Part shown: positions 1 to 57,612 of the stretch, piece by piece
Layout: each line of letters starts with the position of its first letter
Numbering within the stretch: the first letter of the stretch is position 1
Origin: Chloroflexota bacterium
Lineage (GTDB): Bacteria > Chloroflexota > Anaerolineae > Aggregatilineales > Phototrophicaceae
Assembly: GCA_016223085.1 (NCBI GenBank)
Contig: JACRPS010000030.1
Location: 1 to 57,612, forward strand
Direction of reading: 5' to 3'
DNA length: 57,612 bases
Translations under genes and position numbers: made by a program
Notes under the pieces: generated by a model
What the model was told of the DNA's origin: nothing
The model's database searches: none
The model's input: the letters and a program-made list of their open reading frames with translations, nothing else

Positions 1-1208
1 TAGGGCAAACGCATATTCTTCAGGAACACAGTACCTTGAGGAGATAATCGTTATCCCACCCCGCCATTTTGCGCTTGGCAGCCATTCCAACCTTGACCGA
101 ACGGTCTTGTTTGAGCAGACTGAGCGCGATATGACGCAGGGTCGCCAAGTTCTGTGGGGCATGATCCTTGCGGACGCGCGACTCGTCCTCTCGGAAGGCA
201 ATATCCAGCACCCAGTGTAAGCCATTCTCGATTTGCCAATGCTCACGGATCGCCTGCAAGAAGTCGCGGGCGCTGGCACGCCAACTGCTGATGAAATAGC
301 GCATCTCGACGCTGGTTTTGCCCTCGACGCTGCGTACCGTCATGAGTTTGACCAAAGAGGTGAGCTGCGACCAGTCGTCCGACCGGCGCAGATAGGCACG
401 ATACTCGGGCTGCGTGACCACCCAACACTGCCGTAACTCACGACGATGATGCCCTTCGCTCACCTGTTTGGCGGTGTCAAAGACCACCTGCTGATAGTTG
501 TCCGCCTCCAATCCATTGAATAAGTCCTGTACATCCTCGTACAAGGTGCCTTGATTCGCTTTGACCGGGAGCACGTAGTCCGCCCCACGCCGGAGAATGG
601 CAGCGACGGTGTCCGTTTGCGTATTCAGTGCATCCAGCGTGACAATGCAACCTTCGATATCGAGCGCCGACAACAACTGCGGCATCACCGTGATTTCATT
701 CGACTTGTCATCGACTTTGCGCTGTCCCAAGACCATCCGGTTTTCACTTGCCCACGCACTCACCATCCAGATTCCATCCCGCTCATGCGCGCTGTCTTGT
801 GACCGCCGCAGTTTCTTTCCATCCGCTGCCACCACCTGACCGCGCGTGAGGGTACACACTTGCTGCGTCCACGCGACAAACTGCGCTTGAAACGCCTCGC
901 TGTCCAGCCAGCGAAACACCCGCCCAAACGTGTCATGCGAGGGGATTCCGTTGCTCAAATCAAGAAATGTTCCTAACCACGCCTGCTTCGACTTCCCGTA
1001 ACGCTCCACGTCTACCCACGTATCCGCGCCCCCAAGCACACCCAAAATCGCAATCGTGATCACGTTGATGAGCGGATGTTTTCGGTTGCGTTCATCGCGT
1101 GGGTCTTCCAGTTGAGCAAAATGGCTGAGAATACTCGTCTCTGGAAACATGTCTGTCCCTTTTTAGAGACAATTATCCTCCATTGAGATTTCATATGCGA
1201 TTGCCCTA
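1..1208. mobile_element. ISAs1-type insertion sequence, apparently complete
   Basis: One transposase gene is enclosed by terminal inverted repeats. The left end (1-16) is TAGGGCAAACGCATAT, and the right end (1193-1208) is its reverse complement with one mismatch. The spacing and the transposase family fit an ISAs1-group element of about 1.2 kb. The target duplication cannot be checked because the left flank lies outside the window; the right flank begins GAAAAACG. The element ends about 80 bp before the SLC13 transporter start, so it may have displaced or altered that gene's promoter. Confidence 0.85.
20..1150 (-). CDS. ISAs1 family DDE transposase
   Basis: This 376-residue protein cuts and pastes the surrounding element. 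The N-terminal part (about 10-100) matches the ISAs1/H-repeat helix-turn-helix-like region (LEDPRDERNRKHPL). The catalytic DDE residues are visible: D110 in VVAADGK, D173 in VTLDALNTQ, and E308 in HWQIENGLHW, followed by the usual DIAFREDESRVR. Length and motif spacing are normal, and no frameshift or stop is seen, so the enzyme is probably intact. It is the only gene between the two terminal repeats. The related H-repeat (yhhI-type) proteins of enterobacteria share this layout. Confidence 0.93.
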   Translation of the reverse strand: MFPETSILSHFAQLEDPRDERNRKHPLINVITIAILGVLGGADTWVDVERYGKSKQAWLGTFLDLSNGIPSHDTFGRVFRWLDSEAFQAQFVAWTQQVCTLTRGQVVAADGKKLRRSQDSAHERDGIWMVSAWASENRMVLGQRKVDDKSNEITVMPQLLSALDIEGCIVTLDALNTQTDTVAAILRRGADYVLPVKANQGTLYEDVQDLFNGLEADNYQQVVFDTAKQVSEGHHRRELRQCWVVTQPEYRAYLRRSDDWSQLTSLVKLMTVRSVEGKTSVEMRYFISSWRASARDFLQAIREHWQIENGLHWVLDIAFREDESRVRKDHAPQNLATLRHIALSLLKQDRSVKVGMAAKRKMAGWDNDYLLKVLCS

Positions 1209-1289
1209 GAAAAACGTCGCGCTTACGCGGCTTTAACCTTTTTTCGGTCACAATGAAACCGAATCCTGTGATCGGAATGAAACCAATCC

Positions 1290-3068
1290 ATGACATCTGA
1301 AATCGGCCTCCTGCTGCTCATCATTGCGGTCTCGCTGGTGCTGTTTGCCTTCGAGTGGGTGTCCGCCGACGTGGTCGCGCTCGGCGTGCTGCTGTCGCTC
1401 ATCCTTACCGGACTGCTGCCCACCGACATGGCCTTTGCCGGCTTCGGCAGCGACGCGGTGATGATGATTCTCGGTCTGCTGATTCTGACCGCCTCGCTCA
1501 CCCGTACCGGCGTGGTGGACATGGCCGGGCGAGCGATCATCCGCCAGACCGGCGATAACCCGAACCGGCTGCTGATGATTGTGGTGATCGCTTCCGCCGT
1601 GCTGGGCGCGTTTATGAGCAATACCGCTTCGACCGCCTTCTTCGTGCCGGTAGTGATCGGACTGGCAAACCGGCTGCGTGTCAGCCCGTCGAAGCTGCTG
1701 ATGCCGCTGGCATTTGCCTCGATTCTTACCAGTTCGGTCACGCTCATCAGCACCTCCACCAACATCATCGTCAGCAACCTGATGACCCGTTCCGGTCAGC
1801 GTCCAATGGGTATGTTTGAACTGGCGCCGGTTGGGATTCCCATCGCCATCGTCGGCTTGATTTATATGCTGACGTTGGGGCGGCGGCTTATTCCTGACCG
1901 CACCAGGCCGGTAGATACCGACGACGGCAACTTCGGGATGCGCCAGTACCTGACGGAAGTGGTGGTGCTGCCGGAGTCGCCGCTGGTTGGCAAAACACTG
2001 GCTGAATCGGCATTAGGCAAGGAACTGGACCTGAACGTTGTCCGGGTAGTGCGGGATAAAAAACGGTATATCATCCCGCAGGCCAGCACGGTACTGCAGG
2101 AGGGTGACGTGCTGATGGTGGAAGGGCAGCGCGAGGAAATCCTGCGGATTAAGGAAACCGCCGGCATTGACATCAAGGCGGACTTCAAACTGGCCGACCC
2201 CGAACTGTCCGAAGAAGACATCCGCCTGATCGAAGCCATTATCCTGCCACGTTCGCCGCTGATTGGCCGCACCCTGAAGGGCTTCCGCTTCCGCGAACGC
2301 TACGGCGTGCAGGTGCTGGCGATCAACCGTCACAGCGAAACCATCCGGCGCAAGATCAGCCAGGTGCGGCTGCAAATTGGCGATGTGCTGCTGCTACAGG
2401 GCCACCGCGCCAACATCGCCGCGCTGGACGATGGCTACACGCTGAACATCCTTAACGCTGTGACCGAACCGCGCCCGAACCGGCAGCGGGCGGCGCTGGC
2501 GACCATCATTTTTGTGGGCGCGCTGCTGGCAGCCACGTTTAACCTTCTGCCGCTGGCGGTGGCGGTGCTGGTGGGCGCGCTGCTGGCGTTTGTCACCCGC
2601 TGTATTACGCCGGAGGAAGCCTACCGCGAGATCGAGTGGAAGGCGCTCATCCTGATCGGCAGTATGCTGGCGCTGGGCGCGGCGATGGAATACACCGGCA
2701 CGGCGGAATTCCTGGCGCAGCAGATGGTAAACTTCGCCGGACATCTCAATCCGCTGTGGCTGCTGGCGGCCTTTTTTGTGCTCACGGTCGTGCTGACGCA
2801 GCCGATGTCCAACCAGGCCGCCGCTATCGTGGTGGTGCCGATTGCCCTGCAAACGGCGGCGCAGTTGGGGCTGAACCCGCGCAGTTTTGCCATGATGATC
2901 GCGGTCGCGGCCAGTTGTTCCTACCTCACGCCGCTGGAACCGTCGTGCCTGATGGTGTACGCGCCGGGCAACTACCGCTTCTTCGACTTCATGAAGGTCG
3001 GTTCGTTTTTAACGGTGCTGATTTTTGCGCTGGCGCTCGTGCTCGTGCCGATTGTCTGGCCGCTGTGA
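1290..3068 (+). CDS. SLC13/DASS-type permease with two RCK_C (TrkA_C) domains
   Basis: This 592-residue integral membrane transporter probably moves an anion such as a dicarboxylate, sulfate or phosphate with Na+ or H+. Two hydrophobic bundles (about 1-200 and 400-592) carry the paired motifs of the DASS fold: SNTASTAFFVPVVIGL and STSTNIIVSNLM in the first half, TQPMSNQAAAIVVVPIAL in the second. Between them, at about 215-295 and 300-385, lie two cytosolic RCK_C domains (VVVLPESPLVGKTL and AIILPRSPLIGRTL), which usually bind a ligand that gates transport. The upstream Shine-Dalgarno is weak, and an insertion sequence ends about 80 bp before the start, so expression may differ from the ancestral state. 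The substrate cannot be read from sequence. Confidence 0.85.
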   Translation: MTSEIGLLLLIIAVSLVLFAFEWVSADVVALGVLLSLILTGLLPTDMAFAGFGSDAVMMILGLLILTASLTRTGVVDMAGRAIIRQTGDNPNRLLMIVVIASAVLGAFMSNTASTAFFVPVVIGLANRLRVSPSKLLMPLAFASILTSSVTLISTSTNIIVSNLMTRSGQRPMGMFELAPVGIPIAIVGLIYMLTLGRRLIPDRTRPVDTDDGNFGMRQYLTEVVVLPESPLVGKTLAESALGKELDLNVVRVVRDKKRYIIPQASTVLQEGDVLMVEGQREEILRIKETAGIDIKADFKLADPELSEEDIRLIEAIILPRSPLIGRTLKGFRFRERYGVQVLAINRHSETIRRKISQVRLQIGDVLLLQGHRANIAALDDGYTLNILNAVTEPRPNRQRAALATIIFVGALLAATFNLLPLAVAVLVGALLAFVTRCITPEEAYREIEWKALILIGSMLALGAAMEYTGTAEFLAQQMVNFAGHLNPLWLLAAFFVLTVVLTQPMSNQAAAIVVVPIALQTAAQLGLNPRSFAMMIAVAASCSYLTPLEPSCLMVYAPGNYRFFDFMKVGSFLTVLIFALALVLVPIVWPL

Positions 3069-3071
3069 AGT

Positions 3072-3103
3072 CAATTGCCAGTTACCGGTTACCAGTTGCC
3101 AGA
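3072..3103. repeat. Short tandem CAGTTGCCAG/CAGTTACC tract
   Basis: Between the permease stop and pyrE, the motif CAGTTACC or CAGTTGCC is repeated in slightly different forms. The same style of tract recurs near 4044, 14008, 30273, 42964 and 55572. Confidence 0.5.
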
Positions 3104-3135
3104 TTCATAATTTATGCCAGGGGCGAGGGGACTGA

Positions 3136-3774
3136 ATGCAGCAGGAATTCCTGAAGCTGGTATCGGCCCGCGAGGGACATTTCCGGTACGAGTCCGGCTA
3201 TCACGGCAGCCTGTGGTTTGATCTTGACCGGCTGTTTGTGCGACCCAACGCCGTTCGTCCGTTGGCGGCGGCGCTGGCGGCCAGACTGGCGCGCTACAAC
3301 CTGGATGCCGTTTGCGGGCCGCTGGTGGGCGGCGCGCTGGTCGCGCAAATGGTAGCCACTGAACTGGACATTGACCTGTTTTACACGGAGCGCGTGGCTG
3401 TCTCCCAGCCGGACAGGTTGTATCCGGTCGAGTATCGTCTGCCTGGCGGTGTCCGGCAGCAGATACACGGCAAAAACGTTGCCATTGTGGACGATGTGAT
3501 TAGCGCGGGTTCGGCGGTGCGCGGCACGCTGGCCGAGTTGCGAACCTGGGGCGCCCGCCCGGTGGTCGTCGGGGCGCTGCTGATTCTGGGCGATTCGGCG
3601 GCAGCCTTTTTTGCCGGGCAGCAGATTCCTCTCGAAAGTGTCGCCACCCTCCCCGGTGATCTCTGGCTGCCGGCTGACTGCCCGCTGTGCCGCGCCGGTA
3701 TTCCGCTGGAGGACATCACGGCGGACGCCAGCCGGTTTCCGCCCAAAAGCCTCACCGGCAGCGCCAGCTCCTAG
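3136..3774 (+). CDS. pyrE: Orotate phosphoribosyltransferase
   Basis: PyrE condenses orotate with PRPP to give OMP, the fifth step of UMP synthesis. At 212 residues it has the usual size. The PRPP-binding loop is clear at about 115-128 (VAIVDDVISAGSAV), with the two acidic residues followed by the small-residue turn. Upstream, GPLVGGALVAQ (61-71) and the N-terminal GYHGSLWFDLDRL match the bacterial family. A Shine-Dalgarno GAGGGG lies about 6 nt before the ATG. The C-terminus carries CPLC, seen in some OPRTases but not catalytic. No other pyr gene is nearby. A general PRTase is the alternative, but the overall fit favours PyrE. Confidence 0.88.
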   Translation: MQQEFLKLVSAREGHFRYESGYHGSLWFDLDRLFVRPNAVRPLAAALAARLARYNLDAVCGPLVGGALVAQMVATELDIDLFYTERVAVSQPDRLYPVEYRLPGGVRQQIHGKNVAIVDDVISAGSAVRGTLAELRTWGARPVVVGALLILGDSAAAFFAGQQIPLESVATLPGDLWLPADCPLCRAGIPLEDITADASRFPPKSLTGSASS

Positions 3775-3842
3775 TCCGGGCATGGCACGTCATCAGCCAA
3801 AATCCGTTACAAACGGCGTGAACCGGAGCGGCCAAATCGTCC

Positions 3843-3848
3843 TATAAT
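3843..3848 (+). promoter_or_regulatory. -10 box upstream of the 58-residue membrane protein
   Basis: A perfect TATAAT lies 18 nt before the ATG at 3867, with a strong Shine-Dalgarno between them. No convincing -35 element is seen at the normal distance. Confidence 0.5.
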
Positions 3849-3866
3849 GGGGGTAGGAGGTGGATT

Positions 3867-4043
3867 ATGCTGTCGAAGAATGTCCAGACTGCCGCCCTGA
3901 TGGTTGTCCTGGCCTGCGCAGCAGCGGTCTTCGTCCTCAACCTCGCTGCCAATCCGCAGTTGTTTGACCTGGTGCTGCCCGCGATTATCGCCATCGCCGC
4001 CGTCATCTGGATTGTAGGAGAGATGCAGCAGCAACGGCAGTAG
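3867..4043 (+). CDS. Small two-helix membrane protein, 58 aa
   Basis: The frame encodes a 58-residue hydrophobic protein beginning MLSKNVQTAALMVVLACA and ending EMQQQRQ. Two membrane segments are evident (about 9-28 and 35-51), joined by a short NPQLFD turn. A strong ribosome site (TAGGAGGT) 6 nt upstream and a TATAAT box just before it support real expression. I do not recognise the family and cannot suggest a function. It sits alone between pyrE and the convergent MBL-fold gene. Confidence 0.7.
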   Translation: MLSKNVQTAALMVVLACAAAVFVLNLAANPQLFDLVLPAIIAIAAVIWIVGEMQQQRQ

Positions 4044-4098
4044 CACAGTTGCCAGATTTATAACTCGCAACTCGGAACTCGCCAACTCGGAACTGTGC
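4044..4098. repeat. Short tandem AACTCG/CAGTTGCC tract
   Basis: The convergent gap between the small membrane protein and the MBL-fold gene holds repeats of CAACTCGGAACTCG next to a CAGTTGCCAG unit. The ends CACAGTT and AACTGTG are inverted copies. Confidence 0.45.
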
Positions 4099-5118
4099 TC
4101 ACGCCAGGCCGTACTTCAGCGCTGGGTTCGGCTCGCGCTCAACCTCGTCCAGATTACACACGGACAGGCTGCCGTGCTGGTAGAGATATTCGACGTGTGC
4201 CCCGACTTCTTCCAGCGCCAGCAGCACCTCGTAACCATGCCGGTCAGGATACATGCTCTTGGAAATCTGGCTGATCGTCAGCGGCTCGCCGGCAGTTTGC
4301 AGCGTGTCGCAGATGCGTTCCAGCTTGCGCTGGTGGCTGGCGCGGATGTCACTGATGCGTCCATACAGGTCGTGAATCGGTTCTTCATGTCCGGCCAGCG
4401 CCAGCCGGATACCGTCCAGCGCCTGCACCTTGCGCAGCGATTCGAGATAGTGCCCCAGGCCGGTGTAATGTGTGATGCTCTCCGGCGCCTGATGCGGCGT
4501 GGTGCGCGCCAGCACATGATCGGCGCTGAGCAGCACATCGCCGATGACGATACACACCTGCCCCGGACAGTGCCCGGGCGCATGGATGAAGCGCATCCCG
4601 TCCAGCGGCGTGTCTTCGTCCAGCGCAAAATCCACCGTCACCGACCGTACGTGTTTTTTAGCGAAGCCGTACATCTCCATCAGGCTGTCGCGCAGTTTCT
4701 CGCTGACGCCGGCGCGCTCTAAATAAACGCGCAGGTCTTTGGTGGCGATAATCACCCGTTCCTCGTAGGCCGTCAGCACCCGGCGGTCTATTTCATGGAT
4801 GCCGACCGCCGCGCCGGTCTGCTCCACCATAAACGCCACGCCGCCGAAGTGGTCAATGTGCCCGTGCGATACCAGAATGCGCCGGATGTCCGTCAGGCGC
4901 AGCGGTTCGCCGAAGTCGTCGGCAAGTGCCGCGATGCCCGCCAGCAGGTGATCGTTACTGCTGCCGAAGCCGGAGCCGGTATCCACCAGGGTGGGCACGC
5001 CCATCCCCAGCACCACGTAACAAAACGCGATGAACTGTGGGAACGCTTCAACCGGGATACGGTAGATGCGCGCGCCGCTGCTGGACTCAAACCGTTCAAT
5101 CGTGGGCAGGGAGGACAT
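4099..5118 (-). CDS. MBL-fold metallo-hydrolase with C-terminal winged helix (LACTB2-like)
   Basis: This 339-residue cytosolic metallo-beta-lactamase-fold enzyme probably hydrolyses a thioester, lactone or phosphodiester. The metal-binding motif SHGHIDH is at 84-90 (H85, H87, D89, H90), followed by HAPGHCPG, LSADHVL and LAGHEEP, which supply the remaining ligands. The C-terminus (about 265-325, ISQISKSMYPD and HVEYLYQHG) resembles the helix-turn-helix seen after MBL domains of the LACTB2/glyoxalase-II-like group. The ATG at 5118 is preferred over the upstream one at 5157 because AAAGG lies 9 nt before it. It is divergent from tetR with a 150 bp gap. The substrate is unknown. Confidence 0.82.
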   Translation of the reverse strand: MSSLPTIERFESSSGARIYRIPVEAFPQFIAFCYVVLGMGVPTLVDTGSGFGSSNDHLLAGIAALADDFGEPLRLTDIRRILVSHGHIDHFGGVAFMVEQTGAAVGIHEIDRRVLTAYEERVIIATKDLRVYLERAGVSEKLRDSLMEMYGFAKKHVRSVTVDFALDEDTPLDGMRFIHAPGHCPGQVCIVIGDVLLSADHVLARTTPHQAPESITHYTGLGHYLESLRKVQALDGIRLALAGHEEPIHDLYGRISDIRASHQRKLERICDTLQTAGEPLTISQISKSMYPDRHGYEVLLALEEVGAHVEYLYQHGSLSVCNLDEVEREPNPALKYGLA

Positions 5119-5166
5119 TCGGACAGCCTTTCGTTGGATCACAATTATGCCAATCATAGCAGAAGA

Positions 5167-5187
5167 AGCCCCAATTTCTGGGGGCTA
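5167..5187. repeat. Inverted repeat AGCCCC/GGGGCT
   Basis: A 6-bp stem with an 8-nt loop lies in the divergent MBL/tetR gap. It has no T-run, so it is more likely an operator or chance hairpin than a terminator. Confidence 0.3.
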
Positions 5188-5194
5188 ATTTCTG

Positions 5195-5223
5195 TTGACT
5201 TCACTTGATTTTGGACGTACCAT
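5195..5223 (+). promoter_or_regulatory. Sigma-70-type promoter of tetR
   Basis: TTGACT (5195-5200), a 17-bp spacer and TACCAT (5218-5223) form a good housekeeping promoter. Transcription would start inside the inverted repeat that follows. Confidence 0.6.
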
Positions 5224-5258
5224 TTGACCAGAATTACTTATCTGGTCAATCGGTCAAA
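5224..5258 (+). promoter_or_regulatory. Likely TetR operator
   Basis: TTGACCAG (5224-5231) and CTGGTCAA (5242-5249) are perfect inverted arms around a 10-bp AT-rich centre, and a further GGTCAAA follows at 5252-5258. The repeat abuts the -10 box and precedes the tetR start, the classic position for autorepression. Confidence 0.65.
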
Positions 5259-5266
5259 GGGGGCGT

Positions 5267-5974
5267 GTGGACGACCCGGACAGTCAGAACGAACTCGAAC
5301 GCCCGGTGAACGTGGACCGGGAGCAGCGGCTGCTCGATGCCGCCGCGCGGCTGATCGCCCACTACGGCTACGACAAGACGACGGTGAGCGACATCGCGCA
5401 GGAAGCCGGGGTTTCCAAAGGCGCGGTCTACCTGCACTGGTCGAGCAAGGAAGCCCTGTTTGAAGCGCTGCTGCTGCGGGAGATACAGGCATTTACAACC
5501 GAGTGGCTGGAACTGATCGAGGCCGACCCCGACGGTGGCAAACTCCATGCCATGTACCTGCACTCGCTGGCGGTGATCGAACGCCGCCCGCTGCTCAAAG
5601 CGTTAATCACGCGGGATAAACGGGTGATCGGTGACTTTCTCCGCCACCAGAGCGCGGCGTTGTTCAGCCGCCGGAATACGATGAGCCAGGAGTTCGTGCG
5701 GTTGATGCAGCAGGCCGGCGTGGTCCGGGCCGATGTTGACCCTAAACAGGTCGCTTACGTGCTCAGTTGTATCCGGGCAGGGATGATCTTCGTAGAGGAG
5801 TTAATGACGCCAGAGGAGATTCCGCCGCTGGAAGAAGCGATTGCCGGGCTGGCGGATTTTATCGAACGCGCCTTCGCGCCGGAAGGTGGCGGCGACAGCC
5901 AGGCCGGCAAGCAGGTTATCCGGGCGCTGGCTGCCGCTCTGCAAGACCGCTGGGCGCGAGGCAAGCTGGCGTAA
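5267..5974 (+). CDS. TetR family transcriptional regulator
   Basis: This is a 235-residue one-component repressor. The N-terminal DNA-binding domain at about 18-65 carries the TetR helix-turn-helix (TTVSDIAQEAGVSKGAVYLHW), followed by SKEALFEALL. The rest is the helical ligand-binding and dimerisation domain, whose ligand cannot be predicted. It starts at GTG with AAAGGGGG just upstream. A promoter and perfect inverted repeat immediately before the gene suggest autoregulation. The two ABC exporter genes lie about 120 bp downstream on the same strand and are the obvious regulated target. A palindrome with a short T-run after the stop may partly separate them. Confidence 0.9.
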   Translation: MDDPDSQNELERPVNVDREQRLLDAAARLIAHYGYDKTTVSDIAQEAGVSKGAVYLHWSSKEALFEALLLREIQAFTTEWLELIEADPDGGKLHAMYLHSLAVIERRPLLKALITRDKRVIGDFLRHQSAALFSRRNTMSQEFVRLMQQAGVVRADVDPKQVAYVLSCIRAGMIFVEELMTPEEIPPLEEAIAGLADFIERAFAPEGGGDSQAGKQVIRALAAALQDRWARGKLA

Positions 5975-5999
5975 CAGCGATTGGCAAAGGTATGCGTCG

Positions 6000-6034
6000 G
6001 TAGGGACACGGCATGCCGTGTCCTTATGTTTTTG
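6000..6034 (+). terminator. Palindromic repeat, possible tetR terminator
   Basis: The core at 6004-6023 is a perfect 20-bp palindrome (GGACACGGCA and its complement), followed by TTATGTTTTTG. It belongs to the dispersed GTAGGG family and could terminate or attenuate between tetR and the ABC genes. Confidence 0.5.
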
Positions 6035-6094
6035 AATAGAGCTATTCTGTTTAGGCCAACTGCGGCCAGTTTTTAGGGTCAGTGGGAGGGGAAC

Positions 6095-7051
6095 ATGACA
6101 AACCACAGCACCCCCGTCATTCAGACGGACAACCTGAGCAAAGTCTACCGTTCCGGCAATAAAGAGGTGCAGGCGCTCAATAACCTGAACCTGAGCGTGC
6201 GCCAGGGGGAAATCTTCGGCTACCTGGGTCCAAACGGGGCGGGCAAAACAACGACCATCCGGCTGCTGCTGGACCTGATTCGCCCGACTGGCGGTAGCGC
6301 CAGCCTGTTCGGGCTGGACGCGCAGCGGGACAGCGTGGCGATTCACCGCCGCATTGGCTTCCTGCCGGGCGAACTCAACCTGTGGAAGAACCTGACCGGT
6401 ACGCAGGTGATTGACTACGTGGCGCGGGTGCGCGGCGGCGTAGACCGGAAGCTCGTGAACCAGTTGAGCGAACGTCTGGACTTCGATGCCAGCAAACGCG
6501 TGCGCGATTATTCGTCCGGCAACCGGCGCAAGCTCGGCCTGATTCTGGCGCTGATGAACCAGCCGGAACTGCTCATCCTCGACGAGCCAACTAACGGGCT
6601 GGACCCGCTGGTGCAGCAGACCTTCAACGACCTGATGCGGGAAATCCGCGCGGAAGGGCGGACGGTATTCCTGTCGTCGCACATGCTGGGCGAAGTGCAA
6701 AGCATCTGTGACCGGGTGGGCATCCTGCGCGGCGGGCAGCTTCAGGCGGTGGAGAGCGTGGCGGCACTGCGCCGGGTGGACTTCGAATACGTGACCATCC
6801 GCTTCCGTGACCCGGTGCGGGTGGACGTGCTGGCCGGGCTGCCGGGTGTGACCAATGTGACGGTAGACGGGAACACGGTGCGACTGTGCCTGCACGGGGA
6901 TTACAACCCGCTGCTGGTGGCGCTCCGCGACCAGTACATCGTGGACATTGATACGGAAGAGCCGTCGCTGGAAGACATTTTCCTGTCCTACTATGGCAAT
7001 GGCACCAACGCGCATAAGCCGGCTGAAACGGTGAAGGAGATGGCATCATGA
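6095..7051 (+). CDS. ABC exporter ATP-binding subunit
   Basis: This 318-residue nucleotide-binding protein is of the CcmA/drug-exporter class. It shows Walker A GPNGAGKTT (45-53), a Q-loop region near FLPGELNLWKNLT, Walker B LLILDEPTNGLDP, and the H-loop VFLSSHMLGE. The signature reads YSSGNRRKLGL rather than LSGGQ, a variant common in ABC-2 type exporters. The C-terminal 90 residues form the usual extra domain. It is translationally coupled to the permease by an ATGA overlap. With the adjacent TetR gene, export of a toxic small molecule or antibiotic is the likely role; the substrate is unknown. Confidence 0.9.
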   Translation: MTNHSTPVIQTDNLSKVYRSGNKEVQALNNLNLSVRQGEIFGYLGPNGAGKTTTIRLLLDLIRPTGGSASLFGLDAQRDSVAIHRRIGFLPGELNLWKNLTGTQVIDYVARVRGGVDRKLVNQLSERLDFDASKRVRDYSSGNRRKLGLILALMNQPELLILDEPTNGLDPLVQQTFNDLMREIRAEGRTVFLSSHMLGEVQSICDRVGILRGGQLQAVESVAALRRVDFEYVTIRFRDPVRVDVLAGLPGVTNVTVDGNTVRLCLHGDYNPLLVALRDQYIVDIDTEEPSLEDIFLSYYGNGTNAHKPAETVKEMAS

Positions 7052-7860
7052 CCGGGACAATCTTCGTGGAAACCCTGCGCCGCAACTGGCGGCAGATTCT
7101 TTACTGGGGCATCAGCCTCGCGCTACTGGGCTGGATGATCGCTGCCATTGTGCAGGACGTTGACATCCTGAAGCAGTACGAGCAGATCGCCAAGAACTTC
7201 CCGCCGGCGCTGCTGCAACTGTTCGGGGCGGAAGACGCCGCTACACTGACAACACCCGAAGGGTTTATCACCTACGGCTTCTTCGGCTACTCGCTGCTGA
7301 TTCTGGCGGTCTATGCCGTGATCGCCGGGCTAGGGGTGACAGCGAACGAGGAAGACGCGGGCATCATGGACATCGTGCTCAGCCTGCCCGTGCCGCGCTG
7401 GCGCGTGGTGCTGGAAAAACTGGCTGCCTATATGCTGATTATGGTCGCCATCATCGCGGTCAGCTTCCTGGGGCTGCTGATCGGCGCGCAGATGTCGCCG
7501 GTGATGCGGGAAGTGAACCTGATGCGGCTGGTGGAAGGCACGCTGAACATGATCCCCAGCAGCCTGCTGATGATCGCCATCACAACGTTTGCCGCCGCCA
7601 TCGTGCGTCGCAAAAATACAGCCACCGGCATCGCCGCCGCCGTTATCGTCGGCAGCTACTTCGTGGACTTCCTGGGTAAATCGGCCAGCCAATCCGCCCT
7701 GGGCGGCGTCCGCGCTGTCTCCTTCTTCAGCTACTACGACCCGCAGGCCGTGCTGGTTAATGGCTTAAACGTGGGCCATGTCGCGCTGCTGCTGGCGATT
7801 ACCGGGCTGCTGGTGGCCGGGACGGTGTGGGCCTTCCAGCGCCGTGACGTGGGGGTGTAG
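7048..7860 (+). CDS. ABC-2 type exporter permease
   Basis: This 270-residue membrane protein has about six predicted helices. The first follows the N-terminal ETLRRNWRQILYWGISLALLG; others lie near 92-115, 135-160, 180-205, 210-225 and 243-262. EEDAGIMDIVLSLPVPRWRVV is typical of ABC-2 permeases of the polyether or drug type. The gene overlaps the ATPase gene by 4 bp, and AAGGAG lies 8 nt before its ATG. It pairs with that ATPase to form a two-component exporter, presumably working as a dimer of dimers. A strong terminator follows the stop. Confidence 0.85.
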   Translation: MTGTIFVETLRRNWRQILYWGISLALLGWMIAAIVQDVDILKQYEQIAKNFPPALLQLFGAEDAATLTTPEGFITYGFFGYSLLILAVYAVIAGLGVTANEEDAGIMDIVLSLPVPRWRVVLEKLAAYMLIMVAIIAVSFLGLLIGAQMSPVMREVNLMRLVEGTLNMIPSSLLMIAITTFAAAIVRRKNTATGIAAAVIVGSYFVDFLGKSASQSALGGVRAVSFFSYYDPQAVLVNGLNVGHVALLLAITGLLVAGTVWAFQRRDVGV

Positions 7861-7888
7861 GCTATCCAAACGCGGTCAGGGAGGAACT

Positions 7889-7920
7889 GTAGGGGCGCAC
7901 CGCGGTGCGCCCTTTTTCTT
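7889..7920 (+). terminator. Rho-independent terminator of the ABC exporter operon (dispersed palindrome)
   Basis: The core at 7893-7912 is a perfect 20-bp GC palindrome (GGGCGCACCG and its complement), directly followed by TTTTTCTT. It begins with the GTAGGG frame of the dispersed family, so here a repeat copy doubles as a terminator. Confidence 0.8.
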
Positions 7921-7921
7921 G

Positions 7922-9796
7922 TCAGCCTTCCAGCAGCAGCGTCGTGCCCGCCGTCAGGTTTTCCAGGCTCACCGCACCACCACGTATCGTAAAATCAGCA
8001 CCGGTAAAAAAGTCGGTCAGCCGCGTGCCGTCGGCATAACCGGCATGTCGCAGCGGCAGTTCCACATACGGCAGCGCCTCCGGCCCGCGATAGCCGACCA
8101 GCAGCAATCGCTGCTGCGGCGACTGGCGCAGGTAGGCGAGCAGCCCGTCCGACGCGGCCACCATCTGGAAGCCGCCCTGCCGCAGCGCGGACGATTGGCG
8201 GCGCAGGGCGATCAGCCGCTGGTAGTGGCCGCGCACGTCGTTGTCCCAGGTGTTTTCATCCCAGCGCATACAGCGGCGGTTGTCGGGGTCAAACAGCCCT
8301 TCCATACCGATTTCGTCACCATAATAGACACATGGCACGCCGGGGAAGGTCAGCAGCAGCGCTGCGCCCAGTTTCAGCAGCGCCGTGTCACCGCCGACGA
8401 TGGACAGGATGCGCGGTGTATCGTGACTGCCAAGCTGGTTAAACTGCTGGCGGGCGACGGCCCAGGGCACGGCAGCGCGGAAGCGCGTCCACTGCTCGCT
8501 GACCGCTTCGGCAGGCAGTGGGTGCGGGTCCAGCCACTCCCGCCCGTGCACAAAGTCGTCCGGCAGGTCCCGCCCACGCAGCCAGTGCCAAAGCGGAATC
8601 GTGAAGCCCTGATAGTTCATCACGGCGTCCAGTTCGTCACCCTGCAAATGGGGCGTGCCGTCAAAGAAGTTTTCGCCAAACAGGTAGACCTCCGGGTTAT
8701 CGGCCTTCACCGCCCGGCGGATACCGCGCCAGATTTTATGGTCAAGCTGCTGCATTCCCTGCCGCGCCGTCATATTCGCCACGTCCAGCCGCCAGCCGTC
8801 AATCCGGTACGGGTCGCGCAGCCAGCGCCGCAACACCGAGTCCGGCGCGCCGTACATCGCTTCGCGCAGGCGTTCGCTGCGGTAATTCAGCTTCGCCAGC
8901 GACCTGTGTCCCAGCCAGCTTTCGTAGTCATCGGGATGGCGGTAGAACGTAAAGTAATCGGCGGTCGGGGCGTGGGGGTCGGCCTGTGCCGCCGTGAACC
9001 AGGTGTGCTTATAGCCGGTATGGTTGGGCGTTACGTCCAGCACCAGCCGCATTCCGGCGCGGTCAAGCGCCTGCCGCAGTTCCACCAGCGCCTCGTTGCC
9101 GCCCAGGTACGGATCAACGGTGTCGTAGTCGGCAGTATCGTAGCGGTGGTTGCTGTAAGCGGTAAAAATTGGATTGAGATACAGCGCGGTCACGCCCAGG
9201 TCGTGCAGATAATCCAGCTTGTGCGTGATGCCCTGCAAATCGCCGCCGTAGAAGTCCAGCCCGCCGCCTTCGTTCCAGTGCAGCGGCGGCGCGCCCCACT
9301 CCCGCAGCGTGGTCGCAAAGCCGCGCTGGTTCGTCCACGCGCCCGGCGGCACGTCGTTGGAGGGGTCGCCGTTATAAAAGCGATCAGGAAAAATCTGGTA
9401 AAACACGGCGTCTTCCAGCCACGACGGCGCGGCGAAATCCGCCAGCAGCTTAAAATCGAACCAGTCAGGGCTGTCGGCGCGGCTGGCGCCCAGCGCGTTA
9501 TACCAGTACGCCCCTTCACTCGACATCACCTTAAAACGATAGGTCGTGCGCGGCATCCTGATCGTTAGTCCGGTTTCCCACCAGGCGGCAACGCTGTCCT
9601 CGCGGACGCGGCGCATGGCCGTCAAATTTTCCTCGCCGTCCGGCGCTGTCCGCAGGAAGACGTGGCGCACTGGCGCTTCCATCGGCACGCGCAGGCGGAT
9701 CGTGACCGTTTCGCCGGAACGTGGCAGCGGGTTCGAGACATACAGTTCCGAGCCATCATGATGCAGCCCGGCAGTCCAATGCAGTTGAGCCAACAT
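7922..9796 (-). CDS. GH13 alpha-glucosidase / cyclomaltodextrinase-like (MalZ/neopullulanase group)
   Basis: This 624-residue cytosolic enzyme (no signal peptide) hydrolyses alpha-1,4 bonds in maltodextrins. An N-terminal CBM34-like beta domain (about 1-120) precedes the catalytic barrel. The conserved GH13 regions are DVTPNHTG (254-261), GWRLDVAN with nucleophile D338, FGENFF with acid/base E375, and GSHDTPR with D459. YFTFYRHPDDYESWLGH is typical of the neopullulanase/MalZ subgroup. It lies downstream of the 4-alpha-glucanotransferase gene on the same strand. That pairing points to cytoplasmic maltodextrin or glycogen-fragment use. The exact specificity (maltodextrin, cyclodextrin or pullulan) cannot be set from sequence. 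Confidence 0.9.
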   Translation of the reverse strand: MLAQLHWTAGLHHDGSELYVSNPLPRSGETVTIRLRVPMEAPVRHVFLRTAPDGEENLTAMRRVREDSVAAWWETGLTIRMPRTTYRFKVMSSEGAYWYNALGASRADSPDWFDFKLLADFAAPSWLEDAVFYQIFPDRFYNGDPSNDVPPGAWTNQRGFATTLREWGAPPLHWNEGGGLDFYGGDLQGITHKLDYLHDLGVTALYLNPIFTAYSNHRYDTADYDTVDPYLGGNEALVELRQALDRAGMRLVLDVTPNHTGYKHTWFTAAQADPHAPTADYFTFYRHPDDYESWLGHRSLAKLNYRSERLREAMYGAPDSVLRRWLRDPYRIDGWRLDVANMTARQGMQQLDHKIWRGIRRAVKADNPEVYLFGENFFDGTPHLQGDELDAVMNYQGFTIPLWHWLRGRDLPDDFVHGREWLDPHPLPAEAVSEQWTRFRAAVPWAVARQQFNQLGSHDTPRILSIVGGDTALLKLGAALLLTFPGVPCVYYGDEIGMEGLFDPDNRRCMRWDENTWDNDVRGHYQRLIALRRQSSALRQGGFQMVAASDGLLAYLRQSPQQRLLLVGYRGPEALPYVELPLRHAGYADGTRLTDFFTGADFTIRGGAVSLENLTAGTTLLLEG

Positions 9797-9969
9797 GCTC
9801 TTATTGAAACCTCGCGTTGTGCTGTCAGGCCGCCATGTTACTGGAACTCAGCCGCGAATACCATGCGCGGTTGGCGTAAATCCGGCAGCGCCGTTTTACG
9901 GGAGTCCCGTTGGGAGCAGTGGGCAGGCTGAAGGTCGCCGGGATGATGGGGAGATATGGGGAAGTTACG

Positions 9970-9997
9970 GTAGGGGCGCACGGCTGTGCGCCCCTAC
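9970..9997. repeat. Dispersed palindrome, GGGGCGCAC arms
   Basis: The stem arms GTAGGGGCGCAC and TGTGCGCCCCTAC pair almost fully around a tiny loop. It sits in the gap between malQ and the GH13 gene. Confidence 0.75.
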
Positions 9998-10006
9998 CGG
10001 GATGTC

Positions 10007-11578
10007 TCACCCCTCCGCTTTGGTCTGGTCGTTTTCGCCTTCTTCATCCTCGTCGCTCTCCGGCCAGCGGCCAAACACTTCCGTCAGCCGCGCCAGCCGG
10101 TCTTTGGCCGGGTGTTCCAGCCACTCCGCCGAGAAGCGCCAGCCCCAGTTGCCGGACTCGCGCCCCGGTGTGTTCATGCGGGTATCCGCGCCGAAGCCCC
10201 ATACGTCCTGCAGCGGCGCAATAAACGTGTGCGCGACCGACATCATCCCCAGACGAATCAAATCCCAGTGCGGCTCAGTGATGGTGTGGCCGACGTAGTC
10301 GGTCAGGTATTCCTTGATGTCCGGCGTCGCTTCGCCGCCCATCCACCAGCCGAGTGTAGTGTTATTATCATGGGTGCCAGTATAGACGATGCTGTTTTGT
10401 TCGTGGTTGTGTGGCAGGAAGCGATTTTCCCCACCAGACCCACCAAAGGCAAATTGCAGGATGCGCATCCCCGGCAGCCCCAGCCGGTCGCGCAGTTCTT
10501 CCACGTCCGGCGTAATCACGCCCAGGTCTTCGGCGATAATCGGCAGGTTTTCGCCCAGTTCCCGCTTCAGCACTTCAAACAGATCAAACGCCGGCCCCGG
10601 CACCCACTGGCCTTTCACGGCAGTTGGTTCGCTGGCCGGGATTTCCCAGTAAGCCGCGAAGCCCCGGAAGTGGTCAATCCGCACCAGATCAACCGTCGCC
10701 AGCGCCGCCTTCACCCGTTCCACCCACCAGCGATAGCCGTCCTCGGCCAGCCGGTCCCAGCGATACAGCGGGTTGCCCCACCGCTGGCCGGTCGGGCTGA
10801 AATAATCCGGTGGTACGCCGGCGATCAACGTGGGCAGGCCGGTTTCGTTGAGCGTAAAATACTGCCGGTTGGCCCATACGTCGGCGCTGTCATGCGCAAC
10901 GAAGATGGGAATGTCGCCCACCAGCCGGATGCCTTTGTCATTGGCGTAGTTTTTGAGCGCCGTCCACTGGCGGTAAAACAGCCACTGGCGGAACGCCTGC
11001 TCGCCAATCTCGTGTGCCAGCCGCTTCCGGGCGGCTTCCAGCGCCTCCGGCTGGCGCAGCGCCTCGCCTTCCGGCCACTCCGACCAGGGACGCCCACCAT
11101 GTTCGTTCTTGAGCGCGACAAACAGGGCAAAATCTGGCAGCCAGCCCGCGTTTTCGGCGCGCCAGGCGTCAAAGGCGCGCCACTGCTCCGGCGAGGCCGC
11201 CGCTTCAAAACGCTCATAGGCCTTCTTCAAAATGGCGTTGTGGTATGTGATGACACTGCCAAAATCCACCAGATAAGGCGAATACTCCGGCACGTCGGCC
11301 ACGTCCGCTTCGGTCAGCCAGCCTTCTTCCACCAGCGTATCGAAGCTGATGAGCAGCGGATTGCCGGCAAACGCGGACAGCGATTGATAGGGCGAATCGC
11401 CGTAGCTGGTTGGCCCCAGCGGCAGCACCTGCCACACGGTCTGCCCGGCTTCTTCCAGCCAGTCCACAAAGCGATAAGCCCACTCGCCGAGGTCGCCGAT
11501 GCCGTAGCGCCCCGGCAGCGAGGTGGGATGTAACAGGATGCCACTCGAACGGGGGAAATTGGGGTTGTTCGCGGCCAT
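10007..11578 (-). CDS. malQ: 4-alpha-glucanotransferase (amylomaltase)
   Basis: This 523-residue GH77 enzyme transfers maltodextrin chains between acceptors, releasing glucose. The start at 11578 is chosen because AGAGG lies just upstream; an ATG 19 codons earlier has no such support. The family signatures are present: SSGILLHPTSLPGRYGIGDL at the N-terminus, QVLPLGPTSYGDSPYQ, then nucleophile D302 in VRIDHFRGF, acid/base E350 in IIAEDLG and D404 in GTHDNNTT. The C-terminal tail is acidic (ESDEDEEGEND). The length is typical of the compact bacterial amylomaltase. The GH13 gene follows on the same strand and probably acts on its products. Confidence 0.93.
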   Translation of the reverse strand: MAANNPNFPRSSGILLHPTSLPGRYGIGDLGEWAYRFVDWLEEAGQTVWQVLPLGPTSYGDSPYQSLSAFAGNPLLISFDTLVEEGWLTEADVADVPEYSPYLVDFGSVITYHNAILKKAYERFEAAASPEQWRAFDAWRAENAGWLPDFALFVALKNEHGGRPWSEWPEGEALRQPEALEAARKRLAHEIGEQAFRQWLFYRQWTALKNYANDKGIRLVGDIPIFVAHDSADVWANRQYFTLNETGLPTLIAGVPPDYFSPTGQRWGNPLYRWDRLAEDGYRWWVERVKAALATVDLVRIDHFRGFAAYWEIPASEPTAVKGQWVPGPAFDLFEVLKRELGENLPIIAEDLGVITPDVEELRDRLGLPGMRILQFAFGGSGGENRFLPHNHEQNSIVYTGTHDNNTTLGWWMGGEATPDIKEYLTDYVGHTITEPHWDLIRLGMMSVAHTFIAPLQDVWGFGADTRMNTPGRESGNWGWRFSAEWLEHPAKDRLARLTEVFGRWPESDEDEEGENDQTKAEG

Positions 11579-11730
11579 AACCTCTTCCAGTTGGTAAGCA
11601 TTTAAGCGCAATTGACGCGGGTTGTCGTCGCACAACTACGACAGACTGGCGAGCGACAGGACAGGGTTCGGACGATTGTTCATCAACCGCCCGAACCCCG
11701 CTCTGTAACAAGCAATAATGCTATTATCCC

Positions 11731-13545
11731 TCAAAACTTCTCCGGGTACACCTCTCGCGCCAACTGCTCTTCCTGCTCGACCAGCGACCGCAGCGCCGCC
11801 AGCCCTTCGTTCCAGAAATTCAGATCAGTCAAATCCACGCCGACCTTCGCCAGGATTTGTTCCGGCCAGTCGGAGTCGCCCGCCGCCAGTACGTCAATAA
11901 ACTGCGGCACAAACGACGCGCCGCGCTCGCGGTACAGGTTAAACAGCGCCATCACCAGCAGTTCGCCGAAGGCGTAAGCGTAGACGTAACCCGGCGTGGC
12001 TAAAAAGTGCGGGATGTAGCTCCACCAGATGCGATACTTCTCGCTCAGGTTCACGCTGTCCTGGAACATGGCCTGCTGCGTCTGCATCCAGATGTCGCCG
12101 ATACGGTCGGTTGGCAGTTCGCCCTCGCTGCGGCGCGCGGTGTGGAAGCCGTCCTCGAAGCGGTTCATCGCCACCTGCCGGAAGATCGTGGCGAAGCTGT
12201 CCTCGATCTTCTTCGCCAGCATCCCCAGCCGCGCTTCCGGGTCGGGTTCGCGGTTCATCAGGTTGTTAAACACCAGCATTTCACCGAAGGTCGAGGCCAT
12301 CTCGGCGGTGGTCAGCGGCGTGTGCATCCCGAAGATACCCTGCGCTTCGGCGGCCAGATAGGCGTGAATCCCGTGACCCAGTTCGTGCGCCAGCGTCATC
12401 ACGTCGTTGGATTTGCCTTCGTAGTTCACAAACACATACGGATGCGCCGACGGCACAGTGCCGCTGCAAAACGCGCCGCCGCGTTTGTTCGGCAGCACCG
12501 GCGCGTGAATCCAGTTCTCGCTGAAGAACCGTCCAGCGATCTCGGCAAAGCGCGGGCTAAAGGCTTCAAACGCCGTCAGCACGATGCCGCGTGCGTCCTC
12601 CCAGGTGTAAAACGAATCGGCCTCTTTCATCGGCAGCGGGGCATAGCGGTCGTATTCCGTCAGCTCATCCACGCCCAGCAGTACGCGCTTGAGGCGGTAG
12701 TGCCGCGCCACGATGTCATAGGCCGATGTGACTGCCTTGATGAGCGCCTCAACCACCTGATCGGGCGCTTTGTTGGACAGGTTGCGTGACGAAATCCACG
12801 ACGGATACCCGCGCCGCTTGTCGTCGGAGGCTTTGTCCGCCGCCAGCACGTTAAAGATATAGGTCAGTTCCATCGCCTTGTCCCGCAGCGCGGCGGTGAT
12901 GGCCTCGTTGGCGCGGCGGCGCACCTCGCGGTCGGCATCGTGCAGCCTGGTCAGAACCTGCGTTAGCGTCAGCTTTTCGCCGTCGTAATCCACGCGGATG
13001 GCGCTGGTCAACTGCGTGAAGAAACGCACCCAGGCGGAGCGCCCCGTCACCGATTTTTCGACCAGTAGCTGTTCCTCGATCTCGCTCAACTGGAACGGCT
13101 TGTAGCGGCGTTCCGCTTCCAGGTAGTGCCGGTACTGGCCCAGCGTGGGGTCAGCCAGCAGATTGGCAGCGGCTTCGTCGTCGGTCTGGTTCCACTCCAG
13201 GTCGAAGAACAGCAGCTTTTGATTCAACTGCGCGCCGTATTCGGTCACTTTCTGGATAAAAGCGCCGTACTGCGGATTGTTGGTGTCCGTGCTGAACAGC
13301 AGCGACGCAAACGAGCCAATCCGCCCGCTGCGGTCGTAAATGACTTCCAGTTCCTTCAGCGCGTCCACCATCGTCTCGGCGTCAAGCTGCGCCACCCGCC
13401 CGCGATACTTCGCGGCGAAGTCGTCCACCTGAGCGCTCAGGCTGTCCATGTCGCGCTGGATGGCCGGGTCATCCACGCTGCTGTAAAACACCGATAAATC
13501 CCAGATTACATTTTCCGCGCCGGTGGTTCGGACTGCTTCAACCAT
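11731..13545 (-). CDS. pepF: Oligoendopeptidase F family peptidase (M3)
   Basis: This cytosolic zinc metallopeptidase of about 604 residues degrades short peptides. The active-site motif HELGH in MTLAHELGHGIHAYLA is at about 387-391, with the distal glutamate about 25 residues later near TTAEMASTFGEML. The upstream oligoendopeptidase N-terminal domain and the regions YVFVNYEGKSNDV and YAYAFGELLVMALF fit the M3B PepF group. The ATG at 13545 was preferred. A TTG at 13557 with AAAGAGAG before it is an alternative that adds four residues. It is a stand-alone gene with no clear operon partner. Confidence 0.92.
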   Translation of the reverse strand: MVEAVRTTGAENVIWDLSVFYSSVDDPAIQRDMDSLSAQVDDFAAKYRGRVAQLDAETMVDALKELEVIYDRSGRIGSFASLLFSTDTNNPQYGAFIQKVTEYGAQLNQKLLFFDLEWNQTDDEAAANLLADPTLGQYRHYLEAERRYKPFQLSEIEEQLLVEKSVTGRSAWVRFFTQLTSAIRVDYDGEKLTLTQVLTRLHDADREVRRRANEAITAALRDKAMELTYIFNVLAADKASDDKRRGYPSWISSRNLSNKAPDQVVEALIKAVTSAYDIVARHYRLKRVLLGVDELTEYDRYAPLPMKEADSFYTWEDARGIVLTAFEAFSPRFAEIAGRFFSENWIHAPVLPNKRGGAFCSGTVPSAHPYVFVNYEGKSNDVMTLAHELGHGIHAYLAAEAQGIFGMHTPLTTAEMASTFGEMLVFNNLMNREPDPEARLGMLAKKIEDSFATIFRQVAMNRFEDGFHTARRSEGELPTDRIGDIWMQTQQAMFQDSVNLSEKYRIWWSYIPHFLATPGYVYAYAFGELLVMALFNLYRERGASFVPQFIDVLAAGDSDWPEQILAKVGVDLTDLNFWNEGLAALRSLVEQEEQLAREVYPEKF

Positions 13546-13648
13546 CGTTTTAGTCAACTTTCTCTCTTTAGGCGTTTCGATGGGTAAATCCTAACGGATT
13601 CTGTGGCGGGATTCAACGCTGTTTATATATTTCCTCACATCCTGCCGC

Positions 13649-13654
13649 TATAAT
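13649..13654 (+). promoter_or_regulatory. -10 box of the pterin dehydratase gene
   Basis: TATAAT lies about 50 nt before the chosen ATG at 13705. The region upstream is AT-rich, but no clear -35 is seen. Confidence 0.45.
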
Positions 13655-13704
13655 CGTACTCAAGGATATGGACGATGGTTCAACGGAATGGTGGAGGAAA
13701 CCAG

Positions 13705-14007
13705 ATGGCGCGCACACCCCTGACCGACAGCGAAATTACCGAACGGCTGGCACAGCTTCCCGGCTGGCAGCGCAGCGGTGATACCATTACCAAGACCTAC
13801 AAACTAAACAGTTACCTGGCCGGGTTGGCGTTTGCCAGCGCCGTTGGCACGATTGCCGAGGGCATGAACCATCACCCGGATATTCATATCGGCTGGAAAA
13901 AAGTGACCGTCAGCTACAGCACCCACGACGCCGGCAACAAAATCACCGACGCCGATTTTAACGCCGCCGCCGCGATTGAGGCGCTGCCGTTTAAACCGGA
14001 ATTTTAG
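13705..14007 (+). CDS. 4a-hydroxytetrahydrobiopterin dehydratase (pterin-4a-carbinolamine dehydratase)
   Basis: This 100-residue PCD/DCoH enzyme dehydrates the 4a-hydroxy pterin produced by aromatic amino acid hydroxylases, or acts in an uncharacterised pterin step. The signature GMNHHPDIHIGWKKVTVSYSTHD contains the catalytic histidine pair and the downstream histidine. LPGWQRSGDTITKTYKL matches the N-terminal strand and helix. GGAGGAAA lies 7 nt before the chosen ATG; an ATG ten codons upstream lacks a site. No hydroxylase gene is nearby, and such orphan PCD genes are common in bacteria. Confidence 0.92.
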   Translation: MARTPLTDSEITERLAQLPGWQRSGDTITKTYKLNSYLAGLAFASAVGTIAEGMNHHPDIHIGWKKVTVSYSTHDAGNKITDADFNAAAAIEALPFKPEF

Positions 14008-14113
14008 TCATCAGTTGTCAGTTATCAGTCCGCAGTCATCAATCGTCGGCCAATCGGTTGATATGACGAAGAGACTGAACTGCCTTAAACTGAAAACTGA
14101 GAACTGAAAACTT
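14008..14113. repeat. Degenerate CAGTTATCAG/AACTGAAAACTG tract
   Basis: The gap after the pterin dehydratase contains CAGTTGTCAGTTATCAG, then AAACTGAAAACTGAG and AACTGAAAACT. These look like the same class of decayed short tandem repeat seen at other gene ends in this window, here in both orientations. Confidence 0.5.
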
Positions 14114-14114
14114 T

Positions 14115-14456
14115 ATGCTCATCCTCACCCGTATCTTCGGCCCGCCGCATGAAGCCCTGCATCTGCTGGCGCTGTGGCTGATCGGACGGCGCGCCGTTGC
14201 CGTAAGCTGGACACACGTGGACATCCCCGACGACCTGACCACGCGCCAGTATGTCTTTGTTGCCGGGCTGCCGGCGCTGGTGTTCTGGAGCATGACGGTG
14301 CTGGCGCTGCTGGCGGCAGTTAACGCGCCAGATGGGGGGCGGCTGGCGCTGGCGCTGGCGGCCACGCTGGTGTTTGGCCTTGCCGCTTACGGCACACTCG
14401 GCGACCTGCACCTGATTCTGCTGCGCCTGACTGAAGACCGTACCGACGCCTCATAG
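14115..14456 (+). CDS. Very small membrane protein with HExxH motif (M50/DUF3267-like?)
   Basis: This 113-residue protein has about three hydrophobic segments (roughly 13-24, 48-69 and 77-103). The N-terminal helix contains PHEALHLLAL, an HExxH zinc-protease motif at 12-16. The second segment begins with AGLPALVFW, and the third carries GTLGDLHLI with D98, a position where M50/DUF3267-type intramembrane proteins supply a third metal ligand. This suggests a minimal site-2-protease-like or inactive relative, but the match is motif-level only. The ribosome site is weak, because repeat sequence lies directly before the ATG. It could also be a simple membrane protein with a chance motif. Confidence 0.6.
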   Translation: MLILTRIFGPPHEALHLLALWLIGRRAVAVSWTHVDIPDDLTTRQYVFVAGLPALVFWSMTVLALLAAVNAPDGGRLALALAATLVFGLAAYGTLGDLHLILLRLTEDRTDAS

Positions 14457-14608
14457 GCGATTGGCGGCGATAATTCCCCGTGACTTTAATAAAGTCCGTA
14501 ATTTAGGTTATGAGAAATCAATGATAAAATGATGTGCATTCGGTTAGTTAGTTGAACCGAAATCACATCTTTCCAGTATACAAGTTTTTCAAAAGGGGTT
14601 TTTAGGGT

Positions 14609-15871
14609 ATGAAACGGCTTGTGGTAATCGTGCTGCTTCTGGTTATTTTGCTGGGGGTGCTGCCGGCGGTGTCGGCGCAGCGTGTGGTGTTGCCCGAAGG
14701 TGTGCCGTCGCACATCGTCGTGTTTAAGTCAGGTGTATCGGTAGATACCACCTCACGCGGGATGGCGCAGGCTTTGGGGCTGCGGGTGGCAAACACCTAT
14801 CGCTATGCGCTGAACGGCTTCGCTGCCACGCTGTCGCCCACGCAACTGGCAGCGCTGCGGAACGACCCACGCGTGGCCTACATCGAGCCGAATCAGGTAT
14901 GGACGATCCAGCAGGGGCAGACCATCCCCACCGGCATCCGGCGCATTTTTGCCACCAGCAACGCCAACCTTGATATTGATGGCCGGGACGACTGGCGCGT
15001 GGATGTGGACGTAGCCGTGATTGACACCGGCATCGCCACCCATTCCGATCTGAACGTGGTGCGGCGCGTGAACTGCGTCAGTTGGCTGCCCTGGGTGGCA
15101 AGCTGCTCGAACGGCGGCACGGACGGCAACGGACACGGCACACATGTTGCCGGCACGATTGCGGCGCTGGATAACGGCATCGGGCCGGTTGGCGTCGCGC
15201 CGGGGGCGCGGTTGTGGGCGGTGCGGGTGCTCAATAACCAGGGCAGCGGCTACACCAACCAGATTATCGCCGGCATTGACTTTGTGACGGCCAACGCCGC
15301 CAGCATCGAAGTGGCGAACATGAGCCTCGGCTGTGAATGCACCAGCCAGGCGCAGGCTGACGCGATCTCCCGTTCGATCAACGCCGGCGTGGTGTACGTC
15401 GTCGCTGCCGGCAACAGCGACAAAAACGCCAGCACCTTCAGCCCGGCCAACCACCCGGACGTGGTGACGGTGTCGGCACTGGCTGACTTTAACGGTCTTC
15501 CAGGCGGTGGGGCCGCTTCAACCTGCCGTGCCGATCAGGATGATACGCTGGCCGACTTCAGCAACTGGGGCAGCCTGGTGGAAATCGCCGCGCCGGGGGT
15601 ATGCATCTACTCGACCTGGCTGAATGGCGGGTACAACACGATCAGCGGCACAAGCATGGCCTCGCCTCACGCGGCGGGCGCGGCAGCGCTGCTGGCAAGC
15701 GTGAATAACCCGGCCAACAAAACTGACGTGCTGAACATTCGTGCGACGCTGGTAAACACAGGCAATTTTAACTGGATGGACGACTCCGGCGACGGTATTA
15801 AAGAGCCGCTGCTGGATGTGAGCAACACGGGCGTGTTCGCGCCGCGTCTGGTGGCGGGTTCAACACCATAA
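14609..15871 (+). CDS. Secreted subtilisin-like serine protease (S8)
   Basis: This 420-residue exported endopeptidase begins with a signal peptide (about 1-24, MKRLVVIVLLLVILLGVLPA, cut near SAQ). It is followed by an I9-type inhibitor propeptide (about 34-95) ending in DPRVAYIEPNQ. The S8 catalytic triad is complete: D139 in AVIDTGIATHSDL, H176 in GNGHGTHVAGT and S349 in GTSMASPHAAG, with oxyanion N269 in VVAAGNS. Several cysteines (C156, C166, C242, C244, C306, C332) could form disulfides outside the cell. The upstream 150 bp is AT-rich. The signal peptide closely resembles that of the solute-binding protein at 31079. Confidence 0.95.
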   Translation: MKRLVVIVLLLVILLGVLPAVSAQRVVLPEGVPSHIVVFKSGVSVDTTSRGMAQALGLRVANTYRYALNGFAATLSPTQLAALRNDPRVAYIEPNQVWTIQQGQTIPTGIRRIFATSNANLDIDGRDDWRVDVDVAVIDTGIATHSDLNVVRRVNCVSWLPWVASCSNGGTDGNGHGTHVAGTIAALDNGIGPVGVAPGARLWAVRVLNNQGSGYTNQIIAGIDFVTANAASIEVANMSLGCECTSQAQADAISRSINAGVVYVVAAGNSDKNASTFSPANHPDVVTVSALADFNGLPGGGAASTCRADQDDTLADFSNWGSLVEIAAPGVCIYSTWLNGGYNTISGTSMASPHAAGAAALLASVNNPANKTDVLNIRATLVNTGNFNWMDDSGDGIKEPLLDVSNTGVFAPRLVAGSTP

Positions 15872-15882
15872 AACCTTGTTTT

Positions 15883-15911
15883 GTAGGGGCGCAGGTTTGC
15901 TGCGCCCTTAC
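15883..15911. repeat. Dispersed palindrome, GGGGCGCA arms
   Basis: GTAGGGGCGCA and TGCGCCCTTAC form the stem around a GGTTTGC loop, just after the protease stop. Confidence 0.65.
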
Positions 15912-15930
15912 GGTAAGCATCATATTTGGA

Positions 15931-15957
15931 TAGGCGAACTGGCGGTTCGCCCCTTAC
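15931..15957. repeat. Dispersed palindrome, GGCGAAC arms
   Basis: GGCGAAC and GTTCGCC pair around a 5-nt centre, with TAGG and CCTTAC outside. It is 20 bp from the preceding copy, with different arms. Confidence 0.6.
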
Positions 15958-16186
15958 GATTCTCACCCGGTTTTTCTGACAAAAATCATGCCTTTTTGCG
16001 GAAATTGTGGATGGATTCGCAACCCCATTGCCACTAAAATAATGCCCCGCTAACCCGGAACCGATTTTTCCCAAAAATACAATTTCATCCAAAACACTTG
16101 TCTCAGGATGTCCCAGCATCACCCCGGTGTTCGTCCGCGCATGGGGCGCGGGTTGCAGCAGTCAAAACGAGGATTTGACAGAGGCG

Positions 16187-16648
16187 ATGACACCAACGGT
16201 CTACACGATTGACCAGGCCGAGGACAAGGATATTCCTGAAATTGCCGGCATTCTCCAGCAGGCCGATCTGCTGCCGTATGATCTGCTTTCCCCCCAATCA
16301 CGCTACTGGGTCATTCGCGACGACCGGCAGCAGATTGTAGCAACGGCAGGGCTGGAATTTGGCTCCAAAGCGGCGCTGCTGCGGAGCGTGGCCGTCCTGC
16401 CGGAAGCCCGCAGCCAGGGGCTGGCGCGCGCCCTGGCGGATTATGCGTTTCAGGAAGCCGCCTCCAACGGCTACCACGACGTGTATCTGTTCAGCGTCCA
16501 CGCCGGCGGCTACTGGCAGCGGTTAGGCTTCGAAGAAGTGCCGGTAGCGGAAATGGTCGAGGTGCTGCCGGATGTGCCGCAGGTCAACCGCTTCGCCCAG
16601 ATTCACAAGCTGGAAACCGAAATCGCCTGGCGCAAACGGCTGGCGTGA
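16187..16648 (+). CDS. GNAT family N-acetyltransferase, ArsN2-like
   Basis: This 153-residue acetyl-CoA-dependent acetyltransferase carries the GNAT core motif LLRSVAVLPEARSQGLARAL (strand 4, P-loop and helix 3), preceded by IVATAGLEFGSKA. It is followed by DVYLFSVHAGGYWQRLGFEEV, the usual strand 5 and C-terminal motif. This arrangement resembles the ArsN2 arsinothricin-type group, but no arsenic gene is near, so the substrate remains open. The start at 16187 was chosen because AGAGG lies just upstream; a longer frame from 16127 has no site and covers non-conserved sequence. Confidence 0.82.
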   Translation: MTPTVYTIDQAEDKDIPEIAGILQQADLLPYDLLSPQSRYWVIRDDRQQIVATAGLEFGSKAALLRSVAVLPEARSQGLARALADYAFQEAASNGYHDVYLFSVHAGGYWQRLGFEEVPVAEMVEVLPDVPQVNRFAQIHKLETEIAWRKRLA

Positions 16649-16674
16649 ACCAATAGATCACCAACCAACCCAAC

Positions 16675-16725
16675 GCCGGACGTTGCAAACGTCCGGCTGG
16701 TATCCTCAAACCCGCTGAATGGGTT
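16675..16725 (-). repeat. Two-hairpin dispersed module (GCCGGACGTT type)
   Basis: GCCGGACGTT and AACGTCCGGC (16675-16697) form a 10-bp stem. AACCC and GGGTT (16709-16725) form a second stem around GCTGAAT. The same two stems recur inverted at 55463-55515. Confidence 0.6.
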
Positions 16726-16898
16726 CGTTCCCGCCGTTCCGCCGGTCAGTCCCTTCAGCCGTGACTTTTGTCCCCGGCAATTCTACAAATCTCATAATAG
16801 GGCATGAAACCATCGCCTTGCTACCGCCTCTGCAGCCGGATTATACTGGAGGGACTTTCACACATAACCGCATTAATATGCCTTTTGGAGTATCCCTT

Positions 16899-18242
16899 AT
16901 GTTGACCAAGACCACCACCCGTCCCGGCCCGCAGGGGCAGGCCATTATCGCGCGCGACTCCGCCATCATGACTGGCGCGCTAACGCCCCGCTATCCGTTT
17001 GTGATCGAGCGCGGCTCCGGGTCACGGGTCTGGGATGTGGATGGTAATGAATACGTGGACTTCGCAGCAGGCATTGCTGTCACCGCTACCGGCCACTGCC
17101 ACCCGAAAGTGGTGCAGGCCATCACCGAACAGGCGCAGAAGTTCATTCATATCGCTGGCACCGATTATTATTACGATGTCCAGGTGCGCGTGGCCGAAAA
17201 ACTGGCCGAGATCGCGCCGTTTGACGAACCCGCCAAGGTGTTTCTTACCAATTCTGGCACGGAAGCGGTCGAAGGCGCGATCAAAGTAGCGCGCTGGTAC
17301 ACCGACCGCAAGCACATCATCGCCTTCTACGGTGCGTTTCATGGCCGAACGCTGGGGTCGCTGTCGCTGACGGCCAGTAAAGTTGTCCAGCGCGATGGCT
17401 TTTTCCCACTGCTTCCGGGCGTCCATCACGTGCCGTATAACAACCCCTATCGCTGTATGCACGGGCGGCGCGAAGCCGACTGCCGCGATCACTGCATCTG
17501 CGCCGACTACATCACCGATGTGCTGTTTAAGCGGGTGGTACCGGCGGACAGCGTGGCGGCGATCATCCTCGAACCGATGCAGGGCGAAGGCGGCTACCTC
17601 GTGCCGGACAAACGCTTTGTGCAGCAGTTGCGCGACATCTGCGACCAGCACGGTATTCTGATGATTGTGGACGAAATCCAGTCCGGCATCGGGCGCACCG
17701 GCAAATGGTGGGCCATCGAACACTTTGGCGTGCAGCCCGACATCGTATGTTCTGCCAAAGGCTTAGCCAGCGGCATGCCGCTGGGCGCGGTCATCGCTCG
17801 CAGCCACGTGATGAGCTGGCCGCCCGGCGCGCACGGCTCCACGTTTGGCGGCAATCCGATCTCGTGCGCCGCCGCGCTGGCGACGCTGGAACTGGTCGAA
17901 ACCGGCTACATGCAGAACGCCGCCGAACAGGGGCAGTATATTAAGGACGCGCTGGAAGAAATGATGGATTACCATCCGGCACTGAAGTATGGCCGCGTGG
18001 ACGGCCTGGGGCTAATGGTTGGCGCGGAACTGGTGCTGGACGAAAAACGCACCCCGGCGAAGGAACTCCGTAATCGCGTCGAGCGGATCTGCCTGGAAAA
18101 CGGCCTGCTGCTGCTGGGCTGCGGCGAAAACACACTGCGCTTCTGCCCGGCGCTGATGATCGAGCGCGAGACGGTGCAGCAGGGGCTTGAGTTATTTGAT
18201 CTATCGCTGTCACAGGCCGAACGCGAGGCCGGGCTGACGTAA
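16899..18242 (+). CDS. Class III aminotransferase (acetylornithine / 4-aminobutyrate type)
   Basis: This 447-residue PLP enzyme transfers an amino group from an omega- or alpha-amino donor to a keto acid. D258 in MIVDEIQSGIGRTG contacts the PLP ring, and K287 in VCSAKGLASGMPLGA forms the Schiff base; SGTEAVEGAIKVAR (119-132) binds phosphate. The insertion at 186-201 contains four cysteines (CMHGRREADCRDHCIC). I recall a comparable cysteine-bearing stretch in archaeal members, so it may be a family feature. GGAG lies about 9 nt before the chosen ATG. The exact substrate (GABA, ornithine or other) cannot be assigned; no arginine or GABA pathway gene is adjacent. Confidence 0.85.
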   Translation: MLTKTTTRPGPQGQAIIARDSAIMTGALTPRYPFVIERGSGSRVWDVDGNEYVDFAAGIAVTATGHCHPKVVQAITEQAQKFIHIAGTDYYYDVQVRVAEKLAEIAPFDEPAKVFLTNSGTEAVEGAIKVARWYTDRKHIIAFYGAFHGRTLGSLSLTASKVVQRDGFFPLLPGVHHVPYNNPYRCMHGRREADCRDHCICADYITDVLFKRVVPADSVAAIILEPMQGEGGYLVPDKRFVQQLRDICDQHGILMIVDEIQSGIGRTGKWWAIEHFGVQPDIVCSAKGLASGMPLGAVIARSHVMSWPPGAHGSTFGGNPISCAAALATLELVETGYMQNAAEQGQYIKDALEEMMDYHPALKYGRVDGLGLMVGAELVLDEKRTPAKELRNRVERICLENGLLLLGCGENTLRFCPALMIERETVQQGLELFDLSLSQAEREAGLT

Positions 18243-18265
18243 ACTATGGTTAATCTGCCTGTCCT

Positions 18266-18293
18266 GTAGGGACGAGGCATGCCCCGTCCCTAT
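18266..18293. repeat. Dispersed palindrome, GGGACGAGGC arms
   Basis: GTAGGGACGAGGCA and TGCCCCGTCCCTAT form a nearly complete 14-bp stem with one mismatch. It lies in the convergent gap between the aminotransferase and the LEG1-like gene. Confidence 0.7.
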
Positions 18294-18304
18294 GGCTAGT
18301 TTCC

Positions 18305-19279
18305 CTACACCGCCAGCATGTACCGTAACAGCTTGCGTCGCTCATTCCGGTTCTTTGGGGAGGGATTGAAGGTCGCGTCGAGCATCGGCAGCACTGCATC
18401 CCGTGCCTGCCGGGTACGCATGGCGCGTTGCCACAGCCACAGGTTAAAGCGATAACGCAGCCGGGACTGCCGCGTTAGACCGAGGATACTGCGCACATTC
18501 AGATTCACCTGATCGTCCATATCGGCAATGTGTCCAGGTATGTCGTCTTCGGTGAGCATTCTTTCCGGCAGTGTTCCCATGCCGTGTTCGAGCATAAAGA
18601 CCAGGTCGGTTCGCCAGGCTGCCGCGCCGAGGAAGTCCACCATCCGAATCCACCCGATCAGGAAATCCAGCTCGCTGCGAGACGCCCGCTGCCTGCCTAA
18701 CGTGCGAATGCCGGCTTCAGCAGCCGTCAGACTGCGGTGGTGCGCCTGCCACAGTTCGAACCTCAGCGGTTCAAGATCGTCACCCGGTTCAATCCGCTGC
18801 ATCAACGCAAAAAACGCCTGCCATGCTTGTACTGCTTCCCGCAAGTCTGCCGGAATCTGGAAGGAGTCATCCTGGCTGCTACAAGGATATTCAACGGCAC
18901 TGCTGGAATAGGGCGGCAGAATTTCCATCGCTGGAACGAGGCCAGCTTGCATGGCGGCGATGAGCGGAATCACGCTTAGCGTATAATTGCCATAGCCCCA
19001 CATACTGCTGGGGTCAATCCGTCCGTCTGGCGTGTTTGCCAGTCGTAGCCGCCCCGAACGCCACTGCCAGTGATACTGGAACACATATCCCCAGAAGACG
19101 TTCAGTTCGTTCTCCTGGCCGCAGATGCCGCGTGGGTTCGTCACCTCAATCAGCCGTTTGTACACGGCCAGCCGCTGCTGGTAATCGAAGGGGTCAACCA
19201 TCCCGGTCAACTCTGGCAGCGCCGACCACTGTGGATAAAATTCCAGTTTGACCAGCCGTTCGGAGTAGGTCGTGTCCAT
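18305..19279 (-). CDS. LEG1-family-like protein
   Basis: This 324-residue protein without a clear signal peptide or membrane segment matches, in order, the conserved features I recall from the vertebrate LEG1 (C6orf58) family. They are DPFDYQQRLAVYK (29-41), GQENELNVFWG (54-64), QYHWQWRSGRL (68-78), a serine/tryptophan stretch leading to ILPP (120-123), LWQAHHRSL (176-184), MVDFLGAAAWRTDL (213-226) and LPERMLTEDDIPGHIADM (237-254). The biochemical role of LEG1 proteins is not established; in fish and mammals they are secreted. Here the protein would be cytosolic. It is encoded alongside a multi-pass membrane protein upstream on the same strand. The call rests on remembered family sequence. 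Confidence 0.65.
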   Translation of the reverse strand: MDTTYSERLVKLEFYPQWSALPELTGMVDPFDYQQRLAVYKRLIEVTNPRGICGQENELNVFWGYVFQYHWQWRSGRLRLANTPDGRIDPSSMWGYGNYTLSVIPLIAAMQAGLVPAMEILPPYSSSAVEYPCSSQDDSFQIPADLREAVQAWQAFFALMQRIEPGDDLEPLRFELWQAHHRSLTAAEAGIRTLGRQRASRSELDFLIGWIRMVDFLGAAAWRTDLVFMLEHGMGTLPERMLTEDDIPGHIADMDDQVNLNVRSILGLTRQSRLRYRFNLWLWQRAMRTRQARDAVLPMLDATFNPSPKNRNERRKLLRYMLAV

Positions 19280-19373
19280 GTGCCTGCTTCCTCACCCTGT
19301 CAGTAACCTGAATGGATTACGCTCAGGAAGCGTTTTTGGATTTTGTTTGTGGCATATAAGCGCAGTCCAGCAC

Positions 19374-20219
19374 CTAACCGGCGCTTACAACTGGCTGGGA
19401 CACGCCTGTTGCCCGTCGCTGCCACAGGCGCGTACGATGGTCAAACAGCAGATAATACACTCCGACCAGACTGCCGCTGACGAGCACAAACACAAAGATG
19501 GTGAGACTGGTGCGGTGTTCGGGGCGAACCGTCTCAAATAAAGCGACATAGGGGAAGAACAGCACCAGGGCGTAGATGATAAAACCGAGCAACTGACCGG
19601 CGGCATACGGCCACCTGGGGTTCAAAAAACCGTACAGGAAATAAGCTGCGGCCCCCCAGAAGGCCCACCCATACATCACTGATGTCTGCGGCGTAAGCCG
19701 CCAGGGGAAGATGGTTGGCGCTTTGGTCAGCAATGCATAGCCGGCGACCAGCAGCGCGATCACAAACAGGCCCATTGTGAGTCGCACGACTCTCGGCATC
19801 GGTTGATTATTTTTGAAGGGGAACTTTCTGCTGAACCATAACACGGCCAGTGCCGCCGGGAGTGACAGGAAACAGATAATTGCCCCGACCAGCGGGCGCG
19901 GATTGCGACTGCTGATGGTGTAGCTCTGAAGCATAAACAAGCCCCACCCCAGTAGCGTCACGATCACATCCAGCGTGATCGGCACGGCGGCGCAGATTTC
20001 ACCGGTTACGCCCATCCAGATCAAGGGCACGGCAAACGCTGCAAGGACGGATGAAATGAACAGATTCGACAGGCCGGACAAACTGCTGCTGTATCCGGAC
20101 CAGGGCCACAGCGCGGCAGCCGGCGGCCAACGAAAATAAAAGGCGGCAGCAAGAATCATAAAACCGATACCAGTTATCACCTGAGCAACACGAATCACGT
20201 TCACATACCGGGTTATCAT
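19374..20219 (-). CDS. Multi-pass membrane protein of unknown function
   Basis: This 281-residue integral membrane protein has about seven or eight hydrophobic segments. The first follows MITRYVNVIRVAQVITGIGF, and the last lies before the basic tail DHRTRLWQRRATG. I do not recognise a family or catalytic motif. The start at 20219 places AGGAG about 8 nt upstream (the site overlaps a preceding ATG two codons earlier). A longer frame from 20291 is not supported. It lies upstream of the LEG1-like gene on the same strand with a gap of about 95 bp, so the two may be co-transcribed. Confidence 0.7.
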   Translation of the reverse strand: MITRYVNVIRVAQVITGIGFMILAAAFYFRWPPAAALWPWSGYSSSLSGLSNLFISSVLAAFAVPLIWMGVTGEICAAVPITLDVIVTLLGWGLFMLQSYTISSRNPRPLVGAIICFLSLPAALAVLWFSRKFPFKNNQPMPRVVRLTMGLFVIALLVAGYALLTKAPTIFPWRLTPQTSVMYGWAFWGAAAYFLYGFLNPRWPYAAGQLLGFIIYALVLFFPYVALFETVRPEHRTSLTIFVFVLVSGSLVGVYYLLFDHRTRLWQRRATGVSQPVVSAG

Positions 20220-20812
20220 CACCATCTCCTGACACACCACTAACAACCACCTGCACAACCAGTTCAGGTATAACGACAAGATTGTGTTCAAGGACGCTCA
20301 ACCACAGACGACGATGCTGGTTTTGGCGCTCACACAAAATGAAACAAAAATCGTATTCAACAGTATAGGAAAAAGTTTAAAATGAGTCATCATCTGTAAG
20401 AAGGAAAGACAGAATATTGCTAAACTGTTTTTACAGGTTGGCTACCAGGAAGTACTGAACGTTGATGAATTATTCCCCAGGTGTGTGGATTCGCGCCGCT
20501 TTCCGTTACAATGTATCTGTCACCCCGAATTGATAACATGAGAACGGGATTAAAAACCCTGCATGGTGCGGGCACAAATCCTGGTCAAGTGGCTAGTGTG
20601 ACCGGGGATAAGGTGGAGGATAATAACGGCATCCAGTAACTTCCCGGACAACAGCAGCGCCATAATCGGTGCTGGGAAATGGGCAGCCACCCATGAGCGC
20701 AATGATCGGTGTGATGAACAGCAACTTTGCGGCTTACCCTGCGTATACCAGGGTAAGCACCAGATCAGCCGATTTCTGGCCTGGGGCCATAGACGATGTT
20801 GGGAACGTAAGC
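20220..20812. other. Long AT-richer intergenic region before the ECF sigma gene
   Basis: No protein gene is convincing in these 590 bp. The region separates the divergent membrane-protein and sigma genes and must contain both promoters. A TACAAT-like box is present near 20507. A strong 10-bp inverted repeat lies at 20732-20758. A 32-codon ATG frame near 20539 has no good ribosome site. Confidence 0.55.
20732..20758 (+). promoter_or_regulatory. 10-bp inverted repeat in the leader of the ECF sigma gene
   Basis: GCTTACCCTG and CAGGGTAAGC are perfect arms around a 7-nt centre CGTATAC, 54 bp before the sigma ATG. There is no T-run. It could be an operator or an RNA hairpin controlling the sigma operon. 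It does not belong to the GTAGGG palindrome family. Confidence 0.45.
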
Positions 20813-21415
20813 ATGTCTGATCCGACAAACTTGGACTGGGTGAACGCCGCGCTGGCGGGCGATCAGGATGCCTTCGCCGAGATTGTGTACGCCCACCAGG
20901 ACGCCGTTTACAACCTGTGTTACCGGATGCTGGGGGAACGCACCGAGGCTGAAGACGCCGCCCAGGAAGCCTTCCTCCGCGCCTACATGAATCTCCAACG
21001 CTATGACCCCGCCCGTTCGTTTAAGACCTGGCTGTTGAGCATTGCGTCCAACTACTGCATTGACCGGCTGCGCCGCCGCCGCTTGCAGTGGCTGTCGCTG
21101 GACGACGAGCCAACCGAAGACAGCCTGGCCTTAAGCAGCGACGAGCCGGAACCGGAAGATGTGGCGCTGCTGCGCGAACACAGCAAGGCCGTCCAGGCGC
21201 TGCTGCACGAACTCAGCCCGGAATATCGGGCGGTCGTGGTGCTGCGCTACTGGTACGACTATTCCTATGCCGAAATCGCGGACATCATGGACACCACCGA
21301 AAGCGCCGTCAAGAGCCGCCTGTTCCGCGCCCGGCAGACGCTGGCTGATCGGCTGAATTCCCGCAGCAGCAAATCCACCGCTCGACCGATCAATCCGTTA
21401 CTGGAGAGTTATTGA
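20813..21415 (+). CDS. ECF (extracytoplasmic function) sigma-70 factor
   Basis: This 200-residue alternative sigma factor has only regions 2 and 4. Region 2 runs through YNLCYRMLGERTEAEDAAQ, then AFLRAYMNLQRYDPARSFKT and WLLSIASNYCIDRLRRR. Region 4 has LSPEYRAVVVLRYWYDYSYA and EIADIMDTTESAVKSRLFRA, the -35-binding helix-turn-helix. The linker is acidic (DDEPTEDSLALSSDEPEPED). The ATG at 20813 gives a family-length protein; a longer frame upstream encodes unrelated residues. The stop overlaps the start of the anti-sigma-like gene (TGATG), so the two are translationally coupled. Confidence 0.92.
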   Translation: MSDPTNLDWVNAALAGDQDAFAEIVYAHQDAVYNLCYRMLGERTEAEDAAQEAFLRAYMNLQRYDPARSFKTWLLSIASNYCIDRLRRRRLQWLSLDDEPTEDSLALSSDEPEPEDVALLREHSKAVQALLHELSPEYRAVVVLRYWYDYSYAEIADIMDTTESAVKSRLFRARQTLADRLNSRSSKSTARPINPLLESY

Positions 21416-21975
21416 TGGCGAACGAACAGCACCGGCGGCTGATGCAGGACGCGCTGGACGAACAACTGACGCCGGAAGCGCAGCATGAACTGCACCAGCA
21501 GTTGAGCGCCGAACCCGATGCCGCCGCCGAGTTTGACCGGCTGCGCCGCGTGGAACAACTGCTGCGCAGCGCACCGATGGAGCGCGCGCCGCAGCGGCTG
21601 GCGCTCAGCATCATGGCGCGGCTGGCGGAAACGCTGCAATCGAAGGAGCAGTTGGCGCACACGTCCGGGCTGGCGCTGGCGCTGGCTTTGGCGCTGGTAG
21701 TGGTCGTGGCGCTGCCATTGCTGGTCGCCTCGGCCTGGCTGTTCCTCAGCGCCGTCAGCAGCGCCGCCGCGTTGAGCAGCCTGATTCAGAGCATCGTCAC
21801 CCTGCTGACGCTGCTGATGGGTATGATGGAAGCCTTCATTCAGCAGGCGCAGACGGTTGTTGCCGATTATCCGCAGGCGCCGGCGCTGCTGATCGTGCTG
21901 GTGCCGGTGGCGCTGGTGGGTCTGATGCGCTACCTGACGACTCAACCGCCGGACGACTCCGATGCAGAAGTGTAG
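21415..21975 (+). CDS. Membrane-anchored anti-sigma-like protein
   Basis: The 186-residue product has a soluble N-terminal part of about 80 residues (HRRLMQDALDEQLTPEAQHE, RRVEQLLRSAPMERAPQRLA). Two or three hydrophobic helices follow (about 85-120, 125-145 and 155-172). Position, coupling to the ECF sigma gene and this layout fit an anti-sigma factor that holds the sigma at the membrane. The usual zinc-binding HxxxCxxC motif is absent, so it would belong to the non-zinc class. GGAGAG lies 8 nt upstream. The assignment is by context. Confidence 0.75.
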   Translation: MANEQHRRLMQDALDEQLTPEAQHELHQQLSAEPDAAAEFDRLRRVEQLLRSAPMERAPQRLALSIMARLAETLQSKEQLAHTSGLALALALALVVVVALPLLVASAWLFLSAVSSAAALSSLIQSIVTLLTLLMGMMEAFIQQAQTVVADYPQAPALLIVLVPVALVGLMRYLTTQPPDDSDAEV

Positions 21976-21999
21976 GGACACGATAGATCGTGTCCCTAC
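21972..21999. repeat. Dispersed palindrome, GGGACACGAT arms
   Basis: GTAGGGACACGAT and ATCGTGTCCCTAC are perfect 13-bp arms around AG. It begins inside the anti-sigma stop region and ends next to the GAGG ribosome site of the next gene, inside what looks like one operon. Confidence 0.8.
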
Positions 22000-22014
22000 A
22001 GAGGAATGATGACG

Positions 22015-23112
22015 ATGGTACACCGTCGCAACCTGTTGCTTTTTGGTCTGCTGATCGCCGCCATCCTGCTGCTGGCCGGGGTTGCCCGGCGGCAAACCCT
22101 GCCCGCGAGCGTCACTCCTCCGCAAAATATCATTATCACGCAGAGCTATGAGCTTACTACCACCGTAGCTGACTCGCTGGTGGTGATCGCCGACAGCATC
22201 CGTCTCAACGAGGGCAGCCGCGTCCGGGGTGATGCGGCGCTGGTCGGGCGTGGACTCGTGCGGCTGGAGGGGCAGATTGACGGCAATTTAACGGTGATGA
22301 GCGATGTGCTGGAGATCGGCAAAAGCAGCCGCGTCACTGGCGATGTGGCATTTATGGGCAATCGCATGATCGTCGAGGGCAGGGTGTCCGGTGACATCAG
22401 CGCCTTCGGGCAGGCGCTGGCGCTATCGCCGGCGGCGCCAGTCGGCGGGCGGATTACTGCCTGCGTTGGTGTGCTGGATACAGCCAACATCAGCGCCGAC
22501 CAGCTTCGCCCGTGCCGGGAACAGGAAATGATGGACACGTTCGCACCGCTACGGGCGCTGCGGAACAGCGTTGGCGGCACGGGTATCCCTGCAGCATCAC
22601 TGCTGCGAACCCTGCCGGTCGCGCTGGCGCTGGCGGCAGTCGCTGCGCTGGTGGTCGCAGCGTTTCCGGGCCGCTTCAGCCGGATTGAGGAAGCCGTGCG
22701 GGTGGTGCCGCACGGGCTGGCCCGCACCGGCTGCCTGCTGCTGCTGGTCGCCATCGGCCTTGCTGCCGCGCTGGTCACGGCGCTGGCGGTCGCGCCGCCG
22801 CTAGGACTGGTGCTGCTGCCGGTGGGCGCGCTGCTGGGGCTGGTGCTGCTGGTAATGGGGCTGGTCGGCTGGATTACGCTGGCGCTGGTCCTGGGACGCC
22901 GGCTGCCGCGCGTGCGCGTGCTGCCGCCGCTGATCGCGGTCATTCCGGGCAGTCTGGCGCTGTGCCTGCTGGCCTACGCGTTGGCACTGCTGCCGTTCGG
23001 TATGCTGTTCCTGCTGGCAGGCGGGGCGGCGCTGGCGGCACTCGGCTTGGGCGGGGCTTTCATCACCCGGTTTGGCGCGGCCCGCGCCCGGCGTTACGTC
23101 GCTTCCGGTTAG
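22015..23112 (+). CDS. Bactofilin-like polymer-forming membrane protein
   Basis: This protein of about 365 residues has an N-terminal membrane anchor (about 8-25), then a beta-helical stretch (about 45-150) with the repeating pattern of bactofilins (IRLNEGSRVRGDAALVG, LEGQIDGNLTVMSDVLEIG, SRVTGDVAFMGNRMIVEG, GRVSGDISAFG). A C-terminal domain follows with four to five hydrophobic segments (about 195-360). The combination resembles polymer-forming cytoskeletal proteins fused to a membrane module. The best ATG is 22015, with GAGG 10 nt upstream; ATGs at 22006 and 22009 are alternatives. Its place behind an ECF sigma/anti-sigma pair suggests an envelope-stress or cell-shape role. Confidence 0.8.
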   Translation: MVHRRNLLLFGLLIAAILLLAGVARRQTLPASVTPPQNIIITQSYELTTTVADSLVVIADSIRLNEGSRVRGDAALVGRGLVRLEGQIDGNLTVMSDVLEIGKSSRVTGDVAFMGNRMIVEGRVSGDISAFGQALALSPAAPVGGRITACVGVLDTANISADQLRPCREQEMMDTFAPLRALRNSVGGTGIPAASLLRTLPVALALAAVAALVVAAFPGRFSRIEEAVRVVPHGLARTGCLLLLVAIGLAAALVTALAVAPPLGLVLLPVGALLGLVLLVMGLVGWITLALVLGRRLPRVRVLPPLIAVIPGSLALCLLAYALALLPFGMLFLLAGGAALAALGLGGAFITRFGAARARRYVASG

Positions 23113-23157
23113 GCCATTCACGGGGAACGATCCCGTTAGTATCTCTCTGGGGGGAAA

Positions 23158-23550
23158 ATGAATACCAACGCTTCCAACAGCAGCCATCTGATTCCGGCGG
23201 TGCTGGGCATCCTGGCCGCCATCCTCATCTTTTTTGTCCTGACTAACCGCCCGCTTCCGTTGATAACCAGCGACCGCGCGGCATTAATCGCGCTGGTGGT
23301 CATCGGCTTCGCCATGTGCGCGATCGGCGGCAGTGGCAGGGCAATCAGCACCTTTGGAATGACCAGCCCGGTGACGATCATCGGCAGCGCACTCGGCCTG
23401 CTGGTGCTGCTGGTTGCCGGGGCGCGGCTGGCCGGCGTCAATCTGCCTGTCATCGTGGATGATCGCGCCGCCTTTGTTGCCGTTGCCGTGATCGGCGTGG
23501 TGAAAGTCGCCGTGAATCTCGCGGCGCTGGGGTTGGGGCGTGGAGGTTAA
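23158..23550 (+). CDS. Small multi-pass membrane protein
   Basis: This 130-residue hydrophobic protein has about four helices (roughly 11-28, 40-58, 72-90 and 105-124). GGGGGGAAA lies immediately upstream of the ATG. I do not recognise a family or conserved motif. It is 45 bp downstream of the bactofilin-like gene and is probably the last member of that operon, since a separate -10 box precedes the Uma2 gene. Confidence 0.7.
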   Translation: MNTNASNSSHLIPAVLGILAAILIFFVLTNRPLPLITSDRAALIALVVIGFAMCAIGGSGRAISTFGMTSPVTIIGSALGLLVLLVAGARLAGVNLPVIVDDRAAFVAVAVIGVVKVAVNLAALGLGRGG

Positions 23551-23559
23551 AACGTACTG

Positions 23560-23565
23560 TATAAT
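23560..23565 (+). promoter_or_regulatory. -10 box of the Uma2 gene
   Basis: TATAATGG lies 20 nt before the ATG at 23586. No good -35 was identified. Confidence 0.45.
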
Positions 23566-23585
23566 GGGCGAGAAGTAGTGGAGTC

Positions 23586-24149
23586 ATGGCGATGGTGTTA
23601 CAGCAGGAAAAGCTCTATACAGCCGAAGAATTCTGGGAGATCGCGGGACTGCCAGAAAACGAAAACCGCCGGCTGGAACTCGAAGACGGAGTGCTTGTCG
23701 AAATGGCTGCCTCAGGCCCGATCAATACGGTGACTGCCGGACGGATTCTGTATTTTCTGAATGGGTTTGTGATACCGCGCGACCTGGGCTACGTCACCGG
23801 CGCGGATGGCGGCTTCAAACTCGCGCCGAAGCGGGTGCGCCTGCCCGATGCAGGTTTTATCTCGAAGGAACGGCTGGCGGCGCTCCCCCGGCGATTTGAT
23901 CTGGCGCCTGATCTGGCAGTCGAGGTGGTGTCCCCCGACGAGGATATTCTCAAGAAAGCGCGGGAGTATTTACACGTCGGCACGCGCATGGTATGGGCAG
24001 TCTATACCGAAGATCGCATTGTCTACGTGATGACACTTGGCGACGGGGACGCCATCGTGAGCATACCCTACGGTGAAGGTGATACCCTCGACGGCGGTGA
24101 CGTGCTGCCCGGTTTCACGCTGGCTGTAAAAGACATTTTCCCCCGATAA
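23586..24149 (+). CDS. Uma2 family (DUF820) endonuclease-like protein
   Basis: This 187-residue protein has the PD-(D/E)XK-like layout of the Uma2 family: RRLELEDGVLVEM near the N-terminus, RLPDAGFISKERL in the centre, LAVEVVSPDEDILKKAREYLHVG carrying the acidic and lysine residues, and WAVYTEDRIVYVM. Uma2 proteins are abundant in cyanobacteria and Chloroflexota; their cellular role is unresolved and a transposon origin has been proposed. The gene appears intact and has its own TATAAT. No partner gene is adjacent. Confidence 0.88.
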   Translation: MAMVLQQEKLYTAEEFWEIAGLPENENRRLELEDGVLVEMAASGPINTVTAGRILYFLNGFVIPRDLGYVTGADGGFKLAPKRVRLPDAGFISKERLAALPRRFDLAPDLAVEVVSPDEDILKKAREYLHVGTRMVWAVYTEDRIVYVMTLGDGDAIVSIPYGEGDTLDGGDVLPGFTLAVKDIFPR

Positions 24150-24187
24150 CGCCTTGAAGATATCACAGGCCATCAAAAACTAAAACA

Positions 24188-24220
24188 GGCGGGCTGATCG
24201 GTTGACCAGCCCGCCGTCTT
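24188..24220. terminator. Bidirectional terminator between convergent genes
   Basis: GGCGGGCTG (24188-24196) and CAGCCCGCC (24207-24215) form a 9-bp stem. GTCTTGTCTT follows on the plus strand and TGTTTTAGTTTTT on the minus strand. It serves both the Uma2 gene and the Thr/Pro-linker gene. Confidence 0.8.
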
Positions 24221-24249
24221 GTCTTATGCGGTTGTGCCGTTAGCGCAGC

Positions 24250-25224
24250 TTACGGCTGTTCCACGCTTTCGGCCAGGTTGATTGTCTGTGTGATGACCCG
24301 GAACGTGCCATCGGCTACGGAACCAACCGCAAACTGAATCGTCACTGTCTCCGGCGCGCTGGCGCTCTGGGCAGCCGCCGCGCCCTCCGCTCCGGCCAGA
24401 CCACTGGCGCTGCCCGGCGCGACCATCAGGTGTGCCGACTGGCCGCTGCCCAGTGTGGCTTCGCTGCCGGCCACATCCAGCGCCGGCGCATCGGACGCAT
24501 TAACGACGATAAGCTGGCTCTGCCCGGCAGGTGCCAGATCAAGCCGGTAGACTGACAGCGCCGGTACGCCGCCCGGCCCCTGATATGACACGACCAGCAC
24601 GGTGCTGCCTGGCTCAAATGCCAGCGTGCTGAACAGCAGCGGCTGCGAGACCACACCGGCGGGGAATAGCATAAACGTGGTCGCCGTGCCATCCAGCAGC
24701 AGGAACGGCCCAGCCATGCTGCCCGTCTCCAGCGCGCCGGCAATCTGCACGCCGTTGGCATACACGTCGGCGCTCAGGTCCGGCAGCCCCTGGAAGAAGA
24801 ACATCCGCGTGACGCCGGTGGGCACAAACAGCGTCGGCGTCAGCGATGGAGTGACGGTTAGCGTTGGCGTTTCAGTCAGCGTGGCGATGGCGGTTGCTGT
24901 CGCCGAAGCTGTCGCCGTCTCGGTTGGCGTTTCCGTTACATCCGTTGCAGTGGCGGTAACATCCGTCGGCGTTTCGGTTGGTGTTTCGGTGGCTGTCTCC
25001 GTCGGTGTTTCAGTTGGTGTTTCGGTCGCCGTTTCGGTAGCGGTGGCGGTTTCAGTTGGGGTGCTGGTGGGTGTTTCAGTCGGCGTGGTGGTGGGTGTGT
25101 CGGTCGGGGTGCTGGTCGGGGAAGGTGTGGCGGTTGGATCCTGCCCGACTACGACACCCCCCGTCATCAGGCCAAGTGCCACGATGAACAGGGCGGTCGG
25201 GATTAACAGTAACTTTCTTCGCAT
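24250..25224 (-). CDS. Secreted Thr/Pro-linker protein with DUF4397-like domain
   Basis: This protein of about 324 residues has a signal peptide (about 1-27, ending VVVGQ). An unusually long low-complexity stretch of TPT, TETPTETP and TATE units follows (about 28-130). The C-terminal domain (about 138-324) contains VTRMFFFQGLPDLSADVYANG, SQLIVVNASDAPALDVAG and a final beta-rich part. It resembles DUF4397-type domains, which are thought to be extracellular beta-sandwich modules. The ATG at 25224 has GAGG just upstream; a GTG three codons earlier is possible. The linker probably spans the cell wall. Exact function unknown. Confidence 0.75.
   Translation of the reverse strand: MRRKLLLIPTALFIVALGLMTGGVVVGQDPTATPSPTSTPTDTPTTTPTETPTSTPTETATATETATETPTETPTETATETPTETPTDVTATATDVTETPTETATASATATAIATLTETPTLTVTPSLTPTLFVPTGVTRMFFFQGLPDLSADVYANGVQIAGALETGSMAGPFLLLDGTATTFMLFPAGVVSQPLLFSTLAFEPGSTVLVVSYQGPGGVPALSVYRLDLAPAGQSQLIVVNASDAPALDVAGSEATLGSGQSAHLMVAPGSASGLAGAEGAAAAQSASAPETVTIQFAVGSVADGTFRVITQTINLAESVEQP
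24860..25130 (-). repeat. Low-complexity coding tandem repeats (Thr/Pro/Glu/Ala)
   Basis: Degenerate 6-18 bp tandem units (GTTTCGGTTGGT and variants on the plus strand) encode the TETP/TATE linker of the secreted protein. Such DNA can change length by slippage. Confidence 0.7.
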
Positions 25225-25480
25225 GGTCCTCACTCCATCACAACTTACATCCCAGCGTGAGCCAGAATTGGCATTATTAGACGATAGGTAAGAGGGCGTT
25301 GGAAAATCGTAAGGAAAACCTTAACGCACGGTGAGTTAGTAAGCCCATTATTCATATCGCAAACGTCTACCTTTCTTTATGTTATTTCATAAAATATTGT
25401 TGGCGCATTTTCCGCTTACCCGAATCCAACATCTTCTGCTCTATGCTGAGGCCAAAAGGAAACTCAACAGGAGAGCACTT

Positions 25481-26812
25481 ATGCGGAGAGTCCGTTTGCG
25501 GGGAGTGTTCCTGCTGGCGCTGGTGATGGCCGCCAATCTGCTGCTCGCGCTGGCTTCGTTTTCCCTGATCGCCTCGCCCGTTACCGCGCAGGACAGCGGG
25601 CAGCCGGTCGAAGGCACACGCTACGACAGCTACCCGCACCCCCGTTCGCCGGGGGCGCTGGCGTATAAGCTGGCGGATCGCTGGGATCGCACCGATCTCA
25701 CTTTTTATTTTCACAACTGTCCCAGCACGGTAGACTGCAACGCAGCCTGGGACGCCGTGCGCGCCGGTTTCCAGGAATGGGCGCGGTTTTCGACCCTGAC
25801 CTTTACTGAAGTGGATAACCCCCGTAACGCCGATATCGAACTGGCGTGGTCCAACCGGGGGCCGGAATTGGGACATGTGGGAGACGTGCTGGCCTACGCC
25901 ACACTGCCACGCGATGGTGGCGACGTGTTTTTTGACGACAGCGAACCCTGGGGTATCTTCGACGGCACGGAATTTGACCTGTTTCTGGTCGCCACCCACG
26001 AGATCGGCCATGCGCTGGGACTCGACCACAGTTCCATCCCCAATGCGCTGATGTACCCGGTCATCAACCGTCTGACCAGCGGTATCACCGAAGACGATGC
26101 CGCCGCGATTCAGGCGTTGTACGGTCTGCCGCAGCCCAACCGCCCGCCGCAGGAAGTTCCCCAGCAGCAGCCCGGCGGTGCTGAGCAGGTTAGCGGCGAA
26201 ATCAGTGACTGGAATCCGTATGAGATGTGGGAATTTGACGCCTATGCCGGCGAAACCGTGACCGTCACCATGCAAACCACCGGCGGCGATCTGATCCCCT
26301 ACGTCGGTATTCTGACCAATGATGAGCAGACGGTGCTGGCCGAAAACGGCGCGGGGGATGATGATTATGTAGTGCGGGTGTCCTATACCTTCGAACAGGA
26401 CGGCACCTATGTCGTGGTTGCCACCCGGCGCGGCGTGGACGAAGGTTACACCAGCGGCACGTATAGCCTGACGCTGGAATGGTCAGAAGCGGCGGCCCCG
26501 TCATCACTGCCGCCGGCGCAGCAGGTGCCGGTCGGCGATGCGGCGGTGCTGGTAGACCTGCGCAGCTATACGCCGGTAGACCTGTGCGAAGCCTACATCG
26601 TCCCCGCCGGCAGCAGCCAGGGGCCAAATCTGCTGGCGGGCCGCCTGACCAACGGCAACAGCCGGTCGTTTGAACTGCCTGCTGGTGTCTATGATGTGCA
26701 GGTGGTCGGCTGCAACGGGCTGGTGCTGGAGGAGCGCGGCGTGCCGATCAGCCAGGATTTGGCGATTGAAGTTTACGACGACGACATCAATGTATATGTG
26801 TACGGGAGTTAG
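25481..26812 (+). CDS. Secreted matrixin-like metalloprotease (M10) with PPC-type C-terminal domain
   Basis: This 443-residue exported zinc protease has a signal peptide (about 1-36). The catalytic domain (about 55-216) contains the metzincin motif HEIGHALGLDH (173-183, ligands H173, H177, H183; base E174) and the Met-turn ALMYP with M191. The downstream ITEDDAAAIQALYG is typical of matrixins. A pre-peptidase-type beta domain (about 228-340, VSGEISDWNPYEMWEFDAYA) follows, then a second beta-rich module. No cysteine-switch propeptide is visible. AGGAGA lies 9 nt before the ATG. It could digest external protein or mature envelope proteins. Confidence 0.9.
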   Translation: MRRVRLRGVFLLALVMAANLLLALASFSLIASPVTAQDSGQPVEGTRYDSYPHPRSPGALAYKLADRWDRTDLTFYFHNCPSTVDCNAAWDAVRAGFQEWARFSTLTFTEVDNPRNADIELAWSNRGPELGHVGDVLAYATLPRDGGDVFFDDSEPWGIFDGTEFDLFLVATHEIGHALGLDHSSIPNALMYPVINRLTSGITEDDAAAIQALYGLPQPNRPPQEVPQQQPGGAEQVSGEISDWNPYEMWEFDAYAGETVTVTMQTTGGDLIPYVGILTNDEQTVLAENGAGDDDYVVRVSYTFEQDGTYVVVATRRGVDEGYTSGTYSLTLEWSEAAAPSSLPPAQQVPVGDAAVLVDLRSYTPVDLCEAYIVPAGSSQGPNLLAGRLTNGNSRSFELPAGVYDVQVVGCNGLVLEERGVPISQDLAIEVYDDDINVYVYGS

Positions 26813-26845
26813 GAGACAGCAAACTGCCAACTCTGGGGTCATTCC

Positions 26846-26873
26846 ATAGGGGCGCGCGGCGGTGCGCCCCTAT
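26846..26873. repeat. Dispersed palindrome, GGGGCGC arms
   Basis: ATAGGGGCGC and GCGCCCCTAT flank a GCGGCGGT centre, shortly after the metalloprotease stop and in the convergent gap. Confidence 0.65.
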
Positions 26874-26883
26874 CGCTGTATAA

Positions 26884-26906
26884 CAAAAAACGCCCGTTGC
26901 CGGGCG
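26884..26906 (-). terminator. Rho-independent terminator of the P19-like gene
   Basis: On the minus strand CGCCCG-GCAA-CGGGCG is followed by TTTTTTGTT, about 20 bp after the stop of the gene at 26929. Confidence 0.85.
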
Positions 26907-26928
26907 CCTGCTGTTCGGGAATGCTGCG

Positions 26929-27459
26929 TTACCGGGTGTAGGTGGCAGCCGCAATCCGCACGTTTTTGAAGTCAATCACCGCCGGCAGATAATCGCCGGA
27001 CTTCGGCTCGATGCGCACCCGCAGTGTGTACTTTCCGTCTGCCGGAATGTTCCAGTTGCAGCCGTAACCGTAATCATACAGCCAGGGATGCCAGACAAAC
27101 GGCTGCTCCCGCGTGCCGATCTCCTGGCCGCCGGCATCCAGCAGCGTCACCCGCACCCTGACCGACGGCAGGAAGCGCCCATCGAGTGCGTCGCGCACCG
27201 AAATGACAATGTGAATATTTTCGTCTTTGGCGCTCTGCCACACCAGTTCACCGTCAGCCAGGTGGTACACCCCTTCAGCCGACTGAATGGCATAGCCGAC
27301 GAGGTAATCGCCAATGGCGCGTTCGTCACGCGGGGTCGCGCGCTGCATCAAAAGGTCAATCGTTTGGGTCAAACTGTCGCGTGACGTTTCCGCTGGTTCA
27401 CGGTCGAAAAGGCGACCGGAACGAATTGGATTGCGAGTAGCCCCAGTCGGTTGAATCAT
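26929..27459 (-). CDS. P19/Tp34-like protein (putative metal-binding beta-sandwich)
   Basis: The C-terminal half (about 80-170) resembles the iron/copper-binding P19/Tp34 family: IVISVRDALDGRFLPSVRVRVTL at the first strands, YGYGCNWNIPADGKYTLRVRIEP in place of the usual HYGxN segment, and a final NVRIAAATY. The family normally binds metal in the periplasm through His, Met and acidic residues. Here the key HYGxN histidine appears as tyrosine, and there is no signal peptide. The N-terminal half (about 1-78) is unlike the family. Function is therefore uncertain; the protein may have lost metal binding. Confidence 0.5.
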   Translation of the reverse strand: MIQPTGATRNPIRSGRLFDREPAETSRDSLTQTIDLLMQRATPRDERAIGDYLVGYAIQSAEGVYHLADGELVWQSAKDENIHIVISVRDALDGRFLPSVRVRVTLLDAGGQEIGTREQPFVWHPWLYDYGYGCNWNIPADGKYTLRVRIEPKSGDYLPAVIDFKNVRIAAATYTR

Positions 27460-27667
27460 TGTTAAATCCCATCACTGCTAACGGTGTAAAAAATGTGCCC
27501 GGAACACACCAGTCGCTCACTTTAATTACACGTCACTTTACGGTTTTTTGATACCACCGATAGAAGCATTTTCGGATAGGACAGGTGGCCGGTTTTCCCG
27601 CCTACAACAGTAGGGCAATCGTCAGTTAAACGCTTACCGCGCGCCTTCAGCCGGTACTCGCCTGTGG

Positions 27668-27673
27668 TATAAT
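27668..27673 (+). promoter_or_regulatory. -10 box of the L,D-transpeptidase gene
   Basis: TATAAT lies 22 nt before the chosen ATG at 27696. The first in-frame ATG at 27681 would be almost leaderless, which supports the later start. Confidence 0.5.
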
Positions 27674-27695
27674 TAAACAGATGGAGACCAATAAA

Positions 27696-28859
27696 ATGAC
27701 AGCACGAGTACCCAATCATCTCCCTTTAACGACACACCGTAAGGCTGCTGCCCGTTATCAGCGCTGGCTGCCCTGGCTGGTAGTGGGCGGTGTGGCAGTT
27801 ACCGGTTTTGTCCTGTTCCTGGGCATGATCGGTTTTGTGGCGCTGCTGGCGCTGTCGGCTGACCGTGTCCCGGCGGGCGTGCAGGTGGCCGGTATTCCGC
27901 TGGGCGGTGACTCGCTGGACGAAGCGGCGGCACGTCTACGGGCGGATTTTGCCGACCCGCTGATTACCTTCACGGATGGTAGCCAGCAGTGGCAGTTGCG
28001 GCTGTCGCAAATTGGCGGGCGGGTGGACGTGGATGGCACGCTGGAAGCGGCGCAGGCCGCCGAGTCTGGCACTAATGTGCCGTTGCAGTACACGATTGAT
28101 CTGGGACAGGCGCAGTTTGGGCTGCTGGGGTTAAGCGAGCAGGTGAACGTTGCGGCGACCACTGATCGGGCTGGTCGCTCGATGGATATTCCCGTATCGC
28201 TCGACCGGCTGCGCGCCAACCCAACCGGCGAACTGGCCGATGGTGTGTTTGAACTCGACCTGTTCACAGTAGACCCGCTGCCGAAAGCCTCCGGCAGCAA
28301 CTACACCGGCGCGACGACCACGCATGTGGTGGAGCGTGGGCAGGAACTGGGCCTGATCGCCAAAATGTACAATGTGTCCATGCAGGACATCATCAGCCTG
28401 AACGACATCACCAATCCTGACCTGCTGTACGTCGGGCAGGAACTGACTATCCCGGCAGCCGGGCTGTACGAACCAACCGCCGAGGAAGCGCCCGCCCCGC
28501 CGACCACCGTCGGCAAGGCGATTGTGGTTTCGACCGACAGCCAGCGCATTTATGCCTACGAAAACGGCAGGCTGATTCGCTCTCATATCACCTCGACCGG
28601 TTTACCGGCCACGCCGACGGTGAAGGGCGATTACAACATCTACGTCAAGTATCTGGCGGATGACATGCAGGGCGCGGATTATTTCCTGCCGCAGGTGCCG
28701 TACACGATGTACTTTTACAAAGGTTATGGGATTCACGGCACGTACTGGCACAACAGCTTTGGCCGCCCGATGAGTCATGGCTGTGTCAACCTGCCGGTAG
28801 ACGAAGCTGAGTGGTTCTTTAACTGGGCAGAAGTGGGCACGCCGGTGCGGGTGATCTGA
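27696..28859 (+). CDS. Membrane-anchored L,D-transpeptidase (YkuD) with LysM domain
   Basis: This 387-residue cell-wall enzyme has one N-terminal membrane helix (about 25-53). A peptidoglycan-binding region of the VanW-neighbour/PG_binding_4 type follows (about 57-190, GVQVAGIPLGGDSLDEAAARL), then a LysM domain (about 208-253, HVVERGQELGLIAKMYNVSM) and the YkuD catalytic domain (273-387). The active site HGTYWHNSFGRPMSHGCVNL carries H347, H361 and nucleophile C363. It would form 3-3 cross-links or attach proteins to peptidoglycan. GGAG lies 9 nt before the chosen ATG. Confidence 0.92.
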   Translation: MTARVPNHLPLTTHRKAAARYQRWLPWLVVGGVAVTGFVLFLGMIGFVALLALSADRVPAGVQVAGIPLGGDSLDEAAARLRADFADPLITFTDGSQQWQLRLSQIGGRVDVDGTLEAAQAAESGTNVPLQYTIDLGQAQFGLLGLSEQVNVAATTDRAGRSMDIPVSLDRLRANPTGELADGVFELDLFTVDPLPKASGSNYTGATTTHVVERGQELGLIAKMYNVSMQDIISLNDITNPDLLYVGQELTIPAAGLYEPTAEEAPAPPTTVGKAIVVSTDSQRIYAYENGRLIRSHITSTGLPATPTVKGDYNIYVKYLADDMQGADYFLPQVPYTMYFYKGYGIHGTYWHNSFGRPMSHGCVNLPVDEAEWFFNWAEVGTPVRVI

Positions 28860-28874
28860 CAATGGCGACGGGCT

Positions 28875-28902
28875 GTAGGGACACGATATATCGTGTCCCT
28901 AC
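28875..28902. repeat. Dispersed palindrome, perfect, GGGACACGAT arms
   Basis: A perfect 28-bp palindrome built of GTAGGGACACGATA and its complement, 15 bp after the transpeptidase stop. No T-run follows. Confidence 0.8.
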
Positions 28903-29047
28903 GTTTATATAAACTGCCCGATACAATCCCTATTTCAGTTGGGTAATTTTCACAAATCAACCTGTCGAGTTATTGCCTCCTTCCGGCCATTTGTGCCATA
29001 ATTTCACAAACGACAGCACCGACGTTTCCGCCGGCAGGAGGCTCTTG

Positions 29048-30268
29048 ATGGTGAACTGGAACGACAAATTCGCCGCCCGCACCGCCTACATGCGGCGTTC
29101 AACCATCCGCGAAATTCTCAAGCTCACGCAGCGCCCGGAGGTGATTTCGTTTGCCGGCGGCCTGCCCGCGCCGGAACTGTTCCCACTGGAACGCATCCGG
29201 GAGGCAATGCGCGTTGCGCTGGACAATCGCGGCGCGGAAGCCCTGCAATACAGCACGACCGAAGGCTGCAACGATCTGCGCGACTGGCTGGCGGCGCGGC
29301 TGTCAAGGAATGGGCTGCGGGTCACGCGGGAGAACATTCTGATTGTCAGCGGCGCGCAGCAGGCGATTGACCTGGTCGGGCGGGTGCTGCTGAACGACGG
29401 CGATCATCTGGTGCTCGAAAACCCAACCTACCTGGGTATGCTGGTGGCGTGGCGGCCTTATAACCTGCGCTTCTCCGTGATACCGACGGATGCCGACGGC
29501 CTGGTGGTGGACCGGCTGGAAACGGTGCTGCGCCAGAACCCCAAGCTGCTGTATCTGGTGCCGAACTTTCAGAACCCGCAGGGTGTCACCCTCAGTTACG
29601 AACGGCGGCTGCAACTGGTGAAGCTGCTGCATGAGTACGACGCGGTGGTGGTGGAAGACAACCCCTACGGCGAACTCCGCTACAGTGGCGAACCGATTCC
29701 ATCGCTGCTGGAACTGGATGCGCGTCACCGGGGCAGCACGGCGCTGGACGGGCATGTGATCTATGCCGGGACGTTCTCGAAGATTCTCGCGCCCGGCCTG
29801 CGGTTGGGCTGGGTCGCGGCGCCCGCCGCCGTGATTGATAAGCTGGTGCAGGCCAAGCAGTCTGCCGATTTGCAGTCCAGCACCCTGTCGCAAATTCTGG
29901 CTTACGAGGTGTGCAGGGACGGCTTTATTGACGGCCACATCGAGCGGATTCGCCGCGTCTACCGTGAACGCCGCGACGTGATGCTGGCGGCGCTGGAGCG
30001 CCACTTTCCCGCCGAAGCGCGCTGGTCGAAGCCCGATGGCGGGCTGTTCCTGATGGTCAGCCTGCCGGAACACCTGGACTCAACCGAACTCTTAAAAGAG
30101 GCGCTCAACCACCAGGTCGCTTACGTGCCGGGCACGGACTTCCACATCGAAGGCGGCAACAACACCTTCCGGCTGAACTTCTCCAACGCGCAGCCGGACA
30201 ACATCGAGGAAGGTATCCGGCGTTTGGGCGTGCTGCTGAAGACGGTGCTGGTGCATCAGCCGGCATAG
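29048..30268 (+). CDS. PLP-dependent aminotransferase (2-aminoadipate/aromatic type, class I)
   Basis: This 406-residue fold-type I aminotransferase belongs to the group that includes LysN/Aro8 and the MocR catalytic domain. Conserved blocks are EVISFAGGLPAPELFP, LQYSTTEGCNDLRDWLA, ILIVSGAQQAIDLVGRVL, YLVPNFQNPQGVTLSYERR, VVEDNPYGELRYSG, and the PLP lysine in YAGTFSKILAPGLRLGW. AGGAGG lies 7 nt before the chosen ATG. No winged helix is attached, so it is an enzyme and not a MocR regulator. It probably acts on branched-chain, aromatic or 2-aminoadipate substrates. Confidence 0.9.
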   Translation: MVNWNDKFAARTAYMRRSTIREILKLTQRPEVISFAGGLPAPELFPLERIREAMRVALDNRGAEALQYSTTEGCNDLRDWLAARLSRNGLRVTRENILIVSGAQQAIDLVGRVLLNDGDHLVLENPTYLGMLVAWRPYNLRFSVIPTDADGLVVDRLETVLRQNPKLLYLVPNFQNPQGVTLSYERRLQLVKLLHEYDAVVVEDNPYGELRYSGEPIPSLLELDARHRGSTALDGHVIYAGTFSKILAPGLRLGWVAAPAAVIDKLVQAKQSADLQSSTLSQILAYEVCRDGFIDGHIERIRRVYRERRDVMLAALERHFPAEARWSKPDGGLFLMVSLPEHLDSTELLKEALNHQVAYVPGTDFHIEGGNNTFRLNFSNAQPDNIEEGIRRLGVLLKTVLVHQPA

Positions 30269-30360
30269 GAGAGTTGCCGGTTTCCAGTTTCCAGTGAGAT
30301 GCCTTCGATCGGTTGTGCTGGATTTCCCGCTACCCCAAGTGGTAAAGGCTACGTACCTCT

Positions 30361-30388
30361 CCATAGCACGACATGTCGTGTCCATATG
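30361..30388. repeat. Decayed dispersed palindrome, CACGACAT core
   Basis: CACGACATGTCGTG (30367-30380) is a perfect 14-bp palindrome, flanked by degenerate CCATAG and TCCATATG. It looks like an eroded copy of the family. Confidence 0.5.
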
Positions 30389-30451
30389 CAGCACCTTGCG
30401 AAGAGCGGGACAGCTTCAAAAAGTAGGGAGTCGGTTCTCGAAGGACGGGTG

Positions 30452-30773
30452 ATGAAAGACGCCGTCGTGGCAACGCATCGGGAGCAGTTCAGCATAGAGC
30501 CGATGTGCCGGCTGCTGGAGGTAGCGCGCAGCGGTTATTATGCCTGGTGCGAGCGGCAACCGAGCCAGCGCGCACAGGAACGGGCACACCTGATGACGGA
30601 CATCACGACCAGCTACCGGATGAGCCGGGCGACCTGCGGCAGCCCGCGTGTTAGTGGAGGATGCCTTTTGCCTGGCGGTGAAGCAGCGTTATCCCAAAGC
30701 CGGTTTGCTGCATCATTCCGATCGCGGTAGCCGGTATGCGTCACTCATCGCTTGGCTAGCTCAGCCCCGGTGA
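30452..30773 (+). pseudogene. IS3-family transposase (OrfB) remnant with internal deletion
   Basis: The first frame encodes an IS3/IS150-type OrfB N-terminus (REQFSIEPMCRLLEVARSGY, then YAWCERQPSQRAQERAHLM up to TCGSPRV). At about 30650 the homology jumps to another frame, from GTG at 30654, with FCLAVKQRYPKAGLLHHSDR and GSRYASLIAWLAQ. That carries the second catalytic block HHSDRGSxYAS. The central catalytic region with the first aspartate and the C-terminal glutamate region are both missing, so the gene cannot be active. No terminal repeats were identified around it. Confidence 0.75.
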
Positions 30774-31078
30774 ATTCGAGCGCCTGCCTGGTTTCTGACT
30801 TCTCTCACGGTCCATTTTTCTATAGCAGGACCAGTCACCGCTGTTGGTTGTTCTCCGAAGCGGTCTGCATCCAGCCGATGCTCTTCCGGCTTCGCCTTTG
30901 TATAAGTCATACAGGGAACGGCTGGCTCCGGTTGCCATTTCCTACAGGCGTGGTATAGTCGGTTCATCGGGTGGCGCGCAGCGCCCGGTACCATGTTCGG
31001 AAGGAGTACGCCTCTGTCAGAATCCGTCCCGACTGATTCTATCTGTTCCAATATTGCAGCACACGAAGGAGATTTTTC
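30774..31078. other. Intergenic region and long leader before the peptide ABC operon
   Basis: No gene is supported. The segment contains the end of the IS3 remnant, a promoter at 30932-30959, and a leader of about 115 nt to the solute-binding protein start. The sequence GTGGCGCGCAGCGCCCGG near 30970 could form a small hairpin in that leader. Confidence 0.5.
30932..30959 (+). promoter_or_regulatory. Sigma-70-type promoter of the peptide ABC operon
   Basis: TTGCCA (30932-30937), a 16-bp spacer and TATAGT (30954-30959) lie about 120 bp before the solute-binding protein ATG. Confidence 0.55.
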
Positions 31079-32863
31079 ATGAAGCGACTTTTGGCTGTTT
31101 TGTTGGTTCTCACGATTCTGGTGGGCGTTTTGCCCGCCGCCGCTCAGGATGGCCCGACCGGCACGTTCCTCGGCACGTGGCCCTACGTTTTGCCGCCCAA
31201 CCATCACTTCAATGGCTTTGCCACCGGTGGCCCCGGCGACAACCTGGGCGCGGTCTATCGTTCGCTGGTGGAGCTGACACCGGCGTTTTACATGTGGGCA
31301 GACGGCAAGTACGAACCCCTGCTGGCCGAATCCTGGGGCTTCACCGACGACAACAAGGCCTATTTCATCACCCTGAACCCGGAAGCGAAGTGGAGCAACG
31401 GCACGCCTGTCACCAGCGACGACGTGATCGCCACCTATGCGCTGGGGCGTATCATGGGCTGGTCCCAGTTCACCTACATCAACGATGTTGTCAAGGTGGA
31501 CGATCACACCGTCAATTTTGTGTTCAGCGGCGAACCGTCGCTGCTGGCGGAACGCCTGCTGCTGAAGGAATACATCGTCAGCAACGAAACCTACGGCGAA
31601 CTGGCGCAGGAAGCGCTGGACCTCATCGCCAGCGGCGCGGCCAGCGACAGCGAAGAATGGACGGCGCTGCGCACCAAGATCACCGAGTTTCGCCCCGAAC
31701 AGTATCTGGCAACCGGCCCGTACACCTACACGCTGGATGATGTGAACGATGCGTACCTGACGCTGAAGTGGCAACCGAACAGCCTGTTCTCCGACAAGGT
31801 AAAATTCGGCGAAATCCGGCTATGGGCCGGCGAAACCGAAACCACCGCGCCGCTGATTCTGAGCGGCGAACTGGCGCACTCGACCAACGTCTACCCGGCG
31901 TCGTCGGTCGAAGCGTTTGAAGCGCAGGGCATCCGCATGATTACGCTGCCGCGCGGCTATGGCGTGGCGCTGCTGATGAACCACGACGTGTATCCGTTTA
32001 ACATCAAGGAAGTCCGGCAGGCGATGGCCCATGCCATCAACCGCGAGGAAAACGCCTTTATCACGGCAGGGTTTGGCGCCGAAGCGCCGAAATACATGGG
32101 CGGCATCTACGCGCTGACCGAAACGCTGCTGAATCAGGAAGACATTGACGCGCTGAACCCGTATGAGTATGACCTCGACAAGGCGGCGGCATTGATGGAG
32201 CAGGCCGGCTTCACCCGTAATGCCGATGGCAAGTGGGTGGACGCCGAAGGTAAAACCATCAGTGTCGAGTACAAGTTCCCCTCGGAATTTGTGGACTTCA
32301 GCGGCGCGGCGCAGAATGCCACCGAACAACTGAACAGTTTCGGCTTTGACATCAGCCTGCGCGGGATGCAGCCATTTGGCGAAGTGGTCACGGCGATTCG
32401 CTCCGGCGACTTCCAACTGTCGGTGTGGAGCTATGGCGCGGCCTCGCCGTTTGCCTCGCGTCACTTCTTCGGCCCGGTGCAGCGGTTTAACTATCCTGAA
32501 ACCGTCAAAATTGACCCGAACTTCAAGGGCATGAACTTCCCGATGGAGTTCGAGTACAACGGCGAGCAGATTGACTTAAACACCATGATTAACGAAGCCA
32601 GCACGGGACTGGATGTTGAGGCGCAGAAGGAACGCGCCGGCGTCGTAGCCCGCATCATCAACGATCTGCTGCCATTTATCCCGCTGAACGACCTCATCGG
32701 CATCGAGCCAGTGAATGAGGAACTGCTGGGTGGCGCCCCGGCGGATGGCGACCCGATTCTGGCAAATCCGGCGGGCAGCGGCGACCATTACGTGATCTGG
32801 GGTATCCTCCAGGGCACGATGTTCCCGCAGGGCGCAGCGGCTGAGATGATGTCCGGCAGCTAG
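31079..32863 (+). CDS. ABC transporter substrate-binding protein, peptide/nickel type (SBP_bac_5)
   Basis: This 594-residue exported binding protein is of the DppA/OppA family. The signal peptide (about 1-22, MKRLLAVLLVLTILVGVLPA) is cut near AAAQD with no lipobox, so it may be soluble outside the membrane or lightly anchored. Family blocks include YEPLLAESWGFTDDNKAYFI, LNPEAKWSNGTPVTSDDVIA, VRQAMAHAINREE and a C-terminal region near LIGIEPVNEELLG. AAGGAG lies 8 nt before the ATG. It heads a five-gene importer operon but is separated from the first permease by 183 bp with two hairpins. The ligand (peptide or oligosaccharide) cannot be read from sequence. Confidence 0.93.
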   Translation: MKRLLAVLLVLTILVGVLPAAAQDGPTGTFLGTWPYVLPPNHHFNGFATGGPGDNLGAVYRSLVELTPAFYMWADGKYEPLLAESWGFTDDNKAYFITLNPEAKWSNGTPVTSDDVIATYALGRIMGWSQFTYINDVVKVDDHTVNFVFSGEPSLLAERLLLKEYIVSNETYGELAQEALDLIASGAASDSEEWTALRTKITEFRPEQYLATGPYTYTLDDVNDAYLTLKWQPNSLFSDKVKFGEIRLWAGETETTAPLILSGELAHSTNVYPASSVEAFEAQGIRMITLPRGYGVALLMNHDVYPFNIKEVRQAMAHAINREENAFITAGFGAEAPKYMGGIYALTETLLNQEDIDALNPYEYDLDKAAALMEQAGFTRNADGKWVDAEGKTISVEYKFPSEFVDFSGAAQNATEQLNSFGFDISLRGMQPFGEVVTAIRSGDFQLSVWSYGAASPFASRHFFGPVQRFNYPETVKIDPNFKGMNFPMEFEYNGEQIDLNTMINEASTGLDVEAQKERAGVVARIINDLLPFIPLNDLIGIEPVNEELLGGAPADGDPILANPAGSGDHYVIWGILQGTMFPQGAAAEMMSGS

Positions 32864-32890
32864 ATGCCACCTCCAAGCTGTACTTGGAAC

Positions 32891-32962
32891 CTATCCGTAA
32901 ACCTCTTTTATTTGTCGGTAGGGGCACGGCATGCCGTGCCCCTACGAAGGGTTTATGGATAG
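32891..32962. repeat. 72-bp MITE-like unit, copy 1
   Basis: Outer inverted arms CTATCCGTAAACC and GGTTTATGGATAG (one mismatch) enclose a perfect 28-bp dispersed palindrome at 32918-32945 (arms GTAGGGGCACGGCA). The unit is repeated at 48431-48502 with three differences in 72 bp. Confidence 0.8.
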
Positions 32963-32977
32963 ACACTTGGTATAACT

Positions 32978-33005
32978 GTAGGGATGAGGTATACCTCGTC
33001 CCTAC
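32978..33005. repeat. Dispersed palindrome, GGGATGAGGTA arms
   Basis: GTAGGGATGAGGTA and TACCTCGTCCCTAC pair with one G-T-type mismatch. It lies 15 bp after the MITE-like unit, between the solute-binding and permease genes of one operon. Confidence 0.75.
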
Positions 33006-33046
33006 GCCCCTTTCCGTAAGAACTGGTTAACGGCTGAAAAACCTGT

Positions 33047-34156
33047 ATGTCCGTCAAATCTACCGTTCCCCCCGCCGCGTCGCCGGTGCGGCAGATGCGT
33101 TATCTGAAACCGTTCCGCCAGCGGGTGGGGGAGGCGCTCTCCAGCTATACCGCGCGCGTGCTGCTGCAAGGTCTGTTCACCGTGTTCGCCGTGATGACGT
33201 TCACGTTCTTTCTGGTGCGGCTGATGCCGGGCAACCCGGTGGACATCAAGATTGACCAGTTGATGCAAACCCAGGGGCTGACCTACGAACAGGCGCGCAG
33301 CCAGGCCGCCGGGCTGTTTGATATGGACTTAAACGCGCCGGTCGGCCAGCAGTACCTGACCTACGTGCAGCGCGTGCTGCGAGGCGATCTCGGCAAAAGC
33401 ATCCTCAGCGCCGGCACGCCAGTGGCAGACATCATCTGGCGGTTTCTGCCCTGGACGCTGTTTAGCGTTGGCCTCGGCCTGCTGGTCAGCTTCGCCCTGG
33501 GCGTGCTGATCGGCGCGGCGATGGCCTACTGGCGCGGCGGCATCCTCGATAACGTGATGACGGCGGTCGCCAGCATCCTCTACAGCATCCCGGAATACAT
33601 CATCGCGCTGCTGATTATTCTGGTGGCGGGGGTGCAGCTTCAACTGTTCCAGGTGGGCGAACTGCGCGGCGGCTTTAACCCGGATGTCGCACCCGGTTTC
33701 ACGCTGGAATTTATTGGCAGCATCCTTAAACACGCCACGCTGCCGGTCATCACCTATGTGCTGGCGACCATCGGCGGCTGGATTCTCGCCATGAAAAGCA
33801 GCACGATTTCCACGCTGGGTGAGGACTACATCACGGTGGCGAAGGCGCGCGGCCTGTCCGAACGGCGGGTGTTAACCGCCTACGTCGGGCGCAACGCCCT
33901 GCTGCCGCTGGTCACGCGCCTGTCGGTCAGCATCGGTCTGGTGGTTGGCGGCAGCGTCATCGTCGAAGAACTGTTCCAGTACCCCGGCCTGGGGCGGCAG
34001 CTTCTGCGGGCGATCAACGGGCGCGATTATACGGTGATGCAGGGAATTTTCCTGATTATCGCGATCAGCGTGGTTGCGTCCACGATCATCGCCGACCTGA
34101 TGCTCGGCTGGCTCGACCCGCGCGTGCGCGTCGGTCAGAAGGCGACGAAAGGCTGA
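33047..34156 (+). CDS. ABC transporter permease, DppB/OppB type
   Basis: This 369-residue inner-membrane channel subunit has about six helices. An N-terminal extension of about 40 residues precedes the usual start ARVLLQGLFTVFAVMTFTFF, which is followed by LVRLMPGNPVD. The cytoplasmic EAA loop is clear: LGEDYITVAKARGLSERRVL with RNALLPLVTRL. It forms the translocation pore with the next permease. The ribosome site is poor, consistent with lower expression than the binding protein. Confidence 0.92.
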   Translation: MSVKSTVPPAASPVRQMRYLKPFRQRVGEALSSYTARVLLQGLFTVFAVMTFTFFLVRLMPGNPVDIKIDQLMQTQGLTYEQARSQAAGLFDMDLNAPVGQQYLTYVQRVLRGDLGKSILSAGTPVADIIWRFLPWTLFSVGLGLLVSFALGVLIGAAMAYWRGGILDNVMTAVASILYSIPEYIIALLIILVAGVQLQLFQVGELRGGFNPDVAPGFTLEFIGSILKHATLPVITYVLATIGGWILAMKSSTISTLGEDYITVAKARGLSERRVLTAYVGRNALLPLVTRLSVSIGLVVGGSVIVEELFQYPGLGRQLLRAINGRDYTVMQGIFLIIAISVVASTIIADLMLGWLDPRVRVGQKATKG

Positions 34157-34162
34157 ACCGCG

Positions 34163-35350
34163 ATGATTGGCTTTGAGATTGGCGCGAGTCTCGCGGGGCT
34201 GGTGATCGGTATCGTCTGCGGCCTCGTGCCGCTGGTGTTTGGCATCCGCATGGGGCAGCTTCGGGCGGGCGTGCTTGGTTTTCTTGCCTGCGCCGGCAGC
34301 GGCTTCCTGTGCGGGTTTCTCGGCGGTCTGCCGATGATCGTGCTGTCCACCGCCGTTGTAATTTCCTACGCCTACGTGAACAAGCAGGACCCGTTTACCT
34401 CACTGCTGCGGATTGAGGACGTGAACTTTGAAGAAACGCGCGGCGAGTTTTTCCTGCGGCAGATGGCCGCGCTGGGCAACGCGGCGCGGGCATCGTGGCA
34501 GGCACTGGTGCGCAACAAGGCCGGCTTTCTGGGGTTCTGCGGTCTGGTCTTTTTTATCCTGCTGACGACGGTCGGGCCGCTGTTTGTGCCGTTGGAAACC
34601 TCGCCGCAGATGGACCGCCGCGCACCCGGCGCACGCACACTGTTCCAGGGGCCGTCGCAGGAATACCCGCTGGGGCTGGACTGGCAGGGGCGCAGCGTCC
34701 TGTCGCACATCGTTCACGGCGGCGGGGCGCTGATCGCTACTGCGATTGTCGCCGGTTTGATCGCTACCGCCATCGGCGTGGTGCTGGGGTCGCTGGCGGC
34801 GCTGCTGGGCGGCTGGCCGGATCAACTGCTGTCGGTGCTGGCGAATTTTATCCTCACCATCCCACAGTTCCCGCTGCTGCTGGTGCTGGCCTCCACCCTG
34901 TCGCTCAACAGCAACCTGGCGCTGGCGTTTTTGTTTGCGTCGCTCAACTGGCCGTCGCTGATGCGCGCCGTCCGCGCCCAGGTGTTGAGCCTGCGTGAAC
35001 GCGATTACATCGAAGCGGCCTTCGCGCTTGATCTGGGGCTGTGGCACATCATCACCCGCGAAGTGTTCCCGAACATGGTCAGCTACGTGGCGGTGAACCT
35101 GATCTTCTCGATTCGCGCCGCCATGTACGGGATTGTCGGACTGGTCGTCCTGGGGCTGGTGCCCATCCGTGAACCCGACTGGGGTGTGATGATCTTTTTA
35201 GGCCGCCAGCAGGGGGCGCTGTTTAACCCCAACGCCGTCAGTATGCTGCTGTCGCCGATTCTGGCAATCGCCCTGTTCCAGCTTTCGCTGGTGTTATTTT
35301 CCCGTTCGCTGGAAGAAATTTTTAACCCGCGCCTGCGCACCGGGTTATGA
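34163..35350 (+). CDS. ABC transporter permease, DppC/OppC type
   Basis: This 395-residue second pore subunit is longer than usual (about 300). It has an extra N-terminal hydrophobic region (about 1-75, MIGFEIGASLAGLVIGIVCG and GLPMIVLSTAVVISYAYV) before the typical OppC N-terminus (ASWQALVRNKAGFLGFCGLV). The EAA loop reads LSLRERDYIEAAFALDLGLW with ITREVFPNMVSY. It starts 7 bp after the DppB-type gene, so the two are coupled. The extra N-terminal segment (two or three helices) has no assigned role and may be a small-membrane-protein fusion. Confidence 0.9.
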   Translation: MIGFEIGASLAGLVIGIVCGLVPLVFGIRMGQLRAGVLGFLACAGSGFLCGFLGGLPMIVLSTAVVISYAYVNKQDPFTSLLRIEDVNFEETRGEFFLRQMAALGNAARASWQALVRNKAGFLGFCGLVFFILLTTVGPLFVPLETSPQMDRRAPGARTLFQGPSQEYPLGLDWQGRSVLSHIVHGGGALIATAIVAGLIATAIGVVLGSLAALLGGWPDQLLSVLANFILTIPQFPLLLVLASTLSLNSNLALAFLFASLNWPSLMRAVRAQVLSLRERDYIEAAFALDLGLWHIITREVFPNMVSYVAVNLIFSIRAAMYGIVGLVVLGLVPIREPDWGVMIFLGRQQGALFNPNAVSMLLSPILAIALFQLSLVLFSRSLEEIFNPRLRTGL

Positions 35351-35365
35351 ACGGACTGTACGCTG

Positions 35366-36379
35366 ATGCCAAATGATGTCGTTGTTTCCGTTCGTGATCT
35401 GTCCGTCAGCTATCTGGCGCGGCGTGGCCGCGTGCGCGCCGTCAACCGTGCTTCGTTTGATCTGCACGCCGGCGAAACGCTGGCGCTGATCGGCGAATCC
35501 GGCTGCGGCAAGTCCACGCTGAATCTGGCGCTGATTCGCCAGCTACCGAAAAACGCCACCATTGACAGCGGCAGCATCCTGTATACCAGGCGCGATAAAA
35601 GTGTGGTGGATGTGCTGAAGCTGAATAAAGCGGAACTGCGCCGCTTCCTGTGGTCTGAGTTTGCGATGGTGTTTCAGGGCGCGCTGAACTCGCTCAACCC
35701 GGTGATTCGCGTGTCCGACATGGTCTACGATACGGCGGCAGCGCACGGACTGAACAAAGCCGCCGCCGAAAAACGCGCCCTGCACCTGTTTGAAAAGGTG
35801 CGGCTGGACCCGTACCGGGTATTCCGCGCCTATCCGCACGAACTCAGCGGCGGGATGCGCCAGCGGGTGCTGCTGGCAATGAGCCTGCTGCTCCAGCCGC
35901 AGGTTGTGATTATGGATGAGCCAACGACGGCGGTGGATATCCTGACACAGCGTTCGATTCTGGACGTGCTGCAAACCCTGCGCGAAGAACTGAACTTCAG
36001 CGTGATCTTCATCAGCCACGATCTGGCCGTCGCGGCGGAAATCGCCGATACGATTGCCACGATGTACGCCGGCGACATTGTGGAAGTCGGCCCGGTGAAC
36101 GAGGTGTTTTACAGGCCGCGCCACGCCTATACGCTGGCGCTGCTGAATGCCGCACCGCGCCTGAGCGCCGGCGCCGAGGAACTCTACAGCATCCCCGGCA
36201 GCCCGCCCGACCTGATTCACCCGCCGCCTGGCTGCAAGTTCCACCCGCGCTGCACCTTCGCCACCGAGGTATGCCGCACCGTCCTGCCGCCGCTGGTTGC
36301 AGCCGAAGCCGGTCATCAGGTGGCGTGCCACCACACTGACGATGTAGTGACGGCGTACCGGAAAGTGAGCCGCGCATGA
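35366..36379 (+). CDS. ABC transporter ATP-binding subunit, DppD/OppD type
   Basis: This 337-residue ATPase drives the importer. Walker A GESGCGKST (43-51), signature HELSGGMRQRV, Walker B VVIMDEPTTAVD and H-loop VIFISHDLAVAAE are intact. The C-terminal oligopeptide-transporter extension (from about residue 250) has PGSPPDLIHPPPGCKFHPRC with conserved cysteines that in some members bind an iron-sulfur cluster. The stop overlaps the next gene (ATGA). Confidence 0.95.
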   Translation: MPNDVVVSVRDLSVSYLARRGRVRAVNRASFDLHAGETLALIGESGCGKSTLNLALIRQLPKNATIDSGSILYTRRDKSVVDVLKLNKAELRRFLWSEFAMVFQGALNSLNPVIRVSDMVYDTAAAHGLNKAAAEKRALHLFEKVRLDPYRVFRAYPHELSGGMRQRVLLAMSLLLQPQVVIMDEPTTAVDILTQRSILDVLQTLREELNFSVIFISHDLAVAAEIADTIATMYAGDIVEVGPVNEVFYRPRHAYTLALLNAAPRLSAGAEELYSIPGSPPDLIHPPPGCKFHPRCTFATEVCRTVLPPLVAAEAGHQVACHHTDDVVTAYRKVSRA

Positions 36380-37401
36380 CGCCGCTGATCGAACTGAAAC
36401 ACGTGTACCGCCACTTCGAGGTGAACCGGCAGCGGCTGCCCGTCCTGCAGGACATCAACCTGAGTATTGCGGCCAACGAGATCGTCTGTCTGGTGGGGGA
36501 AAGCGGCTGCGGCAAAACCACCACCGGCAAAATCCTGGCCGGTTTGCTGGGACCATCGTCCGGCGAGGTGCTGATTGAAGGCCGCCCACGCGCGAGTTAT
36601 ACCGGGCGGGAGGCGGCGCTCCTGCGGCGGGCGCTGCAAATCGTGCATCAGGACCCGTTTGCGTCCATCAACCCGGCGCACACCATCGGGCAAATCCTCG
36701 GCTTCCCCCTCCAGCGGCACGGCATGGTCAGGAGTCGCGCCGAACTGCGCCGCCGTATCTGGGAACTGCTGACGCTGGTAGACCTGACTCCCCCTGGCGA
36801 CATTGTAAACAAGTTCCCGCACCAGCTTAGCGGCGGGCAGCGCCAGCGCGTGAGCATCGCACGGGTGTTAACCGTCAACCCGCGCCTGATCGTGGCCGAC
36901 GAAGCCGTGAGCATGGTGGATGTCAGCATCCGCATCGGTATTCTGAAGATGTTGCACCGCCTGCGTGAGCAGTTAAACCTGTCCATCGTGTTTATCACCC
37001 ACGATCTGGCGCTGGCGAAATACTTCGCCTGGGATGGTCGTATCGCCGTGATGTACCTGGGGCGCATCGTCGAAATCGGCAGGACGCCGGACGTGATCGC
37101 CCACCCGGCGCACCCCTACACCCGCGCCCTGCTGGCCGCCGTGCCGGAAGCCGACCCCGAACTGACGCGCCACAAACAACACCTCGAACTGCGGTCGGAA
37201 GACATCCCCCGTCTGACCGAAATCCCGCCCGGCTGCGCCTTCCACCCGCGCTGCCCGTTCTTCGTGCCCGGCGTGTGTGACACGCGCGTACCACCGCTGG
37301 AACCGCCGCCGGATTACAACCAACTGGCCGCCTGCATCCCGCTGGTTGAAACCGGGCGGCTGATACCCTACACGGAACGGGTAAACCCGGATGGACGTTG
37401 A
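36376..37401 (+). CDS. ABC transporter ATP-binding subunit, DppF/OppF type
   Basis: This 341-residue second ATPase has Walker A GESGCGKTT (about 41-49), signature QLSGGQRQRV, Walker B LIVADEAVSMVD (S-M in place of the usual P-T), H-loop VFITHDLALAKY, and the C-terminal extension with EIPPGCAFHPRCPF. It is translationally coupled to the preceding ATPase, and its own 3' end overlaps a small membrane-protein gene. Together with the preceding four genes it completes an importer of the peptide family. Confidence 0.95.
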   Translation: MTPLIELKHVYRHFEVNRQRLPVLQDINLSIAANEIVCLVGESGCGKTTTGKILAGLLGPSSGEVLIEGRPRASYTGREAALLRRALQIVHQDPFASINPAHTIGQILGFPLQRHGMVRSRAELRRRIWELLTLVDLTPPGDIVNKFPHQLSGGQRQRVSIARVLTVNPRLIVADEAVSMVDVSIRIGILKMLHRLREQLNLSIVFITHDLALAKYFAWDGRIAVMYLGRIVEIGRTPDVIAHPAHPYTRALLAAVPEADPELTRHKQHLELRSEDIPRLTEIPPGCAFHPRCPFFVPGVCDTRVPPLEPPPDYNQLAACIPLVETGRLIPYTERVNPDGR

Positions 37402-37591
37402 GGTTCTGAAAGGCTTCCTGCGGATTGGCGTGCTGGTTGGCGGCTGCGGCCTGCTGCTGGCGCTGACGCAGCCGCCCGGCACGGCGGAGTTTGTCTTAAG
37501 CGTGTGCAGTGCGCTGATCGGCCTGGCGCTGGTGGCGGGCGTGCTGCTGGTGAACCGCTTCGTCCAACACGTCGACAGCGACTCAGATTAA
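37391..37591 (+). CDS. Small two-helix membrane protein, 66 aa, overlapping the OppF-type gene
   Basis: The 66-residue protein (MDVEVLKGFLRIGVLVGG to RFVQHVDSDSD) has two hydrophobic segments (about 9-26 and 32-55) and an acidic tail. Its ATG lies 11 bp inside the end of the OppF-type gene, in a different frame, implying translational coupling. The family is not recognised. It could be an accessory subunit of the importer or simply the end of the operon. Confidence 0.6.
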   Translation: MDVEVLKGFLRIGVLVGGCGLLLALTQPPGTAEFVLSVCSALIGLALVAGVLLVNRFVQHVDSDSD

Positions 37592-37714
37592 GGCTGCCTG
37601 TTTTGCTGCTCCACCAACCCCGTTAATACAGCCCGTCCGGCCAACATTACATATTTCCTATCCGGTTTTGGCAAAAATGCCCAAAAGGTCAATTCTTCAG
37701 GTGAAAATTTCTCG

Positions 37715-37720
37715 TATAAT
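37715..37720 (+). promoter_or_regulatory. -10 box of the ABM-like gene
   Basis: TATAAT lies 60 nt before the ATG at 37780. A weak TTCTTC is 16 bp upstream (37693-37698). Confidence 0.5.
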
Positions 37721-37779
37721 AAGTTTAACGCAGGCCGTAACACACCCTGCGGTAAATTTATTATGGGGAGGTTTGGGTT

Positions 37780-38109
37780 ATGTACGCGCAAGTGACGTTT
37801 ATTCGCGTCCCAATGAACAAGATAAGCGATCTGCGTGAGGCCATCGAAACCCATTATTTGCCCAACGTGCGCTGCCGCCCCGGTTTCCTGGCCGCCTACC
37901 TGCTGGAGCAGATTGACGACCCGGACAGCGCTCAACTGGTGCAGTTCTGGAACAGCCAGGCCGACGTGGAAAACTTCCACCGTACCGGCCTGCTGGAGGC
38001 CTCGATTCAGGGACTGGCCGCCTACGTGCCGGGCCTGCAAATCCGCCGTCAGGGTTATATGGTTCGCACTGCCGTGCGCGGCGCTGCCGTTGCCGAAGCC
38101 GTTGGTTAG
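37780..38109 (+). CDS. ABM-like dimeric alpha/beta-barrel protein
   Basis: This 109-residue protein fits the ferredoxin-like dimeric barrel (antibiotic biosynthesis monooxygenase superfamily). It has strand YAQVTFIRVPM, a helix KISDLREAIETHYLPNVRCR, strand GFLAAYLLEQIDD, then VQFWNSQADVENFHRTG. No catalytic residue can be assigned, since members range from monooxygenases to dehalogenases and heme-degrading enzymes. GGGGAGG lies upstream of the ATG, and TATAAT precedes the leader. It seems to be a single-gene unit. Confidence 0.65.
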   Translation: MYAQVTFIRVPMNKISDLREAIETHYLPNVRCRPGFLAAYLLEQIDDPDSAQLVQFWNSQADVENFHRTGLLEASIQGLAAYVPGLQIRRQGYMVRTAVRGAAVAEAVG

Positions 38110-38259
38110 CTTCCCACCCGTTCGCTGCTATCTGTTTCCTCGGCCATCGTTTGATCGTTTGTCTGGTCCAGCGCCAGCCACTTGATTCCCGTGCGGCAAG
38201 TTGCCACAATTACCATAAACTGGCATTGTTTTAGGGTAACTGTCGTACAGGGAACGATC

Positions 38260-39282
38260 ATGGTGGATACACTGCTGAATCCGCAACGGGTACGCGCGCC
38301 CGCTTTCCCGCCGGGTGACTGGCTGAATACCGACACGCCGCTGCAACTGGCCGCCCTGCGTGGCCGCGCGGTGCTGGTGGATTTCTGGGAATACAGTTGT
38401 ATCAACTGCCTGCGGACGCTGCCGTATCTCCGCCAATGGCACGCCCGTTACGCCCGCCTGGGCCTGACCATCATCGGCATCCACACGCCGGAGTTCGCCT
38501 TTGGCCGCGAACGCCGCCAGGTGGAAATGGCCGCGCGTGAGCTGGACATCCCGTATCCGATCTTTCTCGACAATGATTACCGGGTGTGGGATGCCTTCGC
38601 CAACCGCTTCTGGCCGGCCAAGTACCTGATTGACCAGCAGGGGTACATTCGCTATCAGACTGCCGGCGAAGGCCATTACGAAGCGACCGAACGGGCGATT
38701 CAGGCGGTGCTGCGTGAGGCCGCCCCCGACCTCGATCTGCCGCCGGTGATGGAGCCGCTGCGCCCGGAAGACCACCCCGGCGCGGTGTGTTACCGCCCGA
38801 CGCCGGAGCTATACGCCGGCCTCGACCGGGGCGCGCTCGGCAACCCCGAAGGCTACGCTGGCGGTGTGCCAATGCTCTACCGGCTGCCGCAGGACCGCCC
38901 ACGCGGCGCGTTTTATGTCGCCGGGGCATGGCAGGCCGGGCACAATACGCTGGCCTACCAGGGCCAGACCGAGGGCGTGCTCCAATTGCCCTATGAAGCG
39001 GTCGAGGTCAACGCCGTCATGACGCCCCACGTTGAAACGGTGGAACGGATGCTGCACCCCGAACCGGCGGCGGTGGAAATCTGGCAGGATGACGCGCCGC
39101 TGACTGACGCCAATCGCGGCGACGATGTATTGCCGGAAGGCCGCGTGCTGGTGGACAGGCCGCGTCTGTACAACCTCGTCCGCAACCCCGGCTTTGAACG
39201 CCACGAACTGACGCTGCGGGTGAAGGCACGCGGCTTCGCCGTGTACACCTTCTCGTTCACCGGCTGCGTCAAGCCGCGCTAA
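38260..39282 (+). CDS. Thioredoxin-like protein with CINC motif (DipZ C-terminal type)
   Basis: This 340-residue protein starts with a redoxin domain (about 12-175). It has VDFWEYSCINCLRTLPYLRQ (redox cysteines C47 and C50), then GIHTPEFAFGRERRQVEMAA and WPAKYLIDQQGYIRY. That CINC form is typical of the C-terminal thioredoxin of mycobacterial DipZ and of SCO-like thiol reductases. The second domain (about 190-340) is a beta-rich DipZ-like module (AGAWQAGHNTLAYQGQTEGV, LRVKARGFAVYTFSFTG). The CcdA-type membrane part of DipZ is absent, and there is no signal peptide, so the protein is predicted cytosolic. AGGGAA lies just upstream of the chosen ATG. Confidence 0.8.
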   Translation: MVDTLLNPQRVRAPAFPPGDWLNTDTPLQLAALRGRAVLVDFWEYSCINCLRTLPYLRQWHARYARLGLTIIGIHTPEFAFGRERRQVEMAARELDIPYPIFLDNDYRVWDAFANRFWPAKYLIDQQGYIRYQTAGEGHYEATERAIQAVLREAAPDLDLPPVMEPLRPEDHPGAVCYRPTPELYAGLDRGALGNPEGYAGGVPMLYRLPQDRPRGAFYVAGAWQAGHNTLAYQGQTEGVLQLPYEAVEVNAVMTPHVETVERMLHPEPAAVEIWQDDAPLTDANRGDDVLPEGRVLVDRPRLYNLVRNPGFERHELTLRVKARGFAVYTFSFTGCVKPR

Positions 39283-39292
39283 CGGCTGGAGC

Positions 39293-39338
39293 AGCGGTCA
39301 GCTTGTTGTCACACCCCTTGATCTGATGGCTGACCGCT
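39293..39338. repeat. 10-bp inverted repeat after the DipZ-like gene
   Basis: AGCGGTCAGC and GCTGACCGCT are perfect arms around a 26-nt loop, starting 11 bp after the stop. No T-run follows, so it may be a weak or Rho-type terminator, or a relic of tandem GGTCAGC repeats. Confidence 0.4.
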
Positions 39339-39566
39339 GACGGCCCCAGCTTTTTACCCCGGATTCCGCCACTTATCCCAACACAGTATGTTCCATTTTT
39401 CACAAACATAAATAATTCATAAGCATTTGCATGGATGAGGCCGCCGGGCAGTCCAATGCCGTTGAAGTCTGGGGGCGGTTCAGGTAAACTAACGGCGGTC
39501 TAATCTATTGAACTCCATAATAGCGTAAGCCGCTCTCACCGGCTACAGTGGCGCGAGGGAACCCCA

Positions 39567-40535
39567 ATGGCCGAAATAGACAATGCTACCCTGCTGGAAT
39601 GGTACCGCCAGATGTTCCTCATCCGGCAGTTTGAAAACCAGTGCGACGTGTTATACAAGGAGAAAAAAATCACCGGTGTGTACATGCACCTGTACAGCGG
39701 CCACGAGGCCACCGGTGTCGGCGCGGTCGCGGCGCTGCGCCCGTCCGATCACGTGATTACCGCCTACCGCGATCACGGCATCGCGCTGGCGCGCGGCGTG
39801 GACCCGAAGCCGCTGATGGCGGAGATGATGGGCAAACGTACCGGTGTCAGTGGCGGCAAGGGTGGCTCGATGCATCTTGCCTCGCGCGAGCATAACTTCT
39901 GGGGCGGTTATGCCATCGTCGGCGGCCATCTGCCGCTGGCGGCGGGCATCGCGCTGGAATGTCGTTACAACAATACGGACAATGTGGTGCTATGTTTCGT
40001 CGGCGACGGCGCGACCAACAACGGCTACTTCCACGAAGCGGTGAACCTGAGCGCGGTGTGGGATTTGCCGGTGGTGTGGCTGATCGAAAACAACGGTTAT
40101 GGCATGGGCACGCCGGTAGACGTTGCCAGCGGCCAGACCGAACTGCACAAACGCGCGGTGGCCTACAATATCAAGGATATGGGGCGCGTGGACGGCCAGA
40201 ACGTGATTGACGTGTACAACGTTACGAAGAAGGCCGTTGACTATGCGCGGAAAAAAGGCCCGGCGCTGATCGAGTCCATGACCTACCGCTATAAGGGGCA
40301 CGGCGTCTCCGACCGCAGTTACGACAAGCTGGCTGAACTGGCCGAATGGCAGCAGAAAGACCCGATTCTTGTCCTGCAGCGTTACCTGTGCCAGAAGGAC
40401 GAGTGCATCGAGGAAGAACTGAAGCCGATTGAGCGCAAGGTGATGGCGGAAGTTGCTGAAGCGGTTGAATTTGCTGAGAACAGCCCGGTTCCTGCCTACG
40501 AAGATTTGATTAGCAACGTCTACGTTGAGGGTTAA
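39567..40535 (+). CDS. pdhA: Pyruvate dehydrogenase E1 component, alpha subunit
   Basis: This 322-residue thiamine-diphosphate-binding subunit decarboxylates the 2-oxo acid. The ThDP motif GDGATNNGYFHEAVNLSAVW is complete, with FVGDGA and WLIENNGYG. The phosphorylation-loop-like YKGHGVSDRSYDK and FRxE-type N-terminal QMFLIRQFENQCDVLY match pdhA-type rather than transketolase-type enzymes. GAGGGA lies just upstream. It is first in a tight E1alpha-E1beta-E2 operon (2-bp gaps). A branched-chain or acetoin dehydrogenase is the alternative; a pyruvate role is the most likely. Confidence 0.9.
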   Translation: MAEIDNATLLEWYRQMFLIRQFENQCDVLYKEKKITGVYMHLYSGHEATGVGAVAALRPSDHVITAYRDHGIALARGVDPKPLMAEMMGKRTGVSGGKGGSMHLASREHNFWGGYAIVGGHLPLAAGIALECRYNNTDNVVLCFVGDGATNNGYFHEAVNLSAVWDLPVVWLIENNGYGMGTPVDVASGQTELHKRAVAYNIKDMGRVDGQNVIDVYNVTKKAVDYARKKGPALIESMTYRYKGHGVSDRSYDKLAELAEWQQKDPILVLQRYLCQKDECIEEELKPIERKVMAEVAEAVEFAENSPVPAYEDLISNVYVEG

Positions 40536-40537
40536 GA

Positions 40538-41518
40538 ATGGCCGACAAGAATATCCCAATGCGTGAAGCCCTGCGGATGGCGCTGCGCGAGGAGATGATC
40601 CGCGACGAAAGCGTGTTTGTGATGGGTGAGGAAGTCGGCGCGTGGCAGGGCACGCACCGCGTCACGCGCGGCTTTTTGCAGGAGTTTGGCGAAAAGCGCG
40701 TGCGTGATACCCCGATCAGCGAAATGGCCATCGCGGGCGCGGCGGTCGGCGCGGCGATGGCCGGCCTGCGTCCGGTGGCCGAGATCATGACGATCAACTT
40801 CGCCTTCCTGTCGCTGGACGCCATCATCAACCACGCCGCCAAAATCCATTACATGTTTAACGGCCAGTTTAAAGTGCCGCTGGTGATTCGCGCCGCGTCC
40901 GGCTGGGGCGACCAGGCGACCGCTACCCACAGCCATACGCCGGAGCCAATCTTCGCGCATTTCCCCGGCCTGTACGTCGGCTGCCCGGCCACCCCGCGCG
41001 ACGCCAAGGGGATGCTTAAGGCATCCATCCGCGACGATAACCCGGTGCTGTTCACCGAGAGTATCGCGCTCTATCCGAAGCCCGGCCCTGTGCCGGAAGA
41101 CGAGGATTTCCTGCTGCCCATCGGCAAGGGCGACATCAAGCGCGAAGGCAAACACGTCACGCTGGTGACGTATGCGCGCGGGGTGGAATGGTCGCTGCAG
41201 GCGGCAGAGCAGCTTGCCAAGGAGGGTGTCGAGTGTGAGGTGGTAGACCTGCGCTGGCTGCGGCCACTGGACACCGACCTCATCTTTGAGAGCTTCAAAA
41301 AGACCAACCGCGCCGTCGTGGTCGAGGAGTCGCTGCCGCACTACAGCTTCGGCAGCGAGATCGCCGCGCAAATCCAGGAGAACATGTTTGATTATATGGA
41401 CGCACCGGTCAAGCGTGTCAGCGCGATGGACGTGCCGCTGCCCTACGCCAAGGAGATCGAACTGATGGCGCTGCCGAACGCACAGAAGGTCGTGGATGCA
41501 GTGAGGGAGATTTTATAG
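40538..41518 (+). CDS. pdhB: Pyruvate dehydrogenase E1 component, beta subunit
   Basis: This 326-residue partner of E1alpha contributes half of the ThDP site. MREALRMALREEMIRDESVF with VMGEEVG is the usual N-terminus, with the ThDP-contacting glutamate in EEVG. Further blocks are RVRDTPISEMAIAGAAVGAA, LVIRAASGWGDQAT, and VECEVVDLRWLRPLDTDLIF. It starts 2 bp after the E1alpha stop. Its reading overlaps nothing else, and the length is standard. Confidence 0.93.
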   Translation: MADKNIPMREALRMALREEMIRDESVFVMGEEVGAWQGTHRVTRGFLQEFGEKRVRDTPISEMAIAGAAVGAAMAGLRPVAEIMTINFAFLSLDAIINHAAKIHYMFNGQFKVPLVIRAASGWGDQATATHSHTPEPIFAHFPGLYVGCPATPRDAKGMLKASIRDDNPVLFTESIALYPKPGPVPEDEDFLLPIGKGDIKREGKHVTLVTYARGVEWSLQAAEQLAKEGVECEVVDLRWLRPLDTDLIFESFKKTNRAVVVEESLPHYSFGSEIAAQIQENMFDYMDAPVKRVSAMDVPLPYAKEIELMALPNAQKVVDAVREIL

Positions 41519-41520
41519 TT

Positions 41521-42963
41521 ATGGCGACCCCGATTACCCTGTCCATGGACGGGACGATGCTCAACTGGCTCAAAAAGGTAGGCGACGCGGTCAAGCAGGG
41601 CGAGGTGATCGCGGAGATCGAGTCCGATAAAGCGACGGTCGAGGTGGAAGCGCCTGCCGACGGGGTGCTGCTGCAAACCGACGCGCAGCCGGGCGATTCC
41701 CTGACCTCCGGCGCGGTGCTGGGCACGATTGGCGCGCCCAACGAACAGCCGATGCCGGTCGGCGAGCGCCAGGAACAGCAACCGCTGCCGCCACGCGGCG
41801 AACGGCTGGATACCCCGCCGCCGCAGGGCGTGACCGATCAGGAGCAGGCGTCGTCGGTCATCACCGGCGCGCAGCACACCCCAACGGCGACGCAACCCCT
41901 GCCGCCCGGCCAGCCTGCCGCCCAACCACAGGCCGCCGCGCAGGCTCCCTCGACGCAGCCGCCGCAGACCTCCGATATTCAGGCGCAGCGTGCCAGGCCG
42001 GTTGACCGTGACGCCGTGCCGGAAGGCAACGGCCACTTCCCCGGCGGTGTCAAGGCATCGCCGCTGGCGCGCCGCATCGCGGAAGAACGGGGCATTGATC
42101 TGCGCCAGGTGAAAGGCAGCGGGCCGGGCGGTCGCATTGTCAAAGAGGATGTGGAGAACTTCAAACCCGCCGCGCCCGCGCCGGCTGTTGCTCCTGCACC
42201 CGCTACCGCACCGACCGCCATTCCCGCCGGATTACCGGCGATACCGGCGCGGAAGCTGCCGGAAGGGCCGGACGTGGAAATTGTGGATGTTTCCACCATG
42301 CGCAGGCGCATCGCTGCCGGGACGATGGAAAGCAACCTGACCACGCCGACCTTCTTTGTCACGGTCGAAATGGACATGGCCGCGCTGCTGGCGCTGCGCA
42401 AGCAGCTCAACGACAGCCTGCCGGAAGGCGCGACCAAGATCAGCGTGAATGACCTGATTGTAAAAGCCGTCGCCCTGGCGCTGCGCCAGTTCCCGAACCT
42501 CAATTCGCACTACTACGGCGACAAACTGGCGCGGCACAAACGCATCAACATTGGCATCGCGGTGGCCGTGCCGCAGGGCGGCGTGATTTACGTCGTGGCG
42601 CGGGATGCCGACAAAATGGCGCTCGGCGCGCTGGCCGACCTGAACAAGCAGATGGTCGCCCGCGCCCGCGAGGGTAAACTCAAGCCGGACGACATCGGCG
42701 GCGCGACCTTCAGCATCAGCAATCTGGGGCCGTTCGACGTCGAACACTTCACCGCGATCATCAACCCGCCGGAAGCGGGCGTGCTGGCGGTCGGCGCGGC
42801 CAAGCCGGTGCCGGTGGTGCAGCCGGATGGCAGCCTGGGCGTGGGCAACCGGATGCGTGTGACGCTGAGCGTGGATCACCGTGTCAGCGACGGCGCGGAA
42901 GGCGCGCAGTTCCTGCAGGCCGTGCGCCAGTTGATCGAAAACCCGATGCGGCTGCTGATTTAG
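41521..42963 (+). CDS. pdhC: Dihydrolipoamide acetyltransferase E2 component
   Basis: This 480-residue core protein carries one lipoyl domain (1-75, lipoyl lysine K37 in IESDKATVE) and a long Gln/Pro/Ala-rich swinging linker (about 76-176). A peripheral subunit-binding domain follows (about 178-214, ASPLARRIAEERGIDLRQVK and GPGGRIVKEDV), then a second Pro/Ala linker and the catalytic domain (about 250-480) with the chloramphenicol-acetyltransferase-like motif DHRVSDG (H453, D457). It transfers the acetyl group to CoA. The E3 gene is not in this window. A palindrome and T-run follow the stop. Confidence 0.93.
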   Translation: MATPITLSMDGTMLNWLKKVGDAVKQGEVIAEIESDKATVEVEAPADGVLLQTDAQPGDSLTSGAVLGTIGAPNEQPMPVGERQEQQPLPPRGERLDTPPPQGVTDQEQASSVITGAQHTPTATQPLPPGQPAAQPQAAAQAPSTQPPQTSDIQAQRARPVDRDAVPEGNGHFPGGVKASPLARRIAEERGIDLRQVKGSGPGGRIVKEDVENFKPAAPAPAVAPAPATAPTAIPAGLPAIPARKLPEGPDVEIVDVSTMRRRIAAGTMESNLTTPTFFVTVEMDMAALLALRKQLNDSLPEGATKISVNDLIVKAVALALRQFPNLNSHYYGDKLARHKRINIGIAVAVPQGGVIYVVARDADKMALGALADLNKQMVARAREGKLKPDDIGGATFSISNLGPFDVEHFTAIINPPEAGVLAVGAAKPVPVVQPDGSLGVGNRMRVTLSVDHRVSDGAEGAQFLQAVRQLIENPMRLLI

Positions 42964-42991
42964 GTGTCAGTTATCAGTTTTCAGACATTGG

Positions 42992-43025
42992 CAGGGGTAC
43001 GGCGTACCGTACCCCTGTTTTGTTT
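42992..43025 (+). terminator. Terminator of the PDH operon (dispersed palindrome)
   Basis: CAGGGGTACGG and CCGTACCCCTG (42992-43017) form an 11-bp stem around CGTA, followed by TTTTGTTTG. Confidence 0.75.
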
Positions 43026-43131
43026 GTGCGGCTGTCCCGGATTGCCGCTGTGCAGCCCTGCGACAATTCCCCACCCCGCAAAGGCAAAATTAACACAGCG
43101 GCGGTAAGATGCCGGTCAGGAGGTGAAGCGT

Positions 43132-43383
43132 ATGAGCAAGAAAATTGACCGGCGCGACGATGTAAACCCGGACGAAGGGCGGCGCAAATACGGCGATGTT
43201 GAATTTGCCGACCCGGTGAACCACAAATACCCGATTGACACCGAAGACCACGTGCGTGCGGCCTGGAGCTACATCAATCAGGAGGACAACGCCGCCAAGT
43301 ATGACCCGGATGAGGTGAAGCTGATCAAGGACCGCATCAAACGGGCGGCGAAACGCTTTGACATCGAAATCCGCGCGGATTAG
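43132..43383 (+). CDS. DUF6582-like small basic/acidic protein
   Basis: This 83-residue soluble protein has the order I recall for DUF6582: FADPVNHKYPIDTEDHVRAA, WSYINQEDNAAKYDPDEV, KLIKDRIKRAAKRFDIEI. Its function is unknown; members occur in many soil bacteria and near phage or stress genes. AGGAGG lies 8 nt before the chosen ATG (a GTG three codons upstream overlaps the site). It sits alone between the PDH operon and the convergent hydrolase gene. Confidence 0.75.
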   Translation: MSKKIDRRDDVNPDEGRRKYGDVEFADPVNHKYPIDTEDHVRAAWSYINQEDNAAKYDPDEVKLIKDRIKRAAKRFDIEIRAD

Positions 43384-43404
43384 GCGTTGATTGCATAAGC
43401 TGCT

Positions 43405-43432
43405 GTAGGGACGAGGGGTACCTCGTCCCTGC
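43405..43432. repeat. Dispersed palindrome, GGGACGAGG arms
   Basis: GTAGGGACGAGG and CCTCGTCCCTGC flank GGTA, in the convergent gap after the DUF6582-like gene. Confidence 0.7.
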
Positions 43433-43466
43433 GGTAGACCCACATGGTTTTGGGATAGGTTTCAGG

Positions 43467-44327
43467 TCATCCACCTGCCAGAAACGCGCTCACAGCATTT
43501 AAATACGCTTCCGGCTGCTCGGTCATCGGCACGTGGCCGCAGTTGTCCAGCAGCACCAGTTGCGCGCCGGGCACGCATCGCTGCACCAGATAAGCGTTTT
43601 CCAGCGGCACGGTTTTATCCTGTCTGCCAAACAGCACCAGCGTCGGCGTCTGGATACGCGGCAGCGCATCGGCCAGGTTCACAGCGCGAATCGCCTGCAA
43701 ATCACGGTAAGCCGGGATTTCATTGCCGGGCATCAGCGCCATCTGGCGGTCTTCGGCGGACGCTGGCTCGAACGATTTGTACGGGTTCGCGTACAGCGCC
43801 CGGTCGTAGGTATAGGCATACCAGCGCCAGTTCATCGCCACCCGCGAGAAGGCCCAGATCGAAGGCAGCACCGCCCCCAGCGCGTAAATCGGCGTGAGCA
43901 CGTAACGCACATAAGGCGAAAGCAGGCCGTTGGCGACGCCGGACACGTCCACCAGCCGCGTGATGCGCTCCGGCGCCAGTGTGGCTGCGAGGTACAGACC
44001 GATCATCCCGCCCATCGAATGACCGATGTAGGCGAAACGGTCCAGGCCAAGCGCGTCCGCCAGCTTCAGCACGCGGGCTGCCTGCGCTTGAATGCTGTAA
44101 TCGCCGTCCTTCGGTTTGTCGCTGAATCCATGTCCAGGCAGGTCAACCGACACGCAGTAGTAGCGTTCCTGAAGCGCCTCCATCGTCTGGCGGAAGGTGC
44201 GCGCATGCGACAGCCAGCCGTGTACCAGCAGCAGCGGCGGCGCTGCCGGATTCCCGGCGCTGATGTAGCCCAGGCGGTGGCCGTCAATCGTCACAAACTG
44301 TCGCATGGCCGCGTAGTGATCGAGCAT
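43467..44327 (-). CDS. Alpha/beta hydrolase
   Basis: This 286-residue alpha/beta-fold hydrolase shows an intact triad: nucleophile S104 in GHSMGG, D237 in VLFGRQDKTVP and H265 in NCGHVPMTEQP. The oxyanion-hole segment is VHGWLSHART (35-44). The cap region (about 130-215) is rich in aromatic residues (YVLTPIYALGAVLPSIWAFS). The ATG at 44327 has GGGGGAA upstream; an ATG 14 codons earlier lacks a site. The substrate is unknown; an ester or C-C hydrolase is possible. Confidence 0.88.
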   Translation of the reverse strand: MLDHYAAMRQFVTIDGHRLGYISAGNPAAPPLLLVHGWLSHARTFRQTMEALQERYYCVSVDLPGHGFSDKPKDGDYSIQAQAARVLKLADALGLDRFAYIGHSMGGMIGLYLAATLAPERITRLVDVSGVANGLLSPYVRYVLTPIYALGAVLPSIWAFSRVAMNWRWYAYTYDRALYANPYKSFEPASAEDRQMALMPGNEIPAYRDLQAIRAVNLADALPRIQTPTLVLFGRQDKTVPLENAYLVQRCVPGAQLVLLDNCGHVPMTEQPEAYLNAVSAFLAGG

Positions 44328-44405
44328 AAGTTCCCCCGGCGGTGTTCTGTTCCCGCTTTTGTTATACACCGGTTGGCCGAATCACCGCATATACCTTTGG
44401 CTAAA

Positions 44406-44449
44406 AAACAAACGGTTGGAGCGCATCCTGCTCCAACCCGCGTTTTTTT
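44406..44449 (-). terminator. Terminator of the DUF4139 gene (possibly bidirectional)
   Basis: GGTTGGAG (44414-44421) and CTCCAACC (44431-44438) form an 8-bp stem. A TTTTTT run follows a few bases later on the minus strand, and seven Ts at 44443-44449 follow on the plus strand. Confidence 0.8.
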
Positions 44450-44483
44450 CCATCGGCTTGATTCTGTACCGCGTGTCAGCGTA

Positions 44484-44508
44484 GGGGCGAACTCGCCGGT
44501 TCGCCCCT
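44484..44508. repeat. Dispersed palindrome, GGGGCGAAC arms
   Basis: GGGGCGAAC and GTTCGCCCC enclose TCGCCG, preceded by GTA. It lies between the terminator hairpin and the DUF4139 stop. Confidence 0.7.
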
Positions 44509-44537
44509 GGAAAATTATTCCGCCAGCAGTTTATGTC

Positions 44538-45983
44538 CTACCGTGGCCAGGTGTAGCGCACGGTGTAGCGGATGACTTTCTCCTCGCCCGGCTGCACGAT
44601 CACGCGGAACTCAATCGTTGACGAGTCCTTCTTGGTGTATTCGTCGGAAGCGTTCAGGATTTCCCAGTTGCTCCAGCGGAACAGGTGCTCCGGCACGCGG
44701 ATTTCAACCGCCTGGTCGTCCTTACGGTTGCGCAGCCTGATCTCGTAGGTTTCTTCAATCACGTTCGAGCCGATGAAGCGGAAGTCCGTCTGCGACCGTT
44801 CGCCCACCAGATCAAAGGCGTTGCCCAGGAACAACTGCACCGACTCCCCCTTCGGCGTGTGGTCGAGTGTGTTTTCGCCGATCAGCAGCGCAGCGCCGTC
44901 CACGTCTTCCTGGTACACCCGCACGCGCCCGGCGGGCAAATCCGCGTTTGCGCCGCCATCCTCGCCGGTCGAAAATTCCAGCCAGTTCTGCACGTCGGTG
45001 ATGCCGGTCTGCCCATAATACTGGTCGGTCACGGGGCCGTAGTAGCCGTAAAACGGGCCGCTGGCGTCGTAAACGTAAAACGTCTTGGCAGGCACGCTGG
45101 CCGCCGTCACAAACTCTACCTGCTTGGTCTCGTTGTTGGCGACCGTCACCGGGCGCTGGATTTCGTACAGCTTGTACTCGAAGAACTCGCGCTGCTCCAC
45201 CTGCGGCGTGGGCGCGGCTGCTGGCATGGCTTCCATCGCCACGTCCGCCATCATCCTCTCCTCGTATTCCGGCAGGCGGTTCACGTCACCAGCGACCAGT
45301 TTCACCTGCGCCTCGCGGTAGCTCGTGCCGCTGGTGTTGGTCAGCGTCACCCAGCCGTTCAGGTCCAGGCTGGTGTTATCGTTCGCCAGCAGGAAGATGT
45401 AATCCGCCGACCAGTTCATGCCGCCCGCCAGATAGGTTAGTTCGACCTGCTGCGCGCCGCCCTCGCTCTGCACCAGCCAGCGCAGCGTGGGGCGCGTGAT
45501 GAGGCCGTCTGGCAGCGCCGGGAAACGCACGTCGCGGGCGCTGTCCAGGCCAATGACGACTACCTGCCCATCGTCCTGGCGCAGGATGATTTCGCCGTTG
45601 CGCCCGCTGAGCAGTTGGCCGGTGTAGACCGTGCCGTCATCGGTGGTGACCTGGATTTGTTCGTCCAGATACCGCTGCAGCAGCGCCTCACTGCCCACCA
45701 GATCGTAGATGTAGTTCTGTTCCAGCACAATGGTACCGTCGGGGTCGGTCAGTGACCGGAAGCTGACGGAAGTCGGGTCAATCGTCGCGGCCACGTCAGT
45801 AAAATCCAGCGTGGTCACGCCCGATTGCAGTTCAAACGTGCGGCGATCCTGCACCAGCGCCGTGCCGGCGTTGTAAATCGTCAGGCTGACTCCCGGCTGC
45901 GGCTCGTCCTGCGCGCCGACGGCGGCTGTCGCCAGCAGCGTGAGGGCGACCAGAATGAGTAGGGACAATAGTTTCTTACGCAT
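44538..45983 (-). CDS. Secreted DUF4139 domain protein
   Basis: This 481-residue exported protein has a signal peptide (about 1-24, MRKKLLSLLILVALTLLATA, cut near VGAQ). The N-terminal part (about 30-150) is DUF4140-like (VSLTIYNAGTALVQDRRTFEL). The DUF4139 domain (about 165-481) contains LRWLVQSEGGAQQVELTYLA, then NWSADYIFLL and LNGWVTLTNTSGTSYREAQV. Function is unknown; the family is often encoded in envelope gene clusters. AGGAG lies upstream of the ATG. The next gene upstream on the same strand (46073-46519) encodes a membrane-anchored protein and may be co-transcribed. Confidence 0.88.
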   Translation of the reverse strand: MRKKLLSLLILVALTLLATAAVGAQDEPQPGVSLTIYNAGTALVQDRRTFELQSGVTTLDFTDVAATIDPTSVSFRSLTDPDGTIVLEQNYIYDLVGSEALLQRYLDEQIQVTTDDGTVYTGQLLSGRNGEIILRQDDGQVVVIGLDSARDVRFPALPDGLITRPTLRWLVQSEGGAQQVELTYLAGGMNWSADYIFLLANDNTSLDLNGWVTLTNTSGTSYREAQVKLVAGDVNRLPEYEERMMADVAMEAMPAAAPTPQVEQREFFEYKLYEIQRPVTVANNETKQVEFVTAASVPAKTFYVYDASGPFYGYYGPVTDQYYGQTGITDVQNWLEFSTGEDGGANADLPAGRVRVYQEDVDGAALLIGENTLDHTPKGESVQLFLGNAFDLVGERSQTDFRFIGSNVIEETYEIRLRNRKDDQAVEIRVPEHLFRWSNWEILNASDEYTKKDSSTIEFRVIVQPGEEKVIRYTVRYTWPR

Positions 45984-46072
45984 GGGTTGTGCTCTCTCCT
46001 GTGTTGGTGGTTAAATCCGGGCGCAGCACGCCGCGCCCCTCCAGATGGCCTTTGCGTCTTTGCGTTACGCTT

Positions 46073-46519
46073 TTACAACTTCACTTCAACAATCGTGCCG
46101 TTGACGTTGATCCGGTACTGGCCGCTTTCAAAACCGCCTTCCAGCCTGATCGTGCCCTGATAGGGAACAAGCTGCATGGTGCAAAACACCTCCGGCGGCA
46201 TTTCGCGGTAAATATCCACGTAGACGGTGTTGCCCTCGCGGTGCTGCTCAACAATCACTGGCAGGTCGCAGCCATCCGGCTGGTAGCCGATCACGTTTAA
46301 GGTGATCTGGTAGGGGTAGGATTCAAGAATCAGCGTTTCCACCCGTTCGATCACCGTCAGACTGATGTTGCCACCGCCGCCCTGCCCCAGATCAGAAGGC
46401 GCTACTCCCATGCCGCCGCTTTCCGGCATTCGTGTCACGCTCATCGTGCCAAAGAAAAGCAGGAATAAAATCACCAGAATACGCACCAGAATGTCAATCG
46501 GGTTGGTGGGGTCTACCAT
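46073..46519 (-). CDS. Membrane-anchored hypothetical protein, 148 aa
   Basis: The protein starts MVDPTNPIDILVRILVILFL. One N-terminal membrane helix (about 8-28) is followed by a Gly-rich linker (about 45-52) and a beta-rich domain (about 53-148) with two cysteines (GCDLP and FCTMQ), probably outside the cytoplasm and possibly disulfide-linked. I do not recognise the family with certainty. AAAGG lies about 8 nt before the chosen ATG; a start nine codons upstream is possible. It lies directly upstream of the DUF4139 gene. Confidence 0.65.
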   Translation of the reverse strand: MVDPTNPIDILVRILVILFLLFFGTMSVTRMPESGGMGVAPSDLGQGGGGNISLTVIERVETLILESYPYQITLNVIGYQPDGCDLPVIVEQHREGNTVYVDIYREMPPEVFCTMQLVPYQGTIRLEGGFESGQYRINVNGTIVEVKL

Positions 46520-46648
46520 AACGCCCTTTCTGTCTGCCACGCTCAACCATTACCATTCAGACGCTGCTGCGCAGCGTTTTGTTCCATCCATTATGACCCA
46601 AAAACGTAGGACGGCCTGACTGATGGATAACCGAAAAAAACGCCCGAT

Positions 46649-46673
46649 GTAGGGACACGATATATCGTGTCCG
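46649..46673. repeat. Dispersed palindrome, GGACACGAT arms, one end decayed
   Basis: GGACACGATA and TATCGTGTCC pair perfectly. GTAGG is present on the left but replaced by GCCGGG on the right. Confidence 0.65.
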
Positions 46674-46730
46674 CCGGGAAAATTAGGCGAAGTCGTTTAG
46701 GTTTATCCACGAGCCATTGGCAACAAAAGC

Positions 46731-46760
46731 GTAGGGGCGGCCACGTCGGGCCGCCCCTAC
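46731..46760. repeat. Dispersed palindrome, GGGGCGGCC arms
   Basis: GTAGGGGCGGCC and GGCCGCCCCTAC are perfect 12-bp arms around a 6-nt ACGTCG centre. Confidence 0.75.
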
Positions 46761-46777
46761 ACCAGATTATGGGGTTC

Positions 46778-46806
46778 GTAGGGACACGGCATGCCGTGCC
46801 CCCTAC
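46778..46806. repeat. Dispersed palindrome, GGGACACGGC arms
   Basis: GTAGGGACACGGCA and TGCCGTGCCCCCTAC pair with one mismatch and a bulge, just after the end of the repeat-rich lipoprotein gene. It is the third copy in 160 bp. Confidence 0.7.
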
Positions 46807-46817
46807 AGCCAGCCGCC

Positions 46818-48212
46818 CTACCGCGCCGTCTGGTTGACGGGCAGATTGAGGAAGAAGCCGCTGACCGTCACGCGGGCGCTGGTATCTTCCGCCGAAGTCA
46901 GCGTCAGGGTAAACCAGCCACTGAGAACCGTAACATCCACTTCCTGGTCCATCCGGGTGATTTCCAGGGTGCCAGCTTCCAGCACGGTGTAGCTGGTGCC
47001 GTCAGCGCCGCCTGCCGGTTCCAGCCGCGCCCCGATCACCGTCGTGGTCATGATTTCCGACGGTTCCGCCGGGCTGGCAGGGGTGGTTTGCAGGGGCTGC
47101 CCCGCGCCGGTTTCGCCCGTTGCTTCGGCGGTTGCCTCCGAGCTGCTGCCGGACGCTACGACTGTTGCCGACGCACCCGTTGCCGTCGCTACTGCTGCCT
47201 GCGCCGGAACGGCTTCCGCTGTCGCGTCGCCGCTGGTGCCGGTTTCCAGCGTGGCGGTAGCCACACCGGCCACCGCTGCGCCGCCCGCCGCGCTCTCCGT
47301 CGCTTCCGCCATCATGTCACCTGCCTCGGCGGTCGCTTCCATGCCGGCCTGGCGCATGGCGTCAGCGCAGACGCCCGTCAGCATCATCGGGCCGGTCGCG
47401 CCAGTCATATCGGTTCCGGTGGTGCTGCTAGCTGCACCCGCTTCGGCAGTCGCTTCAGCAGCGTTCGCGCCCGCGCTGGCGCTGCTGCCCGCGCCGCCCG
47501 CGCCGGTGTTGGTGTTGGGCGCGTTCTGGCCGGTGCTGGCATTGAAGTCAGCCGTACCTTCGGCGGTGGCTTCCGGCACACTGGCGCCTGCCGCCATATT
47601 CGCCAGTTGCGCCGTGCCGATGGGGAAGCTGCCGATGCCAATGTCATTCGAGAACGTCAGCACAAACTCAACCGTGCCATCGGCGTCCGTAAAGCGCAGG
47701 GTATGCATCCCGGTTGCCACCACGTTCGGCGCCGCGCCCGTGTCGGATTCCGCGCCCGCCGTGCCTTCAAACTCGTAGGTATACGTGCCGTCGTTCAGCC
47801 GCATGACCACATCACCCGCTTCCAGGCCGGTGATTTCGATGCAGTAATCGCCGGGCATCATGGCCGCCAGATCAGCAGTCGCCTCCGCTGTTGCCGCGCC
47901 TGTCACTGCTGACACTTCGGTGGCGCTGGCCGGTTCGCCGGTCACTTCCGCTCCGGCCATACCCGCTGCTTCGGTCGCTTCTACGCCCGCTTCTGCGGTT
48001 GCTTCCAGTCCTGATGTGTCTACCGCTTCGGTCGCTTCCACACCTGCTGCGCCAACTTCTTCAGTGGCTTCCGCGCCGGTGGTGTCGTTGCCGCCAGTCG
48101 GCAGTTCTGTCACCACTGCCGTTGGCAGGGTGGTCGGCGTGCTGGTGGTCGCTGGCTGGCAGGCTGCCGCCAGCAGCCCCAGAATCAATGTCAGAATTCC
48201 GAGTTGCTTCAT
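46818..48212 (-). CDS. Repeat-rich lipoprotein (Glu-Ala-Thr linkers)
   Basis: This lipoprotein of about 464 residues starts MKQLGILTLILGLLAAACQP, with a lipobox LAAAC that marks it for lipid attachment at C18. Two low-complexity regions of EATE, ATAEA and TGA units (about 30-120 and 205-390) separate two possible folded parts: about 122-200 (MPGDYCIEITGLEAGDVVMR, MHTLRFTDADGTVEFVLTF) and about 395-464 (SYTVLEAGTLEITRMDQEVD and the end). Neither is recognised. AAGGGG lies upstream of the ATG. It is probably a surface protein whose linkers span the wall. Confidence 0.7.
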   Translation of the reverse strand: MKQLGILTLILGLLAAACQPATTSTPTTLPTAVVTELPTGGNDTTGAEATEEVGAAGVEATEAVDTSGLEATAEAGVEATEAAGMAGAEVTGEPASATEVSAVTGAATAEATADLAAMMPGDYCIEITGLEAGDVVMRLNDGTYTYEFEGTAGAESDTGAAPNVVATGMHTLRFTDADGTVEFVLTFSNDIGIGSFPIGTAQLANMAAGASVPEATAEGTADFNASTGQNAPNTNTGAGGAGSSASAGANAAEATAEAGAASSTTGTDMTGATGPMMLTGVCADAMRQAGMEATAEAGDMMAEATESAAGGAAVAGVATATLETGTSGDATAEAVPAQAAVATATGASATVVASGSSSEATAEATGETGAGQPLQTTPASPAEPSEIMTTTVIGARLEPAGGADGTSYTVLEAGTLEITRMDQEVDVTVLSGWFTLTLTSAEDTSARVTVSGFFLNLPVNQTAR

Positions 48213-48603
48213 ACGGTAAAACCCCTTCACTTGGTTCAGATGTGAGCAATTCCGAGTCTTGATTAAAGCAGGCAGGCATAAAAAAGCTGTTGGAACATTA
48301 TTGCGCCAACAGACTTCTTATGCAGTCTTGGTGCCGGATTAAGGGCGAAGCGGTAGTGGAAATGATGCCCGTTTTTCACCCTCTACTGCCACAGGACAGT
48401 CACAGCATACGTTACAATTGCTGCTAAGGGCTATCCGCAAACCTCTTTTATCTGCCGGTAGGGGCACGGCATGCCGTGCCCCTACGAAGGGTTTATGGAT
48501 AGATACAAAGGTATTCCGGCTAGACCTGGGCGCCTGGTTCCAGAGCGCCCTGTTATGCCTCACCAGCACATGGTCTACGACATCCGTTTGAGGAACGAAA
48601 ACG
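48213..48603. other. Intergenic region with second MITE-like unit
   Basis: No gene is supported in these 390 bp. It contains a CTGTTGG/CCAACAG inverted repeat (48287-48312) next to an A-run, and the 72-bp unit at 48431-48502. The promoters of the divergent lipoprotein and DinB-like genes must lie here, but no clear boxes were found. Confidence 0.6.
48431..48502. repeat. 72-bp MITE-like unit, copy 2
   Basis: CTATCCGCAAACC and GGTTTATGGATAG flank a perfect 28-bp palindrome (48458-48485). It differs from copy 1 (32891-32962) at three positions, all T to C. Flanking sequences differ, showing an independent location. Confidence 0.8.
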
Positions 48604-49074
48604 ATGGACGACGAGAAAACGCATTTACTTAAACAACTCGATGAGGCGCGCGCTTACCTGTGGTCGGTGGTTGCTGCCCTTGAGCCGTCGGACAAGCTCA
48701 ACCCGCAATGGAACAAACGCGACTTTTTCGCCCATATCGCCGGCTGGGAAGCGCTGGTGTTTCAGGTATTCCGAGACTATGTGGCGGGTATCTCCGACCA
48801 ATCTTACCCTTTTACCAGCGTGGACGACGCAAATCGGAACTTTGTGCAGACCCGGCAGAGCCTGACAGCAGACGACGCCAGACTGGAGTGTGAAATTAAC
48901 CGCTTTGCCATCAGGACGCTGCTGCAAAACATTCCCGCTGCGGATTACCACACGCCCATTCCATTCCCCTGGGGTTCAAATACCATCGCGGAGTTTATCC
49001 AGGGCGCGGTTGAGCATGAACTTGACCACGCCAGCAGCATCGTCAAAATGACCCGGACAAACCCGTTGTACTGA
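48604..49074 (+). CDS. DinB/DfsB-like four-helix protein
   Basis: This 156-residue helical protein resembles the DinB_2/ClbS-DfsB superfamily, with KTHLLKQLDEARAYLWSVVA, FAHIAGWEALVFQVFRDYVA, and a C-terminal VEHELDHASSIVKM. The three histidines in these motifs could bind a metal as in other members, several of which are thiol-transferases or, in ClbS, a cyclopropane hydrolase. The substrate is unknown. It is a single gene with no clear operon partner. Confidence 0.72.
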   Translation: MDDEKTHLLKQLDEARAYLWSVVAALEPSDKLNPQWNKRDFFAHIAGWEALVFQVFRDYVAGISDQSYPFTSVDDANRNFVQTRQSLTADDARLECEINRFAIRTLLQNIPAADYHTPIPFPWGSNTIAEFIQGAVEHELDHASSIVKMTRTNPLY

Positions 49075-49112
49075 TGGCCTCAGGTTCTTGTTAAACGCTG
49101 GCGATAAAACAC

Positions 49113-49397
49113 TCAGGCCGCCCCGGAGACATCCTCCCCCGGCGTGGGGCGGGTGAGGCGTTCGAGTTCGTACAGGTAGGCCAGGGCTTCTTCGGCGCTG
49201 CTGCCGCACATCTCCTCCATCGGACGCAGCCGGTTGCACACCGCCGGGCGTTCCGGATGACCGTAGATGGCGCAGCGATTATCCGGCGTCAGTTGGACGC
49301 AGCGCACGCCGGATGGCTTGCCCTGCAGCATGCCGGGAATCGGGGATGAAATGGACAGGGCAATGCAGCACGCCCCACAACCAACGCGGCACTCCAT
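49113..49397 (-). CDS. YkgJ-family cysteine cluster protein
   Basis: This 94-residue protein has the cysteine pattern of the YkgJ/UPF0153 family: MECRVGCGACCIALS near the N-terminus, then VRCVQLTPDNRCAIYGHPER and PAVCNRLRP, with MCG later. The cysteines probably bind zinc or an iron-sulfur cluster; the family role is unresolved. The start at 49397 has GGAG about 8 nt upstream and places the cysteine motif at the N-terminus, as is normal for the family. Confidence 0.85.
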   Translation of the reverse strand: MECRVGCGACCIALSISSPIPGMLQGKPSGVRCVQLTPDNRCAIYGHPERPAVCNRLRPMEEMCGSSAEEALAYLYELERLTRPTPGEDVSGAA

Positions 49398-49623
49398 CAG
49401 CAGCACTCCAGCACAATCACCCGTACGAGCCGTGATTGTACTGCGAACAGCGCCCAAAACTAGCCTCGACCGGTCCGCATACGGTATAACGTTAGATGGC
49501 AGCAGGGATGGATTGTTTCTCGTTCTTATGGACGATACTGGATACTGATTTCTCCCGATGTATCAGCGATGAGGTTTTATTTAATTTATAGTTATCGGCA
49601 CATCAGAAAGGCGGCGGAAGATT

Positions 49624-51042
49624 GTGACGCACACCCATTATGATCTGGTTGTCATTGGCTCTGGCCCGGCGGGGGAAAAGGGTGCGGCCCAGGCCGCCTA
49701 TTTTGGTAAAAAAGTGGCGCTGGTGGAGTGCAACCCGTATCCCGGTGGCACGGGCATCAACACCGGCACGGTGCCCTCCAAGACGCTGCGGGAAACGGCA
49801 CTGTATTTTTCCGGACTGCGCCAGCGCGGCCTGTACAGCATTGATTATTCGCTGAAGGACAACCTGACAATTGCCGACTTCATGCACCGCGAACGGGTGG
49901 TGGTGGAGACCGAACGCGACATCGTCCAGCGCAATCTGGACCGCCACAACATCGAGGTCGTTTGGGGCAGGGGACAGGTTCGGGACGCGCACACGGTGCA
50001 GGTTCACCGCCACGACGGGTCGGAAGTGACTCTCGAAACCGACGTCATCCTGATTGCAACCGGCTCATCCCCCTTCCACCCCCCCGATGTGCCGTTTGAC
50101 GGGCAGCGTGTGTTTGACTCCGACTCGATCCTGCGGATGGGCTTCATCCCGCGCACGATGGCCGTCATCGGCGGTGGCGTGATCGGCTCGGAGTATGCTT
50201 CGATGTTCGCCGCGCTGGATATTCAGGTGACGCTGATTGATCGGAATGACCGGATACTGCCGTTTGTGGACCGGGAAATTGTCGCCCGGCTGATGACGCA
50301 TCTGGACGCGCTGGGGTTGCGGCTGCTGCTCAACGAGCAAATCCTGCGCACGGCGGTGGACGACCAGCACGTGCGGCTGGCGCTGAAGTCCGGTGAAGAA
50401 CTGGTGGTGGACTGCGTGCTGTTTGCGTCAGGCCGGCAGGGCAACAGCGCCGGCCTGGGGCTGGAGGCGCTGGGGATTGAAGTCAACGAGCGCGGCTTAA
50501 TTTCCGTCAACGAGAAGTACCAGACCAGCGTGCCGAATATCTATGCCGCCGGCGACGTGATTGGCTTCCCGGCGCTGGCGTCCACCTCGATGGAGCAGGC
50601 GCGGGTGGCGATGGTGCACGCCTTCGACCTGCATTACAAGGTGTACGTCTCGCCGGTCGTGCCGCTGGCGGTTTACACCGTGCCGGAGATTGCGATGGTG
50701 GGGTTATCGGAGGAAGACTGCCAGAAGCAGCAGATTCCGTACCTCGTCGGGCGGGCGGAAAGTGTCAATAACCCGCGCGGGCAGATCATCGGCGATAAGG
50801 GGATGCTCAAGCTGGTGTTTGCCAGCCAGGACAAACGGCTGCTGGGCGTGCATCACATCGGCGAAATGGCATCCGAACTGATTCACATCGGCGCGCGCGT
50901 GATGTCCGAAAACGGCACGATCAACGCCTTCATCCATTCGGTCTATAACTATCCCACGTTGTCCGACATGTACAAATACGCGGCCTATGATGGTCTGGGA
51001 AACTGGGACCGCTGGTGGCACGGGCAGCGCCGGCGGGAATAA
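49624..51042 (+). CDS. sthA: Soluble pyridine nucleotide transhydrogenase (Si-specific, SthA-like)
   Basis: This 472-residue flavoprotein moves hydride between NADPH and NAD+. The FAD motif GSGPAGEKGAAQAA (12-25) and the NAD(P) motif VIGGGVIGSEYASMFAALD are intact. The redox-cysteine pair of dihydrolipoamide dehydrogenase (CxxxxC) is replaced by GINTGTVPSK, as in SthA, where the loop also lacks one cysteine; here both are absent. SSPFHPPDVPFDGQRVFDSD and YNYPTLSDMYKYAAYDGLG match SthA. It starts at GTG with GGCGGAAG upstream. It cannot serve as the E3 missing from the PDH operon. Confidence 0.88.
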   Translation: MTHTHYDLVVIGSGPAGEKGAAQAAYFGKKVALVECNPYPGGTGINTGTVPSKTLRETALYFSGLRQRGLYSIDYSLKDNLTIADFMHRERVVVETERDIVQRNLDRHNIEVVWGRGQVRDAHTVQVHRHDGSEVTLETDVILIATGSSPFHPPDVPFDGQRVFDSDSILRMGFIPRTMAVIGGGVIGSEYASMFAALDIQVTLIDRNDRILPFVDREIVARLMTHLDALGLRLLLNEQILRTAVDDQHVRLALKSGEELVVDCVLFASGRQGNSAGLGLEALGIEVNERGLISVNEKYQTSVPNIYAAGDVIGFPALASTSMEQARVAMVHAFDLHYKVYVSPVVPLAVYTVPEIAMVGLSEEDCQKQQIPYLVGRAESVNNPRGQIIGDKGMLKLVFASQDKRLLGVHHIGEMASELIHIGARVMSENGTINAFIHSVYNYPTLSDMYKYAAYDGLGNWDRWWHGQRRRE

Positions 51043-51060
51043 CACCTCCCGCCGCAGCAA

Positions 51061-52815
51061 TCAAAAGGTATCGAGGCGCTCCCCCGGCGCGAATACGTCC
51101 AGCCAGCCGTTGGCGATCACCAGCCCGCCGGTGGTGCCCAGCGCCAGCGTCGCCTGGCGCAGATCGAAGCGGAACACGCCGTTATCGCCGATGACCCGCG
51201 CGCCGTCCGCCGTGATTTCCAGCGCCGCGCCGTCGTTCAGGCCCAACGCCAGCCGGTCAGGGTGGGCATAGACCAGCGACAGCAGCCGCCCCCAGCGGTT
51301 GTCGCCGGCAACGCGTGGTTCCACCAGCACATCCAGCAGCCCCAGTCCGGCGCGAATGTCGGTGCTGCCTTGAATCAGACTGCCCTGCGTGGCGGCTTCC
51401 AGCGCTACCTTGTCGCCCACCGGTAGCGGCGGATGTGCGGCGTAAACTGCGCCTGCCAGGGCAGCGGCGGCATCGTCCAGTAGCAGCGGCCTGCCGGACA
51501 GCCAGAACGCCTTTAAGAAGGCGAGTTGTTCCGGCTGAATCACGGCTTGATCGTCAAAGCGGACCACAATCGCATCCACCTCGTCGGTTAGCAGTTGCGA
51601 CAGATTGCCACCCGCGCGAATCAGGTCTGGCCCGATCACCCACACGGTCGGATTAGCCTGGCCGGTCAGTTGGCGCAGCCGTTCGATAACAGGATTGGGC
51701 TGTGTTTCAAACGCATCGGGATTGAGTTTCCCACCCAGTATCAATGGTCCCGCGCCGTCCGGCAGTGCCAGCGATGCAAACTCGCGGGCGGCGCTGGCGG
51801 GCAGCGCGGCCAAACTGTGCTGGCGCAGGCGCAGGCTGTAGGAAAAGTCACCGGGTGCCAGCGTGTGGAACAGCACGTTCTGCACACTGAGTATGCCGTC
51901 GTGGTCGAAGGTCGCCGTTTCTGCCGCGCCGTATGTTTCCGCGTCCAGGATACCAATCGTGTACAGGCCAAACACGTCTTCCAGACAGTCGCCGCCGCGC
52001 AGCCGCGCGCCGGTGTAGCTGTCCACCCCAATGCCCACGCGCGGCACGCCCGGCTGTGCCAGCGCATTCAGCAGACGCGGCAGGCGCGACCGCTCCCAGA
52101 AGTGCTGCTCCAGCAGGGCGTCGGTAACGCCGAACGACAGCCCGCGCCGCCGCTGCTGCCACAGGTCCACCATGCCCGCCTGCAAGGCGGCAGCGGCCAG
52201 ATGCTTCTCGGCGGCAAAATCGTCGCCTACCGGCGCGTCAAACCTGTCGGCGCTGTAGCCGCCGATCATCGTCCGCGACTGCACCGCCAGTCCGGCGCTC
52301 GTTCCGGCCACGATCACACCGCGCGCGTAGGCCGCCGCCAGCGCCGCTTCCAGCGGCGTGCCGTGAAGCGCCTGCATCGCAATCGCCTGATCGCCCCCCA
52401 GGATAAATACCGCGTCCAGATCGGCGCGCTCGTCAAACAGGGCGACATTAACCGGGTCTTCGGCATCGGCGCGGGTCAGCACCGGCGCCAGCGTGACGAT
52501 GCATGGCAGCCCTGCCGACCATTCCTCGCACACCGCCTGTAGCTGCGCCCGGCGTTTGTCCGCGTCGCGCAGGTTCAGGGTGCGTTCCTCGTCGGAAATC
52601 CCGTCCGCGCTGGAAGCAAAGGTGACAGGCAGCACGGCGATATTGAGGCTGCCGTTACCGTTCCGTTCAAGCGCCGCCTCCACCACACCTTGCAGCGTAT
52701 TGGCATAGCCGCCGCCGATGGGAATCAACAGAGGTTCAATGGACTGTGACAAGGTGTGATCTCCCGCAAGCGCCAGGAACAGAGCGAGGGCGACAATGGC
52801 CTGTTTCAGCCGCAT
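51061..52815 (-). CDS. Secreted cyanophycinase-like peptidase (S51) with extra C-terminal domain
   Basis: This 584-residue exported protein has a signal peptide (about 1-24). The S51-type domain (about 25-290) has IPIGGGYA, FILGGDQAIAMQAL, and the nucleophile loop GTSAGLAV (S173), a glutamine-amidotransferase-like fold used by cyanophycinase to cut the beta-Asp-Arg polymer. RRRGLSFGVTDALLEQHFWE and GIGVDSYTG also match the family. The C-terminal 290 residues are an additional unrecognised region with several strands, ending ANGWLDVFAPGERLDTF. GGGGAG lies before the ATG. No cyanophycin synthetase is in the window, so it may act on another polymer or peptide outside the cell. Confidence 0.8.
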   Translation of the reverse strand: MRLKQAIVALALFLALAGDHTLSQSIEPLLIPIGGGYANTLQGVVEAALERNGNGSLNIAVLPVTFASSADGISDEERTLNLRDADKRRAQLQAVCEEWSAGLPCIVTLAPVLTRADAEDPVNVALFDERADLDAVFILGGDQAIAMQALHGTPLEAALAAAYARGVIVAGTSAGLAVQSRTMIGGYSADRFDAPVGDDFAAEKHLAAAALQAGMVDLWQQRRRGLSFGVTDALLEQHFWERSRLPRLLNALAQPGVPRVGIGVDSYTGARLRGGDCLEDVFGLYTIGILDAETYGAAETATFDHDGILSVQNVLFHTLAPGDFSYSLRLRQHSLAALPASAAREFASLALPDGAGPLILGGKLNPDAFETQPNPVIERLRQLTGQANPTVWVIGPDLIRAGGNLSQLLTDEVDAIVVRFDDQAVIQPEQLAFLKAFWLSGRPLLLDDAAAALAGAVYAAHPPLPVGDKVALEAATQGSLIQGSTDIRAGLGLLDVLVEPRVAGDNRWGRLLSLVYAHPDRLALGLNDGAALEITADGARVIGDNGVFRFDLRQATLALGTTGGLVIANGWLDVFAPGERLDTF

Positions 52816-52904
52816 GGTGCTCCCCACTGATTCGCGTCGGACATAAAAAGGCGACCGCGCCGGTCGCCTACTCATTGTACTCGATAGACAGATGTTAACA
52901 CCGT

Positions 52905-53222
52905 TTAGATATGCCGTAATGCTGCTTCAACGGCTTCTTTAATGGCGAGGGCCACCGGATGCTCATGGCACGGATAGTTGACGATAATAGGATCGTGGGA
53001 ACGTTCAACCAGATCAAACCGAAGCTGGCCGCGTTCCTCGAACCGGCATTCGTACAGGTGAACGGCAGCGATTTCGCCCATGTAGATGGTCTGGTCGCGT
53101 CGCAGCAGGTTGGAAAACAGATCGTGCCGGCGAATAACCACCCGGTCCGGGTAGAGTGCGACATCAGTGTTCAGGCCGGACAGGGTTCGTACCGGTTGTC
53201 CTGGTATGGCGTGGGTTGCCAT
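52905..53222 (-). CDS. Small bacterial PH-like domain protein
   Basis: This 105-residue soluble protein has the strand order of bacterial PH-like/DUF4429-type domains: TDVALYPDRVVIRRHD, TIYMGEIAAVHLYECRFEER, QLRFDLVERSHD, ending with a helix (HPVALAIKEAVEAALRHI). Function unknown. GGGAGG lies about 6 nt before the ATG, and a good extended -10 precedes it. It lies upstream of the cyanophycinase-like gene on the same strand with a gap of about 90 bp. Confidence 0.6.
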   Translation of the reverse strand: MATHAIPGQPVRTLSGLNTDVALYPDRVVIRRHDLFSNLLRRDQTIYMGEIAAVHLYECRFEERGQLRFDLVERSHDPIIVNYPCHEHPVALAIKEAVEAALRHI

Positions 53223-53258
53223 GTGCCACCTCCCGTAACGATTCCTGCGCCTGTTTTG

Positions 53259-53264
53259 ATTATA
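53259..53264 (-). promoter_or_regulatory. Extended -10 box of the PH-like gene
   Basis: On the minus strand TGCTATAAT forms an extended -10 element (TGN plus TATAAT), 37 nt before the ATG. No strong -35 is needed for such promoters. Confidence 0.6.
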
Positions 53265-53442
53265 GCATAAGATCAGGCTTTCCGGTGATGCGGTTCCACA
53301 CGTGCCAGCACAACAATTAGCGCCTTAGGCCGGGTAGGAACAAAGTTCTAGAACCGCTGCTCTTACTTGAGACAGAAAATGTCACAACCGTAAAAAATTC
53401 CAAAAATTGGGTTTGATTTCTGTTAGTGCCTTGTCGCATATC

Positions 53443-53472
53443 TTGACACATCCAAACAAAACCTCATATAAT
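53443..53472 (+). promoter_or_regulatory. Consensus sigma-70 promoter of the yceD-sigma operon
   Basis: TTGACA (53443-53448), an 18-bp spacer and TATAAT (53467-53472) match the housekeeping consensus fully. It is the strongest promoter in the window. Confidence 0.85.
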
Positions 53473-53553
53473 GCGAACATAATTAGAGCAATTGTTACAA
53501 ATTTACCATCTTCGGTGGTCAGTTTCTGACCGTAAGCCGTGAGACACACCACC

Positions 53554-54060
53554 ATGAGCTATGTCAGCAACCGGGTTCTTAAGATCAATGTCGGGTTTCT
53601 CCTCGCAGACGGCCCGGGACATAGCCACGAAACCGCCTTTGACATCCCGGAAGTGCGCGTTGCCGATGATCTGACCCTGGCCTATGTGCGCGGGCCGCTA
53701 CGCCTGAGCCGTACCAAGGAAGGCATTCTGGTTCAGGGTAAGCTGGATGTGGGTATAACCGGCGAGTGTTACCGCTGCCTGGAACCTGTGACACAGAATG
53801 TCACACTTCAACTGGAAGAACTGTATATCTATCCCCCCCAGCCCGGGGCTGAACTGGTCGTTGACGAAACCGCCAACCTGGACCTGGCGCCGCTGCTGCG
53901 CGACGAGGTGCTGATTATCGCCTCGCGCGGGTTGCTGTGCCGCGAGGACTGCAAGGGGCTGTGTCCCACCTGTGGCACGAACTTAAACGAATCAACCTGT
54001 GACTGCGTTCAGACAGCAGTTGATCCGCGACTGGCGCAGTTGCGTAACCTGCTCAAGTAG
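53554..54060 (+). CDS. yceD: YceD family (DUF177) protein
   Basis: This 168-residue protein has the YceD layout: an N-terminal beta region ([13 protein letters not shown]), [20 protein letters not shown] in the centre, and the C-terminal cysteine set [20 protein letters not shown] with CDC. YceD proteins are linked to ribosome or rRNA metabolism and usually lie beside rpmF. Here rpmF is absent, and a sigma factor gene follows after about 30 bp. The ATG at 53554 was chosen; a GTG five codons upstream is possible. It is driven by the consensus promoter. Confidence 0.85.
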
Positions 54061-54091
54061 TGGTTATTCAGCAAAAAGATGGGGGATCATC

Positions 54092-55198
54092 TTGATTAAC
54101 TACGGTTCTGATTACGACACCGGCCTGGACATGATTCCCGACGTCGACTTCTTTGCCGACGACCTGGCGGAGATCGAGCCGTTTGACGACGTGCTCTTCG
54201 CCGCCGAGGACTTTGACGACGACTTCCCCGAAGACTTCGACGAAGAAGCCGAGTTTGACGACGACCTGGACGAAAATTATGAATTTGTGGATCTGTCGTC
54301 GAGCGACACGGTCGGCCTGTATCTGAAAGAAATGGCGCGCGTCCCGCTGCTCTCCACCGAGGAGGAAGTTGCCCTCGCCGTCAGGCTGGAAACCGGCCTG
54401 GACTGCCAGCGCAAGCTGGCGCAGCACCCCAACAGCCCGCACGCGCTGGAATGGAAGCTCCAGATCGAAGACGGCCTGTGCGCCCGCGAACACCTGATTA
54501 AAGCCAACACCCGGCTGGTGGTCTCCATCGCCAAGAAATACATGTGCCGGGGCGTGCCGTTCCTCGATCTGATTCAGGAAGGCAACCTGGGGCTGATGAA
54601 AGCGGTGGAGAAGTTTGACCACCGGCGCGGCTTCCGCTTCAGTACTTATGCGACGTGGTGGATCCGCCAGACGATCACCCGTGCCATTGCCGATCAGGGC
54701 CGTACCATCCGCGTGCCCGTCCACATGAGCGATCGCATCCGCCGGCTGTACCGCGTGGCGCGCCAGCTTGAGCAGGAATATGGCCGCAAGCCGACCCCCG
54801 ACGAGATCGCGGCGGAAATGGACATCGAACCGCGCAAGGTGCAGTGGATGCTGCGCGTATCGTGGCAGCCGTTGAGCCTGGAACACCCGGTTGGCGACGA
54901 CGAGGACAGCGAACTGGGCAACTTTATCGAAAACGATACCACACTGACGCCGACGCAGGTCGCTTATAACAACCTGCTGCGGGAGAAGATCGAGCAGGTG
55001 CTGGCGACGCTCACCCCCCGCGAGGCGCGGATTCTGCGGCTGCGCTTCGGCCTGCAAAACGGTCGCTGCTACACGCTGGAAGAAGTCGGCCAGAAGTTCG
55101 GCCTGACGCGCGAACGCATCCGCCAGATCGAAGGCCGCGCCCTGCGCCGCCTGCGCCACCCGCGCCGCGCCCGCCAACTGCGCGATTATCTGAGCTGA
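54092..55198 (+). CDS. RNA polymerase primary-type sigma factor (RpoD/SigA-like)
   Basis: This 368-residue group 1/2 sigma-70 factor begins with a highly acidic stretch of about 60 residues ([20 protein letters not shown]), then region 1.2 ([19 protein letters not shown]), region 2 ([20 protein letters not shown] to [20 protein letters not shown]), region 3 ([20 protein letters not shown]), and region 4 ([36 protein letters not shown]). Region 2.4 residues match housekeeping sigmas that read TATAAT. The likely start is TTG at 54092, with GGGGGA 5 nt upstream; the next ATG, at 54131, lacks a site. A terminator palindrome follows. Confidence 0.9.
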
Positions 55199-55227
55199 TT
55201 ACAGAACCACCATATAGGTTGATGAGT

Positions 55228-55258
55228 AAGGACACGGCGCGCCGTGTCCTTTTGTTTT
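55228..55258 (+). terminator. Terminator of the sigma factor operon (dispersed palindrome)
   Basis: AAGGACACGGCG and CGCCGTGTCCTT form a perfect 12-bp stem (55228-55251), followed by TTGTTTTG. Confidence 0.75.
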
Positions 55259-55462
55259 GCAATCCATTCGATCAGAACGAACAACAAAACAGCGCCGCGA
55301 GTTCTCACCTCCGGCGCTGCTCATCCTCTAAGGGCACGACATTTTGTGTCCGATATGCGCCAAATTAAGACTCACTGTCGTGCCGCCCTGGGTTCAAACC
55401 CAAGGCTGACGGGAAAACCAGGTCCGCTAAAGGGACTGAAAGCCACTTGCTGAGACAGTATT

Positions 55463-55515
55463 AAGCCCCTTCAGTGGGCTTGGTTGGTTGGCAGCCGGAC
55501 GTTTCAACGTCTGGC
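55463..55515 (+). repeat. Two-hairpin dispersed module (GCCGGACGTT type), second copy
   Basis: AAGCCC/GGGCTT around CTTCAGT (55463-55481) is followed by GCCGGACGTT and AACGTCTGGC arms (55494-55515). The same order occurs inverted at 16675-16725. Confidence 0.6.
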
Positions 55516-55547
55516 AGCAGTGGGCACAATCCTTGACCTGGTACACA

Positions 55548-55573
55548 TAGGACACGATGTATCGTGTCCCTAC
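55548..55573. repeat. Dispersed palindrome, GGACACGAT arms
   Basis: GGACACGAT and ATCGTGTCC pair perfectly around GT, flanked by TA and CTACA. It lies just after the mqnC stop on the minus strand. Confidence 0.65.
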
Positions 55574-55589
55574 AACTGGTAACTGAAAA

Positions 55590-56825
55590 CTACTCAATCA
55601 GCGTCAGTTCCGCCCAGTTGCCCTGTTTGGCCGCTGCCGCGCTGATGGCCTCTATCGTCTTCAATTCTTCGTCATCTTCCGGTTTCTCGAACACCTTCAG
55701 CACGTCGTAATTGGTGTTGCGCTGCGCCGGGATAAAACCGGCCTCGCGGATTTGCCGGTGAATCTCGCGCGGCAGCATCACCGGGCTGACCTTCGTAATC
55801 GCGCCCGCCGACGACACCACGTTTTCCTCGATCATGGTGCTGCCAAAATCGTCGCAGCCGAAGTGCAGCGCCATCTGCCCGACCTTCGCGCCCTGCGTCG
55901 GCCAACTGGCGCTGATGTGCGGCAGGTTGTCGAGGAAGATACGGGCAATCGCTGTATGGCGCAGGTATTCGGTGCTGGTCGCGCCGTATTCGCTGGCGAA
56001 GCGACTGCGCGCCAGCGGTGTGTTTTCGATCTGCACCGACCAGCTAATGAAGGCGTTGAAGCCGTTGCCAAAGCGGTTCAGGCTGTCGTCCTGCTCGTCG
56101 CGCAGGCGTTGCAGGTGGTTCATCCGGTGGCGCAGTTCCTCGCGGAAGCCGATCACCATCGTCGCCGTTGTAATCAGGCCGAGTTCGTGCGCCACTTTCA
56201 TCACACCGAACCAGTCGTCCGTCATGATCTTTTTGGGTGATACGCGCCTGCGAATCTCGTCGTCCAGGATTTCGCCACCGCCGCCGGGCAGCCCTTGCAG
56301 GCCAACCGCCTTCAACTGGCTCAACACCTCGCGCCAGCTTAAGCCGCTGATTTCGCCCATGTACTGGATTTCGCTGGGCGAGAAGGCGTTAATTTCGATG
56401 GCCGGGTAGGTGCGGTGAATCCAGTCCACCAGATCGAGATAGTAGTCGAACGGCAGATCAGGATTGTGGCCGCCCTGCATCAGGATGCGGGTCGCGCCCA
56501 GTTTTAACGCTTCTTCGATCTTCTGTCCCAGCACGTGTTTGCTGTTGACGTAGCCCTTCTTGGTGTCGCCCGGCAGCGCATAAAAATTGCAGAACTGGCA
56601 GTCCGTCACGCACACATTGGTGTAGTTGATGTTGCGGTCAATTAGGTACGTCACCCGGTCGCCGGGCACAAGCTGCTGGCGGCGGGCGTTGGCGGCTTCG
56701 CCCAGATCGAGCAAATCGGCGTGCCGGTACAGGAATAGGCCTTCGTCGTAGCTGATGCGCCCGCCATCGTGGACACGGGCAAGTATCTGGTCAATCTGCG
56801 CCTGTATGCTGGCACCGGTTGTCAT
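55590..56825 (-). CDS. mqnC: Dehypoxanthine futalosine cyclase (radical SAM)
   Basis: This 411-residue radical SAM enzyme makes cyclic dehypoxanthine futalosine in the futalosine route to menaquinone. The cluster motif CVTDCQFC has C72, C76 and C79, followed by NFYALPGDTKKGYV. Hallmark MqnC blocks are RILMQGGHNPDLPFDYY, AVGLQGLPGGGGEILDDEIR, ATMVIGFREELRHRMNHLQ and HFGCDDFGSTMIEENVVSSA. GGAG lies 8 nt before the ATG. It follows the DUF6624 gene by 5 bp, so the two are co-transcribed. Other mqn genes are not in the window. Confidence 0.93.
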   Translation of the reverse strand: MTTGASIQAQIDQILARVHDGGRISYDEGLFLYRHADLLDLGEAANARRQQLVPGDRVTYLIDRNINYTNVCVTDCQFCNFYALPGDTKKGYVNSKHVLGQKIEEALKLGATRILMQGGHNPDLPFDYYLDLVDWIHRTYPAIEINAFSPSEIQYMGEISGLSWREVLSQLKAVGLQGLPGGGGEILDDEIRRRVSPKKIMTDDWFGVMKVAHELGLITTATMVIGFREELRHRMNHLQRLRDEQDDSLNRFGNGFNAFISWSVQIENTPLARSRFASEYGATSTEYLRHTAIARIFLDNLPHISASWPTQGAKVGQMALHFGCDDFGSTMIEENVVSSAGAITKVSPVMLPREIHRQIREAGFIPAQRNTNYDVLKVFEKPEDDEELKTIEAISAAAAKQGNWAELTLIE

Positions 56826-56830
56826 AACAA

Positions 56831-57424
56831 TTACTCCATTTCCCCTTTTGAACGATTATCATCTATTGTTGCCGCCTGCTGGACTTTCGTTTCAAGGTCA
56901 ACCCGTTCTTTTGATTGTCCCAGATGTTCGGCCATTGGCGGCAGTCCCATCGCTGCCCGGCGTTTGTCCACCTGTTCCGGGTCATCAATTGTCCAGGGAA
57001 TCAGTTGACCATTATCATCCCCGACCAGGATTGAGCCATAGATTTGCGGTTCGCCTTTTTGCATACGAACTCGATCGGTGAGCGTTGCCAGATGGCGACC
57101 GGGCACTTCGCCGGCTTTATAGGCTGCTTCTAATAACGGCAGACAGCGTTCTTGAAGTTCAGGGTCCAGGATGGCATGCTGCACAACCAGCCACGCGGCC
57201 TCGCCCCCATCATCGCCCACCAGACTCCGCCCCGGCCACCCGTACTGCTCAATAATCCCCCGCATCAGCGCATTGTTCCGGCTATGCACAGTGGCCATAT
57301 CCGGGTGATAATGGTCTTTGGGTAAGTGCGGGCCATAGAGTTGTCCGGCGTCTATTAATCTCCGGCGCGTGTCCAGGTCGTCGGCCTGCATTCTCAGGAG
57401 CTGGTAACGGAGTTCCTCGTTCAC
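56831..57424 (-). CDS. DUF6624-like protein
   Basis: This 197-residue soluble protein matches the pattern I recall for DUF6624: MATVHSRNNALMRGIIEQYG, WPGRSLVGDDGGEAAWLVVQ, HAILDPELQERCLPLLEAAY, AGEVPGRHLATLTDRVRMQK, then GEPQIYGS. Function unknown. It starts at GTG with AGGA about 8 nt upstream, nine bases after the preceding VOC-type gene, and its stop is 5 bp before mqnC. The three genes form a tight run on the minus strand. Confidence 0.8.
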   Translation of the reverse strand: MNEELRYQLLRMQADDLDTRRRLIDAGQLYGPHLPKDHYHPDMATVHSRNNALMRGIIEQYGWPGRSLVGDDGGEAAWLVVQHAILDPELQERCLPLLEAAYKAGEVPGRHLATLTDRVRMQKGEPQIYGSILVGDDNGQLIPWTIDDPEQVDKRRAAMGLPPMAEHLGQSKERVDLETKVQQAATIDDNRSKGEME

Positions 57425-57433
57425 TGTTTAATC

Positions 57434-57612
57434 CTAAGAATCATTACTCACCGGTGTTGAATGCTGCAACAGTTCCAGCCGCACGCCGAGCGCCTCTACG
57501 CTGTCCATGTAGCTGTACATCCCGCCCTCAAAATACCCCTGCTGCTCCAGCGGCACGTTCTGCTGGCCGAGGAAACGCACCGCGCCGTCCGTATCCTTCA
57601 CCCAGAAGGCGA
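57434..57612 (-). CDS. VOC family protein, C-terminal part (cut by window edge)
   Basis: The last 59 codons of a gene on the minus strand are present (AFWVKDTDGAVRFLGQQNVP, LEQQGYFEGGMYSYMDSVEA, LGVRLELLQHS). The pattern G-Y-F-E-G...Y-x-Y-M-D-S followed by GVRLELL is typical of the last strands of glyoxalase/VOC enzymes such as methylmalonyl-CoA epimerase relatives. The start is outside the window. Confidence 0.6.
   Translation of the reverse strand, partial: AFWVKDTDGAVRFLGQQNVPLEQQGYFEGGMYSYMDSVEALGVRLELLQHSTPVSNDS

Follow-up and report, generated by a model that had tools for sequence, protein, structure and literature searches.

LEG1 has been reported from vertebrate liver, serum and saliva and from monotreme milk. 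The locus studied here, on a contig from a Chloroflexota bacterium, raises the question of whether a bacterial gene belongs to the same family and, if so, what its product might do in the cell. The family is a known one (Pfam PF05612, Leg1, formerly DUF781); DUF781 proteins have been reported from actinomycetes, proteobacteria, a slime mould, a diatom, invertebrates and vertebrates, with few prokaryotes having one (PMC7060313), and the main text of that report makes no mention of Chloroflexi, Anaerolin-, enzyme or pocket. Among the matches listed, with subscription papers and preprints outside the scope, there was no further paper on bacterial LEG1.

The gene and its family

The window, meaning the whole stretch of DNA that was analysed (57,612 nucleotides), comes from a 6.0 Mb assembly in 37 contigs and contains the following features around the gene:

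16719..18242, plus strand: class-III aminotransferase gene, left flank, 91–94% identical over 337–419 compared residues in three relatives
18237..20536, no strand: variable stretch with the LEG1 gene and a hydrophobic ORF, missing in three same-genus relatives
18305..19279, minus strand: LEG1-family gene with a single Leg1 domain, 324 aa from an ATG start, Pfam match spanning residues 17–303
19287..19295, minus strand: likely ribosome-binding site GTGAGGAAG, read by eye, seven bases 5′ of the LEG1 ATG
19374..20219, minus strand: hydrophobic ORF, ATG at 20219 (TTG at 20291 possible), upstream of LEG1 with a gap of 94 bases
20669..21415, plus strand: ECF sigma factor gene, right flank, 83–84% identical in the same three relatives

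The initial annotation had likened 18305..19279, with no strand given, to the LEG1 family on the basis of an ordered series of motifs, and every one of these is found, in that order, in the minus-strand frame of 324 aa: ENELNVFWG at residues 56–64, QYHWQWRSGRL at 68–78, ILPP at 120–123, LWQAHHRSL at 176–184 and LPERMLTEDDIPGHIADM from residue 237. Frame 1 of the plus strand contains five stops over the same interval. Compared with two Chloroflexota homologues, the gene differs at first, second and third codon positions by 0.247/0.198/0.552 (L004) and 0.307/0.248/0.563 (L005), a pattern typical of coding sequence under purifying selection. Near the gene, promoter-like sites showed no excess over chance (2 found vs 2.1 expected).

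Against Pfam-A, the protein matched Leg1 with 128.1 bits (E = 5.5e-37; residues 17–303 against profile positions 12–311 of 331), the curated cut-off being 25 bits, and the only other row was DUF4951, under its own cut-off (E 0.06). Searching the PDB by sequence returned platypus MLP at E = 5e-9, with a sole other row at E 2.2, and a profile of 26 family sequences found MLP at 1.8e-22 with no second match up to E = 10. At E ≤ 1e-3, 137 database proteins match, this protein counted; each of the 120 listed has Leg1 as a precomputed domain, and NCBI calls several of them ‘Leg1-related protein’. An NCBIfam search gave nothing up to E = 10. The significant Pfam match over most of the domain, together with the match to MLP, bears out the LEG1 identity, and we regard membership of the family as virtually certain. 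An anti-phage defence or phage protein was also considered; searches of PADLOC (anti-phage defence) and PHROGs each matched 0 families up to E = 0.01.

Predicted fold, conserved residues and a putative site

MLP, the monotreme lactation protein, is a platypus LEG1 homologue and the sole solved member of the family (PDB 4v00, 4v3j, 6b4m). The predicted fold of the bacterial protein, which is mostly helical, matches that structure at 19–21% sequence identity, so the structural comparison with vertebrate LEG1 that had been suggested at the outset comes out in agreement, and the bacterial protein very probably has the MLP fold. No enzyme fold was recognised for the predicted structure; weak structural echoes to isoprenoid synthases had a Z so low that, as the search tool itself cautions, they may reflect just a common arrangement. 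Unlike the bacterial protein, MLP has a signal-like N-terminus, seven cysteines, an NNT sequon and longer loops, and it lacks the R212/D215 helix motif that the bacterial protein has. By simple hydropathy, N-terminal hydrophobicity is 0.58 in the bacterial protein vs 2.4 in both monotremes, and from this absence of a signal-like N-terminus we infer that the protein is probably cytosolic, as the initial annotation had supposed. The N-glycosylation site near the N..WG motif is likewise absent, with ENE standing where MLP has its NNT sequon. The literature places vertebrate LEG1a / C6orf58 and zebrafish Leg1a and Leg1b in the same Pfam family, the monotremes being the sole vertebrates in our alignment. 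In contrast to the probably cytosolic bacterial protein, vertebrate LEG1 is reported to be secreted, to be glycosylated in zebrafish, where its FGFR3 binding depends on glycosylation, and to have roles in liver development (PMC3153479, PMC4764323).

Our alignment comprised 158 distinct rows (121 non-monotreme database proteins including this one, two monotremes and 35 loci), many of them closely related, so that conservation counts taken from it are not independent. Conservation reaches at least 95% in 51 columns of the non-monotreme rows, and 20 of these keep their residue in both monotremes: W18, F31, R36, N60, W63, W71, R77, W94, A109, D168, W177, A179, H180, E203, T224, P238, D246, W283, M287 and R293. 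Nine of the 20 are exceptionless (R36, W63, W71, R77, W94, A109, W177, H180 and E203). The residues R36, W63, W71, R77, W94, W177, H180 and E203, which we list ourselves as common to bacterial rows and monotremes, are all present in this protein, and distant proteobacterial and myxobacterial rows retain them together with T224, while N60 becomes His in two such rows. The monotremes have lost Q68, Q72, N98, W210, R212, D215, D225, R285 and R288, and of the 51 conserved columns they keep only 2 of 14 in the region 203–225 (E203 and T224) vs 18 of 37 elsewhere (Fisher p = 0.03, for a region chosen post hoc). As only 20 of the 51 conserved columns are kept by monotremes, platypus data say little on the biochemistry of the bacterial protein.

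The invariant set of His, Glu, Arg and Trp residues suggests a ligand or active site, although these residues could instead be structural. Judged from conservation, the bacterial protein might be an enzyme or a ligand binder, which we put forward tentatively; the whole explanation, a cytosolic LEG1 family member with the MLP fold acting as an enzyme or small-molecule binder, is the reading we place first, if still somewhat short of probable. R36, R77, H180, E203 and T224 would, with W63, W71, W94 and W177, line one buried site, and the nine residues lost in monotremes would line the same site. The ligand held there would be small and polar, perhaps anionic, and H180 and E203 would be the candidates for acid–base residues. 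Monotreme MLP would retain the scaffold and some of the site but not the R212/D215 helix motif, and given the loss of that motif the secreted form may have dropped or altered the reaction. We know of no reaction for MLP. The conservation map is useful. Being small and lacking a signal-like N-terminus, the bacterial relative would offer a simple handle on the biochemistry of the LEG1 family; its fold is predicted with confidence and its invariant His, Glu, Arg and Trp residues are few, which would make the function of the fold a question for the bench.

The same residues could serve a cytosolic scaffold or regulator, holding the fold and a protein–protein surface with no catalysis, and FGFR3 binding in animals would then be an outgrowth of this role. 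Binding of FGFR3 by zebrafish Leg1a, with a rise in Erk activity, has been reported (PMC4764323), no enzyme fold was recognised, and the Trp-rich conservation may be structural, all of which would fit. However, FGFR3 binding in zebrafish is reported to require N-glycosylation at N70 (PMC4764323), whereas the bacterial protein has ENE where MLP has NNT, and the exceptionless R36, R77, H180 and E203, from distant bacteria to monotremes, probably exceed what a shifting interaction surface would preserve, which leaves the scaffold a somewhat unlikely explanation. A bolder form of the enzyme reading, which we consider doubtful, would make bacterial LEG1 an unrecognised class of cytosolic enzyme, with an active site that includes R36, R77, H180 and E203 and a fold whose sole solved structure is that of a monotreme milk protein; animals would have taken the gene from bacteria and added a signal peptide, turning an enzyme into a secreted protein, with the site partly lost in monotremes.

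Spread of the gene and the variable stretch

A species-level genome scan found 35 LEG1 loci, in Actinomycetota (29, by title mostly Pseudonocardiaceae and Nocardiaceae), Pseudomonadota (3), Chloroflexota (2) and Myxococcota (1). Overlapping samples of 298 genomes from the class and 400 from the phylum each held a single genome with PF05612, in both cases the source genome, and searching 16 other same-genus genomes with the protein gave none at E ≤ 0.001. Two same-family matches, spanning 65 and 24 residues, scored about 20 bits (E 2e-4 and 9e-4) and were taken as chance. Named Anaerolineae and Phototrophicaceae LEG1 proteins do exist in the protein database, the nearest named relatives being from their MAGs, and the genome samples therefore understate the spread of the gene. 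In a tree of 50 of the 158 aligned rows, the nearest relatives are P0002 (79% identity) and P0003 (74%), which group with this protein at supports of 99/91 and 98/93. Named Chloroflexota proteins (P0015, P0019, P0021, P0023, P0037, L004 and L005) are 58–65% identical and similar in length, and the two whose contigs were examined, L004 and L005, have gene neighbours unlike those here. The actinobacterial ‘Leg1-related proteins’ (Pseudonocardiaceae, Nocardiaceae and others) are 39–45% identical in 28 of 29 named loci, the exception, L038, being a partial match at 52%; they have an identical set of fully conserved residues, and in many of them the loop around residues 243–250 is shorter. They form a separate clade, the named actinobacterial rows falling in a single block that two proteobacterial rows adjoin, in a tree of which several inner branches are weak. 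The branch to the two monotremes is 4.3 + 1.7 changes per column long and has no trustworthy place among the bacteria, and searches for other animal members returned these two and P0123, which looks bacterial.

The gene lies in a stretch of 2.3 kb (18237..20536) with two minus-strand genes and a G+C of 0.548 vs 0.605 for the whole window. DNA homology to three same-genus relatives ends near 18236 and restarts near 20537, and in place of the stretch the relatives carry about 130 other bases (G005 and G006) or about 355 (G007). In these genomes the aminotransferase gene is followed directly by the sigma factor gene across a gap of about 245 bases (G005, G006) or about 490 (G007), with both LEG1 and the hydrophobic ORF absent between the two. 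Twelve same-genus sigma loci were compared, nine of which have no aminotransferase within about 1.5 kb on each side and are hence uninformative. Gain of the stretch in this lineage and loss in the relatives would both fit this comparison, with the rarity of LEG1 favouring gain. No Pfam family was found for the hydrophobic ORF, whose relatives (34–47% identity over matched stretches) occur in 6 of 40 other genomes and, at the cut-off used, at none of the 35 LEG1 loci. To the right, at 20669–23112, the ECF sigma factor gene is followed by a small ORF that may encode its anti-sigma factor and then by the gene of a bactofilin-like protein; in 12 of the 12 same-genus loci compared, the sigma gene adjoins the ORF that comes after it.

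Gene neighbourhoods of LEG1 homologues

The initial annotation had suggested a survey of the genes next to bacterial homologues. We compared the 35 named loci and this one, with genes called by a codon-position G+C heuristic that was wrong at least at L024, where a frame on the plus strand that contains a short-chain dehydrogenase domain stops shortly before LEG1. Of 41 ORF clusters present in at least three loci, those other than LEG1 and its antisense frames are mostly confined to closely related genomes (among the best 40 of 41). Zinc-type dehydrogenases (cluster 3), short-chain dehydrogenases (cluster 4) and P450s (cluster 5) reach wider lineages at five loci each, with no fixed place relative to LEG1; 3/5, 6/6 and 5/6 of their respective members were domain-scanned. 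A Pfam scan of 119 ORFs lying within two called genes of LEG1 and no longer than 700 aa matched 116 families, and among the best 25 of these the commonest were P450 and MarR (four ORFs each), followed at three ORFs each by methyltransferase, alpha/beta hydrolase, MPAB_Lcp_cat and xylose-isomerase-like; none of the recurrent families among them concerns export or immunity. Neighbour genes thus differ between lineages and gave no consistent functional hint across the 35 loci, and no fusion pointed to a reaction for LEG1.

Two further explanations were considered. Platypus MLP is reported to be antibacterial against Staphylococcus aureus and Enterococcus faecalis (PMC4834066, PMC7319036), and a comparable antimicrobial or competition role would suit a patchy gene within a stretch absent from three relatives, but the lack of a signal-like N-terminus, of export or immunity families among recurrent neighbours (best 25 of 116) and of any match in the anti-phage defence library makes this very unlikely; since much of a stretch that is highly conserved in bacteria is missing from monotreme MLP, the antibacterial role of MLP need not be ancestral. 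A terpenoid-cyclase-like or other isoprenoid enzyme, to which the weak structural echoes might point, as might a terpene synthase–P450 fusion and the P450 genes that lie close to certain actinobacterial copies, is the least probable of all, given a Z so low that it may signal just a common arrangement, no Pfam terpene family up to E = 10, and the general commonness in actinobacteria of P450, SDR and zinc-dehydrogenase genes, the families that recur at five loci each.

The fusion, in Saccharothrix yanglingensis (L030:11993-14191), combines terpene synthase and cytochrome P450 domains in one frame just downstream of LEG1. An MPAB_Lcp_cat gene (rubber oxygenase / mpaB type) adjoins LEG1 in L011, L026, L027 and L030, around 8600–9900, in Lentzea and Saccharothrix and in two orientations, a pairing that carries no weight because it is limited to one clade. 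Amycolatopsis bullii has two LEG1 genes on separate contigs (L035 and L017), the L035 copy lying on a longer tree branch. L014, titled Rhodococcus rhodnii NRRL B-16535, has its LEG1 gene and much of the neighbourhood in common with two Kibdelosporangium genomes (L023 and L028), and its label may therefore be wrong.
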